From: Chitinivibrionales bacterium
GTDB lineage: Bacteria > Fibrobacterota > Chitinivibrionia > Chitinivibrionales > FEN-1185
NCBI GenBank assembly: GCA_035516255.1
Contig: DATJAL010000002.1
Location: 186,001-250,000 of the forward strand
Length of the DNA stretch: 64,000 nt
Direction of reading: 5' to 3'
In this document: piece after piece, positions 1-64,000 of the stretch
How positions within the stretch are numbered: the first letter of the stretch is position 1
How the letters are laid out: the number at the start of each line of letters is the position of its first letter
Notes under the pieces: model-generated
Databases searched by the model: none
Told to the model about the DNA's origin: nothing
Seen by the model: the letters and a program-made list of their open reading frames with translations, nothing else
Position numbers and translations under genes: made by a program

Positions 1-1
1 C

Positions 2-3000
2 AACGCAAACGCGATTGACGAATACAAGGCGCTCGGCGAGCTGTATATGAAGCGGAACAAGGAAGCCGATGCCGTGGGCGTGTTCAAGAAATACCTTGAC
101 AAGAGGAGAGACGACTCGAGGGTGGCCCGGGCGGTGGGCGAGTACGCCTACAAACAGAAGAACTACGACGAGGCGGCGCGCTATTTTGCCATGGTGACCG
201 GCGAAGACACCCGTCAGCCGGATTTCCTGATGCATTTCGGCCAGGCGTGCTATTTTGCCAAGAACTATGTCCGGGCATCGGCGCTCATGAACCAGCTTGC
301 CCTGCTGACACCGCTGAACGCCGAGGTGTTCAAGACCCTTTACACCATCGCGCTGCAGGACAGCACGCAAAAGGGCCAGGCCGCCGGGTACCTCAAGAAA
401 TATGTCGCGCTGAAGCCGAGCGATGCGACCGCCCAGCGCACTCTGGGTGACATGTGCTACGATCAGAAGGACGCCAGCGGCGCGCTCACGGCGTACCGCA
501 AGGCGATCGCGCTTGACCCGACCGTCAAAGGACTTTACAAGCGGTATTTCGAGCTGGCGACCGCGCTGGGAATCCAGACCGACATCGCCGCGGCGCTTTC
601 CGGCGCCATCAACGCCGGCGAGGCCGACGCAGGCATGTACGCGGCGCAGGGGAATTATTACGAGCGGCAGGGCGCCTGCGCCAAGGCGATTCCGATGTAT
701 CAGAAAGCGCTGCAGTCGGATCCGAAGAACACGGCCGTGCTCATGGCGCTTGCCGGCTGCCAGGTGAAAATCGGCGCGATGACCGAGGCCTCGGTCACCT
801 ACGAGCAGGTGCTTGCGCTCAACCCGGCCGACGCACGCGTAAATAAGATGCTCGGCGACATGTATCTCAAGCAGGGCAAAAAGGACCAGGCGATCAGCGT
901 TTACAAAAAATACCTCGACAAGCAGCCGAAAGACTACGAGGTCGCGTACATCGTCGGCGAGTTCGCCTACACAAACAAGAATTACGACGACGCGTACAGG
1001 TACCTGGGAATGGTGGTGGGAGACCAGGCCCGCACCGCGGCGTTCCTCGGTATGTACGGGCAGACGTGCTTCCAGAAAAAGGACTTTGCAAAGGCGAAGG
1101 AACTGTACGGCGAGCTCGCCCTTCTCACGCCGCAAAACGCCGAGGTGTACAAGACGCTTTACACCATCGCCTCTCAGGACCCGGAGCAGAAGGGCGCCGC
1201 GGCGACCTATCTCAAGAAATACACCGCGCTCAGGCCCAACGACGCCGGGGCGCAGAAAAATCTCGGCGATCTCTTGTACGAAAGAAAAGATTTCCCCGGT
1301 TCGCTGGCGGCGTACCGCAAGGCGATCGCGCTTGACCCGGCGGTCAAGGGAATTTACAAACGGTATTTCGAAATGGCCTCTGCGCAGGGGCTCACCGAAG
1401 ATATAAGCGCGGCGCTCAAGGGCGCCATCGCCGCGGGCGAGGCCGACGCCGGCATGTACAACATCCAGGGCATGCACTACCAGAAGGCGGGCATGTACCC
1501 GCAGGCCATCCAGATGTTCCAGAAGGCGCTTTCGAGCGATCCCAAGAACACCGCCATCCTCATGGCGCTCGGTTCCTGCCAGGTGAAGGCCGGTAGCATG
1601 ACCGAGGCCGCGGTCACCTACGAGCAGGTGCTGGAGGTCAACCCGCAGGACATCGGCGTGTACAAAATGCTCGGTGAAATGTACATCCAGCAGAAAAAGA
1701 CCGACCAGGCGCTTTCGGTGTACAAGAAATACCTTGAAAAGCAGCCCAAGGACTATGCGGTGGCGTATTGGATCGGGGAAGTGGAGTATCACGCGAAAAA
1801 TTACGACGAAGCCGCGAAGTATTTCGCCATGGTCGGCGGCGAGGAGGCGCGGAAAACCGCCTTCCTGAACATGTACGCCCAGACGTGCATGCAGAGAAAA
1901 GACTTTACCAAGGCCAAGGAGCTGTACCACGAGCTTGTTTTGATCGAGCCGGCGAACGCCGACATCTTCAAGGCGCTGTACGACATGGCGGTCAAGGACA
2001 ACGACAAGGACGCGGCCATTTCCAACCTTAAGAAATATCTGTCCCTGCGGCCGCGCGACGCCGAGGCGCAGAAGGACCTCGGCGATTACCTGTACGACCA
2101 GAAGGAGCTCAGCCCGGCGTTTCTGGCGTACCGGGCAGCGCTCGAGGCCGATCCGAACATTAAGGGCGTTTACAAACGGTATGCAGAGCTCGTTGTTTCG
2201 CGGGGAACGCCCGAGGAAGTGCTCACGGTGCTCACCAATTCGGTCAACGCGGGCGAGGCCGACGCGCAGACCTATTCGACGCTCGGCTCCATCTACGAGA
2301 AAAAGCTGCTGCTGCCCAAGGCGATCGCGTTCTACAACAAGGCCCTGCAGCTTGACCAGCGCAACACAACGATCCTCTCGGCGCTGGCGCGCTGCCAGCT
2401 CAAGGCGGGCAGCACCGCGGACGCCATCGTCACATACCAGCAGGTGGTGGCCATCAACCCGGACGCCACGCAGGAATGCAAAGTGCTCGGCGACCTCTAC
2501 ATGAAGCAGAAGCGGAAGGACGACGCGATCGAGGCGTACAAAAAATACCTGGCCAAGTCGTCCGCCGATCCCGAAATCGCGCTGCTCGTCGCCGACGAGT
2601 CCTTCAAGAAGAAGGACTACGAGGAGACGATCAAGTACCTTAACAAGGCGGAAAAGGGCAACAGCCAGGACCTCGAATACCTGTATCTGTACGGCCGTGC
2701 GTACTATTACTCCAAAAATTACCGCAAGAGCGCCGAGATCTTCGAACGCATGCGTTCGGTGATCCGCGAGCAGAAGCAGAAATATCCGCACCAGGCCGCG
2801 ATGCTGCGCATGCTCGCCGATTCGTACGAAAAATCGGGCGATAACGCGAACGCCGCCAGCATTCTCGCGGCTTACACCAAATTGCCAGATGTAAATGATC
2901 CCGAGGCCTCGTACGAAAAGGCGGTGCTCGCCGAGGCGTCAAGTCCGGCGACCGCCGCGAAATACTATGAAGAAAACACCGTCCAGTACCCGAAGGACTA

Positions 3001-3484
3001 CCGCAACTATTTCGGCGCGGGGCTCATCTATGCCAAGCAGCCCGCGAACATGGAAAAGGCCCTGGCGCTCCTGAAAAAAGGCCTCAGCATCAAGGACACG
3101 ATCCCGCAGCTGTGGCTCGAGATGGGGCGGATGTACGGCAAACTCGGGAAGATCAAGCAGGAGGTCGAGGCGTACCAGAACTTCATCCAGCGCGACGCAT
3201 CGAACCCGGACGCATGCGAGGAGATCGGCGTCACGCTGCTCAACAAGCACATGCTCAATGACGCGATGGTCTTCCTCGAAATGGCGAACGCGCTGAAGGC
3301 GGGCAACCCGGACTATATGTACCAGCTTGCGCGCGGTTATGTCAAAACGGACCGGATCGCGGACGCGCTGCCGCTGCTGGAAAAAGCTGAAAAGCTCAAA
3401 CCGGACGACGATAAGATAAAGAGCCTTTACAACTTCGTGCTGCAGAAATCCAGCGGCGGGGGCGGGCAGGCGCCGGATCAATGA
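2..3484 (+). CDS. Large TPR-repeat protein, 5'-truncated by window edge
   Basis: The frame is already open at base 2 and an in-frame ATG at 47 falls inside a repeat, so the true start lies left of the window; 1160 residues are visible. The protein is almost entirely tetratricopeptide repeats (for example A-x-Y-R-K-A-I-A-L-D-P units), expected to form a helical scaffold for protein contacts. A higher-order repeat of about 273 residues is stacked on the TPR period: the YKKYLDK-type motif recurs at bases 83, 902, 1721 and 2537. The last third is more divergent and the C-terminus is a Gly/Gln-rich tail. No enzyme domain is visible. The function is unknown; a cell-envelope assembly role is inferred only from the downstream MltG gene. 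Confidence 0.85.
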   Translation, partial: NANAIDEYKALGELYMKRNKEADAVGVFKKYLDKRRDDSRVARAVGEYAYKQKNYDEAARYFAMVTGEDTRQPDFLMHFGQACYFAKNYVRASALMNQLALLTPLNAEVFKTLYTIALQDSTQKGQAAGYLKKYVALKPSDATAQRTLGDMCYDQKDASGALTAYRKAIALDPTVKGLYKRYFELATALGIQTDIAAALSGAINAGEADAGMYAAQGNYYERQGACAKAIPMYQKALQSDPKNTAVLMALAGCQVKIGAMTEASVTYEQVLALNPADARVNKMLGDMYLKQGKKDQAISVYKKYLDKQPKDYEVAYIVGEFAYTNKNYDDAYRYLGMVVGDQARTAAFLGMYGQTCFQKKDFAKAKELYGELALLTPQNAEVYKTLYTIASQDPEQKGAAATYLKKYTALRPNDAGAQKNLGDLLYERKDFPGSLAAYRKAIALDPAVKGIYKRYFEMASAQGLTEDISAALKGAIAAGEADAGMYNIQGMHYQKAGMYPQAIQMFQKALSSDPKNTAILMALGSCQVKAGSMTEAAVTYEQVLEVNPQDIGVYKMLGEMYIQQKKTDQALSVYKKYLEKQPKDYAVAYWIGEVEYHAKNYDEAAKYFAMVGGEEARKTAFLNMYAQTCMQRKDFTKAKELYHELVLIEPANADIFKALYDMAVKDNDKDAAISNLKKYLSLRPRDAEAQKDLGDYLYDQKELSPAFLAYRAALEADPNIKGVYKRYAELVVSRGTPEEVLTVLTNSVNAGEADAQTYSTLGSIYEKKLLLPKAIAFYNKALQLDQRNTTILSALARCQLKAGSTADAIVTYQQVVAINPDATQECKVLGDLYMKQKRKDDAIEAYKKYLAKSSADPEIALLVADESFKKKDYEETIKYLNKAEKGNSQDLEYLYLYGRAYYYSKNYRKSAEIFERMRSVIREQKQKYPHQAAMLRMLADSYEKSGDNANAASILAAYTKLPDVNDPEASYEKAVLAEASSPATAAKYYEENTVQYPKDYRNYFGAGLIYAKQPANMEKALALLKKGLSIKDTIPQLWLEMGRMYGKLGKIKQEVEAYQNFIQRDASNPDACEEIGVTLLNKHMLNDAMVFLEMANALKAGNPDYMYQLARGYVKTDRIADALPLLEKAEKLKPDDDKIKSLYNFVLQKSSGGGGQAPDQ

Positions 3485-3581
3485 TGGCAAGGCTGACGCG
3501 TGATGGAAAGGACATTTGCTTCCCCCGGGGCGTAATTTACGGAGGGGAATACACCAATTCTGAGCCCGGGGTCGAGCTGAC

Positions 3582-4730
3582 ATGAAGAATCCCATTTTCA
3601 GGGCGCTGTACCGGACATGGTTAACGGGCGCCCTTTTTTTTCTGGCCGCGCTGGGCTACGCCTTTTACGCCGCCTTGTGGCTCTATCGCTTCGTGTTGAC
3701 GTATAAAAAGCTGTTTTTGCTGCTGCTCGTTTTTACGCTGGTTGCCGCCGCAGCGGCGGGATATGTTTTCGGCCCTCTTCATGCGCGCGGGAAGCAGGTG
3801 GAGTTTACCATAGAGAAGGGCGCCCCGCTCCACGATATCGCGGCCGCTCTTAAACGGGAACGCGTGATACCGTCATCAAAGGCGCTGATCGTCTGGATGA
3901 AGCTCGCCGGCACCGAAAAAAAAATCCAGGCGGGGCGCGCGTCTTTTTTCGAAGGGGAGGGCGTTGCCGCCGCGGCCTCACAGCTTTTGCACGCCGAGCC
4001 CATCGAACTTGTGCTGACCGTTCCGGAAGGCCTAACGCTGCGGCAGACGGCGGAGATTGTCGCAAGGACATTGAAGGTCGATTCGGCCGCATTTGTAAAG
4101 GCGTGCGAGGACTCGGCCGTTGCGCGGGCGTGCGGCATCAACGAGCCGACGCTCGAAGGATACCTTTTCCCCGACACCTACCGTTTACCGCCCGCTATCA
4201 CCGCCGAAGACATCGTGAAGCGGATGACAGAGCACTTCAACGAGAAATACGCCGCCATCGCGCAACCTCCGGACGCAGGCGCAGCGTTGACGAGGCACGA
4301 GGCGGTGATTCTCGCTTCGATCATAGAAAAAGAGGCCGCCGTCGCCGCCGAAAGACCTTTGATTTCGGGCGTGTTTCACAACCGGCTCAAGAAAGGAATA
4401 CCGCTGGGCGCGGACCCGACCACCAGATATATTTTAGGAAAATTCTCAGGGCCGCTGCATGTGTCCGAACTTGCCGTGCAGTCCCCGTACAATACCCGTT
4501 TACATGCGGGACTGCCGCCGGGCCCCATCTGTTCGCCGGGGCTCGCCTCGCTGACCGCCGCGCTGAACCCCGAGCAGACGAAAATGTTGTATTTTGTCGC
4601 CAAATGGGACGGCTCGGGAAGCCATGATTTTTCCATGACCAACGCGGAGCACGCCAGAAAGAAAGAGGAGATCGTGCGCAGCAATGAAAAACGAAAATCG
4701 CTCGCGGTGAAAAAGAAGGCGGAAGAATGA
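3582..4730 (+). CDS. mltG: Endolytic murein transglycosylase MltG (YceG family)
   Basis: MltG cleaves nascent peptidoglycan glycan strands at the inner membrane. The 382-residue protein has two hydrophobic segments near the N-terminus (about residues 12-35 and 43-64; the family usually has one), a LysM-like region around residues 75-130, and the YceG catalytic core. The core carries the SIIEKEA motif with the presumed catalytic Glu near residue 249, followed by FHNRL and GADPTTRY, all family hallmarks. A stop at 3561 excludes upstream starts in frame. The 3' end overlaps the thioredoxin gene by four bases (ATGA), so the two are probably translationally coupled. Confidence 0.93.
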   Translation: MKNPIFRALYRTWLTGALFFLAALGYAFYAALWLYRFVLTYKKLFLLLLVFTLVAAAAAGYVFGPLHARGKQVEFTIEKGAPLHDIAAALKRERVIPSSKALIVWMKLAGTEKKIQAGRASFFEGEGVAAAASQLLHAEPIELVLTVPEGLTLRQTAEIVARTLKVDSAAFVKACEDSAVARACGINEPTLEGYLFPDTYRLPPAITAEDIVKRMTEHFNEKYAAIAQPPDAGAALTRHEAVILASIIEKEAAVAAERPLISGVFHNRLKKGIPLGADPTTRYILGKFSGPLHVSELAVQSPYNTRLHAGLPPGPICSPGLASLTAALNPEQTKMLYFVAKWDGSGSHDFSMTNAEHARKKEEIVRSNEKRKSLAVKKKAEE

Positions 4731-5212
4731 TTCCACGATTCATGATGATCATCACGGCGTTAACGGCGCTCTGCTTGGCCCAGCCCCTTCGGCAAGCCGC
4801 CCCCGAGAAAATGCCGTTAGACTCATCGGACATCCTGGCCGACATGATCGTCAAGTCAAAGGTGCCGGTGCTCGTCGATTTCTGGGCGCCGTGGTGCATG
4901 CCGTGCCGCATGCTGACCCCCACCATCGAGGAATTGAAAAAGAAATACGCCGGGAAAATAAAAGTAATGAAGATCAACGTCGACGTTCAAGTGCGGATTG
5001 CGGCTTATTTCCGGGTGTCGTCAATTCCCGCGGTGTTTTTTATCAAGGAAAAGTCCGTGGTATTGTATATCCCGGGGCTGCGTCCCAAGGAAGACTATGA
5101 AACCGCAATCGCCGAAGTTCTCGCCTTGAAAATGGAGCCGCCCGATACCACGCAGAAAAAACAGCCGGCCCCGGCGCAGCCCGACCCGAAATCTCCCGCG
5201 ACAGGGAAATGA
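4727..5212 (+). CDS. Exported thioredoxin-family protein
   Basis: The 161-residue protein starts with a hydrophobic export signal (about residues 5-20) followed by a thioredoxin fold. The active site is W56-C57-M58-P59-C60 rather than the usual WCGPC, and the cis-proline follows in SSIPAVFF (P101). Both cysteines are present, so redox activity is expected, probably in the periplasm. The C-terminus is a Pro/Gln-rich tail without predicted fold. It is coupled to mltG by an ATGA overlap. Possible roles are a thiol reductase for envelope proteins or cytochrome maturation; the sequence does not decide. Confidence 0.85.
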   Translation: MIPRFMMIITALTALCLAQPLRQAAPEKMPLDSSDILADMIVKSKVPVLVDFWAPWCMPCRMLTPTIEELKKKYAGKIKVMKINVDVQVRIAAYFRVSSIPAVFFIKEKSVVLYIPGLRPKEDYETAIAEVLALKMEPPDTTQKKQPAPAQPDPKSPATGK

Positions 5213-5216
5213 TCCT

Positions 5217-5377
5217 CACCGCAGAGACGCGGAGAGCGCAGAGAAAAATAAAATAGAGTTGGAAGTTGAAGGTTGAAAGTTGAAAGTCGAAAGCGACAAC
5301 ACAAAAAAATGCATTTAATTTTTAACTTCCAACTTTAAACCTTTTGTTCTCTTTGCGTCCTCCGTGTCTCCGTGGTG
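5217..5377. repeat. Intergenic inverted-repeat element with CACCGCAGAGACGC-type arms
   Basis: Two copies of a dispersed repeat face each other. The left arm begins TCACCGCAGAGACGC at 5217; the right arm (about 5343-5377) reads on the minus strand as ACCACGGAGACACGGAGG. Between them, AGTTGGAAGTT (5257-5267) is perfectly complementary to AACTTCCAACT (5324-5334), and the left side contains short tandem GTTGAAG/GTTGAAA units. A further copy of the CACCGCAGAGACGC core lies at 55511. Similar sequences are common as non-coding repeats in environmental genomes. The function is unknown; it may fold into a long RNA hairpin between thioredoxin and the U32 gene. Confidence 0.7.
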
Positions 5378-5398
5378 AATTTTCTTTTGGACTTAGAA

Positions 5399-6643
5399 AT
5401 GAATCTCCCCGAACTGCTCGCTCCCGCCGCGGACATCGAATGCGCCGAGGCCGCTTTCGCCCACGGCGCGGACGCGGCATATATCGGCCTCGAGAGTTAT
5501 AACCTTCGCGCCCGCACGACAAACGCGACGCCCGCCCAGCTCAAGGCTCTGCTCGAAATAGCAAAAGCGTCTCGAAAAAAAGTGTATGCCGCGCTCAACA
5601 TCATGCCCGACGACAGGGCGCTCGGCGAAATGGAGGCGCAGATGGCGATTCTTGCCAAACAGGAAATATTTCCCGATGCCTTTATCGTAAGCGATCCGGG
5701 CGTTATCGCCCTCTGCCACGAATTTGCGCCCACCGTGCCGCTTCATCTGAGCACCCAAACCGGCACCTTCAACGCAAAAGCCATGGAATTTTGGGCCACC
5801 CAGGGAATACGCCGCATCATTCTGCCGCGAGAATTGACGCTTGAGCAGATTGCGGGTTTGTGCCGTTTTGTAAAGGCACAGGTTGAGGTTTTCATCCACG
5901 GCGCCATGTGCGTGTCCGTTTCCGGCAGATGCCTGCTCGGCGTTTACACGGCAAGGCGCCACCCGAATTTCGGGGACTGCCGCCAGCCGTGCCGCTTCAA
6001 ATACCGGATCGCGCCTGTTTACGACAATGAAAACGATGCGGGCGATTGGCTCACGGTCAACGAAGAACCGGGCGAGGGCGCTGTGCCGTCGCAGGCGTTT
6101 ATCCTCAATTCAAAAGACCTGTGCTGCCTGCCCATTCTCGACCGCATCATCGCGGCGGGACCGGCCGCGCTTAAAATCGAGGGCCGGCACCGGAGCGTGC
6201 ATTACGTTTCTTCTGTTGTCAAGATATACCGCGCCGCGCTCGACAGTCTTGCGGCGGGTGAACCCTATGACGTGAGGCCGGAGTGGCGCGAGGAGCTCGA
6301 CCGTCTCGACCACCGGCCCTACACCACCGGGTTTTACGCGGGAGAATACGAACTTCAGGACATTGCCGACAGCAGGCCGGCGCCCGATGAGCGGATCGTC
6401 GGCCATGTTCGCGAGAAACTTGACGGCAAAGGCATCGTTATTGACGTTAAAAATCCATTCTGTGAAGGCGATGTCCTAAACGTGCTGCCGGTAAGAAAGG
6501 AAAAAATGCCGTTCGAGGTCGTCATTCGGGGGATAACCGGACTGGACGGCGTAAATGTTAAACGGGCGTTGACAAACAGGTTGGTGATTGTGGACGTCAA
6601 AGAGGAACTGGTAAAGGGAGACTTGTTGAGGAAAAAGTCATGA
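5399..6643 (+). CDS. trhP: Peptidase U32 family protein, TrhP-like (tRNA U34 hydroxylation)
   Basis: Members of this family (TrhP/YegQ) are not proteases; they make 5-hydroxyuridine at tRNA position 34, using prephenate in known cases. The 414-residue protein opens with LPELLAPA, typical of the family, and carries the U32 signature EVFIHGAMCVSVSGRC (about residues 163-178), followed by further cysteines (GDCRQPC) suited to an Fe-S cluster. NSKDLCCL and KIEGRHRSVHYV match the TrhP branch. The C-terminal small domain (residues 340-414) is also family-typical. An in-frame GTG at 5372 lies inside the upstream repeat, so ATG at 5399 is preferred. RlhA is the main alternative, but that protein is much longer. 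Confidence 0.85.
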   Translation: MNLPELLAPAADIECAEAAFAHGADAAYIGLESYNLRARTTNATPAQLKALLEIAKASRKKVYAALNIMPDDRALGEMEAQMAILAKQEIFPDAFIVSDPGVIALCHEFAPTVPLHLSTQTGTFNAKAMEFWATQGIRRIILPRELTLEQIAGLCRFVKAQVEVFIHGAMCVSVSGRCLLGVYTARRHPNFGDCRQPCRFKYRIAPVYDNENDAGDWLTVNEEPGEGAVPSQAFILNSKDLCCLPILDRIIAAGPAALKIEGRHRSVHYVSSVVKIYRAALDSLAAGEPYDVRPEWREELDRLDHRPYTTGFYAGEYELQDIADSRPAPDERIVGHVREKLDGKGIVIDVKNPFCEGDVLNVLPVRKEKMPFEVVIRGITGLDGVNVKRALTNRLVIVDVKEELVKGDLLRKKS

Positions 6644-6750
6644 TGGCAGGCAGGTCCTTCTTACCGCATTGCACTGGCCCCACAACGCCATTGGATCGTT
6701 TGGCAAGAATGTGGGACGCTATTTATTGATTGAGACTTACGCCGATCGTG

Positions 6751-6794
6751 GTGAGCTTGTCGAGCTATGAGCGCTCACGCTTCGACAGGCTCAG
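6751..6794. repeat. REP-like palindrome of the TTCGACAGGCTCA type
   Basis: TGAGCTTGTCGA (6752-6763) is complementary at 11 of 12 positions to TCGACAGGCTCA (6782-6793) across an 18-base loop. The TTCGACAGGCTCAG core is a widely scattered intergenic repeat in environmental bacterial genomes. It sits between two convergent genes and could also act as a 3' hairpin. The rest of the gap 6644-6834 shows nothing. Confidence 0.55.
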
Positions 6795-6834
6795 AGCTGA
6801 TGGGTGTCATCGCTCAAATGGCCGGATTACTGCT

Positions 6835-7317
6835 TCACTTTTCGCTGAATCGCATCGAACAGGATTTGCATTCTCTGCAGATCCTGTCCTCGCCAAGAAA
6901 CGAAAATGAGCACCCGAACTCATTTGCCCATCCAGAATATTCGGCGGTACATATCCTGCTTCCGATCTTTTCTGCAAGGTTGGCTCTGTTTGATTGTACG
7001 AGTTTGTCGTACCAGGGGCACTCGGATACATTGATATCGAAAAAAGATCCGTTGTTGACTGTCGTAAAGACAAATCCGTCGAGTGAGAGTTTCGCTTCAA
7101 AGCATTCACGCAGTGCGTCGATTCCCCAGTCCATCTTGGAAAAGGACTTCATTTTTCTCGCCTGGATTTTCGGCATGATCTGCCAGACTTTCTCATCAAC
7201 GTCGAGCGCCTTGTCGAAGCCGTCGGCATCCTCGGTTTTCATGAACCACAGGCCGTCAACAGCGGCATAGCTTTTTTTAAAATAGTCGATGATCTGGTCA
7301 GGGGAGAGGTTGAACAT
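6835..7317 (-). CDS. DUF6125-like protein
   Basis: The 160-residue protein has no signal peptide or membrane segment. Its layout resembles the DUF6125 / L-2-amino-thiazoline-4-carboxylate hydrolase-like family: an N-terminal LWFMKTEDADGFD segment, DEKVWQIMPKIQARKM, a central CPW motif (SECPWYDKL), and a C-terminal cysteine cluster (CRECKSCSMRF). Members occur with diverse metabolic genes and have no firm function. It is a single gene convergent with the U32 gene and separated from the polysaccharide island by a 330-base AT-rich gap. The assignment rests on recalled family features and is moderate. Confidence 0.6.
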   Translation of the reverse strand: MFNLSPDQIIDYFKKSYAAVDGLWFMKTEDADGFDKALDVDEKVWQIMPKIQARKMKSFSKMDWGIDALRECFEAKLSLDGFVFTTVNNGSFFDINVSECPWYDKLVQSNRANLAEKIGSRICTAEYSGWANEFGCSFSFLGEDRICRECKSCSMRFSEK

Positions 7318-7647
7318 ACCGGTTTTTCATGCGTTTTCAGTTATGAGAAAAATTATTCCGATTTTTAATATAAAGTGTATCCGATCACTATAAAAGTAAA
7401 GAAAAAAAATGAGATTACGACCTTTTTTCTGCTGTTTCAACCGGTTGCATGGCACGATCGATCAGGTATCTTATTTGCTTCAATGAATATACCTTATTTT
7501 TTACGTACTAATTTTGTAACAAACGGAAATGGAAAATCATGATAATACTTCGCAAGTAACGGCAATTTATTTATTTTTTGACCCTCGTCTGCTGGGTTGC
7601 ATTTACTTAATGTTTTTAAACAATATAACTTATTGTCGAGAAGGCAT
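7318..7647 (+). promoter_or_regulatory. AT-rich upstream region of the polysaccharide island with a possible sigma-54 element
   Basis: This gap separates divergent genes at 7317 (minus) and 7648 (plus). A GG-N10-GC element, AGGTATCTTATTTGCT at 7464-7479, fits the sigma-54 spacing with a weaker -24 box. A TGGCACG half-match at 7450 lacks the partner GC. The rest is AT-rich with no convincing sigma-70 promoter and no recognised riboswitch. Confidence 0.3.
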
Positions 7648-8421
7648 ATGGAACGCCCGCTTTTAAGGTGCTGGTATATAAGTTTAATCCTCAATTTTTT
7701 AATTCTCGTCTGTAATCACCCGCTCTACGCACAGCATCGCGCTCAATCTTCCGACATTCCAATAGAGAAGAACAAGGCGAATGAGAATAAAGTGCAACCG
7801 GCTGCATCGAACGATGAACAGTCTCAAGCCCAGTTTCCCATTAAAAAAGGAGATGCATTCCGGATCAGCGTTTTCCCTGACACCGTGCATTTTCTTAACG
7901 GCACCTATCACGTGGACGACAACGGAAAAGCGTTTCTTCCCGTTGCCGGTCCGGTAAAAATAGACAACTTGAATGAAAAAAACCTCACTGCATTGCTCGA
8001 CACGATTTACCTGCCGTACCTGCGGTACCCGACGCTCAGGGTTGAACCGCTGATTCGCGTTTCTCTTCTCGGCGGCTTCCGGTCCCCGGGCCTTTTCTAT
8101 ATAAGCCCCTCGGCCTCGCTTTGGGACGCGCTTGTCCTTGCCGGAGGCCCCGTCCGTGAAGACGGGCTGAAATTAATCCGCTGGGAACGTGATGGCGCGG
8201 TGATAAAGAAAAACCTGCTTCCTGAAATTCAGACGGGCATGTCGCTTTCGACTCTCGGCATCAGGTCCGGCGATCAGCTTTGGGTAACGCATGAAGTGAG
8301 GCGCGACGGATGGGAAATTTTCCAGACGGATATTTTGCCCATTTTAGAGATTACGGTAACCGCCGCGTCCGCCGTGGCGACGATGTTTTTCTCCTATGAA
8401 ACCTATTTGAGCAGAAGATGA
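7648..8421 (+). CDS. Wza-like polysaccharide export protein (Poly_export and SLBB)
   Basis: This is an outer-membrane or periplasmic channel component for capsule or exopolysaccharide export. The 257-residue protein has a signal peptide (about residues 1-28, ending LYAQ), a Poly_export domain starting PIKKGDAFRISVFPD, an SLBB domain (SLLGGFRSPGLFYI, then LWDALVLAGGP), and a C-terminal hydrophobic helix, LPILEITVTAASAVATMFF. No lipobox is present, unlike E. coli Wza. ATG 7648 is chosen because GAGAAGG lies just upstream and the signal peptide fits; the frame extends to a TTG at 7597. It overlaps the next gene by ATGA. Confidence 0.88.
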   Translation: MERPLLRCWYISLILNFLILVCNHPLYAQHRAQSSDIPIEKNKANENKVQPAASNDEQSQAQFPIKKGDAFRISVFPDTVHFLNGTYHVDDNGKAFLPVAGPVKIDNLNEKNLTALLDTIYLPYLRYPTLRVEPLIRVSLLGGFRSPGLFYISPSASLWDALVLAGGPVREDGLKLIRWERDGAVIKKNLLPEIQTGMSLSTLGIRSGDQLWVTHEVRRDGWEIFQTDILPILEITVTAASAVATMFFSYETYLSRR

Positions 8422-10811
8422 ATTCCGCTGGCATAAAAAATAACTCGCATGCCGACGTCATCCAGCAGGTGCGGCATTATTGGGATTTGTTTTGGCGCTG
8501 GAAATGGTATGTCGTAATCTCGGGGCTGATCGCGGTTTTGATCACCGGCACCATCGTTGCTACGGCGGCCGTCAAGGAACCGTTGCTTTCCGCAAAGGCG
8601 CTGATCGGGTTGGAACATACCGAAGATCTTACCGCGGTACACGATATGGGCGGCATGGTTCAGGCGCAGTCCGATCTTATTCAGAGCAGAACATTTTTAG
8701 AAGATATCGTCAAACGGCTCTCGCTTCGGCTTGTGCTGGATAAGTATTTCCGCTCCGACATTTTCGACTCGGTTTCGGTTGATACCATCACCCCGGAAGG
8801 ATCTTATTATTATTCTGTCAATGAGAACGAAAAAGCGAAGTTCCGCCTTTTGTTTCTTCCGCGAAAGAAGAACAGCGTCCCCGTCATAAGGACGTTCCTG
8901 GGCAAGCCCGTTTGTATCCTGCAGGGAAATGTTGCCGACGTGTCGCGGATCAATCTCGGCGGTCTGTGCTGCATATTTTCACGAAGGTTCCTGCATTCGC
9001 CGCACGACTTCGTCTTCCAGGTGGTCGACAACAGCAATGCCGTGGAGATGCTGCTCAAACGCCTCTCCGTAAAAGAGGCTGATCCATCGCGTCGCCAGTT
9101 CAACATCGCCGTCTCGGTGGATGGACACGATTATCCGTTGATCGCCGAGATCGCCAACGCTATCGCCGACGCCTTTGTCGAGAAAAGCGCTTCGTTCCGG
9201 AAGAGGAGGGCGCAAAGTGTCCTTGCCGCTTTGGAGAAACAGCTCGAGACCGTCAAACAGGATTATGCGGGGTCCGAGGAAATACTCAGAAGCTATCGCA
9301 CCTCCTACCCGACGGTCGGTCTCAGCGAGGATGTCCGGCAGCGGGTCACCAACCTGTCTCAAATGGAAAGCGGAATGTACAATGGACAGCGGGCGATCGA
9401 CGATGCCTCCGAACTCATGGACAAGATATCCTCCGCGGTCTCGGACGACAAAGTGCGGTTTTCCTCCGAGATACTGGTTTTTCTTGCGGGAAAGGGCAAC
9501 AGCTCGGCGCCGGTTCTCCAGACCGAATTGAACCAGCTGCTTGCGGAGCAGCGAGAATTGCAGCGGAATTATGCGGCCGATCATCCGATGCGGACCGAGA
9601 ACCAGAGAAAAATTGACGCGTTGGAAAAAGACATTGAGGCGGCGCTTAAAGGGTATATTGCCGGCGCGCGGGCCGGTCTCGCCAACCGGACCTCCGACAT
9701 CCAAAACCTGTCCGTAGAATTGCAGCGGCTGCCGAGCAGAGAGCTGCAGCTGGCGGAACTGCAGCGGAAGCAGCAGATCGCGGCGGACATCTATTCCACC
9801 GTTCTCTCCCGGTACAACCAAGCGAAGGCGGCGGATGCCGCCGAAATCGCCGAGGCATACGTCATGGATTCGGCGGTGCCGCCCATTCCTCTGCCTCCGG
9901 AGCCGGTCAAGCTGCTCGCGATAGTCCTACTTTTCGGCGCGATGATCGCATTCGGGCCGCCCCTGGTGTTTGATTATTTTGATCCAACGGTGCGAACCGA
10001 TTATGATTTCAAAAAGAAGGTGGGGAAACAGATTTTTGAAAAAATCCCGAAGATGCCTCATATCAGCAAGCGTTTGTTGTCGAATGCGAATGCCGGCAAG
10101 CCATCGGTCGATGGGGCGCAAATGCTCGTCGCCGACCTTCTTCCCAATACTTTTTTTCATGAATCGATCAGGATTTTGCGCACGAAGGTGATGCTTACGC
10201 TCGAGCAGACCGGGCAAAAGGTGATTTGTATTTCAAGCCTCGACAGCGAATGCGGAAAGTCGTTCGTTGCCGCAAATCTTGCCTCCCTCATCGCGAGGCA
10301 GGAAATCCCCGTTGTCCTTGTTGATGCGGATCTCAGGTGCGGTACGCTTTATAAATCGTTTGGTTGCTCAAAGACGCCCGGCCTCTCCGATGTCTTGATG
10401 TCACCGGGCATGGTCGATACCGCAGATGACGGCTTTGTCCAAAAGAGCTTGACCCCCTTTTTGTCGTGCGTGGCGAGCGGTGAACCGGCGCGCGGCTCTT
10501 CCGAACTGCTCGCTTCAAAGAAGTTCACGTCGATTATCGAGGCGCTCAAACAAAAATTCACCGTTGTGGTCATCGATACGCCGCCGATGGGCGCCGTGCC
10601 TGATGCGGCGGTCATCGCGCCTATTGCCTCGCAGTATCTCCTTATTGTCAAGGCCGGCAGGACCAACGTGCATGATCTTGAGAAAAAAATCTCGGAATAT
10701 CCGATGATAGGCAAACGGCTCATGGGATATATCCTGAATTATACCACCGGGAAGCAGATCGACAACTATTATAACCAATCAAAGTACAACGTTCTTAAAG
10801 AGGCGTCATGA
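8418..10811 (+). CDS. Wzz/GumC chain-length regulator fused to a BY-type tyrosine kinase
   Basis: This inner-membrane protein sets polymer length and phosphorylates itself on tyrosine to control export. The 797-residue chain has an N-terminal Wzz domain with a membrane helix at residues 31-52, a long coiled coil (about 240-470), a second helix near 495-518, and a cytoplasmic kinase. Kinase motifs are a divergent Walker A, SLDSECGKS (about 606-614, keeping GKS but lacking the usual P-G-E), Walker A' VVLVDADLR, and Walker B VVVIDTPP. The C-terminus has a tyrosine cluster (DNYYNQSKY) for autophosphorylation. It is coupled to the export protein by ATGA. Confidence 0.92.
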   Translation: MNSAGIKNNSHADVIQQVRHYWDLFWRWKWYVVISGLIAVLITGTIVATAAVKEPLLSAKALIGLEHTEDLTAVHDMGGMVQAQSDLIQSRTFLEDIVKRLSLRLVLDKYFRSDIFDSVSVDTITPEGSYYYSVNENEKAKFRLLFLPRKKNSVPVIRTFLGKPVCILQGNVADVSRINLGGLCCIFSRRFLHSPHDFVFQVVDNSNAVEMLLKRLSVKEADPSRRQFNIAVSVDGHDYPLIAEIANAIADAFVEKSASFRKRRAQSVLAALEKQLETVKQDYAGSEEILRSYRTSYPTVGLSEDVRQRVTNLSQMESGMYNGQRAIDDASELMDKISSAVSDDKVRFSSEILVFLAGKGNSSAPVLQTELNQLLAEQRELQRNYAADHPMRTENQRKIDALEKDIEAALKGYIAGARAGLANRTSDIQNLSVELQRLPSRELQLAELQRKQQIAADIYSTVLSRYNQAKAADAAEIAEAYVMDSAVPPIPLPPEPVKLLAIVLLFGAMIAFGPPLVFDYFDPTVRTDYDFKKKVGKQIFEKIPKMPHISKRLLSNANAGKPSVDGAQMLVADLLPNTFFHESIRILRTKVMLTLEQTGQKVICISSLDSECGKSFVAANLASLIARQEIPVVLVDADLRCGTLYKSFGCSKTPGLSDVLMSPGMVDTADDGFVQKSLTPFLSCVASGEPARGSSELLASKKFTSIIEALKQKFTVVVIDTPPMGAVPDAAVIAPIASQYLLIVKAGRTNVHDLEKKISEYPMIGKRLMGYILNYTTGKQIDNYYNQSKYNVLKEAS

Positions 10812-11107
10812 CCCCGGGGTGTCCAGTCTTCGTTGGATGTCGTTGACAGCAGCTCCCGAAGAACCATAACGAGTGCCGATAAGGTCAGCGCCGGTTCATG
10901 ACTGAGCCGCAACCGCAGCGGCCTTGCGCAACTTTGATCGCCAAGAAAAAAGGTGAATAAAACAGCGGTAACGACGTTTGAATCCCACAGCGAGCGCATT
11001 CCTGGAAGCTTGCTTCGGAGTTGGCGAGCGACGATAACTGTGTTTTTGTTCCTTAGGAATGAAAAAAGATTTTTCGCAGCTTGCTGGGGGTCTTTCAATC
11101 CCGTCTT

Positions 11108-11123
11108 TGGTATAGGAATTGCA
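11108..11123 (+). promoter_or_regulatory. Sigma-54-type -24/-12 promoter element
   Basis: TGGTATAGGAATTGCA matches the consensus TGG-N9-TTGCA with exactly ten bases between GG and GC. It would start a transcript near 11134, giving a leader of about 260 bases ahead of the acetyltransferase gene at 11396. It resembles the element upstream of the PEP-CTERM gene at 43892-43907. Confidence 0.55.
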
Positions 11124-11160
11124 TAAATGTTTTATAGAAATTTTTTAGTGATGCACAAGA

Positions 11161-11262
11161 TGATCATGCTCGTGCGCCATCCCCGCAGTGCGATGGGCAT
11201 GATCAGAGAAGTTCGTTGCATTTTCGGGTGCCACGGTTGCTTAAGGCGAAAAACAGCCTAAG
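11161..11262 (+). promoter_or_regulatory. Two hairpins in the leader of the glycan operon
   Basis: TGATCATGC (11161-11169) is perfectly complementary to GCATGATCA (11197-11205), and CCATC/GATGG pair inside the loop. CTTAAGGC (11240-11247) pairs with GCCTAAG (11256-11262) around an eight-base loop. Neither is followed by a T-run, so they are not ordinary terminators. An RNA control element is possible. Confidence 0.45.
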
Positions 11263-11395
11263 TCATCCGGTAATTGATTTTATAATAATTTATCGCGAAA
11301 TATAATCGCGAGGCGTGGCGCTCAAGCGGAGGTGCCGCCGACGGGGGAAAGGTGTATCCTCGTCTCGGTAAGATGCCATCGGAAGGAAAAAGCGC

Positions 11396-11872
11396 ATGGA
11401 GTACAATTCAATTGCTGCCGACGTCAAACTCGGAAAAAATGTAAAACTTTCGAAGTTCATCAACATGTACGGATGCGCCGTTGGCGATAACACGAAAATC
11501 GGGGCGTTTGTCGAGATTCAAAAGAATGCCCTGATTGGCAGAAACTGCAAAATACAAAGCCATTCTTTTATCTGCGAAGGTGTGACGATTGAAGATGAAG
11601 CGTTTATCGGGCACGGCGTGATTTTTACAAACGATAAATATCCCCGGTCAACCTCGGCCGGCGGCGCCCTTCAGACCGAAGTCGATTGGAGGGTGGTCCC
11701 GACGCTGGTTAAGCGGGGAGCTTCAATAGGATCCAACGCAACCATTCTCTGCGGAGTGACCGTGGGCGAGGGCGCCATGGTCGGCGCGGGCGCCGTCGTC
11801 ACCAGTGACGTCGCAGCCGGCGCCGTGGTCGCCGGCGTCCCCGCGCGTCAGATCAAGAAAAAAACAAACTAA
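11396..11872 (+). CDS. WbpD/WlbB-like sugar N-acetyltransferase (left-handed beta helix)
   Basis: The 158-residue protein is a hexapeptide-repeat acyltransferase (IGAFVEIQ, IGRNCKIQ, IEDEAFIG and similar units) resembling WbpD/WlbB, which acetylate the 3-amino group of UDP-GlcNAc3NA. GHGVIFTNDKYPRS, LVKRGASIGSNATILCG and the end GVPARQIKKK are typical. A ribosome site GGAAGGA sits eight bases before ATG. A DegT aminotransferase (WbpE-like) follows directly, and a WbpB-like dehydrogenase lies at 35946-36947, so a UDP-diacetamido-uronic acid route is plausible. The substrate is inferred. Confidence 0.82.
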   Translation: MEYNSIAADVKLGKNVKLSKFINMYGCAVGDNTKIGAFVEIQKNALIGRNCKIQSHSFICEGVTIEDEAFIGHGVIFTNDKYPRSTSAGGALQTEVDWRVVPTLVKRGASIGSNATILCGVTVGEGAMVGAGAVVTSDVAAGAVVAGVPARQIKKKTN

Positions 11873-11902
11873 TGCTGTCAGTATCTTCAAACAGGAGAAT
11901 CC

Positions 11903-13075
11903 ATGCCGCAACAAATCCCGTTTCTTGATCTTGTCACCCCGCACAGGGATCTGAAAAGCGAATTGCTCAGCGTGCTTGAAAAGGCAATTGATTCCGCCGG
12001 GTACATCGGCGGTCCCATGGTAAAGGGCTTTGAGGAAGAGTTCGCCCGCTTTTGCAATGTGAAACACTGTGTGGCGGTCAACAGTGGAACCGACGCCCTC
12101 AGATTTGCCTATATCGCCGGAGGAATACGACCGGGCGACGAAGTGATCACCGTACCGAACACCTTCATCGCAACCACGGAATCAATTACGCAGGCAGGTG
12201 CGCACATCCTTTTTGTTGACATCAGCGAAAAAACGTATAATCTTGATCCGCAGCAATTAAGGGCGTTCCTTGAAAAAACTTGCGCAAAGGACCGGCAAAA
12301 TAAAAAAACAATCAATAAACAAACTGGACGCAGGGTTGCCGCCGTGGTTCCGGTCCACTTATATGGACAAATGGCCGATATGGACGCGATTATCGGCATT
12401 GCCGAAGAGTGGCATCTCATGGTCTTTGAGGATGCCTGCCAGGCACACGGCGCCGAATATCACTCGAAACGGAACGGGGAATGGCGCAGAGCCGGTTCCC
12501 TCGGCAAGGCCACCGGGTTTAGTTTTTATCCGGGCAAGAATCTTGGTGCCCTCGGAGAAGGCGGCGCTATAACCACGAACGATGATGAAACCGCCCGCAT
12601 ATGCCGCTGCCTGCGCGACCACGGTCAGGCGCGGAAGTACTATCATGATATGGAAGGCTATAACGGCCGCCTTGACGCAATCCAATGCGGGTTCTTAAGC
12701 GTCAAGCTCAGGCATCTGCCCGAATGGACTGCAGCCCGCCGCCGAAATGCCAACCGATATAACGAACTGTTAAAATCAGCCGACGGCGTGATTGCTCCTT
12801 TTGAGCCGGATTGGAGCCGGGCGGTATATCACCTTTACATAGTCCGGGTGAAAAACCGGGATGCAGTCCAGCAAAGGCTTGCTGAAACGGGAATCGGCTC
12901 CGGCATGCATTATCCCGTTCCACTGCACCTGCAGAAGGCCTATGGGCACCTCGGATACGGTAAAGGTGATTTTCCGGTCACCGAAAAAGCGGCGGCGGAG
13001 ATACTGTCGCTGCCGATGTTTCCAGGATTGACAAAGGAGCAACAGGAATCGGTGGTTCGGGAGCTGGTCCGATAG
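11903..13075 (+). CDS. DegT/DnrJ/EryC1/StrS aminotransferase, WbpE-like
   Basis: This PLP-dependent sugar aminotransferase has 390 residues. It begins with IPFLDLVTPH, has NSGTDALRFA for cofactor phosphate contact, EDACQAHGA, and the Schiff-base lysine in FYPGKNLGALGEGGA (about residue 213). The C-terminal HYPVPLHLQ is typical of the WbpE/FdtB branch. AGGAG precedes ATG at good spacing. It lies 30 bases after the WbpD-like gene, supporting conversion of a 3-keto sugar nucleotide to the amino sugar that the neighbour acetylates. Confidence 0.88.
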   Translation: MPQQIPFLDLVTPHRDLKSELLSVLEKAIDSAGYIGGPMVKGFEEEFARFCNVKHCVAVNSGTDALRFAYIAGGIRPGDEVITVPNTFIATTESITQAGAHILFVDISEKTYNLDPQQLRAFLEKTCAKDRQNKKTINKQTGRRVAAVVPVHLYGQMADMDAIIGIAEEWHLMVFEDACQAHGAEYHSKRNGEWRRAGSLGKATGFSFYPGKNLGALGEGGAITTNDDETARICRCLRDHGQARKYYHDMEGYNGRLDAIQCGFLSVKLRHLPEWTAARRRNANRYNELLKSADGVIAPFEPDWSRAVYHLYIVRVKNRDAVQQRLAETGIGSGMHYPVPLHLQKAYGHLGYGKGDFPVTEKAAAEILSLPMFPGLTKEQQESVVRELVR

Positions 13076-13143
13076 CGATGAAAATGTTTCTTGGTCTATA
13101 GCTCCACGGATTAGGCTGCGGCACAAGCTCGGGGACTGGGCTC

Positions 13144-14079
13144 GTGAAATCTAATGCAATCATCAATGCGATTTTTTACACTCTGAAACCATGCATTCCT
13201 CGACCAATCCAATTGGCCATCCGCAGGGCCATTGTGTCCCGAAAACTCTTGCAATACGGTGCGGTCTGGCCGATTGATCCGAAGGCTTCCACGCCGCCGG
13301 CGGTGTGGAAAGGGTGGCCCGACAAGAAGAAATTCGCCTTGGTTCTCATCCATGACGTGGACACGGCAAAAGGACAGGCCAAATGCATCCGCTTAATGGA
13401 AAATGAAAAACAATTGGGATTTCGATCGTCATTCAATTTCGTCCCCGAGCGTTACACGGTGAACAAGGAGATACATAAGATACTTGCCGCAAATAAATTC
13501 GGGATCGGGGTCCACGGATTAAAACACGACGGCAAGCTGTTTGCCTCAAAAAAACTTTTTGAGGAACAAGCTCCGAAAGTCAATCGGTATTTGCATGAGT
13601 GGGGAGTCCGCGGGTTCAGCACTCCCTCCATGCTCAGAAATCTCGAATGGATGTTGGCGTTGCATATAGGGTTCTCGACGTCGTCGTTCGACACCGATCC
13701 GTTCGAACCGCAGCCTGAAGGAGTGGGGACCATATTCCCTTTTTTTGTTGGAGACCCGCTTAACGGAAGAGGTTTTGTCGAGCTGCCTTACACGCTTGTG
13801 CAGGATTTCACCCTTTTCGTCATCATGCGCGCAAAAACCATTGATGTGTGGAAACGGAAGCTGGAATGGATATCGATGAACGGCGGCATGGCGCTTCTCA
13901 ACACTCATCCTGATTACATGAATTTCGAGAATGTAAAATGCGGTCGTGAAGAGTATCCCGCGGAACGCTATCAAGAATTTCTCCATCACGTTTCAACTAC
14001 CTACCGCAACGTAGTCTGGCACGCAACGCCTGACGAAATTGCCGAATTTTGGATGCGCGAAATGGGACGGGCCGGATGA
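13144..14079 (+). CDS. Polysaccharide deacetylase-like protein (NodB fold)
   Basis: The 311-residue protein has a NodB-like core: LIHDVDTAKG, with the Asp pair expected to bind metal and act as base, then GIGVHGLKHDG supplying the two histidines. STPSMLRN and LLNTHPDYM match later family motifs. There is no clear signal peptide; a basic and hydrophobic N-terminus may be membrane-associated. The only usable start is GTG at 13144, since the next in-frame Met falls inside the domain. Expected action is N- or O-deacetylation of a glycan. It is one of three NodB-type genes in the island. Confidence 0.72.
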   Translation: MKSNAIINAIFYTLKPCIPRPIQLAIRRAIVSRKLLQYGAVWPIDPKASTPPAVWKGWPDKKKFALVLIHDVDTAKGQAKCIRLMENEKQLGFRSSFNFVPERYTVNKEIHKILAANKFGIGVHGLKHDGKLFASKKLFEEQAPKVNRYLHEWGVRGFSTPSMLRNLEWMLALHIGFSTSSFDTDPFEPQPEGVGTIFPFFVGDPLNGRGFVELPYTLVQDFTLFVIMRAKTIDVWKRKLEWISMNGGMALLNTHPDYMNFENVKCGREEYPAERYQEFLHHVSTTYRNVVWHATPDEIAEFWMREMGRAG

Positions 14080-14144
14080 CTACTCTTGGCGTTTTGCGAG
14101 GAGATGCGGAGTAACGAATTCTGCGGCCTTCAGAGGACAATTTT

Positions 14145-15209
14145 ATGAAAAAAAATATTGAGCCAACCCCGTTGTCCTTGGACGATGCCGCCGCAATGGC
14201 CCAATGGGATTCTTTTGTCAAGTCGCATGCCGAAGGGACGCCGTATCATCTTTCAGGCTGGATGAAAACCATTGCCGCAACCTACGGATTCAAGCCGCTG
14301 CTGTATGCGGCGAAAGACGCCGCAGATGAGGTGGCCGCGGTGCTGCCCTTCTTCATCATTAAAAATATCATGAATGGCAAACGCTCGGTGTCGCTGCCGT
14401 TTTCGGATTACGGAGGTCAGCTCCTGGGAGAGGCCTGCAAAAATGAGGACGTTTTTTCAGGGATCTGCAATAAAAATCCGAATCTTTTCAAACAGGTTGA
14501 GCTGCGCGGCGGCCTCCCGTTCAGCACATCGTTTGTCAGCAATGCATGTTATACCCGGCATGTTCTCGACCTGCAGAGAGACGTAGAAACGGTCTATAAA
14601 AACATCAATAAGCGCACCATCCAGTATTCCATTCGGAAGGCGGAGAAAGCGGGAGTCACCGTGACCGAGCGGCGCGACGCAGCCGGCATGGAAGAATTTG
14701 TTCGGCTCAACAGTCTTACAAGAAAAAAACACGGTGTTCCGTCGCAGCCGCGTAAATGGTTCGACCATCTCGTGGAAAAGATTATTGTTCGCGGCGATGG
14801 GTTTATCCTGCTGGCGGCACTCGATTCGCGCATCATCGGCGCGTCGATATTTCTGATTTGCGGAAATTCGTTGCATTATAAGTATAACGCCTCCGATCCG
14901 TCAATTTTGCACACCGTTTCTCCCAATCACCTCATCACCTGGACCGGCATCAAATGGGGAATAGAGCACGGATTCCGGAGGCTCGATTTCGGCCGCACCT
15001 CATCCGACAACGAGGGACTGATGCGGTACAAGGAAATGTGGGGAACCCAAGCCATCGCCATCCCCTATTACTACTTTCCCAAAGTCGTCGGTGCCTCATC
15101 CGTCAATGAAAAGAGCCTGCCGTATCGAATCTATACGGCGGGATGGCGGATGCTGCCCGATCCCGTCGCCGAGCTCGCCAGCTCCGTCGTCTTCCGTTTT
15201 CTCGCCTGA
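14145..15209 (+). CDS. FemAB/GNAT-fold protein of the exosortase-associated type
   Basis: The 354-residue protein resembles FemAB-like acyltransferases that recur in exosortase/PEP-CTERM polysaccharide clusters. Visible features are TPYHLSGWMKTI near the N-terminus, KRTIQYSIRKAEKAGV in the middle, then LNSLTRKKHGVP, and the C-terminal GNAT core with LHYKYNASD, FRRLDFGRTSSDNEGL and YKEMWGTQ. It may transfer an aminoacyl or acyl group to a glycan or lipid carrier; the donor is unknown. GAGG lies nine bases before ATG. It is preceded by a deacetylase and followed by an aminotransferase on the same strand. Confidence 0.8.
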   Translation: MKKNIEPTPLSLDDAAAMAQWDSFVKSHAEGTPYHLSGWMKTIAATYGFKPLLYAAKDAADEVAAVLPFFIIKNIMNGKRSVSLPFSDYGGQLLGEACKNEDVFSGICNKNPNLFKQVELRGGLPFSTSFVSNACYTRHVLDLQRDVETVYKNINKRTIQYSIRKAEKAGVTVTERRDAAGMEEFVRLNSLTRKKHGVPSQPRKWFDHLVEKIIVRGDGFILLAALDSRIIGASIFLICGNSLHYKYNASDPSILHTVSPNHLITWTGIKWGIEHGFRRLDFGRTSSDNEGLMRYKEMWGTQAIAIPYYYFPKVVGASSVNEKSLPYRIYTAGWRMLPDPVAELASSVVFRFLA

Positions 15210-15234
15210 ACCCTTTAATCAAAAAAAAAGACCA

Positions 15235-16422
15235 ATGAGTATTATGACGAAAATCAACCTTATTCCGCGTAACAATTGGGACTACGACGTGGTTGACCTG
15301 GTGAAAACGGTCTCGGACACCTTTTCCAGCGACGATGCCGCTCCGAATATTAAAAAATATTTTAACGCGGTTCCGGTTTTCACCGGTTCGGGCAGGGCCT
15401 CGCTCTATGCCCTGCTGAAGTCCCTCGACCTGCCGCCTCAAGCGAAGGTCGCGGTCCCTCTGTTTTGCTGCACCGTGGTCTTCGACGCCATCATCAGGGC
15501 GGGCCTCATGCCCAAATTTGTCGATTCCGACTTTCATGATTGCAATCTGAGTCCCCGTGATCTTGAACGCAAGCGGCGTACCTGCTCCGCAGTCGTCGCG
15601 GTGCACATGTTCGGCAATCCCTGCGACATGGACGGCGTGGATGCAGTCGCAAACGGCATTCCGGTCATCGAGGATTGCGCGCAATCAATGTACAGCATGT
15701 ATAAAGGGCGAAAGACGGGCACGCTGTCGGCGGCCTCTTTTTTTTCGTTCCGCTGCGGCAAATATATTTCCGCCGGGGAAGGGAGCGCGATATTTTGCCG
15801 GGACGATGATTTTCGGAAAAGGGTGGAGCATCAGGTCGGATCCTTCGAGGAGCGGACCCTTCCGCAAAATATTGCCCGCAGTTTTACGACTCTTGCAAAG
15901 GCCGCGCTCTACCGTCGCCCGCTCTACGGGACCATCGGATATCCCCTCGGCTCACGGCTTGATAAAAAATTCAATCTTACCGCAAAAGACGGCTTTTCAA
16001 CGTTCAAAATTGCGCCCGGCGAACGTGCGCTCGCCGACAAAAGGGTGGCTGCATTCGGGGAAAAAATCGAACGGCAACGAATGAACGCGCAACGGCTTCT
16101 CAGCAAAATCAACGTCAACAACCTTTCGCTGCCTACCGAAAACAGGCACTGCACCAGTAACTGGCATCAGTTCGCCCTCAGGTTTGCAAGCAGGCAGAAA
16201 CGCGATGCCATGGCAGATTTCCTTTTTGCAAACGGCATCGATTCCGCGCGGTATCTTGACACCGTGGTCGAAGAGGCAAGGCAGCGGTTCGGATATGCCA
16301 TGGGGTCGTGCCCGAACACCGAGGTACTTTCCAAAACCGTGCTCCTCGTGCCGATTCATTATTACCTGCGCGGCCGCGATATCGACCGCATCGCACGGAT
16401 GATAAACCAATTCAAGGGATGA
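15235..16422 (+). CDS. DegT/DnrJ-family aminotransferase-like protein
   Basis: This 395-residue PLP-fold protein diverges from the copy at 11903. It keeps FTGSGRASLYALLK, the EDCAQSMYS segment, and a lysine in FFSFRCGKYISAGEG at the Schiff-base position. The C-terminal domain reads SNWHQFALR and ends near LLVPIHYYLRG. The frame extends to 15091 inside the previous gene, but ATG 15235 follows a natural gap and is preferred (15244 also possible). It may transaminate a different sugar or an acyl-like substrate; FemAB-adjacent DegT genes are common in exosortase clusters. Confidence 0.8.
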   Translation: MSIMTKINLIPRNNWDYDVVDLVKTVSDTFSSDDAAPNIKKYFNAVPVFTGSGRASLYALLKSLDLPPQAKVAVPLFCCTVVFDAIIRAGLMPKFVDSDFHDCNLSPRDLERKRRTCSAVVAVHMFGNPCDMDGVDAVANGIPVIEDCAQSMYSMYKGRKTGTLSAASFFSFRCGKYISAGEGSAIFCRDDDFRKRVEHQVGSFEERTLPQNIARSFTTLAKAALYRRPLYGTIGYPLGSRLDKKFNLTAKDGFSTFKIAPGERALADKRVAAFGEKIERQRMNAQRLLSKINVNNLSLPTENRHCTSNWHQFALRFASRQKRDAMADFLFANGIDSARYLDTVVEEARQRFGYAMGSCPNTEVLSKTVLLVPIHYYLRGRDIDRIARMINQFKG

Positions 16423-16438
16423 TGAAAAAAGAGGAACC

Positions 16439-16942
16439 ATGCCTTTTGCCAAAATAATCGCATTTCGCAAGAAATTGCTGAAGTTGACGGCCAAACATAT
16501 TCCGGGGAACGGTCTCAGGATTTTTTTGTTGCGGATGTGCGGTTACCGCATCGGCAGAATGGCGTATGTCGGAGAGGACATCATCATCATCGATGACCTT
16601 GGCGATGCCTCGGCAAACCTTTCCATCGGCGACCGCGCGGCGGTCTCGCCGCGGGTGACGTTCGTATTGCACACGCAGCCCAACAATTCCCGCATAGTAC
16701 CCTATGTCAATTCCAGGAAGGGCCCGATTGCCGTCGGGCAGGATGCCTGGATCGGCACGGGCGCGGTGATTCTGCCCGATGTCACCATCGGTCAGGGCGC
16801 CGTTGTCGGCGCAAACGCCGTGGTCACGCGTCCGGTCCCTCCCTTTACGGTGGTGGGCGGCGTACCCGCCGTAAAAATCAAAAACGTGGAAGTCCCGTGG
16901 CGGGAAAAAGAAAATGCCCCGGCCACCCAGAAGGAAAAATAA
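16439..16942 (+). CDS. Hexapeptide-repeat O-acetyltransferase (WcaF/maltose acetyltransferase-like)
   Basis: The 167-residue protein has an amphipathic N-terminus and left-handed beta-helix repeats (LSIGDRAAVSP, IGTGAVILPDVTIGQGAVVGANAVV). GGVPAVKIK closes the domain as in the CAT/XAT family. THILH-type histidine sequences seen in related enzymes correspond to VLHTQPN here. Expected role is O- or N-acetylation of a nucleotide sugar or glycan intermediate in the cytoplasm. GAGG lies five bases before ATG. Its last bases run into the amidotransferase gene. Confidence 0.8.
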   Translation: MPFAKIIAFRKKLLKLTAKHIPGNGLRIFLLRMCGYRIGRMAYVGEDIIIIDDLGDASANLSIGDRAAVSPRVTFVLHTQPNNSRIVPYVNSRKGPIAVGQDAWIGTGAVILPDVTIGQGAVVGANAVVTRPVPPFTVVGGVPAVKIKNVEVPWREKENAPATQKEK

Positions 16943-16943
16943 A

Positions 16944-18032
16944 GTGAAAACGCCGCTACTACCGGAATCCAAAATATCTGTTCAGGCTTGCACCCGCTGT
17001 CTGATGCCTTCGACGTATCCCGGCATCGCCTTTGATGCCAACGGCGTCTGCAATCACTGCCGGAAATTTGTCAAACAAGAACCTCTCGGAAGGCAAAAAC
17101 TCCTTGAAGCAATCAACCCGGGCCGCGGAAGGAACTACGACGTTCTTATTGGCATCAGCGGCGGCAAAGACAGCTGTTATGTCGCCTACTTTGCCAAACG
17201 GGAGCTGAACCTCCGGGTGCTCGCCGTGAGCTATGATTTCCCCTTCATGGTCGACCTGGCGCGCAGCAACATCCGCGCCGTCTGCGAAAGTCTGGCCGTC
17301 GAATACCGCATTGTCAGGACCAAGCGCAATCTCGAATACCGCTTGCTCCGCAATCATCTTATGTCGCTCTTGAAAACCGGCACCACCTGGGGTCAGTGCA
17401 TGTTCTGCCATTATGGAATCGAGGCCATTTTGCGCAAGGTTGCGATGGAAGAGGGAATCCCCGTGATGTTAAGCGGGACCACTTCCAACGAACTGTGGTG
17501 GGATCCCGGCAACAGGACAAAATTCCTTTTCGACCGGGTAAAGCGCCTCACGCTTCTTGAAAAGGCAGGATTCGCATGGCGTCAATCACGCGCGTATGCA
17601 TGCCTGGTGGAACAGCGACGGCAGTTTCCAATACCCGGCAATAGCGCATTGAGCGCCTACCGCAGGCCCGCGCTGCCGCAAAGCGGGCCCCGGGCAATCA
17701 GAATGTTCGACTACGTCGCATGGGATCAGAAAGAAATCGAGGAGACGCTGATGCGGGAGGCCGGATGGCGGAAGCCGGACAAGGCGATCAGCTGGCGGTA
17801 CGACTGCATTCTCGAACCGCTGCTGGACTATACGTACAAGAAGGAATTCGGGATCTCATCGACGGGCCTTTACCTGTGCGGGCTCATCCGCAGCGGCATC
17901 ATGAACAGGGATGAGGCGGAGGGCATCCGCGCCCGCAGCGAAGACGGGCAATTATTGACAAAATGCGTCAGGGACGTCTTTAAATTCCTTAATCTTTCAC
18001 CGCAGTCGGCTGATGTGTTTTTAGCGCACTAA
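16944..18032 (+). CDS. N-acetyl sugar amidotransferase (WbpG/PseA-like PP-loop enzyme)
   Basis: Members use ATP and ammonia to turn an acetamido group of a sugar into an acetamidino group. The 362-residue protein has an N-terminal cysteine pair, CTRCLMPSTYPG and CNHC, the PP-loop ISGGKDS, and GQCMFCHYG; DYTYKKEFG is also family-typical. ATG at 16914 would overlap the previous gene by 29 bases, while GTG at 16944 has AAGGA eight bases upstream and is preferred. The usual HisH/HisF-like ammonia partners (WbpH/WbpI types) are not in the window. The DUF362 gene follows after 11 bases. Confidence 0.82.
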   Translation: MKTPLLPESKISVQACTRCLMPSTYPGIAFDANGVCNHCRKFVKQEPLGRQKLLEAINPGRGRNYDVLIGISGGKDSCYVAYFAKRELNLRVLAVSYDFPFMVDLARSNIRAVCESLAVEYRIVRTKRNLEYRLLRNHLMSLLKTGTTWGQCMFCHYGIEAILRKVAMEEGIPVMLSGTTSNELWWDPGNRTKFLFDRVKRLTLLEKAGFAWRQSRAYACLVEQRRQFPIPGNSALSAYRRPALPQSGPRAIRMFDYVAWDQKEIEETLMREAGWRKPDKAISWRYDCILEPLLDYTYKKEFGISSTGLYLCGLIRSGIMNRDEAEGIRARSEDGQLLTKCVRDVFKFLNLSPQSADVFLAH

Positions 18033-18043
18033 AGGAATGACTG

Positions 18044-19141
18044 ATGGCCGTCTATATCGCCAGAATTGAAAAAGGAATCCGTGGTTCGCTCGACAAGGTC
18101 ATCAGGCATTTCCTGAAGCCCGCCGACCTCGACCGCGGCGTTTTAATCAAGCCAAACATTGTGTTTCCGGTCACGGACCGGGGCATGGAAATAACGAGAA
18201 GGGCAGTTGTCGAACAAGTCGTTTTAATTCTGCGCGCCATGAAGCGGGACGCGGATATCGTCATCGGCGAAGGCGTTGCTGCGGGCGCGGACGCCAGGGA
18301 GAATTTTAGGGTGTCGGGATATGCCGATCTGTGCCGCGACCTCGGCGTGCCGCTTGTTGACCTTGAGACCGCCGAGAGGACCGATGTCGAATGGAAGTAC
18401 GGGCGGATATCCCTTCCGTCAATTGCGCTGACGCGTTTGTACATCAGCCTGCCGATTCTCAAGCTGAACAGCGCCGCGGGAATTTCAGGCGCCATGAAAA
18501 ACCAGAAAGGTCTGGTGAGCGCGGCGATGAAAAAACAGTTTCACCGGATGGGGTTGCACGAGCCGCTGGCTGAACTGAACAACGTCATCCAGCCACATCT
18601 GTCGATCGTCGATTGTGCCCGGCATTTCACGGGCCCGCTTTTTCTCGCCGGCCTCGGCACGGCGGAGCTTGATTCTTATATCGTCAATCTGCTCGGCATT
18701 GCGCCGCCGGAAAACATCCGGCTTGCCCGCGCCGGTGCGCCCCCCCCGGTTGTTCTGGGCGATACACCCTTTCGGCCGCGGAGCTCGTATAAAAACCTAT
18801 ACCGTCCCTTCAAGCGATTTTTGCGGCTCCGCATCTGGTCGGGGGCCGGCGCATGCTCCCTGTGCCGGCGGCGCTTGACGGAGATGAAATCGCCGGGGCT
18901 GCCGTTCCGGCGTTTTGGCCTGACTACCGCGATCAAGCTTGCCGCCCTGATGGCGGGCGGCGGAGACATCATTGTGGGGTCTGAACAAAGGCAGGTGCAG
19001 GGAGCAAAGCGGATCATTTGCTTCGGTGAGTGCGCGAAGAAAGCATTGGGAGGCGAATGCGATGATTGCATTCCCGGTTGCCCGCCTTCATTCGAAAACC
19101 TTGCGTTCTATCTAGGACGAAAAGGAAAAAGGCCGGCGTAA
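18044..19141 (+). CDS. DUF362-domain protein with Cys-rich C-terminus
   Basis: The 365-residue protein has the DUF362 core: LDRGVLIKPNIVFPV, DIVIGEGVA, ILKLNSAAGISGAMKNQKG and LSIVDCARHFTGP. The C-terminal 130 residues are not a standard 2x[4Fe-4S] ferredoxin but carry cysteines in CSLCRRR, CFGECAKKALGGECDDC and PGCPPS, which could hold a metal cluster. DUF362 proteins are linked to Fe-S redox steps without a defined reaction. AAAGGA lies seven bases before ATG. Its place between an amidotransferase and a glycosyltransferase suggests a redox step on a sugar or lipid carrier (inference). Confidence 0.75.
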   Translation: MAVYIARIEKGIRGSLDKVIRHFLKPADLDRGVLIKPNIVFPVTDRGMEITRRAVVEQVVLILRAMKRDADIVIGEGVAAGADARENFRVSGYADLCRDLGVPLVDLETAERTDVEWKYGRISLPSIALTRLYISLPILKLNSAAGISGAMKNQKGLVSAAMKKQFHRMGLHEPLAELNNVIQPHLSIVDCARHFTGPLFLAGLGTAELDSYIVNLLGIAPPENIRLARAGAPPPVVLGDTPFRPRSSYKNLYRPFKRFLRLRIWSGAGACSLCRRRLTEMKSPGLPFRRFGLTTAIKLAALMAGGGDIIVGSEQRQVQGAKRIICFGECAKKALGGECDDCIPGCPPSFENLAFYLGRKGKRPA

Positions 19142-19165
19142 TCAAGAAAATCGTAAAACGCCCCG

Positions 19166-20362
19166 ATGAAAAAACCTAAACACATTCTGATGATTGTTGA
19201 GAACAACACGCTTCCTTACGACCGGCGCGTGTGGCATGAGGCGCTTGCGGCGCGGGAATTGGGATATCGGGTTTCGGCAATCTGCCCTTATGACAAAAAA
19301 ATACAGAACCAGGAGCACGTCATCGAGGGCATTCGGATTTACCGCCATCCCAACATTGAGGGCAGCGGGATAGCGGGGCTTCTCCTCGAGTACGCGAATT
19401 CGCTCGTTTGGGAAATGCTGCTCGCGTTCCGTATTTTTCTCACCGACCGCTTCGACGTTGTGCATGTGGCGAACCCGCCTGATCATCTTTTCCTGGTTTT
19501 TCTGCCGTATAAAATATTCGGCGTCAAGTTCATTTTCGACCATCATGACATTACGCCGGAAAATTTTGAAGCCAAATTCGGACGCAAGGGATTTTTTGTC
19601 AAGGCGCTTTTTCTCATGGAACGGATATCCTTTCTTTGCGCCGATCTCGTGATATCCACCAACCAGAGCTACAAGCAGATCGCCCTGGACCGCGGAAAGC
19701 GCAACGAGAAAGATATCATTGTGGTTCGGAACGGTCCCGATGCCGATATCATGCGCAGCGTAAGGCCGAACGGCGATCTTCGCAACGGGTTCCGGTATCT
19801 GGTGGGATACGTGGGCGTTATCGGGCAGCAGGAAGGCATCGAGAATCTGTTGGCGGCGGCCGATCATATTGTCCGCAAAGTCAACCGTACCGACATCAAA
19901 TTCATCGTGGTGGGCACGGGGCCGCATTGGCGTTCGGTGGTGAAACTGTGCGGGGAGATGGGGATCGACCGTTATGTGCAATTCACCGGCTACATTTCAG
20001 ACCATGATCTGTACGAAATCCTCTCCTCGGTGGATGTCTGCGTGAATCCGGAGTTCGATAATGAGTTTACCGACAAATCAACCATGATCAAGATCATGGA
20101 GTACATGACCTTTGGAAAGCCCATCGTCCAGTTTTACACCAAGGAGGGGGAAGTGACCGCCGGGGAGTCGGCGTGTTATGTCCGCGAGAATTCACCGGTC
20201 CTGTTTGCCGAAGCCCTGCTCGAACTTCTTGACGATGGGGAGCGCCGCGCCACGATGGGCAAAATCGGCCAGGATCGCATCGACACGGACCTCGGCTGGC
20301 CCCGGCAGAAATTAAACCTTAAAATCGCCTATGAACGGGTCCTGGGACCCAGGGTCCCATGA
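19166..20362 (+). CDS. Glycosyltransferase family 4 (WbuB-like)
   Basis: This GT-B glycosyltransferase has 398 residues. It opens with HILMIVENNTLPYDRRVWHEA, the WbuB-type start that binds the acceptor region, and the C-terminal Rossmann half carries YVGVIGQQEGIENLL, KFIVVGTGPHW and PEFDNEFTDKSTMIKIMEYM. The latter supplies the E-x7-E-like donor-binding stretch. It acts on a lipid-linked glycan at the inner membrane. No strong ribosome site is seen; the gene begins 24 bases after the DUF362 stop and is likely part of the same operon. Confidence 0.88.
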   Translation: MKKPKHILMIVENNTLPYDRRVWHEALAARELGYRVSAICPYDKKIQNQEHVIEGIRIYRHPNIEGSGIAGLLLEYANSLVWEMLLAFRIFLTDRFDVVHVANPPDHLFLVFLPYKIFGVKFIFDHHDITPENFEAKFGRKGFFVKALFLMERISFLCADLVISTNQSYKQIALDRGKRNEKDIIVVRNGPDADIMRSVRPNGDLRNGFRYLVGYVGVIGQQEGIENLLAAADHIVRKVNRTDIKFIVVGTGPHWRSVVKLCGEMGIDRYVQFTGYISDHDLYEILSSVDVCVNPEFDNEFTDKSTMIKIMEYMTFGKPIVQFYTKEGEVTAGESACYVRENSPVLFAEALLELLDDGERRATMGKIGQDRIDTDLGWPRQKLNLKIAYERVLGPRVP

Positions 20363-20433
20363 CCATTGTTTCCCCTGCGTCACCGGAACTTCACTAAATA
20401 CCTTTTTTGCATGTTTCTGAAAAGGAAAATGGC

Positions 20434-21747
20434 ATGAAAATCAGCGTTTTTGGCCTTGGCTATGTTGGCAGCGTGAGCCTCGGTTGCCTGGCCCGGATGG
20501 GACATACCGTGGTCGGTGTGGATGTCAACCCCCTCAAGGTGGATTTCATCAACGAGGGAAAGTCGCCGATCGTCGAAACCGAGATTTCCGAAATAATCCA
20601 TGAGCAGCGGAAAAAGGGCGCGGTCTCGGCAACGGCCACCATTAAGGAGGCGATCCTGAATACCGATGTCACTTTTATCTGCGTCGGAACACCTTCGACC
20701 GCTCAGGGGCACCTGAATCTCGACGGCATTTTCCGCGTTGCCCGCGATATCGGTTCGGGCATAACTGAAAAAAGGGGTTTCCATGTTATCGCCATCCGTT
20801 CGACCGTAATGCCGGGAACCAATGAAACGGTAACCGAAATTATTGAACAGGCCTCTGGAAAGAAACGGTCCGAAGATTTTTCGGTTGTGTCAAACCCTGA
20901 ATTCCTCCGCGAAGGCACTGCGGTTTACGATTACTTCAATCCGCCCTATACCCTTATCGGCGCGTCGGAAAAAAAGGCAGTCAATATCATGAGAGAGGTG
21001 TATAAAAACCTTGAAGCGCCGCTTATAGAAACCGCGATACGCACCGCGGAAATGATCAAATACGTCAATAATTCGTTTCATGCCCTTAAAATCGCCTTTG
21101 CCAATGAAGTCGGCGCGATCTGCAAGAGTCTGGGAGTCAATTCCCATGAGCTCATGGAGATATTCTGCCGTGACACAAAGTTAAACATTTCCCCCCATTA
21201 TCTTAAGCCAGGTTTTGCCTACGGGGGGTCATGCCTGCCCAAGGACCTCAAGGCGTTTTGCACCATCGCCCATGATCATTACCTGAAGTGCCCGATTCTC
21301 GAAAACATTCATGTGAGTAACGAAGCGCTCAAGGAATCGGTCCTTGAAAGGATACTGAGCTATGAAAAACAGAGAATAGGCTTTTTGGGGTTGAGCTTCA
21401 AGGCTGGCACCGATGATCTGCGGAGCAGCCCGATAGTTGACATTATGGAAAAACTTCTCGGCAAGGGATTCGATATCCGTGTCTATGATAAAAATGTTCA
21501 TTTGTCAAAATTAGTTGGCGCCAACCGTGAATATATCCTGCGCCGGATCCCTTTTATAGCGCGGTTTATAACGCAAATTGCTTCGGAGGTCGTTGATAAT
21601 TCCGATTTGGTGGTCATTGTTAATAAAGATGAAGAATTCAAAAAAATCCTCGAAGGCCTGCCTAAGGACGCCCTTCTTCTTGATCTGGCAAATCTCGATT
21701 TTACAGGAAAGAAGGAAATGAACAATTACAGCGGGGTGGCGTGGTGA
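20434..21747 (+). CDS. algD: GDP-mannose 6-dehydrogenase (AlgD-like)
   Basis: The enzyme oxidises GDP-mannose to GDP-mannuronate with NAD. The 437-residue protein begins ISVFGLGYVGSVSLGCL (NAD site), has CVGTPST, SNPEFLREGTAV, and the catalytic Cys in GFAYGGSCLPKDLKA. FLGLSFKAGTDDLRSSP and the C-terminal GVAW ending match AlgD more closely than UDP-glucose dehydrogenases. ATG 20434 follows AAAGGA; the frame extends back to a TTG at 20407. Its stop overlaps the beta-helix gene by GTGA. It implies a mannuronate-containing polymer, although no alginate synthase genes are in the window. Confidence 0.85.
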   Translation: MKISVFGLGYVGSVSLGCLARMGHTVVGVDVNPLKVDFINEGKSPIVETEISEIIHEQRKKGAVSATATIKEAILNTDVTFICVGTPSTAQGHLNLDGIFRVARDIGSGITEKRGFHVIAIRSTVMPGTNETVTEIIEQASGKKRSEDFSVVSNPEFLREGTAVYDYFNPPYTLIGASEKKAVNIMREVYKNLEAPLIETAIRTAEMIKYVNNSFHALKIAFANEVGAICKSLGVNSHELMEIFCRDTKLNISPHYLKPGFAYGGSCLPKDLKAFCTIAHDHYLKCPILENIHVSNEALKESVLERILSYEKQRIGFLGLSFKAGTDDLRSSPIVDIMEKLLGKGFDIRVYDKNVHLSKLVGANREYILRRIPFIARFITQIASEVVDNSDLVVIVNKDEEFKKILEGLPKDALLLDLANLDFTGKKEMNNYSGVAW

Positions 21748-23264
21748 AAAATCGCGCCGTTTCATTTTGTGCCACGGCTTTTTTTGCTGCCTCGAAAGAA
21801 TTACGGACTGCAGGCGTGTTCGTGCTTGCCTTCTGGATTCAAACGGTGTTTTCCGAGAAACAGTTTTATGTCGATCCGGAATATCTCGGCGCATCGGAAA
21901 TCGGATCTGCGTACGCCCCGTTCAAATATTTGGACGGTAATGCCTGGAACGCCATCAACGCATCGTTGGCCCATGAGAACACGGTGGTTTATTTCGCTTC
22001 CCGGAAGGCCTTAACCGATCAGAACAAAATATACGACAAAGGATCTGATGGAATGCCCCGCGAAATCGACCTGTGCCATAGAGATCCGAAAACGGCCAAC
22101 ACGCTCAGCTTTAATGGAAGAAAATATTACAACTCGAACCAAGCTGCTCCGCGATGGGACGTGAACACGGGATTATCGCGATGCAGTGTCGCCGGTTTTA
22201 ACTCGCAGAACGAACGGCATCAGAAATACAGCAACATAATCATCGAAGGCTTTACAATAAGGAAAGACGTTGACGGCAAGGCGATTTCGATATGCGGCGA
22301 CAACTGGGTTGTGACCAATTGTGACATATCGCACGGCAAATCCGTAAAAGACGGGCCTCTTTTTCTGATAGTGCCCACGGCGGATCAGCATTTTGAGGGA
22401 AGTTCATCCTATGCTCCTGACTGCCATAATATTCGCATTGAAAACAATGTCATTCATGACAGCTACGGCGAATTGATTTACATCGGCGGCGGCGGCTGCT
22501 CGAAAAGCGATCCGACCGGCATGGCCGTGTGCCAGGGATTTTTATCGCACACTGGAATACTGATAAAAAACAATAAACTGTTTAACGGCGGCATATTTGG
22601 CGGTCAAGGCGATGGTATAGACTGCAAGGCGGGGATACGCGACCTTGTCATAGGCGGGAACGAGATTTTCAACCTTAACAGCCCTACCGCGCGGGGCATT
22701 GTTTTGGAAGGGCAGAGTACCAATGGTCCGGTTCAGGACATCGTCATCGAAAATAACCACATCCATCATTGCACCCATCTGGAAGACGCCGCACTGACGC
22801 TTGCCAACAGCTGGGGGACCCCCAACGGCGTAATCATTCGAAACAATGTCATTGAAAGTAATGATGCGGCTGGAATAAAAGTGTATGACGGCCAATCAAT
22901 AAAAATAGTAGGCAACACGATAGTCAGTAATCGGTCCTTTGGCATTGTGGTTTCGAGCGGCCCGGTGGAAATACGCAATAATCTCCTTATAGAAAACAAC
23001 AATAAATCTGCCCAGGTGTTCCTCTGCGGCGCATGTAAAAATTCAAATAACGGGTTTTCAAATACCTGGGGCAAAGGGGCGTGCGCTCATTGTGTGCCCG
23101 AGTGTTCGATGCCAGACTTTGCGGATGCTCAAAAATCTCGTTTCTGGCTGAAGCCCAATGCGCCGGAGGTCCGCAAGGGCATTGCGGTGGCTGAAGACTC
23201 GTTGGATATTCTCGGCAATAAACGAAAGCCGCCGGTCGGCATCGGTGCCTATGAATCCCGATAA
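21744..23264 (+). CDS. Secreted right-handed parallel beta-helix protein
   Basis: The 506-residue protein has an N-terminal export signal (hydrophobic stretch about residues 20-36) and then PbH1 repeats typical of polysaccharide lyases and epimerases: IIIEGFTIRKD, IRIENNVIHDS, ILIKNNKLFNG, IVIENNHIHHC, VIIRNNVIESN. A cysteine-rich stretch follows (CGACKNSNNG, CAHCVPEC). AlgG's DPHDRS motif is not found, so epimerase activity is not assured. GTG 21744 overlaps the algD stop by four bases; GTG 21741 is also possible. Placement after algD suggests it modifies or degrades the uronic polymer. Confidence 0.8.
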   Translation: MKNRAVSFCATAFFAASKELRTAGVFVLAFWIQTVFSEKQFYVDPEYLGASEIGSAYAPFKYLDGNAWNAINASLAHENTVVYFASRKALTDQNKIYDKGSDGMPREIDLCHRDPKTANTLSFNGRKYYNSNQAAPRWDVNTGLSRCSVAGFNSQNERHQKYSNIIIEGFTIRKDVDGKAISICGDNWVVTNCDISHGKSVKDGPLFLIVPTADQHFEGSSSYAPDCHNIRIENNVIHDSYGELIYIGGGGCSKSDPTGMAVCQGFLSHTGILIKNNKLFNGGIFGGQGDGIDCKAGIRDLVIGGNEIFNLNSPTARGIVLEGQSTNGPVQDIVIENNHIHHCTHLEDAALTLANSWGTPNGVIIRNNVIESNDAAGIKVYDGQSIKIVGNTIVSNRSFGIVVSSGPVEIRNNLLIENNNKSAQVFLCGACKNSNNGFSNTWGKGACAHCVPECSMPDFADAQKSRFWLKPNAPEVRKGIAVAEDSLDILGNKRKPPVGIGAYESR

Positions 23265-23274
23265 AGGGCATGCT

Positions 23275-23293
23275 CTTCCGTAATTGACGGAAG
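23275..23293 (+). other. Short hairpin between beta-helix and Wzy-like genes
   Basis: CTTCCGT (23275-23281) pairs perfectly with ACGGAAG (23287-23293) over a five-base loop. No T-run follows, so it may be an mRNA-processing or stability structure and not a terminator. Confidence 0.4.
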
Positions 23294-23318
23294 GGATTGT
23301 TGAAGGAAAAATGGTCTT

Positions 23319-24620
23319 ATGAAATTGCTCAACCGGTTCATTTGCATTTGGCTGGCCCTCCAGCCGTTTTTTTGGGGGCCGAGCAGTCCGGGGATAGGCA
23401 TTCATTTTCTCAACCAGATTCGGCTAGACCGTATATTTTTTGTCGGTATCATTTTATTATTTACATTCAATGTGATCAGACGCAAAATCGTCCTCGCGCC
23501 CGTCTCGAAAATTGAAATAGTAATGATATTATTTTTTGTTTTCGCCTATGCCTCGATGGTTTTAGGAGGCGCCAATGCAGATCTAGAATATGGAAAAAAC
23601 AAATGGCTCAACGCCCTGATGAATATATCATTGTATCCCTTTGCCATATATTTTATCCAGAAAAATATTCCTTTTAAAAAAGAGGATTTCACCTTCATCT
23701 TATACACCTTTTGCCTTCTCGGGTGCTATCTTTCTCTTACCGCCTGTTTCGAACATTTTGGTCTTGAGCGATTTGTATGGCCCGATGCAATCATGGACCC
23801 GAGTCAGGGAACCCATTTCGGGAGGGCCCGCGGACCCTTTTTGGACGCGGTTGCCATGGGCAGAATATTGACGGTATGTTTTTTGTGTTTTGTGATGATG
23901 AGCACCGAGGTGCCCCGGTCGCTTAAGACATTTTTTTTCTTTTTCATATTTATTGCCACCGTGGCCGTTTATTACACCGAAACCCGCGGGCCGTGGATTG
24001 GATTCGGCCTCGCGCTCATCACCATTTTGATCGCCAAAACTAAAATGAGGCGGTATGCGATGACGCTGGCGGCCGTCATTGCGGTTATCGCTGTTTTTGG
24101 GGTGACGAAGAAATTCTCCCTATTTGAAGGGACGCTGTTTTCGCAGCGTCAGAATACCGTGGTCGAGCGGGAAATCAGCTATTCAACCACCTATAAGATA
24201 TTCCTCAGCAAGCCGGTCGTCGGCATAGGGTTTGGCAAGTTCAAGGACGCATGGTTTAAATACTTTTCCGGTTATACTCCCATGGATTTTGATGGAAGCC
24301 ATAATACCTGGCTAACTATGCTCTGTGAACTCGGCCTCATCGGCTCACTTTTTTATTTCTCGATCATTTTTGTTATGCTGCGGAAAACGTATTCACTGTT
24401 CAGGAGGCTTGACGAAACCAGTTCTTTTGAAAGAAATGTCGTTCTGCTTTCGCTGGCGATTGCTGTGATGTACGTTGTGACGGGAACTTTTTCCGATCTT
24501 CGATGGAGCTTGCTGCAGAATAATGTCACCTTTTTGTTTTGGGGAACGGTGGAGGCAATAAAGGCCCAAACCAACGGGAACATCGAAGCGGCAATACCTT
24601 CCAATGCGTTCCCATCTTAA
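23319..24620 (+). CDS. O-antigen ligase/polymerase family membrane protein (Wzy/WaaL-like)
   Basis: The 433-residue protein is a multi-pass membrane protein with about ten hydrophobic segments and the O-antigen ligase signature: ETRGPWIGFGLALI, then a large periplasmic loop with VVGIGFGKF and DGSHNTWL, which supplies the conserved His. It would join repeat units, or transfer the glycan to an acceptor, on the periplasmic side. AAGGA lies about 12 bases before ATG. A second, wider reading is a lipid A or protein glycan ligase; the pairing with a flippase at 25657 favours polymerase. Confidence 0.85.
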   Translation: MKLLNRFICIWLALQPFFWGPSSPGIGIHFLNQIRLDRIFFVGIILLFTFNVIRRKIVLAPVSKIEIVMILFFVFAYASMVLGGANADLEYGKNKWLNALMNISLYPFAIYFIQKNIPFKKEDFTFILYTFCLLGCYLSLTACFEHFGLERFVWPDAIMDPSQGTHFGRARGPFLDAVAMGRILTVCFLCFVMMSTEVPRSLKTFFFFFIFIATVAVYYTETRGPWIGFGLALITILIAKTKMRRYAMTLAAVIAVIAVFGVTKKFSLFEGTLFSQRQNTVVEREISYSTTYKIFLSKPVVGIGFGKFKDAWFKYFSGYTPMDFDGSHNTWLTMLCELGLIGSLFYFSIIFVMLRKTYSLFRRLDETSSFERNVVLLSLAIAVMYVVTGTFSDLRWSLLQNNVTFLFWGTVEAIKAQTNGNIEAAIPSNAFPS

Positions 24621-24657
24621 TCATGCCATATTGCAATTGGTAAAATGATTCATTTGC

Positions 24658-25632
24658 ATGCGCAACTATCCGCTTGATTTCGTCAAAGGGCTTCTGGTTG
24701 AGGCAATGATCGTATATCACAGCATCAACTATTTTTATGGGGCGCATCATTTTTTATTGTCCTATATCGATTTTGTAACATCAGGATTTGTTTTTTTATC
24801 TGGATTTATTATTCCCGCGCTTTATTTAAAGAAATATGACAATAATATAGATGCGATTTTCAATCGATTGATTGTTCGGGGCATAAAAATTGCCGGCCTG
24901 TTCCTTGTCATCAATACCGCAGTTCATTTACTTATAGCGACGAATTATAACGGCGTCCATCTGGGGCTTGTTGAATTTTATAGGAATATTTGGTACGTGC
25001 TTGTTCCGGGCGATCGCCGGTTGTCGGCATTTGAACTGCTCTTGCCCATAGCATATACCTTGGTGTTCTCGGCGATTTTGTTGAAATTCGTTGATAAAAA
25101 GATTATCCCGATCATTGTTGCCGCCATTTTTGTTTGGTGCATGATTATTAACGACCGCATATTCAATTTGTTCTATTTAAATTTTGGTTTAAGCGGATTT
25201 GTGTTAGGACTTCTATCAAACGGATTCCCTTTCTACAAGGTCTTTTACCGTAGAAAATGGCTTAGCATTTTTCCCGTGGGGCTTTATTTTTTGGTGATTT
25301 TTCTTTTTAAAAAAGACGCTATGATCGTTTATTTCCTTGGAACGGTGGCTGTTTTAGGAGCAACATATCTGTGGGGAACGGTTGTGTCACCATATTCAAT
25401 AGTCCGAAAAACAATTATTATCATGGGCGAATACTCGCTTCTTGGTTATCTCATGCAAATATTCTTTCTTCAGATACTGTTTAGGGTGTGGGGGAATGTG
25501 TTCAACGGGCAAAACGGTATTTTGTACTCAATTCTTATTACGACCGTAATAGTATGGGGCTTATGCTTTACGGTAAACAGCACGCGGCGACAAAGCATTC
25601 TTGTCAATAAAATATACAAATTCGTTTTTTAG
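24658..25632 (+). CDS. Acyltransferase-3/OpgC-like membrane protein
   Basis: The 324-residue protein opens with RNYPLDFVKGLLVEAMIVYHS, the R-x-D-x-x-KG start of membrane acyltransferases, and has about ten hydrophobic helices. TSGFVFLSGFIIP is family-like. It probably acetylates or succinylates the glycan across the inner membrane. Base composition is clearly richer in A+T than the flanking housekeeping genes, which suggests recent acquisition. The ribosome site is weak. The substrate is unknown. Confidence 0.72.
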   Translation: MRNYPLDFVKGLLVEAMIVYHSINYFYGAHHFLLSYIDFVTSGFVFLSGFIIPALYLKKYDNNIDAIFNRLIVRGIKIAGLFLVINTAVHLLIATNYNGVHLGLVEFYRNIWYVLVPGDRRLSAFELLLPIAYTLVFSAILLKFVDKKIIPIIVAAIFVWCMIINDRIFNLFYLNFGLSGFVLGLLSNGFPFYKVFYRRKWLSIFPVGLYFLVIFLFKKDAMIVYFLGTVAVLGATYLWGTVVSPYSIVRKTIIIMGEYSLLGYLMQIFFLQILFRVWGNVFNGQNGILYSILITTVIVWGLCFTVNSTRRQSILVNKIYKFVF

Positions 25633-25656
25633 GAGTACATCCGGCTGTTTTGAACG

Positions 25657-27225
25657 ATGAATATTGAAAAAAGGGATTATTTTTTAAAGAACGTTAGTAT
25701 CGTTTCGTTATGCCGGACTGTCGGCGTTGTCCTCGGCGTAGTGATGGATGCCATCATTCTGAAAACCTACGGAGCGGGGACGACGACGGACGCTCTTTTC
25801 ACGTCTCTTGCTATTCCATTGTTCATTTGCCGTATATTTGAAGTGCAGGCCCCCAATGTTCTGGTTCCGGTTTTCGCAAGCTCCTTCACGAATCTCAATA
25901 AAAAAGAGCGCGAGAAGGCCCTGGGCAATTTTATTGTTTGCTCATCGATTGTCCTCTTTTTTGTCGCTCTCATTGGGATGTTGATTGCTTCCCTTCTTAT
26001 ACCGTTGCAGGTGCCCGGTTTTAATGGAGACATTCAGCGCGTGGCCGTTTCCCTGAACCGGATTCTTTTCTGGCTTATTTTTATCCAGGGAATCGACACC
26101 ATTTTCAAATGCCTGCTGCTTTCAAACCATCACTTCTTTATCCCGTCATCCTATAAAGTCATTTATAATTTGTTCGTCGTTGTCAGTATTCTTGTCTTGC
26201 AAAAGCAAATTGGCATTTTTGCAGTCGCCGTGGGGTATATCGCGGGAAGCCTTGTTTCGTTAATGACCATGGTACTGACCACCGTTTACAAGGGAATAGG
26301 CATTTCATTGACCTTCCGGCCGAACGATCCCCACCTGCGAACCACCTATCGGCGCTTTCTCTACCCGCTCTCGGGTCATTTTCTCAGCGAAAGCAAGGAT
26401 TTGATTGAAAATTTTCTCTGCTCCTTCCTGAGCAGTGGATACTTGTCCCTGTTGCGGTACGCCAACAGGATAGTATCGTCTATTTCCGGCGTATTATTGG
26501 GCGGGTTCGTTACCACCACCTTGCCCCTTGCCTCACACTATGCAGCCGAGAACAAAATAAAAGAAATGAAAACCAGCATTTTCCAGTGCGCAAAACTGTT
26601 GTGCTTCGGCGCCTTTCCGCTCGCAGTATGGCTTGTCCTTACCTCGAAATGGATGCTGGTTCTTCTGTTTGAGCGGGGAATGTTTACCCGCCATGACTCC
26701 GTATTGTTAAGTATGATCATCGCCGTCATGAGTCCCTATATCCTATTTTCCAGGGCTATCAGCATATTCCAGACGCCGTTTTTTGCAATCGGAGAGATGA
26801 AAAAGCCCCTCTACAGCATGATCGTTAGCTTCGGCGTCTACGTGGCAATCGCCTTGGCGTTTATAAAAACGGCGGGAGTCTTTTGCTTTCCTCTTGCGCA
26901 TTCGGTCTCCACGTTGCTTGCCACCGTTGTAATGGTAGTTATATTTGTTCGGCACTTTGGAGCCATTGATTGGAAGGAATTTAATGGATTTATTCTGCGT
27001 TTGAGTATCGCAACAGCGGCATTTGGGCTGCTGCTCGCGCTATTGCTGTCGGGGGAACAATTCTTTAAGATTCAAACAACGGTAAGTAAAATAAACATCT
27101 TTACTATTCCTACCGTTGTCGGATTTGTCATTTTCGCCTGCATCACAGCCGTGTTAAAAATCGCCGATTGGTCGTTCATAACCAAGCGACTTGCCTTGGT
27201 CCGTTTAAGAAGGAACAGCACATGA
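25657..27225 (+). CDS. MurJ/MviN-like lipid-linked glycan flippase
   Basis: The 522-residue protein has about 14 hydrophobic helices and the MviN layout: SLCRTVGVVLGVVMDAIILK near the N-terminus, FGAGTTTDALF-type second helix (YGAGTTTDALFTS), and VLVPVFASSF. Inside a polysaccharide island it is more likely the Wzx-role flippase moving the undecaprenyl-linked repeat unit than the essential lipid II flippase. FERGMFTRHDSVLLS corresponds to the MurJ F-x-R-G-x-F motif. The gene lies 24 bases after the acyltransferase on the same strand. Confidence 0.85.
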   Translation: MNIEKRDYFLKNVSIVSLCRTVGVVLGVVMDAIILKTYGAGTTTDALFTSLAIPLFICRIFEVQAPNVLVPVFASSFTNLNKKEREKALGNFIVCSSIVLFFVALIGMLIASLLIPLQVPGFNGDIQRVAVSLNRILFWLIFIQGIDTIFKCLLLSNHHFFIPSSYKVIYNLFVVVSILVLQKQIGIFAVAVGYIAGSLVSLMTMVLTTVYKGIGISLTFRPNDPHLRTTYRRFLYPLSGHFLSESKDLIENFLCSFLSSGYLSLLRYANRIVSSISGVLLGGFVTTTLPLASHYAAENKIKEMKTSIFQCAKLLCFGAFPLAVWLVLTSKWMLVLLFERGMFTRHDSVLLSMIIAVMSPYILFSRAISIFQTPFFAIGEMKKPLYSMIVSFGVYVAIALAFIKTAGVFCFPLAHSVSTLLATVVMVVIFVRHFGAIDWKEFNGFILRLSIATAAFGLLLALLLSGEQFFKIQTTVSKINIFTIPTVVGFVIFACITAVLKIADWSFITKRLALVRLRRNST

Positions 27226-27287
27226 CTTTGGACGGAACTGGTTAGACGCAATGCCAAAACCGTAGCGCACCCAAATGGGAAGTAACC

Positions 27288-28535
27288 ATGCAGATCAAGA
27301 TTTCCAATAGAACTATTTTAAAAACGATTTTCACGGCAAAAATGAATTTCCGACCCGGAACGCTTCCCTCGGAAAAAAAATTTGGTTTTGTTGAAATCGC
27401 GCCTTTCAAACATGCCGCCAAGGCGGCCTTGTGCATTTCAGCGGATTTTGAGCTTAATTGGGCGTTTCGTTCAAGTCCGGAACATGTGCGGAACGAACAA
27501 GGAAGAAGGACCAGGGAAAACCTGCCGTTTCTCATCCAATTGTTCAAAGAGCGCCAGGTGCCGATTACATGGGCGACGGTGGGGCATTTATTTTTGGAGC
27601 GATGCAGTCGTTCCTCAAGCGGCCTCGCCCATGCCGATATGCCTCGTCCTCCTAAAAACGGCCGCTGCAAAGGCGACTGGTATATTCAGGATCCCTGCAG
27701 CAATGTCGGCCAGGCCCCCTACTGGTATTGTCCTGATCTGATAACGCAAATCATCCGCAGCGGTGTAAATCATGAAATCGGCACCCATACCTTCAGTCAT
27801 ATTGATTTTTCCACTGGATTTTCGAACAGGGAATTGGTGGCGGCCGAACTCGACGAATGCATAAAAGTAATGAAACCCTTTGGCATGAGGCCGACATCGC
27901 TCGTCTTCCCGCACGGGAATCTCGGCTATTCATACCTGGATATTCTTGCGGAAAAAAATATTACCGCGGTGCGCCATCGCGACCGGAATGTTTTTCTCTC
28001 GTATCCGGTGCGAACGAAGGAGGGTGTTTATAAAATATTCGAGTCCCTCAACACGCGAAGGGCCCGTTATTATGATTATTTCGAAAAAGTGAGAATATTT
28101 CTTGAACAAGCGTTTAAGACCTCAGCGGTCCTTCATTTATGGTTCCATCCCTCGGATCCGCATGAAATCTTCGCCGATGAATTTAAAAGAATAATCGAAT
28201 ATGCCGCCGATGTCCGCCGTGAAAGGGGGCTCTGGATTGCAACGATGGCGGACATCGCGTCGTATTGCGAGGCGAGAGAACGCCTGCATCTTGATATACG
28301 CCGGGATGACGGTGTTACGAAAATATATTTCAAGAGCACCCTCGACCGCGCTCGGTACGGCGAGCCCGACGTTACCCTTGCCATCCATGATCATCCCCTG
28401 CCGCAAAAAGCCTCCTGCGAGGTTGCCGGAAAATCATTCCCCTTAACCGTTGGATCGGTTGGCGCGCGCGGGGAAGACTCGTGCTTCTCGTTAACCGTGC
28501 CTGAAAAAACTTCTTTTATCGAGTTGACGGTGTGA
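27288..28535 (+). CDS. Polysaccharide deacetylase (NodB type) with C-terminal extension
   Basis: The 415-residue protein carries the NodB motifs: CISADFELNW (acidic metal ligand), EIGTHTFSHIDF (H-x3-H ligands), and RPTSLVFPHG. The middle contains VLHLWFHPSD, the late His motif. The last 80 residues look like a small beta domain, possibly for glycan binding. No signal peptide is obvious. Expected action is removal of acetyl groups from the glycan. Its TGA overlaps the next GTG by four bases. Confidence 0.8.
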   Translation: MQIKISNRTILKTIFTAKMNFRPGTLPSEKKFGFVEIAPFKHAAKAALCISADFELNWAFRSSPEHVRNEQGRRTRENLPFLIQLFKERQVPITWATVGHLFLERCSRSSSGLAHADMPRPPKNGRCKGDWYIQDPCSNVGQAPYWYCPDLITQIIRSGVNHEIGTHTFSHIDFSTGFSNRELVAAELDECIKVMKPFGMRPTSLVFPHGNLGYSYLDILAEKNITAVRHRDRNVFLSYPVRTKEGVYKIFESLNTRRARYYDYFEKVRIFLEQAFKTSAVLHLWFHPSDPHEIFADEFKRIIEYAADVRRERGLWIATMADIASYCEARERLHLDIRRDDGVTKIYFKSTLDRARYGEPDVTLAIHDHPLPQKASCEVAGKSFPLTVGSVGARGEDSCFSLTVPEKTSFIELTV

Positions 28536-29620
28536 TCAGGGTAGTCCATTTTATCGACAGCCTGCGCGTCGGCGGGAAAGAGCGGCAATTCGTCGAATTG
28601 ATCAACGGCATGCGAGGCAAGACCGCTATAGAGAATTTTATCGTGTGCATGGGGAGGGAGGACTTCTATCGGAATGATATTTCTGGTATTCAAAACAACA
28701 TCATCTACCTTGTCAGGAAGATACGGTGGGATCCCCTGCTATTTTTTAAGCTTTACAGGATAATAAAAAAGATCGGTCCCGATATCATTCATACGAACGC
28801 GATGCTGACGTCCTTTTATGCGCTGCCGGTCGCGCGGGCGTGCGGAGTCCGACTTATCAACGGATCGATACGCAACGCATTCACCCGCACCGGGATCAAA
28901 TGGTGGATCGAAAAGTGGCTCCTGGACCGTTCGGATATCCGGCTTGCAAATTCACTTGCCGGCCTTCAAAGCAGAGGATATGAACCGTCAGATAGAAATG
29001 TTGTCATCCACAACGGTTTTGATTTTTCCCGGCTGCCTGCAGCGCACCCATCGGAGGAAATGCCATTTCCCAGGCAATTAAGTTCTGGCAGCGTGGTAGG
29101 AATGGTGGCGGAATTTAATTATAACAAAGACTGGGCCACTTACATCGCCGCCGCCAAGGTGGTTGTCGGCAAACGGAACGATGTCGTATTTCTTGCCGTC
29201 GGCGACGGCGTTACCTTGGACGAATGCAGGAAATTGGCGGATTTCCAGCCGCGCATGCACTTCATGGGCAGTCGGCGGAATATTGAAGAGATAGTGAGCC
29301 GGTTCACCATCGGAGTTTTAGCGACGTTCAAGGAAGGTATCTCCAATTCGATCATGGAATACATGGCGCTTGGAAAACCCGTTGTCGCCTCAGACGGCGG
29401 CGGAACTAAGGAACTCATTATCGACGGCGAAACCGGCTATCTGGTTCCTCCCCGGGACCCGGTTGCCTTGGCCGACAAGATATTGTTTCTCTTGAGCCAT
29501 AAAGAACTGGCTGAAGTCATGGGCGAGAGGGGAAGACAAAGGATTAAAAAAGATTTTTCGCTTTCCTCACTCGCTGAGAAAACCATCGCGCTCTATGAAA
29601 GAACTGCAAAGTCTCATTAA
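28532..29620 (+). CDS. Glycosyltransferase family 4
   Basis: This 362-residue GT-B enzyme starts VVHFIDSLRVGGKERQFVEL, the donor-loop G-G-K-E-R pattern. The C-terminal half has VVGMVAEFNYNKDW, FLAVGDGV and FKEGISNSIMEYMALGKPVVA, the E-x7-E donor-binding motif. GTG 28532 overlaps the upstream stop (GTGA), showing coupling with the deacetylase, and its own TAA shares one base with the next ATG. It adds one sugar of the repeat unit; the donor cannot be read from sequence. Confidence 0.9.
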   Translation: MIRVVHFIDSLRVGGKERQFVELINGMRGKTAIENFIVCMGREDFYRNDISGIQNNIIYLVRKIRWDPLLFFKLYRIIKKIGPDIIHTNAMLTSFYALPVARACGVRLINGSIRNAFTRTGIKWWIEKWLLDRSDIRLANSLAGLQSRGYEPSDRNVVIHNGFDFSRLPAAHPSEEMPFPRQLSSGSVVGMVAEFNYNKDWATYIAAAKVVVGKRNDVVFLAVGDGVTLDECRKLADFQPRMHFMGSRRNIEEIVSRFTIGVLATFKEGISNSIMEYMALGKPVVASDGGGTKELIIDGETGYLVPPRDPVALADKILFLLSHKELAEVMGERGRQRIKKDFSLSSLAEKTIALYERTAKSH

Positions 29621-30588
29621 TGCCTTTTCCATGCCCCATGAATATCCTCGTCGTCACCAATATGTATCCGCACCGGGAAAATCCAAATTACGGGACGTTT
29701 ATAAAACAGCAGGTCGAGGGTTTACGCGCTCTCGGGCATTCCGTCGAGGTGTTTTTTATCGAGGGATACCGCTTACGGCGGACGTACATCACCTGCATAT
29801 GGACCATTTACCAAAAGACAAGAGCAGGCAAGTTCGACATCGTTCACGCTCATTACGGATTGTCGAGCATCACCGCTTTGTTCCGCCATCGGACGCCGCT
29901 GGTCGTCACTTACCATGGCAGTGATGTGCTCCTGGGGTTTCGGGATCCGTTCATCAGTAAAATCGGCAGCCTTTTTGCCGACGACGTCATTATCGTATCG
30001 GCGAAAATGGCGAAGAGGATTCCGGGCCATGTCATTCCAAGCGGTATTGACATGACTATGTTCAGGCCTTACGACAAACGCGAAGCGCGAGCAAGATTGC
30101 ACCTTCCGTTAGAAAAAAACCTGGTATTGTTTCCGTATAACCCGAAACGGCCGGTCAAGCGTTTCGACCTAGCGAAACAAGCCGTAGACATTCTCGTTAA
30201 AAAAGGGATAAACGTCGAGATGGTCGTGCTTTCTAATGTCCAAAACGAAATGATGCCGTGGTATTATTCGGCGGTGGATGTCACCGTGCTCAGTTCGTAT
30301 TCGGAAGGCTCGCCGACGGCGATCAAGGAATCGATCTGCTGCAATACGCCGGTGGTATCAACCGATGTCGGGGACATCCGGGACATCATCGACAAGATTG
30401 AGGGAACGTTCATCTGCAGGGCCGAACCGGAGGATTTCGCGCGTGGCATCGAAGCCGCAATCAAGAGGGCGGCGCTGGTTGGTTTCAACGGCAGACCTGC
30501 AATGAAGCGCTATGATCTCCTGACGACCTGTTCAGCAATTGTTGATGTGTACCGGGGGGTGTTGCGAAAACACGGCAGAGCAGTTTGA
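29620..30588 (+). CDS. Glycosyltransferase family 4
   Basis: The 322-residue GT-B protein starts MNILVVTNMYPHRENPNYGTF (Met 7 at 29638 is a typical N-terminus; ATG 29620 overlaps the previous stop and is kept). It has VVTYHGSDVLLG, FPYNPKRPVKRFDLA and YSEGSPTAIKESICCNTPVVS, the donor-binding E-x7-E region. It is slightly shorter than usual GT4 enzymes. It acts in the same operon as the preceding transferase, probably adding an adjacent residue. Confidence 0.88.
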   Translation: MPFPCPMNILVVTNMYPHRENPNYGTFIKQQVEGLRALGHSVEVFFIEGYRLRRTYITCIWTIYQKTRAGKFDIVHAHYGLSSITALFRHRTPLVVTYHGSDVLLGFRDPFISKIGSLFADDVIIVSAKMAKRIPGHVIPSGIDMTMFRPYDKREARARLHLPLEKNLVLFPYNPKRPVKRFDLAKQAVDILVKKGINVEMVVLSNVQNEMMPWYYSAVDVTVLSSYSEGSPTAIKESICCNTPVVSTDVGDIRDIIDKIEGTFICRAEPEDFARGIEAAIKRAALVGFNGRPAMKRYDLLTTCSAIVDVYRGVLRKHGRAV

Positions 30589-30625
30589 GGAAATTGTATT
30601 ACCCATATTCCCACCATCAAACAGA

Positions 30626-31501
30626 ATGAAAAAATTGATTTTTTTTATAATCCGGATTTCATTGATTCCTTTTTTAATCCGTGAATTGTGGCAGCGAAAG
30701 AGGGTAACGATCATACTGTATCACGACATTTCTCCGGTCCTGTTTGAACGGCATATACGTCAATTAACAAAAAAATATTCTATTATCAAATTGTCCGATT
30801 TCGTTTCTTCGGTGAAAGACGGCGCCGAAGGCGCGCTTCCCCATAAATCTTTAATAATCACTTTTGATGACGGACACCAGGGGAATTTTTTATTATTGGA
30901 CGTACTTAAAAAGTATGGAATTCCCATCACCATTTTTTTGTGCAGCGGCATTGCGGGAACGAACCGCCATTTCTGGTTCAAGAGCCTGCCGCCTGATACG
31001 GTTCAAAAATTAAAGAGGAAGCCGGATGAAACAAGGGTATCTGCTTTGCGAGCAATGGGGTTCGATGATGCACAAGAACACTCGCATCGGCAGGCGCTGA
31101 CAAAACAGGAAATTTATTTGTTAAGAGATTGCGGAACAAATTTCCAGTCCCATACAATCTTCCATCCGATACTTCCGCAATGCGGCGATCAAAAGGCGCG
31201 CGATGAAATCGCCCTTTCTAAACGGATGCTGGAAAATGAATTTGGCTTTTCTGTTTTTGCATTCTCGTATCCGAACGGAGATTATTCAATACGGGATGTC
31301 CAATATGCTTGTGAGGCGGGGTATGAATGCGCACTCACTATTGATCCGGGTTATAACACGCATGGAACAGACCGCTTTATGCTTAAAAGAATTTGCCTTA
31401 CCGACCATGAGGATATCAATGAACTAATGGTAAGAACGAGCGGGGTATGGGACCTTTTAAAATCTCTATTAAAAATATTTATACCCCAACGGATTAATTG
31501 A
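30626..31501 (+). CDS. Membrane-anchored polysaccharide deacetylase
   Basis: The 291-residue protein has an N-terminal hydrophobic anchor (KLIFFIIRISLIPFLI) and NodB motifs: VTIILYHDIS, LIITFDDGHQGN (catalytic Asp pair), and FQSHTIFHPILP (His ligands), with FAFSYPNGDYS later. The overall pattern is of PgaB/IcaB-like deacetylases acting outside the membrane. The frame opens at 30539, but the first 29 codons overlap the preceding gene, so ATG 30626 is preferred. It is the last gene of this rightward series. Confidence 0.82.
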   Translation: MKKLIFFIIRISLIPFLIRELWQRKRVTIILYHDISPVLFERHIRQLTKKYSIIKLSDFVSSVKDGAEGALPHKSLIITFDDGHQGNFLLLDVLKKYGIPITIFLCSGIAGTNRHFWFKSLPPDTVQKLKRKPDETRVSALRAMGFDDAQEHSHRQALTKQEIYLLRDCGTNFQSHTIFHPILPQCGDQKARDEIALSKRMLENEFGFSVFAFSYPNGDYSIRDVQYACEAGYECALTIDPGYNTHGTDRFMLKRICLTDHEDINELMVRTSGVWDLLKSLLKIFIPQRIN

Positions 31502-31849
31502 CAAAATATTTCAAGATTGAAAAATTAATGAATAAGAATCACGTGAGCGGCATTATTTACTCAATTGATCAATTCCCCACGGTCCATCCTTCCTGATATC
31601 CTGCCTCTTCTTTACGGCCTTATTTTTATTGATTTTTTACAAAGTTTATCAAACATTTACTTTTCTGAGACGTAAATAAAAACAATTATTAAATTTAGCA
31701 ATTGTTTAAGATAGATTAAATTTTTCGCCGGAAGGAAGGCGAATAAAATTGAAATTTTTATAAAATTATGGTTTAATAAGAAAGGGGCGATAATTTAGAA
31801 AGATTTGTCATTTTTACGAAAGCTGAAGTTTTAACAGGAGTTTATTTTT
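31502..31849 (+). promoter_or_regulatory. AT-rich promoter region before the second beta-helix gene
   Basis: A sigma-70 promoter fits at TTGAAA (31749-31754), 17 bases, TTTAAT (31772-31777). Just upstream, TTCGCC (31724-31729) pairs with GGCGAA (31738-31743), which could be an operator or the terminator of the preceding operon. AGGAG at 31836-31840 is the ribosome site of the next gene. No other gene is visible. Confidence 0.5.
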
Positions 31850-33727
31850 ATGTTGAATAATTTATTGTTTCATTGTAATAGGGGTCTGTTGCTATCGGCT
31901 GCAATCCTTACCGTTTCTATTTTTGTGATGTTCGCATACGGGGCACAAAATGCGGTTCCTACCTTTGAATGTATTGGCCTTTACTGGTCGCCGGGCAATG
32001 GATCGGCCGCAATATCCTGTACGACATCATATCGCGAGAAAAACACAATCGCCTGGCAACAGGCAATGCCACTGTGGTACGATGCCAGAAATACCGAATA
32101 CCGCGGCAGCATCGTCAATCTCAAGCCGAATACTACCTATGAAATACATCTTACCCTTCAGGGTACCATTTCATCCACCACTTTTACCGCCACAACATGG
32201 AATGAAAATTTTCCGATTGCAAAAACAGTTAATTTTCCTTCGGGGACGTCGAATCAGACCATAACTATTTCAGAATCAGGAACATCTACCGGATATATTC
32301 TTTATGCGCCTGCAACGGCCCTCGGTTCAACTATTGACGTGAATAATGCTGCGGATTATTGCATTGATATAAAAGGTTCCTATATTATTGTGAACGGAGC
32401 GATCCTTAAAGGCGCTGCACGTGATGGCGTAAACCTGGAGAATAATGTTCATGATGTGGTCATTGAACAGTGTGACATAAGCGGGTGGGGACGGATTGCA
32501 AGCGACGGTTGGGGTGTTGAACAGGATGCGGGCGTCAAGGGCTGGTTTCCGTCGATCACGAGGATCGTTGTGCAGGGGAATAAAATACACCATCCGCGCT
32601 CAAACGCAAATAACTGGACCGAAAGCCGGACCATCTACAATGAAGGCACACATCCTGACGGTCCGGAGGCGATTGTGTTCCTCAATTCGGCGGGAAATAA
32701 TGTTTTCCGGTATAACGAAGTGTATTCCGACGAAAGCCATTGCTTCAACGATGGCATAAGCGGAAGTGACAACAGCAGCACACAGGGTTTTCCCGGACCA
32801 AATTCCGATATTTACGGTAATATGATCAAGAACACCAATGATGACGCGATTGAGGCTGATGGTGGCGGGTGTAACATCAGGGTGTTTAAAAACTATCTGG
32901 ATACCACGTATTGCGGCATCTCGGCGTGCGCAATGTCCGTGGGGCCGGGTTATTTTTTCCGCAATGTCATGGCGCACAGCAGAATGGCTCCCACTTCTTC
33001 CGAAGTAGGGGTCTTTGCAAAAACCGGAGACATCACTAGCGTTGGCGTTGGCAGGCAATACTGGTTTCATAATACCGTTTTACAACCCGGGGGCGCGGGG
33101 GAGGGAGTATCAGGATCAGGAGCGCAGTCGGTTACGATGCTGGTAAGCTACAACAACATTTGGAACGCCGGCAACAGCATTGATCCGGGCAACTCGAGCA
33201 CGGCAAATATTTTTGACTACGATCTCTGCAGCGGCAATTTGAAAACGGGATATGTTGGACAAGAGTCCCACGGAATAAAAGGCGTTCCTGTTTTTGCCCC
33301 GGGCAACGGAAAAATAGCGGGAAATATCGGAATGTTTCAATTGGATTCCAAAAGTCCGGGGTATGACGCCGGATTGATCCTCCCGGATTTCAATGATGGG
33401 TATTATAATAAAGGCCCCGATTGCGGGGCCCAGGAGGCGATGAGCGCGCCGATGGTATTCGGAGTAACGGCTCTTGGCGCGGATGTTAAAATGAGCAGGT
33501 TTGCCGAGCACATTCAAAGGAGCAGCAGTTTTGCCGAAAAAATTGTGATGTTTAAGGGCATTATTCATCCTCGGCAGTTGACATCATTGACATCCGGATA
33601 TGAAATTTATTCCGTGCGGGGCGAATTGATCGGCAAATGGGACCCCAGCCAAACAAAGCGGGAAGGCCAAATGCCCAAATCGGCCGAGGGAGGCCTTTAT
33701 ATTTTTGTTCCCCAAATGGGGAAGTAA
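31850..33727 (+). CDS. Secreted beta-helix protein with type IX-like C-terminal region
   Basis: The 625-residue protein has a signal peptide (about residues 1-34, ending in AYGAQ), a fibronectin-like stretch with LKPNTTYEIHLTL (residues 65-110), and a right-handed beta-helix (IVNGAILKGAARDGV, VVIEQCDISGWG, GNNVFRYNEVYSD) similar to pectate-lyase-like enzymes. The last 40 residues (GYEIYSVRGELIGKW, then GGLYIFVPQMGK) look like a Por/type IX sorting tail in reduced form. Its own promoter and strong AGGAG ribosome site separate it from the operon before it. It probably cuts or modifies the exported polymer. Confidence 0.8.
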   Translation: MLNNLLFHCNRGLLLSAAILTVSIFVMFAYGAQNAVPTFECIGLYWSPGNGSAAISCTTSYREKNTIAWQQAMPLWYDARNTEYRGSIVNLKPNTTYEIHLTLQGTISSTTFTATTWNENFPIAKTVNFPSGTSNQTITISESGTSTGYILYAPATALGSTIDVNNAADYCIDIKGSYIIVNGAILKGAARDGVNLENNVHDVVIEQCDISGWGRIASDGWGVEQDAGVKGWFPSITRIVVQGNKIHHPRSNANNWTESRTIYNEGTHPDGPEAIVFLNSAGNNVFRYNEVYSDESHCFNDGISGSDNSSTQGFPGPNSDIYGNMIKNTNDDAIEADGGGCNIRVFKNYLDTTYCGISACAMSVGPGYFFRNVMAHSRMAPTSSEVGVFAKTGDITSVGVGRQYWFHNTVLQPGGAGEGVSGSGAQSVTMLVSYNNIWNAGNSIDPGNSSTANIFDYDLCSGNLKTGYVGQESHGIKGVPVFAPGNGKIAGNIGMFQLDSKSPGYDAGLILPDFNDGYYNKGPDCGAQEAMSAPMVFGVTALGADVKMSRFAEHIQRSSSFAEKIVMFKGIIHPRQLTSLTSGYEIYSVRGELIGKWDPSQTKREGQMPKSAEGGLYIFVPQMGK

Positions 33728-33803
33728 GGCGTAAAAGAGTTTCGCCCTATTTCCCAAAGGTATTATTATCCGCCTATCGCGCATGACGAGTGACGGAACG
33801 GCC

Positions 33804-34649
33804 TTATTTTGTGCCTGTTAATCGAACGGCAAGCAGCGCTTTAAAAACCTTGTTGCTCGCCATAAATTTCCGGAGGGAATAGGGAAACACTTCCAAGACG
33901 AATTCAAAAACGCGGATCAAGGTCAGGGGGATTTTTACATATAATCCGTGGGACCCGACATACGCGGTTGTTTTGGCGAAGCCGATCTTTTTAAACAGAT
34001 TCGCAAGCTCCGTGACAGTGTATTCTTTAAGATGAAAACCGGTTGCTTCCGTGTCGAAATATCTTGAAATATCATGAGGGCCGTTAAGCCTGTTCACCGT
34101 TATACAGACATAGGAACCTCCCGGTAATAAAACTCTATAGATATTTTGGAGTTGTTCATAGGCGTCATCAGGATGCAGATGTTCCATTACTTGGTGGCTG
34201 TAAGCGAGAGAGACGCTGTTTTCAGGGAGGGGGATATCGGTTCCGTTGTACAGGATTAATTCGAAGTTCTCCGGCTTATCCGCACATTCGGTGATCACCG
34301 TTGATACCTCGATGCCGAATACCTTTTTTACCAGTTTAGCAACGGTAAAAGACAAACCGCAGTTTCCTGCGCCGATTTCCATAAATACAGTTTGAGGATG
34401 CAGGAAGTTTTTTAAAAATAGCATTTGTGAATGAACCGCCTTCTTCATATCGTCAGGGGAATTTTTCCGCATCAGGGAAGGATGATGTTTAATTCTTTTA
34501 TATAATTCATCATACTGGCTTTGGTACAAATGCCTGCGCTCCTCTTTGGAAGCGTTTCGCAGACGTGATGACAATTCTTTTTCAACTTCATAATGTTCTT
34601 TTAGTTGTTCGACTGTTCGATGTTCACTTGAGGGAATGCTTGATCGCAT
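33804..34649 (-). CDS. SAM-dependent methyltransferase (class I)
   Basis: The 281-residue protein has a helical N-terminal arm (EQLKEHYEVEKELSSRLRNA) and a Rossmann methyltransferase core: VFMEIGAGNCGLSFTVA for SAM binding, FGIEVST for the ribose acid, LILYNGTDIPLPENSVSLAYS, and HQVMEHLHPDDA. The target is probably a sugar or capping hydroxyl of the glycan chain, which is how such genes act in O-antigen clusters. It is the last gene of the leftward transcription unit that begins near 38104 and converges on the beta-helix gene. Confidence 0.85.
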   Translation of the reverse strand: MRSSIPSSEHRTVEQLKEHYEVEKELSSRLRNASKEERRHLYQSQYDELYKRIKHHPSLMRKNSPDDMKKAVHSQMLFLKNFLHPQTVFMEIGAGNCGLSFTVAKLVKKVFGIEVSTVITECADKPENFELILYNGTDIPLPENSVSLAYSHQVMEHLHPDDAYEQLQNIYRVLLPGGSYVCITVNRLNGPHDISRYFDTEATGFHLKEYTVTELANLFKKIGFAKTTAYVGSHGLYVKIPLTLIRVFEFVLEVFPYSLRKFMASNKVFKALLAVRLTGTK

Positions 34650-34761
34650 TGCGTATTCCTTTGTTTCAATTTGTAATAATTATTGGGCCGTTTTGCGGGT
34701 CATCACGGATATCATTAGGAGCAGCATATATGATGCCAAGGGACGACATACGGTTGGTATT

Positions 34762-35898
34762 TTAGTCATTTTGCAACCGGTTTTTAAAGATAACCCCCAT
34801 GATATAAGCGCCTGCCAGGGCGCCCACCGTGTTTAAAAATAAATCGCTTAATTGCGAACTGCGGGTCGGGATATAAACTTGTGCCAACTCGATGAATAAA
34901 CTGAAAAGAAAACCGATGCCGGTGGTAAGCAAAGTGGCAAATATCCTGTCCCTTTTTTTTAAATACAAAACCAACGACAGGATGAAGCCAAACGGAATAA
35001 AACCGAAAAAATTTACGGCCGTATCCTGCAGGGAGCCTTTTGCCCATACATGTTCCATATCCGGCAAGGTTAGGATATTTAATTTCAAAGGCGTAAAAAA
35101 TTTAGGCACAAATAATCCATTGCCTTTGCCAAACAGGTTTGCAACCCGAAAATCCTTTTCCAGAGAAAAATCATACGACGCAATGCCGGTCTCGCTATAG
35201 GCGGGAATTTCCGGCCGGCGGGTCGAAGCGCAACCTTTTCCTCCGGGTACCACCTCGGGTAAGAATGCATCCCTAAAAATCATTATCTTCTTCATCGTGC
35301 CTTCCCATGAGCCGGTTCCGTCGGGAGAATTGCCGATCACGATTCTTCCAGGATGCAGTATATCGCGTCCGTCAATAATAAATCCTTGCACTATCTTTCT
35401 GCGAGTTCCATCGGCACATAGTTCCGTTCCCCTCGGATTACCGGTGATGGAAATGGTCGTTTCGTTCTGAAGGAAAAATATGCTGTCGCAATATAAATTC
35501 TTCTTTATCCCGTTGTGATTGCTCAGGATAATAAATCTATGGTTGTACTGACCAACCGCCACCTTTTCATTATTTGCGGTATCGCAAAACGAAATAATCC
35601 TGGCTGTGGCGCAGTCACAGAAACGCGAGGGCGTAAGATTCATTAAAACCGTGAACGTGGAATCGGAGACTTCCGGACGGCCGAACGGCCACTTTTCTTT
35701 TGAGAATACCATGCCCGACTGACTGAATCGCATCCCCTTTCCGCCGGCAGCCAATTCGACTTTGTTAAAGAGCCGGTAGCCGCGGGGATTAAGCCCGACC
35801 GCAAGCATGACGAAGACCGTGCATGCTAATAGGATAGCAGCGGACTTTTGCAGTCGTATGGTGCGGCGGACGTCCCTATTCATGGAAAAAAAATACAT
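34762..35898 (-). CDS. VanZ-family membrane protein with LamG-like extracytoplasmic domain
   Basis: The 378-residue protein has an N-terminal membrane helix (about residues 20-38), a LamG/concanavalin-type beta domain (residues 50-250, with VLMNLTPSRFCDC and GRIVIGNSPDGTGSWEG), then a VanZ domain of four helices carrying NFFGFIPFGFIL and FIELAQVYIPTRSSQLSDLF. VanZ proteins often accompany exosortase/exopolysaccharide loci. The LamG domain would face the periplasm and may bind glycan. Met 6 at 35883 is an alternative start; neither has a clear ribosome site. Confidence 0.8.
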   Translation of the reverse strand: MYFFSMNRDVRRTIRLQKSAAILLACTVFVMLAVGLNPRGYRLFNKVELAAGGKGMRFSQSGMVFSKEKWPFGRPEVSDSTFTVLMNLTPSRFCDCATARIISFCDTANNEKVAVGQYNHRFIILSNHNGIKKNLYCDSIFFLQNETTISITGNPRGTELCADGTRRKIVQGFIIDGRDILHPGRIVIGNSPDGTGSWEGTMKKIMIFRDAFLPEVVPGGKGCASTRRPEIPAYSETGIASYDFSLEKDFRVANLFGKGNGLFVPKFFTPLKLNILTLPDMEHVWAKGSLQDTAVNFFGFIPFGFILSLVLYLKKRDRIFATLLTTGIGFLFSLFIELAQVYIPTRSSQLSDLFLNTVGALAGAYIMGVIFKNRLQND

Positions 35899-35945
35899 TC
35901 GGATGCGGACTATTTACAGCAACAGGAAACAGGATTTGGTAAAAA

Positions 35946-36947
35946 CTAAAGCGCGATCATTTTTCCGTTTTGCTTGAGGGATTTATCGCACGCCGTAAGG
36001 AGCCGCACTACCTGAAGGCCGGCGACGCCGTCGTTGCACGGCGTTTTCCGTTTTGTCACACATTCCACAAAATAGTTGCTCTCCAGCTTCAAGGCCTCGG
36101 TCTGTCCGACGTTCGGCGCCCACATGTCGCCCGACCGGTAGTTGACAAGCAGATTATAGATGCTTTCGCGGTTTTTGACCTCGATGCCCCTGTCATAAAC
36201 CTTGATTTTTTCGTCTGGATCCACATCGTTCCACACCAGCATTTTTTTCTTTCCGCCAATGAGCGTGGTGCGGACTTTGACCGGCGACAGCCAGTTGACA
36301 TTGAAATGGGCGATAAGGTCTGAGGCGAAAAACACCGTGATGTAGGCGATATTTTCAAAATTACTTACGTGGTTTTTACCGCACGCCGATACCGCGACCG
36401 GGCGATCTTTGATGACGTAATTCATGATCGAAAAATCATGCGGGGCAAGGTCCCAGACCACGTTGACGTCGTGCTGAAACAGTCCGAGGTTGACGCGTGT
36501 CGAATCGTAGTAATATATCTTGCCCAATACTTTTTCATCAATTAACGATTTGATCTTGCGGACCGCTCCGGTGAACAGAAAAGTGTGATCCACCATAATG
36601 GTGAGCTTTCGTTTCTCCGCGGTCTCGACAAGCGTCTCGGCATGGGCGACCGTGGCGGTGAAGGGTTTCTCCACGAATACGTGCTTGCCGTTGAGGAGGG
36701 CCTGCCGCGCAAGATCGTAATGGGTGGAAACAGGAGTCACTATGGCGACGGCATCGATGTCCTTTGCCTTTATGATTTCCTTGGGATTGGAGGTACAGCG
36801 GATTCCGGGGTTGGTTTTGGCAAGGGTCGCGTAGGTTTGCTGATTTTTATCGCATACGGCAGCGACGGTTGCGCCGCCTGCTGCATTAAAGTTGCGGACG
36901 ATGTTCGGTCCCCAATAGCCGTATCCTAAAACGCCGATTCTCAGCAT
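35946..36947 (-). CDS. Gfo/Idh/MocA oxidoreductase, WbpB/WlbA-like
   Basis: The 333-residue protein opens LRIGVLGYGYWGPNIVRNF (NAD site) and has GKHVFVEKPFTATVAHAE with the catalytic Lys, plus DLAPHDFSIM with the active-site His. These match WbpB/WlbA, which oxidise UDP-GlcNAcA to the 3-keto sugar. The WbpE-like and WbpD-like genes at 11903 and 11396 would complete the path. The open frame extends to 37124, but ATG 36947 has AAAGGA before it and is the natural N-terminus. It sits between the VanZ gene and the sugar transferase. Confidence 0.85.
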   Translation of the reverse strand: MLRIGVLGYGYWGPNIVRNFNAAGGATVAAVCDKNQQTYATLAKTNPGIRCTSNPKEIIKAKDIDAVAIVTPVSTHYDLARQALLNGKHVFVEKPFTATVAHAETLVETAEKRKLTIMVDHTFLFTGAVRKIKSLIDEKVLGKIYYYDSTRVNLGLFQHDVNVVWDLAPHDFSIMNYVIKDRPVAVSACGKNHVSNFENIAYITVFFASDLIAHFNVNWLSPVKVRTTLIGGKKKMLVWNDVDPDEKIKVYDRGIEVKNRESIYNLLVNYRSGDMWAPNVGQTEALKLESNYFVECVTKRKTPCNDGVAGLQVVRLLTACDKSLKQNGKMIAL

Positions 36948-37014
36948 GGTGTTTCCTTTACGGTAGTGCGGTTGTGAAAGTAAAGAACTCGGCGCCATTA
37001 AAAAAAAACAGAAG

Positions 37015-37605
37015 TCAGTATGCGCCTTTAAATAACGCAAACGGCGTCTGAAGGAGAATGATGATGTCCCACAGAAGAGACCATTGCGAGATATATTGAA
37101 TATCCATCCGTACCATATTCTCAAAGGAAGTAGAGCTGCGCCCCTTCACCTGCCAGTATCCGGTGATGCCCGGCTTTACCTCGCAGACGCGGCGCTTGTG
37201 CCATGTTTCGTATTCGTCAATCTCGTAAGGGATGGCGGGCCTCGGCCCCACGAGGGACATATCGCCCTTCAGCACGTTGAAAAGCTGCGGCAGCTCGTCG
37301 ATGCTTGTTTTTCTGAGGAACCTGCCGACGGGGGTTATGCGGGGATCATCTTTCATTTTAAATTCGCCGGCCTTGCACGTGCCGTTGTTTTGTATGAAAT
37401 TCTTTACGAATTCCCTGTGGATGGAGCAGTCATGCTGAACGCGCATGGACCTGAATTTAATGAACGTGAAAAGTTTGCCTCCCTGACCGACCCGTTTCTG
37501 GATGAAGAAAACAGGACCCGGCGAGGTGAGCCGGATGGCTATCGAAACGGCAAGAAACAAGGGAGATAAAATGAGAAGTCCCAAAAGGCCGCCCACAACG
37601 TCCAT
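37015..37605 (-). CDS. Initiating bacterial sugar transferase (WcaJ/PF02397 domain), 5' end broken
   Basis: This enzyme moves a sugar phosphate to undecaprenyl phosphate to start the repeat unit. The 196 residues from ATG 37605 contain [18 protein letters not shown] (membrane hairpin), [44 protein letters not shown], and [13 protein letters not shown], all canonical. Upstream in frame there are 31 more sensible codons (ending LLAKRC) but no start codon before TAG at 37699-37701, at an A11 tract. One base fewer in that tract would join it to the gene at 37685-38104, so these are probably one frameshifted gene. Confidence 0.85.
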
Positions 37606-37684
37606 GCAGCGTTTTGCCAGCAGCGCGGCTTTTATTGGTTCGATGCGTTTGAGGGGAGAAGGGTAGAACCTTGAGTCGGCGACG

Positions 37685-38104
37685 CTATTTTTTTTTTTCT
37701 ACTTCTTTTTTATCCTCGGGAAAAGAGGTGCATGAAATGGTCATACCGCGTGCCGCGTCAGGGCCGAAGGCTGCGTCGAGCCCCGGCTGTATTTTCGCAA
37801 GGATCGTCTCTTTGGCCTGCGAGTTGTAGTCGGTGTAGATGATGCCGATGGTCCGATGGCGATCGTACCATCCCTTTATGTCAACTTCCCTTGTTGAAGT
37901 ATTGATAAACAGCTTTATTTTTTTTGAAAACTGGCTGTCGCGGGGAATTTTGAAAGAGGGATCAATGGTGACCATGACAAATAAAAACGGTTTTCGCGAG
38001 CGCTCGCTCCGTTTGCGTTCCATCACGAGCATTTCGCGAAAATAATCCTCGGAATAAAATCCGAAACACGCATCAAAAACGATTGCCGTTTTACCGCTTA
38101 ACAC
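37685..38104 (-). CDS. GGDEF-like degenerate domain, likely N-terminal part of the sugar transferase
   Basis: The 139-residue product starts at GTG with AGGA upstream. SEDYFREMLVMERKRSERSR and PFLFVMVTIDP resemble the opening of a GGDEF domain but the GG(D/E)EF motif is missing, so no cyclase activity is expected. Such domains precede PF02397 sugar transferases in some phyla (from memory of the families). The gene stops in TAG right after an AAAAAAAAAAA tract (37688-37698 on the opposite strand as T11). Reading through with a one-base slip continues into the transferase. It could be a sensory or interaction domain for the membrane enzyme. Confidence 0.6.
   Translation of the reverse strand: MLSGKTAIVFDACFGFYSEDYFREMLVMERKRSERSRKPFLFVMVTIDPSFKIPRDSQFSKKIKLFINTSTREVDIKGWYDRHRTIGIIYTDYNSQAKETILAKIQPGLDAAFGPDAARGMTISCTSFPEDKKEVEKKK
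37688..37698 (-). other. A11 homopolymer tract at the broken sugar-transferase junction
   Basis: Eleven consecutive A on the coding strand separate two adjacent reading frames that differ by one base. Removing a single A fuses them in frame. Tracts of this length are prone to polymerase slippage, replication slippage and assembly error; which applies here cannot be told from the sequence. Confidence 0.8.
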
Positions 38105-38314
38105 AATCCAGTCCTACAAAGTCCGTTGCTTTGATGAAAAGGGGCTTATTGACACATGCCACTTACTATTTAAGAACATACAAAATGGATTAAATAATCT
38201 GGTATGACAAGATACATTTCTGTTACATGAGGGGAAAAATATCAAAAACTGCTTTAGCGCTTAATGGGCCGGTAGGAAAAAACAGACGACGCGGAAGCGG
38301 GAAACAAACAGCTG

Positions 38315-39709
38315 TTATTTCTCAGAAAATTCTATTTTACAAGAGGGAACCAATGCGATTTTTCCCCGCGACACTCTGGTTATTTTTATTTTGGGAAGCC
38401 GTTCCTCGATGGCTCGCGACAATCTCCTGATGCGTATGATGATATTGGGCGCTTTTGGATCGCTGGCGATGGAGCTGTCCGTGGCGAATTCACGATGAGA
38501 AAAAACGGTTTGCCCCGAAACGGTGTGAGCCAAAAGCATTTTCCGGAGAATTTTTGCCGGGACGTTTTTCACGAAATGCTCTCCGTTGAGGGAAATGCTT
38601 CCGTCTGCGACATGATAGACAAACTTCGCTTTGAAGGACACAGTTTCCAAGAGTTGCTTATGGCGCTGTTCGGCCTCTTTCCACGATGATCCAGGGGATG
38701 AGACGGCCTCATCGAGAAATGAGGACAGGAATCCGGGAGGCACGGGTATGTTTTTCTTGTAATTGAATCCAAACAGGATGACCGGAGACCCGTAAGCGCA
38801 TCCTTTATGAAGAATGACGCGCTTTTTCTTGGGACAGAAATAATCTTTTATCCACATGATTATTTGACAATCAGGCACATCGAAGGTTGTGAGGTCTATC
38901 GAATTCTTTTTGCAAAAGGCATGAAAATCGATGGTAATGCCGTAAAGAGTTTCATTAATGTAAATTTTACCGTTTTTATTAACAACCAAGCGACCGCTGA
39001 GGATGTCCTGCAGGCCGCGGCTGTCAGCCAAGATAAAACCCTCCTCGAAAGAGGGAAGGTCGAATCGTATCGGCATCATCTGGACGAGCTTCGATATCCA
39101 CAATTCGCCGTTCACCGCAGGCAGCCGGCCGGCAAACGCCCTTTTCAATGAACGCCGCCTCTTAACCACCGACGAGTGCATTACCATAAGCGTGGTGGTA
39201 TTTCTCTTTTCGTTGGAATCGTGGAATGAGATGCGAAAGGTGATATCCTTGAGGATTTTCGACGCAAGATGATTAAAAATGCGCAAAAGCATGAGGCGTA
39301 TGTCGGTATTGACAAAGAAGAGTTTTAAAAACGGTTTCATCCAGGAAAGCATCATTGAGGCGGGGACAACGGAGCCGCGTGAGACTTCCCGCGACAGCGT
39401 GGCGACGAAATCAATGTCGCTGACGCCGCACGCATCGAGCATCTGCTCAAGCCCGTTTAAAACATGAGCGACATATTCAAGGGGCAGCGGATGGCCGCCT
39501 GTCCACAGGAAATTAAAAAGATCGGCCTCTTCAAAGCCAAACGGAAGCACGGGCGGCGGACATTTATTCCAGAATTCCCTGATTTTTTCCTGTGGCAGCT
39601 GGATGAGCATTCCGGCATAGAGGTATTTGAGGAGATCGCTCTGGACAAGCACGGGGGGACAACAAGAAATATGAGGCGTGTTTTTTGGCAGGAAGGTCTG
39701 CAGAATCAT
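38315..39709 (-). CDS. Unrecognised protein with OmpR-like winged-helix C-terminus
   Basis: I do not recognise the family. The 463-residue protein from ATG 39709 (TTG 39739 also open) has no signal peptide or membrane segment. The N-terminal 330 residues contain long helical stretches (LMLLRIFNHLASKI) and an unassigned core. The C-terminal 95 residues follow the winged-helix plan of OmpR-type regulators: GSISLNGEHFV, LRKMLLAHTVSGQTVFSH, NIIIRIRRLSRAIEERLP, KITRVSRGKIAL. It is transcribed away from the exosortase gene, with which it shares a 159-base divergent promoter region, so control of that system is an attractive but untested role. Confidence 0.65.
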   Translation of the reverse strand: MILQTFLPKNTPHISCCPPVLVQSDLLKYLYAGMLIQLPQEKIREFWNKCPPPVLPFGFEEADLFNFLWTGGHPLPLEYVAHVLNGLEQMLDACGVSDIDFVATLSREVSRGSVVPASMMLSWMKPFLKLFFVNTDIRLMLLRIFNHLASKILKDITFRISFHDSNEKRNTTTLMVMHSSVVKRRRSLKRAFAGRLPAVNGELWISKLVQMMPIRFDLPSFEEGFILADSRGLQDILSGRLVVNKNGKIYINETLYGITIDFHAFCKKNSIDLTTFDVPDCQIIMWIKDYFCPKKKRVILHKGCAYGSPVILFGFNYKKNIPVPPGFLSSFLDEAVSSPGSSWKEAEQRHKQLLETVSFKAKFVYHVADGSISLNGEHFVKNVPAKILRKMLLAHTVSGQTVFSHREFATDSSIASDPKAPNIIIRIRRLSRAIEERLPKIKITRVSRGKIALVPSCKIEFSEK

Positions 39710-39868
39710 TGTATTTATTAACGGTAAAAGGAATGCCAAAAGAGAATGGATAAAAACGAATATATAAAATCATGTATTGCATGCATAAAGTCAAGAAAGT
39801 AAATATGAGGATATTGTCACGAAGGATCAAGGCCGTATTTATTTTGCTGTTACCCGTGTGAGAAAAAA

Positions 39869-40801
39869 ATGCAACGCATTACCGCATTTTTCGTCCTGTG
39901 CGCTTTTACCCTTGCGCTCTATTTTATTCCATTAAAAGCCCTCGTTCAACTTGCCTTCCAAAATGACGCCTATTCCTATATTCTTCTGACGCCGTTCATC
40001 AGCGCTTTTTTTGTGTTCCAGATGCGAAAAACCCTGGTCCCCGATGTACGCTATTCGATGGCACGCGGAAGTATCTTAATTGGATTTGCCGTTGTCACCC
40101 GCTTTCTGCCTTTTCTGCCCGGCCTCGGATTTTTAGCGGATCCGCCTGGAACATGGATGACAGCTTCAATGATTATTTTTTTTGTCGGCGGTTGTGTCGC
40201 GCTTTTCGGCGGGCGCGTGGTGTTGCAGGCGAGGTTTCCTCTCGTGTTGCTCGTGGTGTTCGGCATCCCTCTTCCCGATGCGTTGCGCGCCGCATGCGTG
40301 GCCGCCCTCCAATGGGGAAGTGCGGCGGTTGCCGACATTATCTTGAAAATCTCGGGTGTGGCATATGCGCGCGACGGACTTTGTTTTTATTTTTCCTCCA
40401 TCAGCATCATCATCGCAGACGAGTGCAGCGGAATACGGTCCAGCTCGGCGCTCATTATCACGAGCGTTGTCGGCGCCAGGCTTTTTCTCGCCACGCGGAC
40501 CGGCAAGATTGCTCTTGTCGTTGCCAGCATCCCCCTCGCAATGGTTAAAAACGGCATCCGAGTGGCCACGCTTGCGCTTTTGGCCGAAAAGGTCAATCCT
40601 CATTTTATCACCAACAGCAACCTTCATCATCACGGAGGGTTCATATTTTTCGGCATCGCTTTGGTGCTTCTCATCGCCTGCCTGCTGCTCATCGAACGTG
40701 TGGAGCGGACGAGAATGCACGCCCGAAAGAGTCCAGGCGCACTGCAAAAAAGTGGGGCCCGCCGCGAGGCTGCCCAAGGGCCGGAGCCGCCGTCACCGTG
40801 A
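39869..40801 (+). CDS. xrt: Exosortase (Xrt family)
   Basis: Exosortases are membrane transpeptidase-like proteins thought to cleave PEP-CTERM tails and attach the proteins to the cell surface. The 310-residue protein has about eight hydrophobic helices and the full set of catalytic residues: Cys186 in IIADECSGIRSS, Arg231 in MVKNGIRVATL, and His in NLHHHGGFIF (residues 253-255). No EpsI domain is fused, so it is not a standard XrtA. The C-terminal 30 residues are charged and disordered. It converges on the TPR gene with a nine-base overlap and the PEP-CTERM substrate lies 2.2 kb to the right. Confidence 0.93.
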   Translation: MQRITAFFVLCAFTLALYFIPLKALVQLAFQNDAYSYILLTPFISAFFVFQMRKTLVPDVRYSMARGSILIGFAVVTRFLPFLPGLGFLADPPGTWMTASMIIFFVGGCVALFGGRVVLQARFPLVLLVVFGIPLPDALRAACVAALQWGSAAVADIILKISGVAYARDGLCFYFSSISIIIADECSGIRSSSALIITSVVGARLFLATRTGKIALVVASIPLAMVKNGIRVATLALLAEKVNPHFITNSNLHHHGGFIFFGIALVLLIACLLLIERVERTRMHARKSPGALQKSGARREAAQGPEPPSP

Positions 40802-42907
40802 GGATTCAAGGAACTTGACACGCTCGGAAATTTCCGACGTGTCAAACGTCACCGGCACCTGCTGCCGGCCGGCACGCACCGCCGAAACGGCGGAGGCAAA
40901 GCTCTGGCCTGCTTCATACTTTTGATTGTTCTTTTCGAACGCGGTGCCGAGAAGGAAAAGGAGCTGGGGTTCCCTGACGGCGAGCGGGTGGTCTTTGAGG
41001 AGCCGGATGCACTCGTCGTGCCGGCCGGTCTTCAACAGCGCCTCTGCGTAGGTGTCAAGAACATGGGGATTGTCCGAAGCCAGCGCATAGGCGCGTTTTG
41101 CCGCGATGAGCAGTTCAGCAGGCGGGCATGAATCGGCCTTTAAATACGACCATGCAAGGTTATTATATAAAAGGCCCAATTCCTTGTCACGGGTACCCCC
41201 GTCTTTTTTACATGCCGCGATAAGGTCCTTGAAAACGGACGCCGCTGCTCCGAATTGCGCTGTCTCTATCAAGAAGGAGCTGTAGGCGGCCAGAAGGTCC
41301 CGCGATTTATTTCTATTCAGCAATTTTTCATAAACGGCGCGGGCTTCTCGGGGATTGCCGCCGAAATGGAGCGCCCGCGCTTGGAAAGAAGCGAGTGCCT
41401 GCGGCGAAACGCTGCTATTACCGCATGCCGCGAGCACGGCGTCGTATTTTCTTTGCGAAAGCAGGGTCGACAGCATCGCGATTTCAAAACCTTCATTCTC
41501 GGGATATTCTTTCGAAAGCGCGGCAAAAACGCCGAACGCGGAATCGGTTTTTCCCGCGGCCAGCGCAAGCATTCCTTTTTTGTAAAGCACTCCCGGGTCA
41601 CGGGGGAACTGTTTTTCCAGCAACGCCTGGGCCGCCATGCCTTTATCGGCCATGTTTTTCCTGAACATGATGTCCCTGAACAATTCCAGGGACTGTTTGG
41701 TGAACCATTTGCGGTCATGAAGAACGGCTATCAGCGCGAGTGCGGCGCTGTCGGCGCCCGCGTCGGCATAGGCCGTCGCGCGCTCGACCAGCACGCGCGG
41801 GGAATGGCTGAAAATAGGCGGGAGTGAACCGAGGCCGGCGGCCGATTTCTCGTAATTGCCGCGCTTTCCGTTTTCACGCGCCACAATCAGGTCGATGGCG
41901 GGGCAGGCAGGAAGCGCTTTCCGGTTCACCTCCATCAACGGAAGCGCACCAGCCGAATCGCGCGCCGCACCGGTCAAGGCGCCGGCAAACGCTTTTTCCG
42001 CGTTGAAGAAGGGGAAATCCCGCGGGATGATCGCCTCGATGCGCCTGATTCCGTCAGGCTGGTTTTCCGTGTAGTAAATAAGGTACATCACGGCACGGAT
42101 CCTGAACGCCAGATCGACGGCGCCTTTCGCAAGCAGGGTATTGTGGACGCCGCTGAGCAATTTCACGGCCTCGCCGTACCGTTCCTGCGCCACAAGCAGA
42201 TCGGCGTATTCCACGCGGGAGGTGTCGTTGAAAAGCCCCAGAACCTGCATGAACTTGAACAGCGAATCAACGGCCGCATAGTCAAAGGAATACGCATCAA
42301 GGGTCGCGAGCGCGCTCATTCCTGTCCTGTCAAGCATGTTTTTCCCGCGCGCCTCGGTGAGGACGGCGCGGGCTTTTTCAAAATCACCTTTTCCGCTGTG
42401 GGCGAGGGCGATCTGCCGGTACAACCTGGCCGACGGCGTGAGGGCATTCAGCGGTTTCCATTTTGCGAGCGCGGAATCGAATTGCTCAAATCTGAAAAAA
42501 ATGTCTCCCCGGAGCTCCGCGGTGCGAAAGGAGTCGGGCAGATCCGCAAAGGCTTTCAAGGCAAACGACAGCGCCTCCTCACGGTTTCCATGAAACGACA
42601 GGGCGGTGCGGAAAAACAGGGCTTCGGGCCGCTTGAATCCCTTTGCCCAGGCGTCTTCAGCATGGGTAAAAGCGTCTTCCCGGTTGTCGGCGCTGGTTGC
42701 AGCAGCCCAGCTGTACTGCGGGTTCGCAGGGTCTTTTTTACAAGCCTGGTTGAAATATTCATATGCTTCGGCGCGTTTATGTTCGTTCAGCTTTTCGAGG
42801 CCTTGTTGGTAAATGTCCCGGGCGGATTGCGCATTATCGGCCGAAGCGCCGGAAACCATGCAGACGAGAATTCCCGGGAGAAGGAGCAGACTTGATTTGC
42901 TTTTCAT
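40793..42907 (-). CDS. Secreted TPR-repeat protein of the exosortase locus
   Basis: The 704-residue protein has a signal peptide (about residues 1-24, MVSGASADN) and TPR repeats throughout (AYEYFNQACKKDPANPQY, then ALAKWKPLNALTPSARLY, VLDTYAEALLKTGRHDECI). It resembles in plan the PrsT-type TPR proteins of PEP-CTERM systems but is shorter and cannot be assigned by eye. ATG 42907 is preferred to an upstream Met at 42940 that falls in the terminator hairpin. It follows the PEP-CTERM gene on the same strand, with a hairpin between, and may be an assembly or adaptor factor. Confidence 0.8.
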   Translation of the reverse strand: MKSKSSLLLLPGILVCMVSGASADNAQSARDIYQQGLEKLNEHKRAEAYEYFNQACKKDPANPQYSWAAATSADNREDAFTHAEDAWAKGFKRPEALFFRTALSFHGNREEALSFALKAFADLPDSFRTAELRGDIFFRFEQFDSALAKWKPLNALTPSARLYRQIALAHSGKGDFEKARAVLTEARGKNMLDRTGMSALATLDAYSFDYAAVDSLFKFMQVLGLFNDTSRVEYADLLVAQERYGEAVKLLSGVHNTLLAKGAVDLAFRIRAVMYLIYYTENQPDGIRRIEAIIPRDFPFFNAEKAFAGALTGAARDSAGALPLMEVNRKALPACPAIDLIVARENGKRGNYEKSAAGLGSLPPIFSHSPRVLVERATAYADAGADSAALALIAVLHDRKWFTKQSLELFRDIMFRKNMADKGMAAQALLEKQFPRDPGVLYKKGMLALAAGKTDSAFGVFAALSKEYPENEGFEIAMLSTLLSQRKYDAVLAACGNSSVSPQALASFQARALHFGGNPREARAVYEKLLNRNKSRDLLAAYSSFLIETAQFGAAASVFKDLIAACKKDGGTRDKELGLLYNNLAWSYLKADSCPPAELLIAAKRAYALASDNPHVLDTYAEALLKTGRHDECIRLLKDHPLAVREPQLLFLLGTAFEKNNQKYEAGQSFASAVSAVRAGRQQVPVTFDTSEISERVKFLESSR

Positions 42908-42920
42908 GGAACGGCGCACC

Positions 42921-42953
42921 AAAAAAAACGGAGCAAACATGCTCCGTTTTTTT
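42921..42953 (-). terminator. Hairpin terminator after the PEP-CTERM gene
   Basis: ACGGAGC (42928-42934) pairs with GCTCCGT (42941-42947) over a six-base loop; A-runs and T-runs flank it on both sides, so it can work in either direction. It lies 18 bases beyond the PEP-CTERM stop and just before the TPR start, suggesting partial read-through between them. Confidence 0.8.
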
Positions 42954-42970
42954 ATCGGGAAGATTTTTTG

Positions 42971-43747
42971 TTATGCCACTTTTCGACGACGGGCTATTCC
43001 CAAGCCGCCCAGCGCGCACAACCCGGTAAGAAGCATGCAGAACAAAGCCGGCTCAGGCACGCGGAATGCTAGAAATTCCTGGGAAGGCCTTTGGGTGGGG
43101 CTGAAAACGGCCAATGAATACGTGTTGTCATCACGGTGACTGAAAGCGGCGTCAAGCAGGTTGCCGATGAAATTCTGGTCGCTGAGAGAGTTGACGCTCT
43201 GGAAATTTCCGTTGTTCAGGTTCATTGATGCGCGGGAACCGGTATAATCCCTCGAAATTTCCCAAAATGCAAGGCTCAGGTCGCTTCGGTCTGCGGCATT
43301 GAAAGAGGCATCGGTATTATAATAGTACTGGTCGGCGAGATAGCCGATCATGGCATATTTTTCGGCGGTAATGGTGTTGTTGATCGGGACGGCATTGGTT
43401 TGAGTATATGACGGCTGGGACAGAATGCCCTGCGTTCCGCCCGTCAAGTTCGTGGTGGTGAGCAGCTGGCTCGCCCATGAATCGCCGATTTTGATATCGC
43501 CGATGGGGTCAATGCAGAAGGTTTCCCATGATTGACCGGTGGTGACGTCCGTGGCATCATACAATCCGGTATAGACGGTTGCATTCACCAATTGAGGGCC
43601 GGACATTAGCTGTGACGGATCCATGTAGATGGAAAAATTTTTAGTCGTTCCGTCTGCAACGCCGGTCAATTGGATGACATCGGCCGCGACCCAGGTGGCG
43701 CCCAGCAACAAGGCAATAAATCCGAGGTTTGTTATTGATGATTTCAT
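42971..43747 (-). CDS. PEP-CTERM sorting-domain protein
   Basis: The 258-residue secreted protein has a signal peptide (residues 1-22, ending TWVAA) and ends with the PEP-CTERM signal: V-P-E-P at 230-233, a hydrophobic stretch LFCMLLTGLCALGGLGIA, and the basic tail RRRK. The mature part is beta-rich with CIDPIGDIKIG and SDLSLAFWEISRDY, features seen in PEP-CTERM surface proteins of unknown fold. ATG 43747 has TGGAGG seven bases upstream; the frame extends to 43789 without a ribosome site. A strong sigma-54-type element lies upstream. It is the only such substrate seen in the window. Confidence 0.93.
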   Translation of the reverse strand: MKSSITNLGFIALLLGATWVAADVIQLTGVADGTTKNFSIYMDPSQLMSGPQLVNATVYTGLYDATDVTTGQSWETFCIDPIGDIKIGDSWASQLLTTTNLTGGTQGILSQPSYTQTNAVPINNTITAEKYAMIGYLADQYYYNTDASFNAADRSDLSLAFWEISRDYTGSRASMNLNNGNFQSVNSLSDQNFIGNLLDAAFSHRDDNTYSLAVFSPTQRPSQEFLAFRVPEPALFCMLLTGLCALGGLGIARRRKVA

Positions 43748-43865
43748 ATAGGTACCCTCCACTGGCAGAGAAAATTTCGATGTAATCAAGCTTTCAATCT
43801 AAATGTCTTGTTGATCGCCATCAAGTTACATTTTAGTTACGTCCAAAAGAACCTTACAATACCCT

Positions 43866-44022
43866 TTTTTGGCTATACGCGATTTTAAGCTTGCAACCTT
43901 CATGCCATTACGCTTGATTGCATTAAAACGGTTCATGGACAGGCTTTTTTCCAAGCTGACATTAAATTTCAAATTAAAATGGAAAAATCAATGACTCACG
44001 CAAGGGAGTTTTTGGCTATACG
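43866..44022. repeat. 14-base direct repeat flanking the sigma-54 element
   Basis: TTTTTGGCTATACG occurs at 43866-43879 and again at 44009-44022, 143 bases apart. The first overlaps the expected transcription start, the second sits about 130 bases upstream of it, where enhancer-binding proteins usually bind. Confidence 0.6.
43892..43907 (-). promoter_or_regulatory. Sigma-54-type -24/-12 promoter of the PEP-CTERM gene
   Basis: Read on the minus strand, TGGCATGAAGGTTGCA differs from the consensus TGGCACG-N4-TTGCA at one defined position, with GG and GC exactly ten bases apart. It lies about 145 bases before the PEP-CTERM start. PEP-CTERM genes in other bacteria are known to be RpoN-regulated through PrsK/PrsR, which supports the call. 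Confidence 0.7.
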
Positions 44023-44108
44023 TTTCCCAAAATGCGAATTTGAAAAGACCGTAAATGCTTTGCGGGAAGGACGAATAGGATGATTTGATGGGCGGATTGA
44101 TTCTAAAG

Positions 44109-45128
44109 CTACTGTTTTGATATTCTCCTCCTGCTGTCTTCCACATACCCAAGGCCGCCCCACATGGCAATTGCGTGGACGGGGCAGGTGTTGAGGCAGA
44201 GGCCGCATCCGATGCACTTGTCCTTGTTGACCACATGACGCTGGCCCTTGATTCCCGTGATGGCTGCGGTGGGGCACGATCCCACGCATTCGGCGCAGCC
44301 GTCGCATTTGACGTCGATGTTCACCTTGGGCCTGACCTTGACAAGATCCATAAAGCTGTCTGAAGGGCAGGTGTGCGCGGCCACGATGAAATTTTCGCCC
44401 GATGAATAATCGAGAACGGGCAGGCTGTTTTCCATGGTGATGGCGCCCGAAGGCGTTGCCCTGACGCACTGGGTGCATGCGGTGCAGCCAACGGCGCAGT
44501 ACTGCAGCACCCTGCCGCCGCGGTCGCGGTTGGCGCACGCGAGGAATATCTTGTGCACGCGGGGTATGAGCTCGATGAGGCCGCGGGGGCACGCCTTGAC
44601 GCACAGGCCGCACCCGGTGCACGCGTCAGGGTTGACAACCGCAATAAGGTCGGCGGTGACGGCGACGGCGTTGAACGGGCATGCGGCAGCGCAGCTTCCC
44701 AGGCCGAGACAGGCGTCTCGGCATGTTTTGGGCCCGTTTTGCGCGATGAGCGCCGCCCGGCAGTCGGCAATACCCTGGTAGACGAAGCGCTGCGAGGTTT
44801 CCTTTGCTCCTCCTTTACAATGGACAATGGCCATGAGCGGTTCCGGCATGGAGATGGAGACGCCAAGAATATCGCCGATTGCGTGCGAAACCGGGGAGCC
44901 GCCGGGCACGCAGCCGGTGGACGCCGCCGTATGGTTTGCAATTGCCTTTGCAAAGGCGCGGCACGTGGAAAAACCGCACGCCCCGCAGTCAACGTTGGGG
45001 AGTGCGTTGTGGATTTTTTCGGCGGTTTCGTCGTTTCGCAGAAGAAAGGTGCGGGATGCAAGCCCGTACAGCAGGCCGAAAAACAGGCCGAGCATTCCGA
45101 GAAACAACGCGGGCAGAACAACGGTCAC
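44109..45128 (-). CDS. rnfB: RnfB, ferredoxin-type subunit of the Rnf complex
   Basis: RnfB feeds electrons from reduced ferredoxin into the Rnf ion pump. The 339-residue protein has an N-terminal membrane helix (residues 5-25), the cluster site NVDCGACGFSTCRAF, and several ferredoxin-like motifs: CRDACLGLGSCAAACP, CTGCGLCVKACP, CTACTQCVRATP (fourth Cys replaced by Thr), CDGCAECVGSCP, CIGCGLCLNTCP. The extended multi-cluster form resembles RnfB of anaerobic bacteria. It is the last gene of the operon, three bases beyond rnfA. Confidence 0.93.
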   Translation of the reverse strand: MTVVLPALFLGMLGLFFGLLYGLASRTFLLRNDETAEKIHNALPNVDCGACGFSTCRAFAKAIANHTAASTGCVPGGSPVSHAIGDILGVSISMPEPLMAIVHCKGGAKETSQRFVYQGIADCRAALIAQNGPKTCRDACLGLGSCAAACPFNAVAVTADLIAVVNPDACTGCGLCVKACPRGLIELIPRVHKIFLACANRDRGGRVLQYCAVGCTACTQCVRATPSGAITMENSLPVLDYSSGENFIVAAHTCPSDSFMDLVKVRPKVNIDVKCDGCAECVGSCPTAAITGIKGQRHVVNKDKCIGCGLCLNTCPVHAIAMWGGLGYVEDSRRRISKQ

Positions 45129-45131
45129 GGC

Positions 45132-45752
45132 TTATCCTCCTGTGACGCGGGTGAAATGAAGGCCCCAAAAGCCGAGAAACGCAAGGGACATGAGTCCGGC
45201 GCTCAGCAGAGAAATGGGAAATCCCGAGAGTGCTTTTGGGATTCTCGCGTATTCCAGGCGCTGCTGTATGCCCGTCATGAGCACGAGCGCGAGCGTGAAA
45301 CCGCCACCGGTGGCCAGCCCATTGACAAATGCTTCAAGCAGCGTGAACGGCTGGCGGGTGAAAGGGTTGGTTTGCGCATTGATGAGCGCCAACGCGATCA
45401 CGGCGCAGTTTGCCGCGATGGAAGGGATGTAGACGCCCGCTTTTTCATGGAGCGCGGGCCACAGTTTGGAAATTCCTGTTTCCGCGAGGAGCGAAAGCGA
45501 GACAATCACGAGGATGAACACCATGGTCTGCATGTATTCCATGGAGGCGGGCACCAGCACGTATCTTCGGACAGCCCAGGTGAACACCGAGGTGAAACCC
45601 ATGACGAACGTCACCGCGATCCCCATGCCGAACCCGTCCGAAAGCTTTTTAGTCCTGCCGAAGCAGGGGCAAACGCCGATCAGGCGCGACAGCACGATGT
45701 TGTTGATCAGAATCGAGGCGATGCAAAGATCGAGCAGCGCGTGCAGGTTCAT
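45132..45752 (-). CDS. rnfA: RnfA, membrane subunit
   Basis: The 206-residue integral membrane subunit has six hydrophobic helices. ILINNIVLSRLIGVCPCFG near the N-terminus carries the conserved cysteine that, with RnfE, binds the membrane Fe-S cluster, and IAANCAVIALALIN carries the second. FVNGLATGGGFTLALVLM is conserved. The gene's ATG overlaps the rnfE stop (four bases), so it is co-translated with rnfE. Confidence 0.95.
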   Translation of the reverse strand: MNLHALLDLCIASILINNIVLSRLIGVCPCFGRTKKLSDGFGMGIAVTFVMGFTSVFTWAVRRYVLVPASMEYMQTMVFILVIVSLSLLAETGISKLWPALHEKAGVYIPSIAANCAVIALALINAQTNPFTRQPFTLLEAFVNGLATGGGFTLALVLMTGIQQRLEYARIPKALSGFPISLLSAGLMSLAFLGFWGLHFTRVTGG

Positions 45753-46348
45753 CGCGGCCTCTCTCTTTTTCTCAAACGGAGAAAATTATAAAGTCCGAGC
45801 ACCAGCGCAAGGGCGAAGAATCCGCCGCAGGGACTCGCAAAAACGAGCAGGGGATTTTCCGACGGCACCACCCGCTGTCCGAAAAGCCGGAAGCTTCCGA
45901 GGATCTCACGGACAACGGAACAAAAAAATAACGCGGCGATAAATCCGGCTCCCATGGCCGCGCCGTCGATCACCGACGGTACAAGCCTGTTTTTTGCCGC
46001 GAAAGAATCTGTCCGTTCGAGGATGAGGCAGTTAACGGCGATGAGCGGCACGTAAATGCCGAGTCTGCCCCTCAGACCGGGGGCATGCGCCTGCAGAAGC
46101 ATGTCGGCGATGGTTGCAAAGCACGCGATCATCATGAGGCGGCAGAGCGCGGCGACATTCCGGGGAATCAGGTTACGCGTGAAAGATACCGCGGCGGCAG
46201 AGGCGACAAGAACTCCCCAAACACAAAGTCCCATTCCAACCGCGTCGCCCACGGTGGCTGTGACGGCCAGCGCGGGGCAGAGGCCGAGGCCGAGCCTGAA
46301 CAGGGGATTCTGATCAACAATGCCGCGGTTCAATTCGCCTTTCATCAT
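45749..46348 (-). CDS. rnfE: RnfE, membrane subunit
   Basis: The 199-residue protein is the RnfA paralogue with six helices. GIVDQNPLFRLGLGLCPALAVT contains one cluster cysteine and LIAVNCLILERTDSFAAKN the other. DGAAMGAGFIAALFF matches the family. Its ATG overlaps the stop of the short rnfG-position gene by four bases, and its stop overlaps rnfA. Together A and E form the ion-translocating pair. Confidence 0.95.
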   Translation of the reverse strand: MMKGELNRGIVDQNPLFRLGLGLCPALAVTATVGDAVGMGLCVWGVLVASAAAVSFTRNLIPRNVAALCRLMMIACFATIADMLLQAHAPGLRGRLGIYVPLIAVNCLILERTDSFAAKNRLVPSVIDGAAMGAGFIAALFFCSVVREILGSFRLFGQRVVPSENPLLVFASPCGGFFALALVLGLYNFLRLRKRERPR

Positions 46349-46542
46349 CTGGCCTCCAACGCGGGAGTTCGGGCTGAATCGGGCGCCGGCGGATGAGCCG
46401 GCATATTTTGATGGGCCGGTTCAGCCGTTGCGCCGGCCCTTGCGACGCCGGGATTTGCCGCATGGATCATGGCCACGAGAAGACCGCATAAAAACGCGGT
46501 GAGGGTTATGGCAAACACGGATTTGACAAACGCGCTACCCAT
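46345..46542 (-). CDS. Short RnfG-position protein lacking the FMN domain
   Basis: Only 65 residues are encoded where rnfG stands in the order C-D-G-E-A-B. The N-terminus (FVKSVFAITLTAFLCGLLVAMIHAA) matches the membrane helix that starts RnfG, but the roughly 120-residue periplasmic FMN-binding domain with its SGAT flavinylation motif is absent. A Pro/Ala-rich tail follows. There is no room for the domain between rnfD and rnfE, and its ends overlap both neighbours by a few bases, so a frameshift is unlikely. It may be a minimal G subunit or a decayed one. Confidence 0.65.
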   Translation of the reverse strand: MGSAFVKSVFAITLTAFLCGLLVAMIHAANPGVARAGATAEPAHQNMPAHPPAPDSARTPALEAR

Positions 46543-47575
46543 GTTTTCTCACCTCACCGAAATACCGCCGTCTGGTATATCGGTCAAGAATCGGGACCGC
46601 AAGGTTCATGAGGAGCACGGCCCAGCAGACACCGTCGGGATATCCGCCGAATTTTCTGATGACAAAGGTAAGGCCGCCGCAGCCGATGCCGAACAGGATG
46701 CGGCCCAAGCCGCTCATGGGCGAGGTGACCGGGTCGGCCGCGAAAAAAAACGCGCCGAGCATCGTGCCGCCGCAGAGCACCTGGTAGAGGGCGGCAATCA
46801 GTGAGTCCGCCGAAAACAAATCGCCGACGCCGCTGAAAATCCAGAACAGCACGAACAGTGTGCCCAGGAAAAATAACGGCGTCCTGAACCTTATAATGCC
46901 CCGGTAAAAAAGAAAAATCGCGCCCGCACCGACGGCGGCCGCGCTTGTGGCGCCCAAACTCCCGCCCACGTTTCCCCAGAAAAGGCTGGGAATCGCATCC
47001 TGAAGGTCAAGGGACGTGAAAACGCCGGAGGCCATGGCCGATTTGAAATACGCCAGCGGCGTGGCGGCGCTGATCCCGTCGAGTCCCCGCTGGAGGCCGC
47101 ACAATGTGCCGTGGGCCGGAACCGTCCACGACGACATGGCGGCGGGGAACGACACCATGAGGAACGCGCGTGCCGCGAGCGCGGGATTGACAAAGTTGTG
47201 TCCGAGCCCGCCGAACGCCATCTTGACAACTGCTATTGCGAACACGGCGCCGCAGGCGGCAATCCACAGGGGCAGGCGGGGAGGGAGCGAGAGGCCGAGC
47301 AGCAGGCCGGTGAGCACCGCGCTCAGGTCGCCGGTGGTGAGCGGCCTGCGGAAGAAGGCGCACAGCAGCGCCTCGGAGCCGACGGATGCCACAACGCACA
47401 GGGCGACGAGCAGCAGCGCGTAAACGCCGTAAAACACCGCCGACGCGGCGAGCGCCGGCGCAAGCGCGATAATGACCGCCAGCATGATGGAAGGCACCGA
47501 CTCGCCCTGCCGGATATGGGGCGGCGCCGAGACATACAAGAGCGGTTGCAGGCGGGCGGAAGCGGTATCGTTCAT
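46535..47575 (-). CDS. rnfD: RnfD, flavin-binding membrane subunit
   Basis: The 346-residue protein has about nine helices and begins with LLYVSAPPHIRQGES, typical of RnfD. The covalent FMN site is the Thr in GLDGISAATPLAYFK. GLGHNFVNPALAARAFLMVSFP and DPVTSPMSGLGRILFGIGCG are hallmarks. The frame extends to 47725 inside rnfC, but ATG 47575 overlaps the rnfC stop by ATGA and is the true start. It passes electrons through FMN and riboflavin across the membrane. Confidence 0.95.
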   Translation of the reverse strand: MNDTASARLQPLLYVSAPPHIRQGESVPSIMLAVIIALAPALAASAVFYGVYALLLVALCVVASVGSEALLCAFFRRPLTTGDLSAVLTGLLLGLSLPPRLPLWIAACGAVFAIAVVKMAFGGLGHNFVNPALAARAFLMVSFPAAMSSWTVPAHGTLCGLQRGLDGISAATPLAYFKSAMASGVFTSLDLQDAIPSLFWGNVGGSLGATSAAAVGAGAIFLFYRGIIRFRTPLFFLGTLFVLFWIFSGVGDLFSADSLIAALYQVLCGGTMLGAFFFAADPVTSPMSGLGRILFGIGCGGLTFVIRKFGGYPDGVCWAVLLMNLAVPILDRYTRRRYFGEVRKHG

Positions 47576-48927
47576 GATGCCGTTCCGCCCGGTGTTGCGG
47601 CGGCAGACGGCAGGCTGGCGCTGCTGGCCATGTATTTTCCAAGTTTCATGAAATGCACAAGGTTTATTTTTGCGGGGCAAACGTACGCGCACGACCCGCA
47701 TTCTACGCACGCCATGACACCCCATTCAATCGGTTCAGCCGTTTTTCCCTTGTCAATGAATTTCATGAGAAAAGATGGGTTCAATTTCATGGGACATGCC
47801 TGCATGCACCTTCCGCAGCCGATGCAGTCGTACTTCCGAATGCCGGGGAAAAGCGCCGAAAGTGCGACCACGCCCCGCGTGGTTTTGATGATCGGCGCAT
47901 CGAGCTCGGCCTGCGCGAGGCCGCGCATGGGCCCGCCCATGATTATTTTTTTCACCGCTTTCATGTCGGCGCCGCAATGTTCAAGCACATGCCTGACGGG
48001 GGTGCCGACGCGCACCAGCAAGTTTTTCGGCGACGCCACGCACGGGCCGGCAACCGTGATGACGCGCTGGTAAAGCGGAACGCCGGTCGCGACGGCCTGC
48101 GCAATGGCGTAGACCGTGGCGGCGTTGTGCACCACGCAGCCCACGTCCGCAGGGCTGCCTCTGTAAGGCGTTTCCCTTTTGGTAAGCGTCTTGACCAGTA
48201 TTTTCTCTTCGCTTTGCGGATATTTTGTTTTCGTGGACACCAACAAGAAATCGCTCAATTGCGGGTCCTTTACGGCTTGCGACACGGCTTTCAGGACGCC
48301 GGGCGTCTCGGCGGAAACCGCAATCACCGCTTTTTTAGCGCCCAGGATTTTTTTTACCATCAGCGCGCCGGTCAGCACGTCGCCGCACTTTTCGACCACC
48401 AGCCGGGCGTCCGCGGTCATGAGGGGTTCGCATTCGGTGCAGTTCAGTATGAAGGTGTCAATTTGTTTGCCGGACGAGGCAAGCTTGACGTGCGCGGGAA
48501 CGCCGTCTCCGCCCATTCCGACAATGCCGCATTCGCGGACCTTTTGAATGATTTCCTCAGGCGCGGCGTCGCGCCACGGCTTCTGCAGCGGCTTTGCGTC
48601 GGCCGCCCTGTCCTGGCCGTCGTTTTCGATTTCAGCCGCGAGCACGCGCTCGCCGTTTGGATGAGGAAACTTGGAAACGGAAAGCACGCTCCCTGAAACC
48701 GGCGAATGCACTGCGGCGGAATCAAGGCCGGCGGGCTCGGCAATGACCTGCCCCCGTAAAACCCTGTCGCCGCGTTTTACCACCGGGGTGGCGAGGATAC
48801 CCGCATGCTGCAGCATCGGCACAATTATTCTTGAGGGCGGAGGAAGTTCTTCGATGGCCAAATGCGCCGTGGTGAGCTTGCCGTTTGGCGGATGGATCCC
48901 CCCGCGAAAGCCTAATATCCGCAGCAC
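47572..48927 (-). CDS. rnfC: RnfC, NADH-binding peripheral subunit
   Basis: RnfC holds the FMN/NAD site that reduces NAD+. The 451-residue protein begins FRGGIHPPNGKLTT, has the barrel-sandwich segment AAVHSPVSGSVLSV, the Rossmann part with GGDGVPAHVKL, ILNCTECEPLMTAD, and GAKKAVIAVSAETP. The C-terminal ferredoxin domain carries CIGCGRCMQACP and CVECGSCAYVCP. It is shorter at the C-terminus than enterobacterial RnfC. It follows the STAS gene after 12 bases and is coupled to rnfD. Confidence 0.95.
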   Translation of the reverse strand: MLRILGFRGGIHPPNGKLTTAHLAIEELPPPSRIIVPMLQHAGILATPVVKRGDRVLRGQVIAEPAGLDSAAVHSPVSGSVLSVSKFPHPNGERVLAAEIENDGQDRAADAKPLQKPWRDAAPEEIIQKVRECGIVGMGGDGVPAHVKLASSGKQIDTFILNCTECEPLMTADARLVVEKCGDVLTGALMVKKILGAKKAVIAVSAETPGVLKAVSQAVKDPQLSDFLLVSTKTKYPQSEEKILVKTLTKRETPYRGSPADVGCVVHNAATVYAIAQAVATGVPLYQRVITVAGPCVASPKNLLVRVGTPVRHVLEHCGADMKAVKKIIMGGPMRGLAQAELDAPIIKTTRGVVALSALFPGIRKYDCIGCGRCMQACPMKLNPSFLMKFIDKGKTAEPIEWGVMACVECGSCAYVCPAKINLVHFMKLGKYMASSASLPSAAATPGGTAS

Positions 48928-48939
48928 GTCGTGGGTCCT

Positions 48940-49296
48940 TTACTTGGCAATGGCGTTTTTCCCCTGCTCCCAGAATTTTTCTTCGGACGGGAAGAGCGGC
49001 ACCACCTTGCCGATTTCAAGTACGTAAAACACGTCCCATACATTTCCTTCGGGGCAGACGATGGCGATGCTGCCGTCCTGTTTCTTGGCAAGGTAAGAAA
49101 GTTTGAGGATGGTTGAAAGTGAATAGCTCGCGATCGTCTTGAGCGCTTCGAGGTTGAGCAGAAAATGCTTTTCTCCTCTGCCGAGCTCTTCGTTGAAGAC
49201 CTCGCTGAGCTTGCGGGCGCCTTCCCAGTTGAGGTTGCCTGCAAGGTTAAAAACGACAAAGCCGTTTTTCTTTTGGGTATTGAGCAGAAACTGCAT
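48940..49296 (-). CDS. STAS-domain protein (anti-sigma factor antagonist-like)
   Basis: The 118-residue protein is a single STAS domain: NGFVVFNLAGNLNWEGARKL, HFLLNLEALKTIASYSLSTI with Ser residues near the usual phosphoacceptor site, then GSIAIVCPEGNVWDVF. ATG 49296 has GGGAG before it; the open frame extends to 49347. It lies only 12 bases before rnfC, so it is probably the first gene of the Rnf operon. It may be part of a partner-switching control system, but no partner kinase is nearby. Confidence 0.82.
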   Translation of the reverse strand: MQFLLNTQKKNGFVVFNLAGNLNWEGARKLSEVFNEELGRGEKHFLLNLEALKTIASYSLSTILKLSYLAKKQDGSIAIVCPEGNVWDVFYVLEIGKVVPLFPSEEKFWEQGKNAIAK

Positions 49297-49389
49297 CGGT
49301 TCTCCCGGCCGGTGTTTTTCTCTGTGTATAAAATTATATTTGGACAAGCATTAGCAAAGCCAAATCTTGTTCATCCCAACGGGGATATC

Positions 49390-49923
49390 ATGGGCATCGC
49401 AACCGTCCCGCCGCCGGTAAAACTGTTTATCGCGGAAATGTTCGACGCATCGGTGGATCACCGTGAGGTCCAGAGTGTCCTCGCGCAAAAATTCGGCGGC
49501 ATTGACGCCACCCTTGGACCAATTACGTTCAATTTCACCGAATATTATAAAGACGAAATGGGCGATGACCTGAAAAAAATGTACCTCACGTTCGAACCGC
49601 TCATTCAGCGCGACGCGCTGGCGGCCATCAAGATATTCACCAACGACATTGAACGGCGTTATAGGTCAAACGGCGGGCGCAGGCTCAATCTCGATCCCGG
49701 CTATCTTGCGCCCGACAAGCTCGTGCTAGCCAGCACCAAGGATTTTTACCACCGGGTGTACCTTTCGCAGGGGATTTTTGCCGAGGTAACGCTGCATTAT
49801 CGGAAGGGGAGTTACCGGTATTTTTCGTGGACCTATCCGGATTACAAGGAGCCCTCGTTTCTGGAGTTTTTGGAGGGGGCGAGGGCGGGGTACATGAAGG
49901 AAGTGCGGAATCCTTCGCGGTAG
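49390..49923 (+). CDS. DUF4416 family protein
   Basis: The 177-residue protein matches DUF4416 from memory of its pattern: PPVKLFIAEMFDA, FGGIDATLGPITFNFTEYY, DEMGDDLKKMYLTFEPLI, GRRLNLDPGYLAPDKLVLAS, and WTYPDYKEPSF. The family is widespread in anaerobic bacteria and of unknown function. ATG 49390 is preferred; the open frame begins at 49165 within the STAS gene on the other strand. It is divergent from the STAS-Rnf operon and shares its promoter gap. Confidence 0.8.
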   Translation: MGIATVPPPVKLFIAEMFDASVDHREVQSVLAQKFGGIDATLGPITFNFTEYYKDEMGDDLKKMYLTFEPLIQRDALAAIKIFTNDIERRYRSNGGRRLNLDPGYLAPDKLVLASTKDFYHRVYLSQGIFAEVTLHYRKGSYRYFSWTYPDYKEPSFLEFLEGARAGYMKEVRNPSR

Positions 49924-49929
49924 CGGGAT

Positions 49930-49963
49930 AAAAAAAGGAGGGGACCCTGAGACGGTCCCCTCC
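49930..49963 (-). terminator. Rho-independent terminator of the GH2 gene
   Basis: GGAGGGGACC (49937-49946) pairs with GGTCCCCTCC (49954-49963) over a seven-base loop, a perfect ten-pair stem. On the minus strand a seven-T run follows (complement of 49930-49936), placing it 38 bases after the GH2-like gene's stop. Confidence 0.9.
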
Positions 49964-50000
49964 GCCGAAATACGGGAACAACTCCTTTACAAAACCGAAA

Positions 50001-52847
50001 TCACCTGAGCAGCACCAGTTTTTTCGCCATCATGGCCTTTCCGTCCACGATCAGCTTCACAAAATACACCCCGGTGCGCGCCATGCCGTTGTCCGCTGAT
50101 TGACTTAATGCGACAGGATGCCATCCGGCCGGCTGCTTTAAGGCTGGAATGGTACGCACCACTCTGCCGCTCGCATTCATGATTTCAACCGAAACGTTCG
50201 CGGGCACGCTGATGAAATACCGTATCTTGTCGCCGGACGCGGCGACCTCCGTTATCAGCGCTTCCTTGAAATTCTGCGGGGACAATGACGGTTTTCCCGC
50301 GACCACCACCTGGTCGGTCACCGGCTTGATATCATACGTGGTGGTCGCCGTGGGAGTGGGGAGCCCGGCCACGGTCGCGGTCACCGTGACGGTGCCTGTG
50401 GTAAACTGCGACCGCACCGCTACCATGGCCATGCCGCCTTCGATGTTGAGTTCGGGATCGAGGGGCGCGTGATACCCGTAGGCCTGGCCCGTGGTGACGA
50501 ATTGGTCGCTGCCGCCGCGGTACGTTGCCGGTCCCGAAACGCTCCAGGTGATCTTGCCGGAATCGGTGGGACACCAGTTGTTGTTTGCATCAACGATCGT
50601 GGCCTTGATGAGCGCGACATCATAGCCATTTGCGGTGACCTGGAACGTCGAGCCGTCCGGCTTGGTGGTGTTCTGCTCCTGTGTGAGCACGATGTGGTGG
50701 GGCGCGCCGGCCGTCACCTTCTGGTCGGAGCACACAACGGCGCCGCTCGCGTTGAGGCCCTCCGCCTTGAGCGTGCCGGCCTGCCAGGCGACATTGGTAA
50801 ATGTGCATTGGAAGGGCAGCTGCGTGGTGGTGTTGCTCACGTCATTGATGCCGCCGGCAGCTCCCTGCTGGCCGTTGGGCGCCTGCGTTCCTATAACGTT
50901 TCCGTTGACGCTGAGACGCACCTGCGGGCAGTTGCTCCATACGTCAACCCGGACCGTGCCCGAGCGGTTCCAGTGGTTGGAGATCGCGATCCTCGGCTGG
51001 GTGGTGTAGGGGATCCAGCACACGCCGTATTGATAATAGAGAAACTTCGGGATGCGGCTGAAATCGGTCATGGAAGAACCGAACGAGCGCGCATTGTTCG
51101 AGTTCGTGCCGTCGAGGTACGGGCCGGTTTCTCCAGGCGTTTCCATAAAGTACCATTGCGCCATGCCGAAGCAATTGTTCTTGATGCCCGCGGCCCAGTC
51201 ACGCAAGAATTCACCCGACTGCATGACCTCCCAGTCGTAGGCGAACCGCTGCGAGTGCCTGCCCCAGTATTCGGACCCCCACCACGGGAAGTTGATGTTG
51301 TTGCCGAGGGGCTTCTGCTGCGCGTCGCAGCCCGTGAGCGTGCAGCCGTGCAGGTCGAGTTGGCCTTGGGTGAACGGCTTTCCGCGCAGCGCGGTCGCGC
51401 GCGGCGCAAGCGAGTCCCACACCGTGCTGAGCGCGCGCAAGGTGTCGGCATAGAGCGAATCCATGTCGCCGTTGGAAGCCTCCCACGCGAGGATGCACGG
51501 GTGGCTGCGGTCGCGGATGATCACGTCCCGGTGAATTTCTTTCTTGAGGGGCCGTTTGGAAGGCGTCTGGTCGATGGCCGGGTCGCTGAACGCTCCTTCG
51601 CCTTCGCCGGACGGCTGCACGATCATGATGCCGAACGCGTCGCAGGCCTCGACAAAGGTTCTGCTGCACGACGAATGGCCGGGCCGCCACAGGTTGCCGC
51701 CGACGTCGGCGAGCAGTTTCGCGTCGCGCCATTCAACCGCGGGCGGCACCGCGGTGCCGAGCGCCGGGTAGTCATAGCGCGAGGCCGCGCCGTACAGATG
51801 GTGCACGTGGCCGTTGATGTAAGGAAAATTCTTGTCCCACGTGATGGTGCGGATGCCCAGCGGGCTCTGCACGAGGTCCACCACGGTCGTTCCCAACTTA
51901 ACAATGTGATAAACAGTGTGGAGGTTCGGCTTGCCCCACGGGCTGTTGTTCGGGTACCAGAGTTTCGGGTTCGCGATGGTGCCCGACTGGTCGAACACGA
52001 AGCTTGACCCTGCCGGGATGGACTGCGTCTGGTCTTTCGAGAGCACCACGTTATTATTGGAGGCGTCAACCACTTTTGTGGTGACCGTGACGCTCTGGGC
52101 GGCAGTGCCGTCATTGAGCACGTTAGTGAGCATGCGCACGGTCGCCTGTGATCCGTCGGCGGCGACGTTCGTGGTGGCGACATAGGTGCCCCATTGCTTT
52201 GTGCCGGAATATTCATTGGTGGGCACGTGGACCTTGTCGGTCAGTATCAGCCACACCGGCCGGAAAGGCCCGCCCGAGCCTTGTCCGAACCTGAACACTG
52301 TGGCAAATCCTGGGTCTGCGAACCATGAAGCGTTCATGGCCACGCGGATGGCGATGACGTTGTCGGAACCGTCGGTAGTGACAAGACTGGTGATATCATT
52401 AGTAAATCCGGTAAACCCGACAACATGCGTGGCCGTCGTGTTTATTGAGCTGGAGGTGGGAAGCATGGTTCCGTTGACATACACCTGGCAGCCGAGGTGC
52501 ACGCCTTCGCACTCCAGGAAAACCTTTTTGCCCGCATATTTCGGGTCAAGCGTGAAGTGCTTGCGGTACCAGTAGGGACCGCCCGGAAGATTGCCGCCGC
52601 CGGAAGTGTTGTTGACAAACGTCTGGTCTTCCGCCATGCAGTGCGGAACGCCAATGTCGCTCCATCCGGCGTCGTTGAAGGAGGTGGCCTGGGCGCCTGT
52701 TACATCAGACTTGCTTATCTTCCAAGACGTTCCGCCGAGATTGAATACCACCCTGTTGCTCGAATCGGGTGTGTACGTCTGAGCGATACCCGAAATGGCG
52801 GCAACAAGAACAACGGCCAATATAAAAATACCGATTCGCCTAACCAT
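50001..52847 (-). CDS. Secreted GH2-like glycoside hydrolase with type IX-like sorting tail
   Basis: The 948-residue protein has a signal peptide (1-22), a GH2 sugar-binding jelly roll (about 40-215; PYWYRKHFTLDP, LECEGVHLGCQVYVNG), an Ig-like domain (225-330), a TIM barrel (335-620; PLGIRTITWDKNFPYING), further Ig/Big-type domains, and a C-terminal 90-residue region ending KAMMAKKLVLLR that resembles Por/type IX sorting domains. The acid/base site expected as N-E reads CILAWEASNGDMDS, so it is altered; WWGSEYWG around residue 524 fits the nucleophile. A GGGGGAGA ribosome site precedes ATG. Confidence 0.85.
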   Translation of the reverse strand: MVRRIGIFILAVVLVAAISGIAQTYTPDSSNRVVFNLGGTSWKISKSDVTGAQATSFNDAGWSDIGVPHCMAEDQTFVNNTSGGGNLPGGPYWYRKHFTLDPKYAGKKVFLECEGVHLGCQVYVNGTMLPTSSSINTTATHVVGFTGFTNDITSLVTTDGSDNVIAIRVAMNASWFADPGFATVFRFGQGSGGPFRPVWLILTDKVHVPTNEYSGTKQWGTYVATTNVAADGSQATVRMLTNVLNDGTAAQSVTVTTKVVDASNNNVVLSKDQTQSIPAGSSFVFDQSGTIANPKLWYPNNSPWGKPNLHTVYHIVKLGTTVVDLVQSPLGIRTITWDKNFPYINGHVHHLYGAASRYDYPALGTAVPPAVEWRDAKLLADVGGNLWRPGHSSCSRTFVEACDAFGIMIVQPSGEGEGAFSDPAIDQTPSKRPLKKEIHRDVIIRDRSHPCILAWEASNGDMDSLYADTLRALSTVWDSLAPRATALRGKPFTQGQLDLHGCTLTGCDAQQKPLGNNINFPWWGSEYWGRHSQRFAYDWEVMQSGEFLRDWAAGIKNNCFGMAQWYFMETPGETGPYLDGTNSNNARSFGSSMTDFSRIPKFLYYQYGVCWIPYTTQPRIAISNHWNRSGTVRVDVWSNCPQVRLSVNGNVIGTQAPNGQQGAAGGINDVSNTTTQLPFQCTFTNVAWQAGTLKAEGLNASGAVVCSDQKVTAGAPHHIVLTQEQNTTKPDGSTFQVTANGYDVALIKATIVDANNNWCPTDSGKITWSVSGPATYRGGSDQFVTTGQAYGYHAPLDPELNIEGGMAMVAVRSQFTTGTVTVTATVAGLPTPTATTTYDIKPVTDQVVVAGKPSLSPQNFKEALITEVAASGDKIRYFISVPANVSVEIMNASGRVVRTIPALKQPAGWHPVALSQSADNGMARTGVYFVKLIVDGKAMMAKKLVLLR

Positions 52848-53046
52848 CGTCTCCCCCCTTTTTTTAATGAAACGCTTAAAAAATGTTTAAAAGGTTGAAA
52901 TAAATTATTGGATAAACACAGGTTATACCCGTCACACCTCATTAAATATATCGTTTTTGCGACAATTTCGCCATATTTTTATTCTAAGAAAGAAATGTCG
53001 GGGCGGAGGTTTCGCGAAAAATTCAAATCAAGCCGGAAATATCGTG

Positions 53047-53075
53047 TTGACTGTTTATCCAGAAAGCGGTATTTT
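53047..53075 (+). promoter_or_regulatory. Sigma-70 promoter of the spermidine-synthase-like gene
   Basis: TTGACT (53047-53052) and TATTTT (53070-53075) are separated by 17 bases, about 50 bases before the ATG at 53127. The rest of the 279-base gap is AT-rich and shows nothing else. Confidence 0.5.
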
Positions 53076-53126
53076 CCATGATTACTCCAACGGCAAAATC
53101 GGATTTTTATCCGGAAAATTATAACG

Positions 53127-55505
53127 ATGCCTATTTATATAGGAACCTTTCTCATCGCATTCTCCACCCTTGCGCTGGAAGTCACACTCTCAAGACTACT
53201 CAGTGTGATCACGTGGTACCACCTGGCGTTTTTCGCGGTGTCGACCGCGATGCTGGGCATGACCGCCGGCGCGGTAATGGTGTATCTACGGCCCGGCTGG
53301 TTCGCCGCGGGAAAACTGAACAGAACCCTGGCAAAATCTTCGCTGTGGTACATGCTCATCACGCCTTTCTCGCTTATTGTGCTCTGCGTTCTGCCGATAA
53401 CGTTTATAAGGTCGGTGATGAGCCTCTTCGTGCTTCTTTTCGCGAGCATCGCCTGCTCTCTGCCGTTTTATTTTTCCGGCATCGCGGTGAGCGCGGTCCT
53501 TACCAAGAGCAGCCTGCCCGTTGGTAAACTGTACGCGAGCGACCTCGCGGGAGCTTCGCTGGGATGTCTGTTCGTGCTCGCGGGGCTGCAGGTCATGGAC
53601 GCCACCAGCCTCATCCTATGCTGCGGCGCCGCGGGCGGCATTGCCGCGCTGGCGTTTGCTTGGGGAGATCCGCTGTTCAGGCGCCGCCGGCTCTGCACGG
53701 CCGGCATCATCGTGCTTGCGCTTGTCGCGGCGGTCAATTCGACCACCATCTACGGCATACGGCCGTTCGTGGCGAAAAACGTGATCCAGAACCCGCGGGT
53801 ATTGCTCATGGAACGGTGGAACACCCTTTCGCGGGTGGCGATTTACAAAGGCGACATGGACGCGCCGCAGTACTGGGGCGCGAGCCCGGCGGCGCCCAGG
53901 GACGAGAAAATATTCCAATATTACATGAACATAGACGGCGACGCAGCGACCACGCTGCGCGGTTTCTCGTCTGTCAATGACATCGCGCATCTCCGCTACG
54001 ACGTGACCAACATCGGCTACTACCTCAGACCGGCCGGAAACGCCTGCGTGATCGGCGTGGGCGGCGGCAGGGACGTGCAGGGCGCGATACTTTTCGGCCA
54101 TGAAAAAGTGACCGGCATCGACGTGAACCCCGTTTTCATCGACCTTGTCAAAAACAGGTTCAGGGAATTCGCGGGGATTGCCGGCCGGCCGGGCGTCACG
54201 CTCGTGGCGGATGAAGCGCGCAGCTATCTCACCAGGAACAAAGAAACGTTCACCACCATCCAGATGTCCCTGATAGACACCTGGGCGTCAACAGGCGCGG
54301 GCGCGTATTCGCTTTCCGAAAACGCGCTGTACACCGTGGAGGCGTGGCAGGTCTTTCTCAGCCGCCTCGACGAAAACGGCGTTTTCATGGTGTCGCGCTG
54401 GCACAACCCGGACAATCTCGGCGAAACGGGCAGGGTGATAAGCCTCGCCATGGCCACGCTGTTCGGAAACGGCGTAACCGATCCTTCGCGCCATATCGCG
54501 CTTGTGACCGCCGACAAAATTTCAACGCTGCTGCTGAGCAAGCGGCCGTTCTCCGCCGCCGACCTTGACACGCTGGAAAAAACCTCCGGTGCGCTGCGTT
54601 TCACCCTTGCGGTAGAACCCGGCAAAACACCGGAAAACGCGATCCTCCGGGATATCCTCGCGGCGCGTTCGCCGCAGGCATTGAAGGCCGCCACTGTCGG
54701 AATGCCGTTCAACTTCGAGCCGTCAACCGACGAAAAGCCCTATTTCTTCAATATGTTCAAGCTGTCGCGGATAAAGGACATTTTCTCGACCGGACCCGGG
54801 GTGACAAAGGGGAACGCGGTTGCCACGCTCGTTCTGCTCGGACTCATACTCTGCCTGGCCGTTTTGGCGGTCGCGACCATCATTGTTCCACTTGCCGTCG
54901 CGCCAAAGCTGGGGAAGGGCATGGAGGTGAATACGAAAATCATCTGGCCGGGCGCCGTTTACTTCTCGCTCATCGGCGCGGGCTTCATGTGCGTGGAGAT
55001 CGCGCTCATCCAGCGGCTGTCGGTGTTCCTGGGGCATCCGGTTTACGCGCTGGGAATCCTGCTCTTCACCATCATCGCGAGCACCGGCATCGGCAGCTTT
55101 TTAAGCGAGCGCCTGCCGTACCGTTCGCGCGGGGTGATTGTCGCGCTTCCTGTTGTTTCGGCCCTGGCAATCCTCGGCGTGCGGTTCGGGTTGACAAGCC
55201 TGATTGCGGGCACGATCACGGCGCCGGTGATGACGAAGATCCTGCTCTCGATCGCCGTTATTTTTCCGCTCGGCCTGGTCCTGGGATTCTTTTTCCCGAC
55301 AGGAATGAAAATTCTCAAAATGTCAGCGGCGGGCGAAACGCCGTGGTATTGGGCGCTCAATGGAATATTCGGGGTGCTTTGTTCTGCGCTCGCGGTGTTT
55401 ATCTCGATCTACGGCGGGATTTCAATAAACTTCTACATCGGATCGGTGTGTTATGCTGCACTTATACCTTGCTTAATCATGATGCCTTCCCCGGAAATAA
55501 AATAA
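53127..55505 (+). CDS. Spermidine synthase-like multi-pass membrane protein
   Basis: The 792-residue protein has about six N-terminal helices (from IGTFLIAFSTLALEVTLSRLL), a soluble spermidine-synthase/SAM-type Rossmann domain around residues 300-430 (VIGVGGGRDVQGA for cofactor, KVTGIDVNPVFIDL, and a DTWASTGAGAYSLSENALYT stretch), and seven further helices at the C-terminus. Such MFS-spermidine synthase fusions are common and their substrate is not established; transfer of an aminopropyl or methyl group to a membrane-facing molecule is possible. The catalytic Asp of true spermidine synthases is not certain here. Confidence 0.82.
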   Translation: MPIYIGTFLIAFSTLALEVTLSRLLSVITWYHLAFFAVSTAMLGMTAGAVMVYLRPGWFAAGKLNRTLAKSSLWYMLITPFSLIVLCVLPITFIRSVMSLFVLLFASIACSLPFYFSGIAVSAVLTKSSLPVGKLYASDLAGASLGCLFVLAGLQVMDATSLILCCGAAGGIAALAFAWGDPLFRRRRLCTAGIIVLALVAAVNSTTIYGIRPFVAKNVIQNPRVLLMERWNTLSRVAIYKGDMDAPQYWGASPAAPRDEKIFQYYMNIDGDAATTLRGFSSVNDIAHLRYDVTNIGYYLRPAGNACVIGVGGGRDVQGAILFGHEKVTGIDVNPVFIDLVKNRFREFAGIAGRPGVTLVADEARSYLTRNKETFTTIQMSLIDTWASTGAGAYSLSENALYTVEAWQVFLSRLDENGVFMVSRWHNPDNLGETGRVISLAMATLFGNGVTDPSRHIALVTADKISTLLLSKRPFSAADLDTLEKTSGALRFTLAVEPGKTPENAILRDILAARSPQALKAATVGMPFNFEPSTDEKPYFFNMFKLSRIKDIFSTGPGVTKGNAVATLVLLGLILCLAVLAVATIIVPLAVAPKLGKGMEVNTKIIWPGAVYFSLIGAGFMCVEIALIQRLSVFLGHPVYALGILLFTIIASTGIGSFLSERLPYRSRGVIVALPVVSALAILGVRFGLTSLIAGTITAPVMTKILLSIAVIFPLGLVLGFFFPTGMKILKMSAAGETPWYWALNGIFGVLCSALAVFISIYGGISINFYIGSVCYAALIPCLIMMPSPEIK

Positions 55506-55510
55506 AAAAT

Positions 55511-55543
55511 CACCGCAGAGACGCTGAGAACGCACAGAAGAAA
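55511..55543 (+). repeat. Dispersed repeat copy (CACCGCAGAGACGC type)
   Basis: CACCGCAGAGACGCTGAGAA at 55512 repeats, with one to three changes, the arm at 5218. It lies just after the stop of the spermidine-synthase-like gene. Confidence 0.7.
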
Positions 55544-55573
55544 GAATATTAAAGAATTGTATCGCTTTGAAAA

Positions 55574-56155
55574 TCATTGGGCCTCGGTGACAAGTTTTAT
55601 CGAATACACGCAATCGTTGACAATCTCAAACGAAAACCTGAACGGATTGTAGTCCCACAGCTCGCCGTTTTTGTTTTTATTTTTTTTCTTTTCAAACGGC
55701 GGCCCCAGCGTTTTAAGTACCAAAGAACTCTTGCTGCCCAGCGTGATCCCGGAAAATGAAATGTTCCGGGTGCAATAGGGTCCCGTTAATTGCAATATGA
55801 CCGGCCTGCTGTTTTTAAACGTGACCATAAGGTACGTGGGCGGCGCCTCCGATGAGTCAACCGTGAAAACCATGGGTTCGCTTCCGTCATCGTTCTTTTT
55901 GGCGACTTCCTGCCGGCCGAACATCCTTTGCAGTTGGGGCAGCGTGATGTCGAAGCCGATCTCGTCGAAATGGTTGCAGCCGTTAGGGTCGTCCCGGTGC
56001 GCCGAGTCCTTGATGCAGATGATGTAATGGCCGTCGTAAACATATTGGTTGACATAGCGGCTGAATTTGTCGAAATCCGGTTTCTTGACGTTGACGCCCG
56101 GAAACGCGCAGCTAAGGATGAGGGCGGAAAGGGGGAGAAGGACGGGGAGTTTCAT
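55574..56155 (-). CDS. Putative lipoprotein of unknown function
   Basis: The 193-residue protein starts with a lipoprotein signal: LLPLSALILSCAFPG, with the lipid-accepting cysteine at residue 16. The mature part has YDGHYIICIKDSAHRDDPNG, HFDEIGFDITLPQLQRMFG and FSFEIVNDCVYSIKLV, without a recognised domain. It looks like a beta-rich protein of the SmpA/BamE size class, but I cannot assign it. It converges on the spermidine-synthase-like gene. Confidence 0.65.
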   Translation of the reverse strand: MKLPVLLPLSALILSCAFPGVNVKKPDFDKFSRYVNQYVYDGHYIICIKDSAHRDDPNGCNHFDEIGFDITLPQLQRMFGRQEVAKKNDDGSEPMVFTVDSSEAPPTYLMVTFKNSRPVILQLTGPYCTRNISFSGITLGSKSSLVLKTLGPPFEKKKNKNKNGELWDYNPFRFSFEIVNDCVYSIKLVTEAQ

Positions 56156-56238
56156 GGTAGTAAATTAAAATATGCGGAGGGAATAGTTAAGCCAGAAAAA
56201 AAACTGGTGCTAGGTTTTTGCTGATGATTCCAACCGGT

Positions 56239-56637
56239 TTAGCCGTAAATATCAAGGAAATCTTTCGGTTTCAAAACAGCAATTCCTGAAAACCCTGATT
56301 TTTCGCGCAGGTGCCTGTCGCCGCTGATCATGACGGATGTTTTGCCGGCAATCGCCGTAGAGAAGAATTTATCGTCGTTGGGATCTTTGCAAAGTTGAGA
56401 TTTCAATGAGAGCGAAAGCGTAAGGTGGGATTTCAGGGTTATCATTTCGAAGAGATCAGAGATATCGATGGAAGGAAATTGCAAGCTTACCCGCTGGATG
56501 ATCCGATATTCGTTTAGAATTTCGCGGCTGATAACAATGTCAAGATGTCCTCTCTTCCACATTTGAAAAATGCGAAAGGGTGGATCTTTGAAGAAGATTC
56601 CCGAAACCAGGACATTGGCGTCAAGAATTACCCTCAT
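56239..56637 (-). CDS. PIN-domain toxin-like nuclease
   Basis: The 132-residue protein starts RVILDANVLVSGIF, the first acidic site of PIN_3 domains, has SREILNEYRI (second acid), and KDPNDDKFFSTAIA and ISGDRHL supplying the remaining acids. Metal-dependent RNA cleavage as the toxin of a toxin-antitoxin pair is expected. The ATG overlaps by one base the stop of a 20-codon frame ending AKEIQKVRKG, which may be the tail of a lost antitoxin; no intact antitoxin is visible upstream. Confidence 0.78.
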   Translation of the reverse strand: MRVILDANVLVSGIFFKDPPFRIFQMWKRGHLDIVISREILNEYRIIQRVSLQFPSIDISDLFEMITLKSHLTLSLSLKSQLCKDPNDDKFFSTAIAGKTSVMISGDRHLREKSGFSGIAVLKPKDFLDIYG

Positions 56638-56978
56638 CAGCCCTTCCGAACCTTCTGAATCTCCTTGGCAATAAAAAGAAGGTGAAAATTGTCAAAAAGC
56701 TATAAAAATTGATTCAAAAACATTGCACACGCCATGCAGAAGTTTGCCGCCTATCATTTAGCCGCTCGGCGGAGCTTCGCGATATGACGGGCGGCTTTTA
56801 CCGCTAGGTCTGCGGCAAATTTGGGCGGGCGTTTCCGACTGCATTCATGCCCAGCCTGCATGGCGTTGTTGGGCGGTCGTGACTGGGCAGGTGTTTGATT
56901 TGCACGGGCAAATGTTCGAGAATAAACAGAAGACCCGTATATTTGATTTTCGAATTATATGAAATATTGAGTTTCTTT
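56638..56978. repeat. Gap with an attC-like imperfect inverted repeat
   Basis: CACGCCATGCAG (56729-56740) is complementary at 11 of 12 bases to CTGCATGGCGTT (56857-56868), and inside it TTTGCCGC (about 56744) pairs with GCGGCAAA (about 56812). The right end continues to GTTGGGC (56868-56874), fitting the integron core GTTRRRY. The matching left core RYYYAAC is not found. The total span is about 146 bases. No gene was recognised elsewhere in this gap. Confidence 0.4.
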
Positions 56979-57467
56979 TCAGTCTACTACGTGCACTGTA
57001 ATGCTCTTGATGCGAGTTAACAATTTTTTTGCAATATTGCGAATATTGCGGTCACCAGATTTATTTGCAATTAATTTATCAAGTGAAGAAATAATCCTTA
57101 ATCTCATATTCTCCAATTTATCTTTTTCATTTCCATTATAGTCAGTAAACATCGCGTCGGGCAAATCGAGAAGAAATTCTGCAAATTCAGCAGTGTCTTT
57201 GGCAAAATATTTAAGCATTTTAGCGGGACGAAAAACAAGTGCAGGGCCAATGAAATAGCAGATTTCTATAAAAATTGCCCCATCTCGACGTTTCCATGAC
57301 AGAAAAGCGCGCGATAAAATAGTGTCTGCATTTTTTGAAGTATCGATAATAACTGAATAAATACTATCAGTATGGGCTTGAAACCAATAATACGGATGAC
57401 TTTTATCTTCCCCTTGGCAAATTGAAGAAAAAGCAATTAAAGTTAATATGATAATTGAAATTCTCAT
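56979..57467 (-). CDS. Exported protein of unknown function
   Basis: I do not recognise this protein. It has a signal peptide (residues 1-19, SSICQGED) and 162 residues in all, rich in Asp, Lys and Ile, with SWKRRDGAIFIEICYFIGP and a helical C-terminus (MRLRIISSLDKLIANKSGD). Base composition is markedly more A+T-rich than the Rnf region, consistent with acquisition. It sits between two inverted-repeat elements and on the same strand as the PIN gene. Confidence 0.6.
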   Translation of the reverse strand: MRISIIILTLIAFSSICQGEDKSHPYYWFQAHTDSIYSVIIDTSKNADTILSRAFLSWKRRDGAIFIEICYFIGPALVFRPAKMLKYFAKDTAEFAEFLLDLPDAMFTDYNGNEKDKLENMRLRIISSLDKLIANKSGDRNIRNIAKKLLTRIKSITVHVVD

Positions 57468-57648
57468 AAAATTACCATTAAACAGCGCCTCTGTAAAAAG
57501 CCTCCCCGGCGGGGGAGGTTTGGAGGGCGGGCCACAATAAGCATTTTCCTTACCGGATCTAAAGGCCGGCGAGGCCTTTCCATATCATAAATTTGTATTT
57601 GTATTTTCATTTTCTTAACCCAAAACTACCCGTGCAAATTGTCTTCCC

Positions 57649-57745
57649 GCCAGGCATGCAGCCCAACTACAGGTATGTTGCTATCATAAAGCATACCATC
57701 TCGACATGCATGCTGTTACCTACCTGCAACATACCTGCCAGGCAT
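57649..57745. repeat. Inverted repeat bounded by 9-base direct repeats (MITE- or REP-like)
   Basis: CAGGTATGTTGC (57670-57681) is perfectly complementary to GCAACATACCTG (57726-57737). The same 9 bases, GCCAGGCAT, occur at 57649 and 57737, as a target duplication would. The interior contains further GGTA and GCAT half-repeats. It encodes nothing. Confidence 0.5.
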
Positions 57746-57805
57746 TTCCCCTTAAATCAACATTCACGCCTCCCTAAAAGCAAGTCCTGCGATGATTCAA
57801 GGCAA

Positions 57806-57840
57806 TAAAAAAGCCCCCCGCTTTTTTTGCGGGAGGCTTT
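57806..57840 (-). terminator. Terminator of the coiled-coil gene
   Basis: GCCCCCCGC (57813-57821) pairs with GCGGGAGGC (57829-57837), one mismatch, over a seven-T loop. On the minus strand a T-run follows the stem, 20 bases beyond the gene's stop at 57861. Confidence 0.85.
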
Positions 57841-57860
57841 TGGCAATGGCCGCAGTTCCT

Positions 57861-58487
57861 TCATTTTAAGGGGCTGTACTCTTTCTTGAGCATGTCGGTC
57901 ATGTCCTTTCGCAACCCCTGATATTTCGCGTAAAGCGCTTTTCTCTGTTCGTTGTACTTGTCGTGGACCGTTTTCTTCTGGTTTTCCAACCCTTGTATTT
58001 CCGTTTTTTCCTGTTCGGCAAGGGCTTGGAGGTCTTTGTCCTCCTGCTCCTTCAGCTTCTTGAACTCCTGGTCCTGCCTGGTGTAAAATTCGGCGAGAGC
58101 GGGCTCGTATTGCTTTTCGATGTTCAGTCGTTTCGTCTGGTAGCTGTTTTGGAGGGTAATCTTTTGAGTGTCAAGCGCGCCGATCGCGGCCTGCATTTTG
58201 TCGCGAAGGGCCTTTATCTGATCATCGAGCGGTTTGATCTGTCCCTGGTACTGGTCGCGCGTGGTCTTGATGAGCGTGTCGATTTTTGCCATGTCGGCTT
58301 TCGCGCTGTCATTTACCGCCTGCAGCGCCTGGCGCTCCAGGTCTTTATTGGCCTTGTTCATATCCGGGCTTTTTTGCGCCGGCGGTTGCTGAGGCGGGGC
58401 GGCGGGCGCCGCGGTTGCGGAATACGCGACGGTCAAGACCGCAACGCACAGGCCGCAGAAAACCGGACGACTTTTCAGGCAAAACAT
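57861..58487 (-). CDS. Periplasmic coiled-coil protein
   Basis: The 208-residue protein has a signal peptide (about residues 1-26, ending ATAAP), a Pro/Gln linker, and one long charged alpha-helical region (residues 45-205) with heptad-like QIKPLDDQIKALRDKMQAA and TEIQGLENQKKTVHDKYNEQ. It resembles OmpH/Skp-type or unclassified periplasmic coiled coils; no catalytic motif is present. AAAGGAGG lies five bases before ATG, an unusually strong site, so high expression is likely. Confidence 0.8.
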   Translation of the reverse strand: MFCLKSRPVFCGLCVAVLTVAYSATAAPAAPPQQPPAQKSPDMNKANKDLERQALQAVNDSAKADMAKIDTLIKTTRDQYQGQIKPLDDQIKALRDKMQAAIGALDTQKITLQNSYQTKRLNIEKQYEPALAEFYTRQDQEFKKLKEQEDKDLQALAEQEKTEIQGLENQKKTVHDKYNEQRKALYAKYQGLRKDMTDMLKKEYSPLK

Positions 58488-58557
58488 TTCAACCTCCTTT
58501 GTTGATTACGCATGGCAAGAGAAGCGGGCGAGGCGTTCCCCTTGACAATTGGAAAAT

Positions 58558-59355
58558 CTACCTCCTGCGGGCGCGGGGTTCCTGCCTGAATTTCTGATGG
58601 CCGTCTCGTTCGTCAAGGTCTTCCCGCTCGGAAGCGGCAATGCGGCCCCGTTCGCCGCCCGGCCCCCATGCGGCGTGTTTTGCGAGGCTGGGCGCCGGCG
58701 GCTGTCCATGGTTTTCCGAGGCGAGCAGGGTGCGGTCGCCCCGCGCGTCGCTGCAGTGCCGCGTCTGCTGCACCGTGGGCGGCACGTGGCGCTCCCGGGC
58801 GGCGGCGAGTTCCGCGGCATTCGGCCGCGCGTGTGTTCCCGCTGTTCCGCCGTTGAAACTGACGCGGTTTACCGTGACGTTTTTATCAACCACTTTGGTG
58901 TAGGTGTTGTGGACCATGGTGACATTCACGTTTGTCACGGAGCGGTTATAGCTGAAAACTCCCTCCCGCCAATACCCGCCAACAAACCCGGTGCCGGTGT
59001 AACCGAACCCGTAGCTGATGCCGCCGTAGAAACCGACGTGACGGGCCCAATAACCCTCGTGCCAGAGGTACACGCCGTCGGACCATCCCCAATACCCGGG
59101 CGTCCAGAGCAGGCCGGGCCGCGGGGCCATGACCCACGTTCCGGGAACCCAGTAGTAGCCGTCCGGACCGTATGCCCAATAGCCGGGCATCCACAGATAA
59201 CCCGGACCCGGGCAAACCGGCTGGGAATAGACGGGAAGCGGCGGCGGTCCCACACGGATGGAAACGTCCACCGCGATGGCGGCCGCACAGAGGGAGGCTG
59301 CGCAAAGCACGAGGCCAGAAACAAGTGCCGTACGAAAAACGGTTGTGGTACGCAT
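58558..59355 (-). CDS. YXWGXW-repeat secreted protein
   Basis: The 265-residue protein has a signal peptide (1-24) and the aromatic YXWGXW-type repeats: YLWMPGYWAYGPDGYYWVPG, LLWTPGYWGWSDGVYLW, then EGYWARHVGFYG and a Gly-rich stretch. The C-terminus (about residues 190-265) is Arg/Glu-rich and low complexity. The repeats are found in secreted proteins of many Gram-negative bacteria without known role. ATG 59355 has AAGGA seven bases before it; ATG 59361 is almost against that site. Confidence 0.78.
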   Translation of the reverse strand: MRTTTVFRTALVSGLVLCAASLCAAAIAVDVSIRVGPPPLPVYSQPVCPGPGYLWMPGYWAYGPDGYYWVPGTWVMAPRPGLLWTPGYWGWSDGVYLWHEGYWARHVGFYGGISYGFGYTGTGFVGGYWREGVFSYNRSVTNVNVTMVHNTYTKVVDKNVTVNRVSFNGGTAGTHARPNAAELAAARERHVPPTVQQTRHCSDARGDRTLLASENHGQPPAPSLAKHAAWGPGGERGRIAASEREDLDERDGHQKFRQEPRARRR

Positions 59356-59402
59356 AGGCATGTCCTTTTTTCAAAAGGTTTTTATGATACGTTCACGAAC
59401 GT

Positions 59403-60122
59403 TCAGAAAAGAAAACGGACGCCGAGCCCCACCGACGATACCGACATCTCGAAGCTCGCGTCCTTGCGTTCAACGAGCGGCAGCGAGGTGATATACCCCG
59501 TGTTCGTGCTCACCGAGCGCTGGTCGATCGCCTTGGAATCGGGATAGAAGATCCCGTTGATGCCGAAGTTTGCAAACAGAGAAAAATGGTTGTCGAACGC
59601 GAATCCGGGTTCGAGTCCCACGAAGAAGAACGGGACGATCACCGAATAGGGTTCCGTTATGGTGTAGGTCACATAATTTTTTGCCGGCGGGGCGGGGTAC
59701 ACGCGCGTCGTGTCTTTGAGCTGTACGGCGTCGTACCATTTTTGATAGGCGATGCCGCCGTTGGCCATCACGCCGAGATACGATTTCCATGATGCGGGTG
59801 TGAATTTCCAGAACAATCCGAGCTGTCCGCTCACCTCGGAGATGCCCGGGTCCTTCGGCGTGAGCGAGGCGGTATCCGCGTTGGTTGCCGTATTCAAGCC
59901 GAAACCGATGGCGCCGTCAATGGCAAGCATCGGCATTACAAAAAGGCGTGCGCCGAGCATGCCGGTATTCCGGAGTCCCTTGGCGTTGTAACTGGAGTTG
60001 TTCAGGGTCGTCAACGCATTGGTGGTTACGTTGATGCCGACGCGGACCGGGCTTGTCGAATCCTGCGCCGTCGCGCATAATGCACACAGGCCGATGAAAA
60101 GAGCGATACATTTATTGCGCAT
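59403..60122 (-). CDS. Outer-membrane beta-barrel protein
   Basis: The 239-residue protein has a signal peptide (1-20, ATAQD) and alternating aromatic/Gly strands: GARLFVMPMLAIDGAIGFGL, LGLFWKFTPASWKSYLGVM, VIVPFFFVGLEPGFAF. It ends in Phe (VGLGVRFLF), as barrels inserted by BAM do. It is OmpW/OMP_b-brl-like in size. GGAGG lies seven bases before ATG. It is followed on the same strand by the YXWGXW gene, and both may be surface proteins. Confidence 0.82.
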   Translation of the reverse strand: MRNKCIALFIGLCALCATAQDSTSPVRVGINVTTNALTTLNNSSYNAKGLRNTGMLGARLFVMPMLAIDGAIGFGLNTATNADTASLTPKDPGISEVSGQLGLFWKFTPASWKSYLGVMANGGIAYQKWYDAVQLKDTTRVYPAPPAKNYVTYTITEPYSVIVPFFFVGLEPGFAFDNHFSLFANFGINGIFYPDSKAIDQRSVSTNTGYITSLPLVERKDASFEMSVSSVGLGVRFLF

Positions 60123-60610
60123 ACCTGCGCCTCCGGATGGTGAAAGGTAAATCGACGCCGCATGCGGGCCTAAGTTTACCGAATGCGGATAAACTCTGTG
60201 CTCCCATTAATCGGCAAACGACATGCCAAGGAAAATTCGGGAAAAAAAGGCAAAAAACGAAGCGCTGATTCAACGCTACATTTTCGAGTTACGTTTTGGT
60301 GCATGCAATTTTTCGTTTTGGTGCAATATTCCTATTTTATAAGGCGTCCGATTCGCGCGGACCCCTGAACGATAAGGAAAATAAAATATATTTACGTGAT
60401 TTGGCTTCAGGATTTTCTGATTTTCCACGGTTTAAAATGCGGCGGTGGCGCGAAGATTTTCAGGGAGCGTTGCGTCACCGATAAGGGCGGACTTTGCGAT
60501 CATCGGAGCAGCAGTGGTTTCATGCAGAAAACGGGAAAGATAAATCGTGCTTGACATGTCGCCCGATTACTATATTTTTTAATGAAAAATAAATGGCAAG
60601 GAAATAGTAT
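60123..60610. other. 488-base gap with direct repeats and a candidate promoter
   Basis: CGTTTTGGTGCA occurs exactly at 60292-60303 and 60314-60325, a 22-base period suited to binding on one helix face. TTGACA (60551-60556) and TATTTT (60573-60578) form a 16-base-spaced promoter before the small gene at 60611. No ORF is recognised. Confidence 0.45.
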
Positions 60611-60814
60611 ATGGCTTGCATGAACCTGCAAACAAAATTAAACGAGCCCGGCTGCTTAGGATGTAAGCTCAAAGAGGGCAACGAAATAATAAGGAAGCAC
60701 ATAAATGCAGCGCAGATTGAAGATGGAATTTCTGTTGATCCTGCCTCGACTGCCTGCCCGGTGGCGGAATCCGGCGAATGGGAAAAGTGCATCTATTTTG
60801 CGGAGGATGAATAG
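60611..60814 (+). CDS. Small Cys-containing protein of unknown function
   Basis: The 67-residue product has AAGGA eight bases before ATG and a promoter-like sequence 33 bases upstream, so it is plausibly real. It contains CLGCKLKEGNE (CxxC) and later ACPVAESGEWEKC, a pattern that could bind zinc or a small Fe-S cluster. It has no signal peptide or membrane helix. I do not know the family. A short spurious frame cannot be excluded. Confidence 0.45.
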   Translation: MACMNLQTKLNEPGCLGCKLKEGNEIIRKHINAAQIEDGISVDPASTACPVAESGEWEKCIYFAEDE

Positions 60815-60967
60815 AACCGTCCGGTTTTCTGTTCCCAATAGTTATTCACTTCACCACGCCCGGCAAATGCCGAGCATCACGGGAAACGGCATGATGCTTT
60901 ATAGGTTTTGAGGTACCGAAGCTTTTCGGACAGGATTTGTTTGAAAATGTTGACAAAAGGGTATAAG

Positions 60968-61001
60968 AAAAAGCCCCCGGCACTTTCGGCGTCGAGGGCT
61001 T
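60968..61001 (-). terminator. Terminator of the tRNA-Pro gene
   Basis: AAGCCC (60971-60976) pairs with GGGCTT (60996-61001), with extra CG pairs inside. On the minus strand the stem is followed by TTTTT. It lies 13 bases past the tRNA CCA. Confidence 0.75.
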
Positions 61002-61013
61002 CAATGAGAAAAC

Positions 61014-61091
61014 TGGTCGGTGTGCGCGGAGTTGAACCGCGGACCCCTACCACCCCAAGGTAGTGCTCTAACCAGGCTGAGCCACACACCG
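61014..61091 (-). tRNA. tRNA-Pro(GGG)
   Basis: Read on the minus strand, the molecule begins CGGTGTG and closes with CACACCG, a perfect seven-pair acceptor stem, then discriminator A and an encoded CCA. D stem GCTC/GAGC, anticodon stem CTACC/GGTAG with loop TTGGGGT (anticodon GGG), and T stem CGCGG/CCGCG with loop TTCAACT all fold. It reads the proline codon CCC. Its terminator follows at 60968. Confidence 0.95.
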
Positions 61092-61404
61092 ACTGAAAAT
61101 TTTTACAGCCTTAAAATACTTTTCGGGAGACTGTTTTAGAATAAGAATTCAATTTGGGAGATGGGCGTTCCCCTGGCACTTGCTATCATTCGGTACATTT
61201 AAAATTTATTTCAGAAGTTTTCACGCATCAAATCTCGGCATCGCGCCAAACAGTGGTTGATAGTAATATGTTCTCCGCCCGCGCGTTAGCAGGACTGGAG
61301 GCCGCGCTGGAGCGCGGTGCCGCCCAGCGCCCCGCGAAGCGGCATAGCGCCGTGGCGGCCCGGGCCGAAGGCGAAACCGGAAGGACGGCCGGGAACGCCC
61401 AATT
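61092..61404. other. 313-base gap, AT-rich left half and GC-rich palindromic right half
   Basis: No gene is recognised. The right half has CCGCGC/GCGCGG (61302-61317, four-base loop) and GGCCCGGGCC (61357-61366), plus similar GC-rich repeats, just after the stop of the queH gene. It may be a dispersed palindromic repeat. Confidence 0.5.
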
Positions 61405-61962
61405 TCATTTTTTTAATCTCAAATTCCTCTCCTCCTTGCTCAGCCTGCACCCGCAGTAATCCTGTCGGTAAAGTCCCAGCTCCCTGCTCAACTTGATACT
61501 TTTTAAAAACCCGTCGTTCTTCTTGAAATTAAACGGCTCGTACGTCACCCCGAATTCATCAGCTGCGATTTTTCCCGTCTTGTTCAGCATGTCAATCCGT
61601 TTGTGCGGGCTGATGCTCATCACCGTGGTGAAGGATGTCCAACCGATTTCCTTGCAGAACCGCGCCGTGTCCCTGAGCCTGAGAAGAAAACATTGCTCGC
61701 ACCGCGCGCCGCCTTCCGGGGTGTCAAGAAAGTTTATTACTGCGGTCTCCCAGTCTTCCGGTTTGTAAGGCGCGGCGTCAAAGGAAACGCCGTACCGCCG
61801 CGCGGTGTTGCGCGCCTCTACAAGCCTCTTGTCGTATTCTTCCCGGGGCTGGATGTTGGGGTTGCAGAAATAGCAGCGCAGATCGTATTCGGCACAGAGC
61901 GAATGCACCACCCATGCCTCGTCCGGCGCGCAGCAGATGTGGAGAAGAAGCCTCGGTTTCAT
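61405..61962 (-). CDS. queH: Epoxyqueuosine reductase QueH
   Basis: QueH reduces epoxyqueuosine to queuosine in tRNA anticodons. The 185-residue protein starts RLLLHICCAPDEAW, with the adjacent Cys pair typical of QueH, and has CYFCNPNIQPREEY, GGARCEQCFLLRL (CxxC), TVMSISPHK, and QDYCGCRLS at the C-terminus. These fit the [4Fe-4S] and neighbouring metal ligands of the family. The open frame extends to 62226 through a repetitive stretch (TTCAACT-type, 61980-62012), so ATG 61962 is used. Confidence 0.92.
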   Translation of the reverse strand: MKPRLLLHICCAPDEAWVVHSLCAEYDLRCYFCNPNIQPREEYDKRLVEARNTARRYGVSFDAAPYKPEDWETAVINFLDTPEGGARCEQCFLLRLRDTARFCKEIGWTSFTTVMSISPHKRIDMLNKTGKIAADEFGVTYEPFNFKKNDGFLKSIKLSRELGLYRQDYCGCRLSKEERNLRLKK

Positions 61963-62006
61963 GACAGGTATTTTGCCCTCAACTTCCAGTTTCCCACTTT
62001 CAACTG

Positions 62007-63776
62007 TCAAGGTTGTCGTACACCCGCCGCCAGCCAAGCGCACAGCCCCGCCAGGAAAAAATGCCCGTCTGCAAACAGGTTGAAAAGCACCGACCTGCCT
62101 ATCCGGTGCTCGCGGTTGAACCGCATGAAAACGTACAGATAGAGAAGCGGAATCATCTGGAGAAAAAATCCTACCGACACGTGCAGGCTTTTTGCCGGCC
62201 CGACGAACAGGGGAGAAAGCGCGCACACGACGCCGGTGAGCAGGATCACCGCGAGAACGAGTTTTCTGGCCCCTTCCTCGCCGATGATGGTGACCAGCGT
62301 TTCCCTGCCCATGATCCTGTCGCCTTCGATATCGCGCAAATCAAAGATCAAGGAGCGGAGAAACGCCAGGACGAAAATGAGTATGAAGCAGGGCATGGTG
62401 ATCAGTGAGATGCGGCTCGCGCCGCCGGCGCCCGCCATGGGAACGAACGTGAGCACGATGCCCCAGGCCAGCGCAACGAACAGGTCGCGTGACATGGGCA
62501 CGTCTTTGAGTTTGCCGTACCGGAGGAACTTTCGTAAAAATGCGGGAACGATGGTGATATGATACACCGATCCGGCAAACGTCGCGAATAGCATGAGATA
62601 AAAAAGGACCCTGCTTTCAAGAAAACTTATTACCAGGATAAGCAGGATGCACACGGCCACCACCGCATACAGCGCGGGCTTGTGCGCGCTGTAGAAACGG
62701 TACCTTCCCACGCCGAGGTGCTGGGTTGCTTCCATGCTCGTGAGGCTGTTCCACAGGTACATTGAAAGGAAATAAAGAAACGAAAGCGCGAAACCGGAAA
62801 CCGTTTGAGGCAGTCCCTGGAGCACGCACGACGCGTAATAGACGAGCGCCGCTCCGGTCGCTACAAAAATATTGAGCGTGGAAAAAAGGTCGATGACGTG
62901 CCGCAGCAGGTTTACCGGCGTGATTTTCCGAGTTTGGTCCATATACAAAAGATAATCCGTGATGCGTTTGATCATCCAGTTGGGCGTTGACGCGCCGGCC
63001 GTGATGCCCACGGTCTTGCAGTTGGCGATCTTGTCCCATTCGATTTCTTTTTCGGTCTCGATCCATTGCGTGGGCGTACCGGTTTCCGCCGCGATTTTTG
63101 CAAGACGCCTGGTGTTGGCGCTGTTTTTCCCGCCCACCACGAGCACGGCGTCGACCTTTTTCGCGAGCTCGCGCGTCTCTTCCTGACGCCGGTCGGTCGC
63201 CGAACAGGTGGTTTTTTTTATCACCACCTCGCCGCCCGCAAAGCGCTTGCGGATTGCGCCGGCGATTTCGTCAAAGGTGACGTTGTCGAAGGTGGTCTGC
63301 GAGACAAGGCAGATTTTTTTTAAACCGGGCAGCTTTTCCACATCGTCGGGTGAGCCGACGAGGTGGCCGGCATCGCCCGCGTATCCCTGTAGTCCCACCA
63401 CTTCGGCATGTCCCGCGTCTCCGGTGATGACGATGGCGTAGCCCTGCGCCCGGTATTTCTCAATGACGCGGTGCACGGTCTTGACTTTTGGGCATGTGCC
63501 GTCGATCACGTGGCCGCGCGGCTCCCACGAGCGCTGGACTTCGGGCGCCACGCCGTGCGCGCGGATGAGAATGGACGATCCCGCCGGCGGCGGGTTGCCA
63601 TCGTCAAGCGCGGTGATGCCGCGCTCCTTGAGCATCTGCACGGTCTGGTTGTTGTGGATGAGTGGTCCAAGGGTGTACACGCCGCCGCCGGATTTGGCCG
63701 CCTGCTCGAGCGCGATGTCGACCGCGCGCCGCACGCCCATGCAGAACCCCGCGGTGGTGGCAGTGATGATTCTCAT
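62007..63776 (-). CDS. ispH: IspH (LytB) fused to a UbiA-type prenyltransferase
   Basis: The N-terminal half (1-280) is HMBDP reductase of the MEP isoprenoid pathway: cluster cysteines C12, C95 (DGTCPK), C191 (KKTTCSAT), with HNNQTV, RAHGV, GHAEVVG and ITAGASTPNW. The C-terminal half (about 300-589) is a multi-pass UbiA-like membrane prenyltransferase; its second Asp motif, FDLRDIEGDRIMGRETL, is intact, while the first, normally N-D-x2-D, reads NSLTSMEA. The 589-residue length is about twice that of IspH. A membrane prenyl transfer coupled to isoprenoid supply is inferred. The gene is divergent from the ABC ATPase. Confidence 0.9.
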   Translation of the reverse strand: MRIITATTAGFCMGVRRAVDIALEQAAKSGGGVYTLGPLIHNNQTVQMLKERGITALDDGNPPPAGSSILIRAHGVAPEVQRSWEPRGHVIDGTCPKVKTVHRVIEKYRAQGYAIVITGDAGHAEVVGLQGYAGDAGHLVGSPDDVEKLPGLKKICLVSQTTFDNVTFDEIAGAIRKRFAGGEVVIKKTTCSATDRRQEETRELAKKVDAVLVVGGKNSANTRRLAKIAAETGTPTQWIETEKEIEWDKIANCKTVGITAGASTPNWMIKRITDYLLYMDQTRKITPVNLLRHVIDLFSTLNIFVATGAALVYYASCVLQGLPQTVSGFALSFLYFLSMYLWNSLTSMEATQHLGVGRYRFYSAHKPALYAVVAVCILLILVISFLESRVLFYLMLFATFAGSVYHITIVPAFLRKFLRYGKLKDVPMSRDLFVALAWGIVLTFVPMAGAGGASRISLITMPCFILIFVLAFLRSLIFDLRDIEGDRIMGRETLVTIIGEEGARKLVLAVILLTGVVCALSPLFVGPAKSLHVSVGFFLQMIPLLYLYVFMRFNREHRIGRSVLFNLFADGHFFLAGLCAWLAAGVRQP

Positions 63777-63912
63777 GAATTAAAAATACATGATGAGAAT
63801 TTTATTTATAATAATAAGAATAGTCGGCGGATGATGTCATCAGGCAACCGACAGCATCTATTTTAAAATAAGCACTTTAAAATCATCGTCGCATAAGGCA
63901 TTTTTAATCCCT

Positions 63913-64000
63913 ATGTCCGACGCCGTCATTAAAATCCAGAACCTGTTTAAAAGCTTTGGCAAGAACGCAATTTTCGACGACGCCTCCTTGTCCATTATTG
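63913..64000 (+). CDS. ABC transporter ATP-binding protein, 3'-truncated by window edge
   Basis: The 29 visible residues, VIKIQNLFKSFG then AIFDDASLSII, match the start of ABC ATPases (for example the MlaF type). The Walker A site lies beyond the window, so the transported substrate and subfamily are unknown. The 136-base gap before it is AT-rich, with no gene or clear promoter. Confidence 0.65.
   Translation, partial: MSDAVIKIQNLFKSFGKNAIFDDASLSII

Follow-up and report, generated by a model that had tools for sequence, protein, structure and literature searches.

The rnf gene cluster of the uncultured Chitinivibrionales bacterium studied here (GenBank assembly GCA_035516255.1, contig DATJAL010000002.1), located in a stretch of 64,000 nucleotides hereafter called the window, encodes an RnfG subunit reduced to a membrane helix followed by a Pro/Ala-rich tail. 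We lean slightly towards the view that the cluster specifies a lineage-specific, remodelled Rnf complex, in which the known electron route from the AE cluster through FMN(G) to FMN(D) would be unusable, and which has probably ceased to work as a ferredoxin:NAD+ pump. The Rnf pump is central to anaerobic energy metabolism, and the FMN of RnfG is thought to be an obligatory shuttle. As judged from the sequences compared here, the loss of RnfG is part of a wider remodelling common to related clusters, rather than a bypass of a single subunit.

On the minus strand of the window the genes are arranged in the order STAS, rnfC, rnfD, a short ORF, rnfE, rnfA and rnfB:

48940..49347, (-), STAS-domain protein (anti-anti-sigma-like), 12 bp upstream of rnfC; Pfam STAS 4.8e-11
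47572..48927, (-), rnfC; TIGR01945 451 bits (cut-off 246), 11/11 conserved Cys kept
46535..47575, (-), rnfD; TIGR01946 325 bits (cut-off 207), FMN threonine (SAATPL) kept
46345..46542, (-), rnfG stub, 65 aa; TM1-like helix and Pro/Ala-rich tail, FMN domain absent
45749..46348, (-), rnfE; TIGR01948 164 bits (below cut-off 213), both [2Fe-2S] Cys kept
45132..45752, (-), rnfA; TIGR01943 185 bits (below cut-off 229), both [2Fe-2S] Cys kept
44109..45128, (-), rnfB polyferredoxin; TIGR01944 143 bits (cut-off 69), 28/29 conserved Cys kept

The short ORF consists of 65 codons (MGSAFVKSVFAITLTAFLCGLLVAMIHAANPGVARAGATAEPAHQNMPAHPPAPDSARTPALEAR). It starts with an ATG inside the 3' end of rnfD, preceded by GAGGTGAG, and stops with a TGA that overlaps the start codon (ATG) of rnfE, preceded in turn by GGAGG; both are good ribosome-binding sequences. 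The ORF occupies the position of rnfG in the relatives and in Chitinispirillum alkaliphilum, a member of the same phylum, the operon of which, rnfCDGEAB (PMC4814513), has the same gene order as the window. Searches of Pfam, NCBIfam and PDB with the 65-aa product gave zero matches, and a full-length RnfG HMM had none in any frame of the window, in which no remnant of the FMN domain was found. When compared with a profile of the first transmembrane helix of RnfG (TM1) built from 39 relatives, the transmembrane block of the stub outscored 996 of the 998 shuffles, all of which preserved the hydrophobic block, and the corresponding stub of the sister species (G001) outscored 993 of 1000. An earlier note on this DNA had claimed that the FMN domain was lost and that only the membrane helix and the Pro/Ala-rich tail were left, and this claim is borne out by the 65-aa ORF, the absence of family matches and the negative RnfG HMM.

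The relatives were drawn from 168 Fibrobacterota genomes, 46 of which carry rnfD, and are draft genomes. The genome of the window (G000) has one rnfD. It is itself a draft of 61 contigs, which might suggest that an assembly collapse or a binning error deleted the FMN domain; this explanation is extremely improbable, however, as G001, the sole other genome of the genus (98% complete), was assembled separately and has the same layout with a different sequence. Its gene order is the same, its stub of ~60 aa is 28% identical to that of the window and has the same overlaps with its neighbours, and the start/stop overlaps are neat in both species. The collapse that the earlier note had named as a possible refutation is thus ruled out by the layout in G001. 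Nor was a full rnfG, the other such possibility, detected in the genome by a genome-wide profile search with TIGR01947. Used as a query against the relatives, the stub returned weak, chance-level matches only, the stub of G001 being too diverged for such detection.

The comparison with related Rnf operons, which the earlier note had proposed, places the stub in a broader context. In the relatives, the gap between rnfD and rnfE is ~480-860 nt long and holds an ORF of ~195-270 aa with a flavinylation motif, and nearly all the other clusters of the order encode such a full RnfG (~195-270 aa with the motif T/S-G-A/S-T/S), the exceptions being those of G002 (79% complete), G005 (83% complete) and G030 as well as the second cluster of G037. 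In G002, AGAP is found instead of the RnfG motif, and the RnfD threonine is replaced by Pro. The cluster of G005 (L080, contig C62) contains an RnfG-like ORF without the flavin threonine motif (927-1490), and that of G030 (L085, contig C12, 3655-8332) lacks RnfG; most of its AE cysteines are gone, as are the RnfD threonine and the RnfC loop, and neither ApbE nor an FMN_bind protein was detected in this genome. The second Rnf-type cluster of G037 (L064, contig C136, 2225-5616), a genome that additionally carries a six-gene rnf cluster (L071), consists of rnfC, rnfD and an rnfB without the membrane helix, and no A, E or G gene was found within the 10 kb read. Of the six altered clusters, all but that of G002, where a contig end cuts RnfB, encode an RnfB with 28-29 of the 29 conserved Cys. 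In a tree of C, D and B, the six altered clusters (the window, G001, G002, G005, G030 and G037-II) group together with an SH-aLRT of 99, some of the branches being long; when the longest branches were left out, the window, G001 and G037-II still grouped (SH-aLRT 87). The tree thus places the stub in a clade of altered Rnf clusters.

The five remaining subunits, which the earlier note had regarded as intact, are so only in part. The genes are all present, and the FMN threonine, the AE cysteines and nearly all the Fe-S cysteines of RnfB and RnfC are retained; what does not hold is the state of RnfA and RnfE, in which 28-34% of the invariant residues are altered, and of the RnfC loops. Invariant residues were defined from ~30 canonical clusters plus A. 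woodii, and the effects of residues were read across from A. woodii. By this definition, the altered fractions in the window and G001 are 32% and 28% for RnfE, 28% and 34% for RnfA, 14% and 19% for RnfC, 15% and 8% for RnfD, and 9% and 7% for RnfB, while the maxima of leave-one-out controls are 11%, 7%, 5%, 27% (a fragment; otherwise 9%) and 13%, respectively. In the window, 15 of 47 otherwise invariant residues are changed in RnfE and 15 of 53 in RnfA. In RnfE, R67 is replaced by Ala in the window only, and E115 by Asp; in RnfA, LITTNC has become SIAANC, and Q85, L108 and T111 are altered. Four altered clusters, those of the window, G001, G002 and G005, were tested against the NCBIfam models; both proteins score below the cut-offs in all of them, and above in two control relatives. 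In RnfC, the FMN and NADH loops are changed from GGASFPTHVKL to GGDGVPAHVKL and from YPQGGE to YPQSEE, with the substitutions A142D, F144V and G239S at positions invariant in the relatives; part of the motif persists, and so do E167/E169 and much of the NADH fold. RnfD, the only Pfam domain of which is PF03116, retains Thr156, Asn123 and Asp249 (A. woodii numbers), i.e. the FMN threonine and the riboflavin Asn/Asp. Between the window and G001, pN/pS is 0.32-0.45 for the rnf genes and 0.67 for the stub, at a dS of ~1.4-1.8 that is near saturation. These ratios indicate that the rnf genes evolve under purifying selection. Apart from the stub, all ORFs of the cluster, that of the STAS protein included, are intact and under such selection, and B, C and D are the most conserved part of the complex.

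Published structures and mutants bear directly on what such a complex could do. In the canonical complex, RnfG bridges a gap of ~35 A between the AE cluster and FMN(D) (PMC12174285), and is held to rotate between A/E and D (PMC9588780); in A. woodii, the substitution T185A at the flavin threonine of RnfG abolished activity and growth, and RnfE R67A left ~10% activity and no autotrophic growth (PMC11889175). Since FMN(G) is absent and the AE cluster would lie ~35 A from FMN(D), the U-shaped path from ferredoxin through B, AE, G, D and C to NAD+ and the ion coupling that goes with it cannot operate in their known form. A normal Rnf pump whose FMN(D) receives electrons by direct transfer out of the AE cluster would agree with the conservation of the AE cluster, FMN(D) and the riboflavin ligands in the window, but it is very unlikely in view of the distance (PMC12174285), the dead RnfG FMN mutants (PMC11889175), and the alteration of RnfE R67, of RnfA Q85, L108 and T111, and of the RnfC loops. 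Hence, the bypass of the FMN of G envisaged in the earlier note stands insofar as the known FMN(G) route is inoperable, while its picture of an otherwise normal Rnf with a single-cofactor bypass is at odds with the changes in RnfA/E, the RnfC loops and RnfE R67.

Among the functional alternatives, the leading one, which is most plausible in G005, is a split RnfG: a separate FMN_bind protein with one helix would receive its FMN from ApbE and dock at the site between A/E and D, with the stub holding the anchor position. The search for such proteins, also proposed in the earlier note, yielded one of each in G000: the single significant FMN_bind protein, which has 133 aa, one helix and the motif DAVSGAS (C16:66558-66956), and one ApbE, ~1.7 kb past the end of the window. 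Furthermore, in G005, where the RnfG threonine motif is absent, a one-helix FMN_bind gene (L080, 3764-4159), 41% identical in its product to that of G000, lies ~40 bp downstream of rnfB. However, the G000 gene is not linked to rnf, being located on a different contig next to queC/queE; G001, with the same stub in a 98% complete draft, was found to encode no FMN_bind protein, which weakens the stand-alone protein as a conserved replacement; many of the relatives that have a full RnfG encode short FMN_bind proteins as well; and the docking partner RnfA/E is strongly diverged. We therefore regard a split RnfG as rather unlikely for the window. As for the surroundings of ApbE, an ABC transporter pair, ApbE, an EetB-like protein (PF07456) and an EetA-like NusG_II protein lie in a row at ~249.9-254.4 kb of contig C2 (L082, 4914-9395), mostly past the window end, possibly as a flavin-based electron export cluster. 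The possibility that the EetB-like protein is a partner found in the stub genomes alone was rejected, since 33 of the 42 genomes of the order that were searched encode it, which makes its presence uninformative.

Another explanation is vestigial decay, in which Rnf function has been lost in an oxygen-respiring lineage and the genes are heading for loss with their ORFs not yet broken. It would account for the stepwise losses across the clade, namely of the RnfG motif, RnfG, the AE cysteines, the RnfC loop and the RnfD threonine, and for the cluster of G030, which is without nearly all membrane cofactor ligands. It also agrees with the respiratory genes of the hosts: among 42 genomes, a haem-copper oxidase was found in five, namely G000, G001, G002, G030 and G011, and the first four also possess complex I-type 49-kDa genes. 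The oxidase is present in 4 of the 5 genomes with altered clusters only and in 1 of the order's 34 remaining genomes with RnfD (Fisher p = 0.0003, uncorrected for kinship); this link is phylogenetically clustered and is no proof of cause. Simple decay is nevertheless a fairly improbable explanation, because the overlapping reading frames are intact in two species at a dS of ~1.5, purifying selection is indicated by pN/pS of 0.32-0.45, the Fe-S ligands are conserved, with 28-29 of the 29 RnfB Cys in five of six altered clusters, and the RnfD flavin site and ApbE are retained together. Indeed, ApbE tracks the RnfD threonine, both being present in G000, G001, G005 and G037, and neither in G030 and G002.

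In the remodelled complex that we slightly favour, the transmembrane helix of the stub would take the place of RnfG in the B/G/A/E helix bundle and keep the complex together. The B-C-D core would be the part still used, and it is all that remains in the C-D-B cluster of G037. Electrons could then pass between a ferredoxin-like donor at RnfB, the Fe-S clusters of RnfC and the flavins of RnfD without a periplasmic shuttle. In several of the hosts, to judge by their haem-copper oxidases, the change may have accompanied a move to oxygen respiration, which, we propose, freed Rnf from its main energy-conserving role. A more specific version of this reading is a rewired, Rnf-derived complex in respiring Fibrobacterota, in which electrons are transferred among the RnfB polyferredoxin, RnfC and the RnfD flavins, the periplasmic FMN shuttle is absent and the RnfA/E arm is dispensable, as its loss from the C-D-B cluster of G037 would suggest; we put this forward tentatively, as possible although on the less likely side. 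Several points speak against the remodelled complex as we picture it. With E167/E169 in place and much of the RnfC fold for NADH retained, NAD chemistry may survive; the retention of FMN(D) in RnfD points to a continuing need for some flavin transfer at the periplasmic face; and the stand-alone FMN_bind gene beside rnf in G005 favours a replaced over an abandoned shuttle. Moreover, a direct path from B to C needs a rearrangement too, as at least 25 A separate the carriers of RnfB from those of RnfC in a published structure (PMC9588780).

The complex in the window shares with the canonical RnfABCDGE/RnfCDGEAB systems of A. woodii, C. tetanomorphum, A. vinelandii and Chitinispirillum five homologous subunits, the flavin sites of RnfD, the AE cysteines and the Fe-S ligands of RnfB and RnfC. 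Unlike them, it has an RnfG that is a helix only, RnfA and RnfE below the family cut-offs, altered flavin and NAD loops in RnfC, and no periplasmic FMN shuttle. The Nqr/Rnf-like two-subunit complexes are similar in their reduced set of Nqr/Rnf subunits, thought to employ one transmembrane electron arm; however, they keep an NqrC/RnfG-like FMN subunit, and their RnfD-like protein lacks the threonine and is fused to an NAD domain (PF00175) (PMC8238504, PMC11334425), whereas the window has lost the FMN subunit, and its RnfD retains the threonine and is not fused to PF00175. Na+-NQR shares the homologous D/E/A core, but has the flavin subunit NqrC, and NqrF and NqrA instead of RnfB and RnfC. No report of an Rnf complex missing RnfG was found in the literature. 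Clusters without RnfG in which the other subunits appear to be under selection, along with related losses of A/E ligands or subunits, would amount to a natural dissection of Rnf; they could show which parts of it can work alone, and thus provide a test of current coupling models.

A promoter scan gave a result at chance level, and terminator-like sites are more numerous than in shuffled sequences, but are dispersed across coding sequence. As for the flanks of the cluster, a STAS gene upstream of rnfC is also present in G001 and, weakly, in G002; it was not found in the other clusters examined or in other families of the order, and rnfC-adjacent homologues occur only at L042 and L078. At the other end, 42971-43789, adjoining the rnf cluster, encodes a secreted protein with a PEP-CTERM-like sorting signal (a weak Pfam match, below the cut-off).
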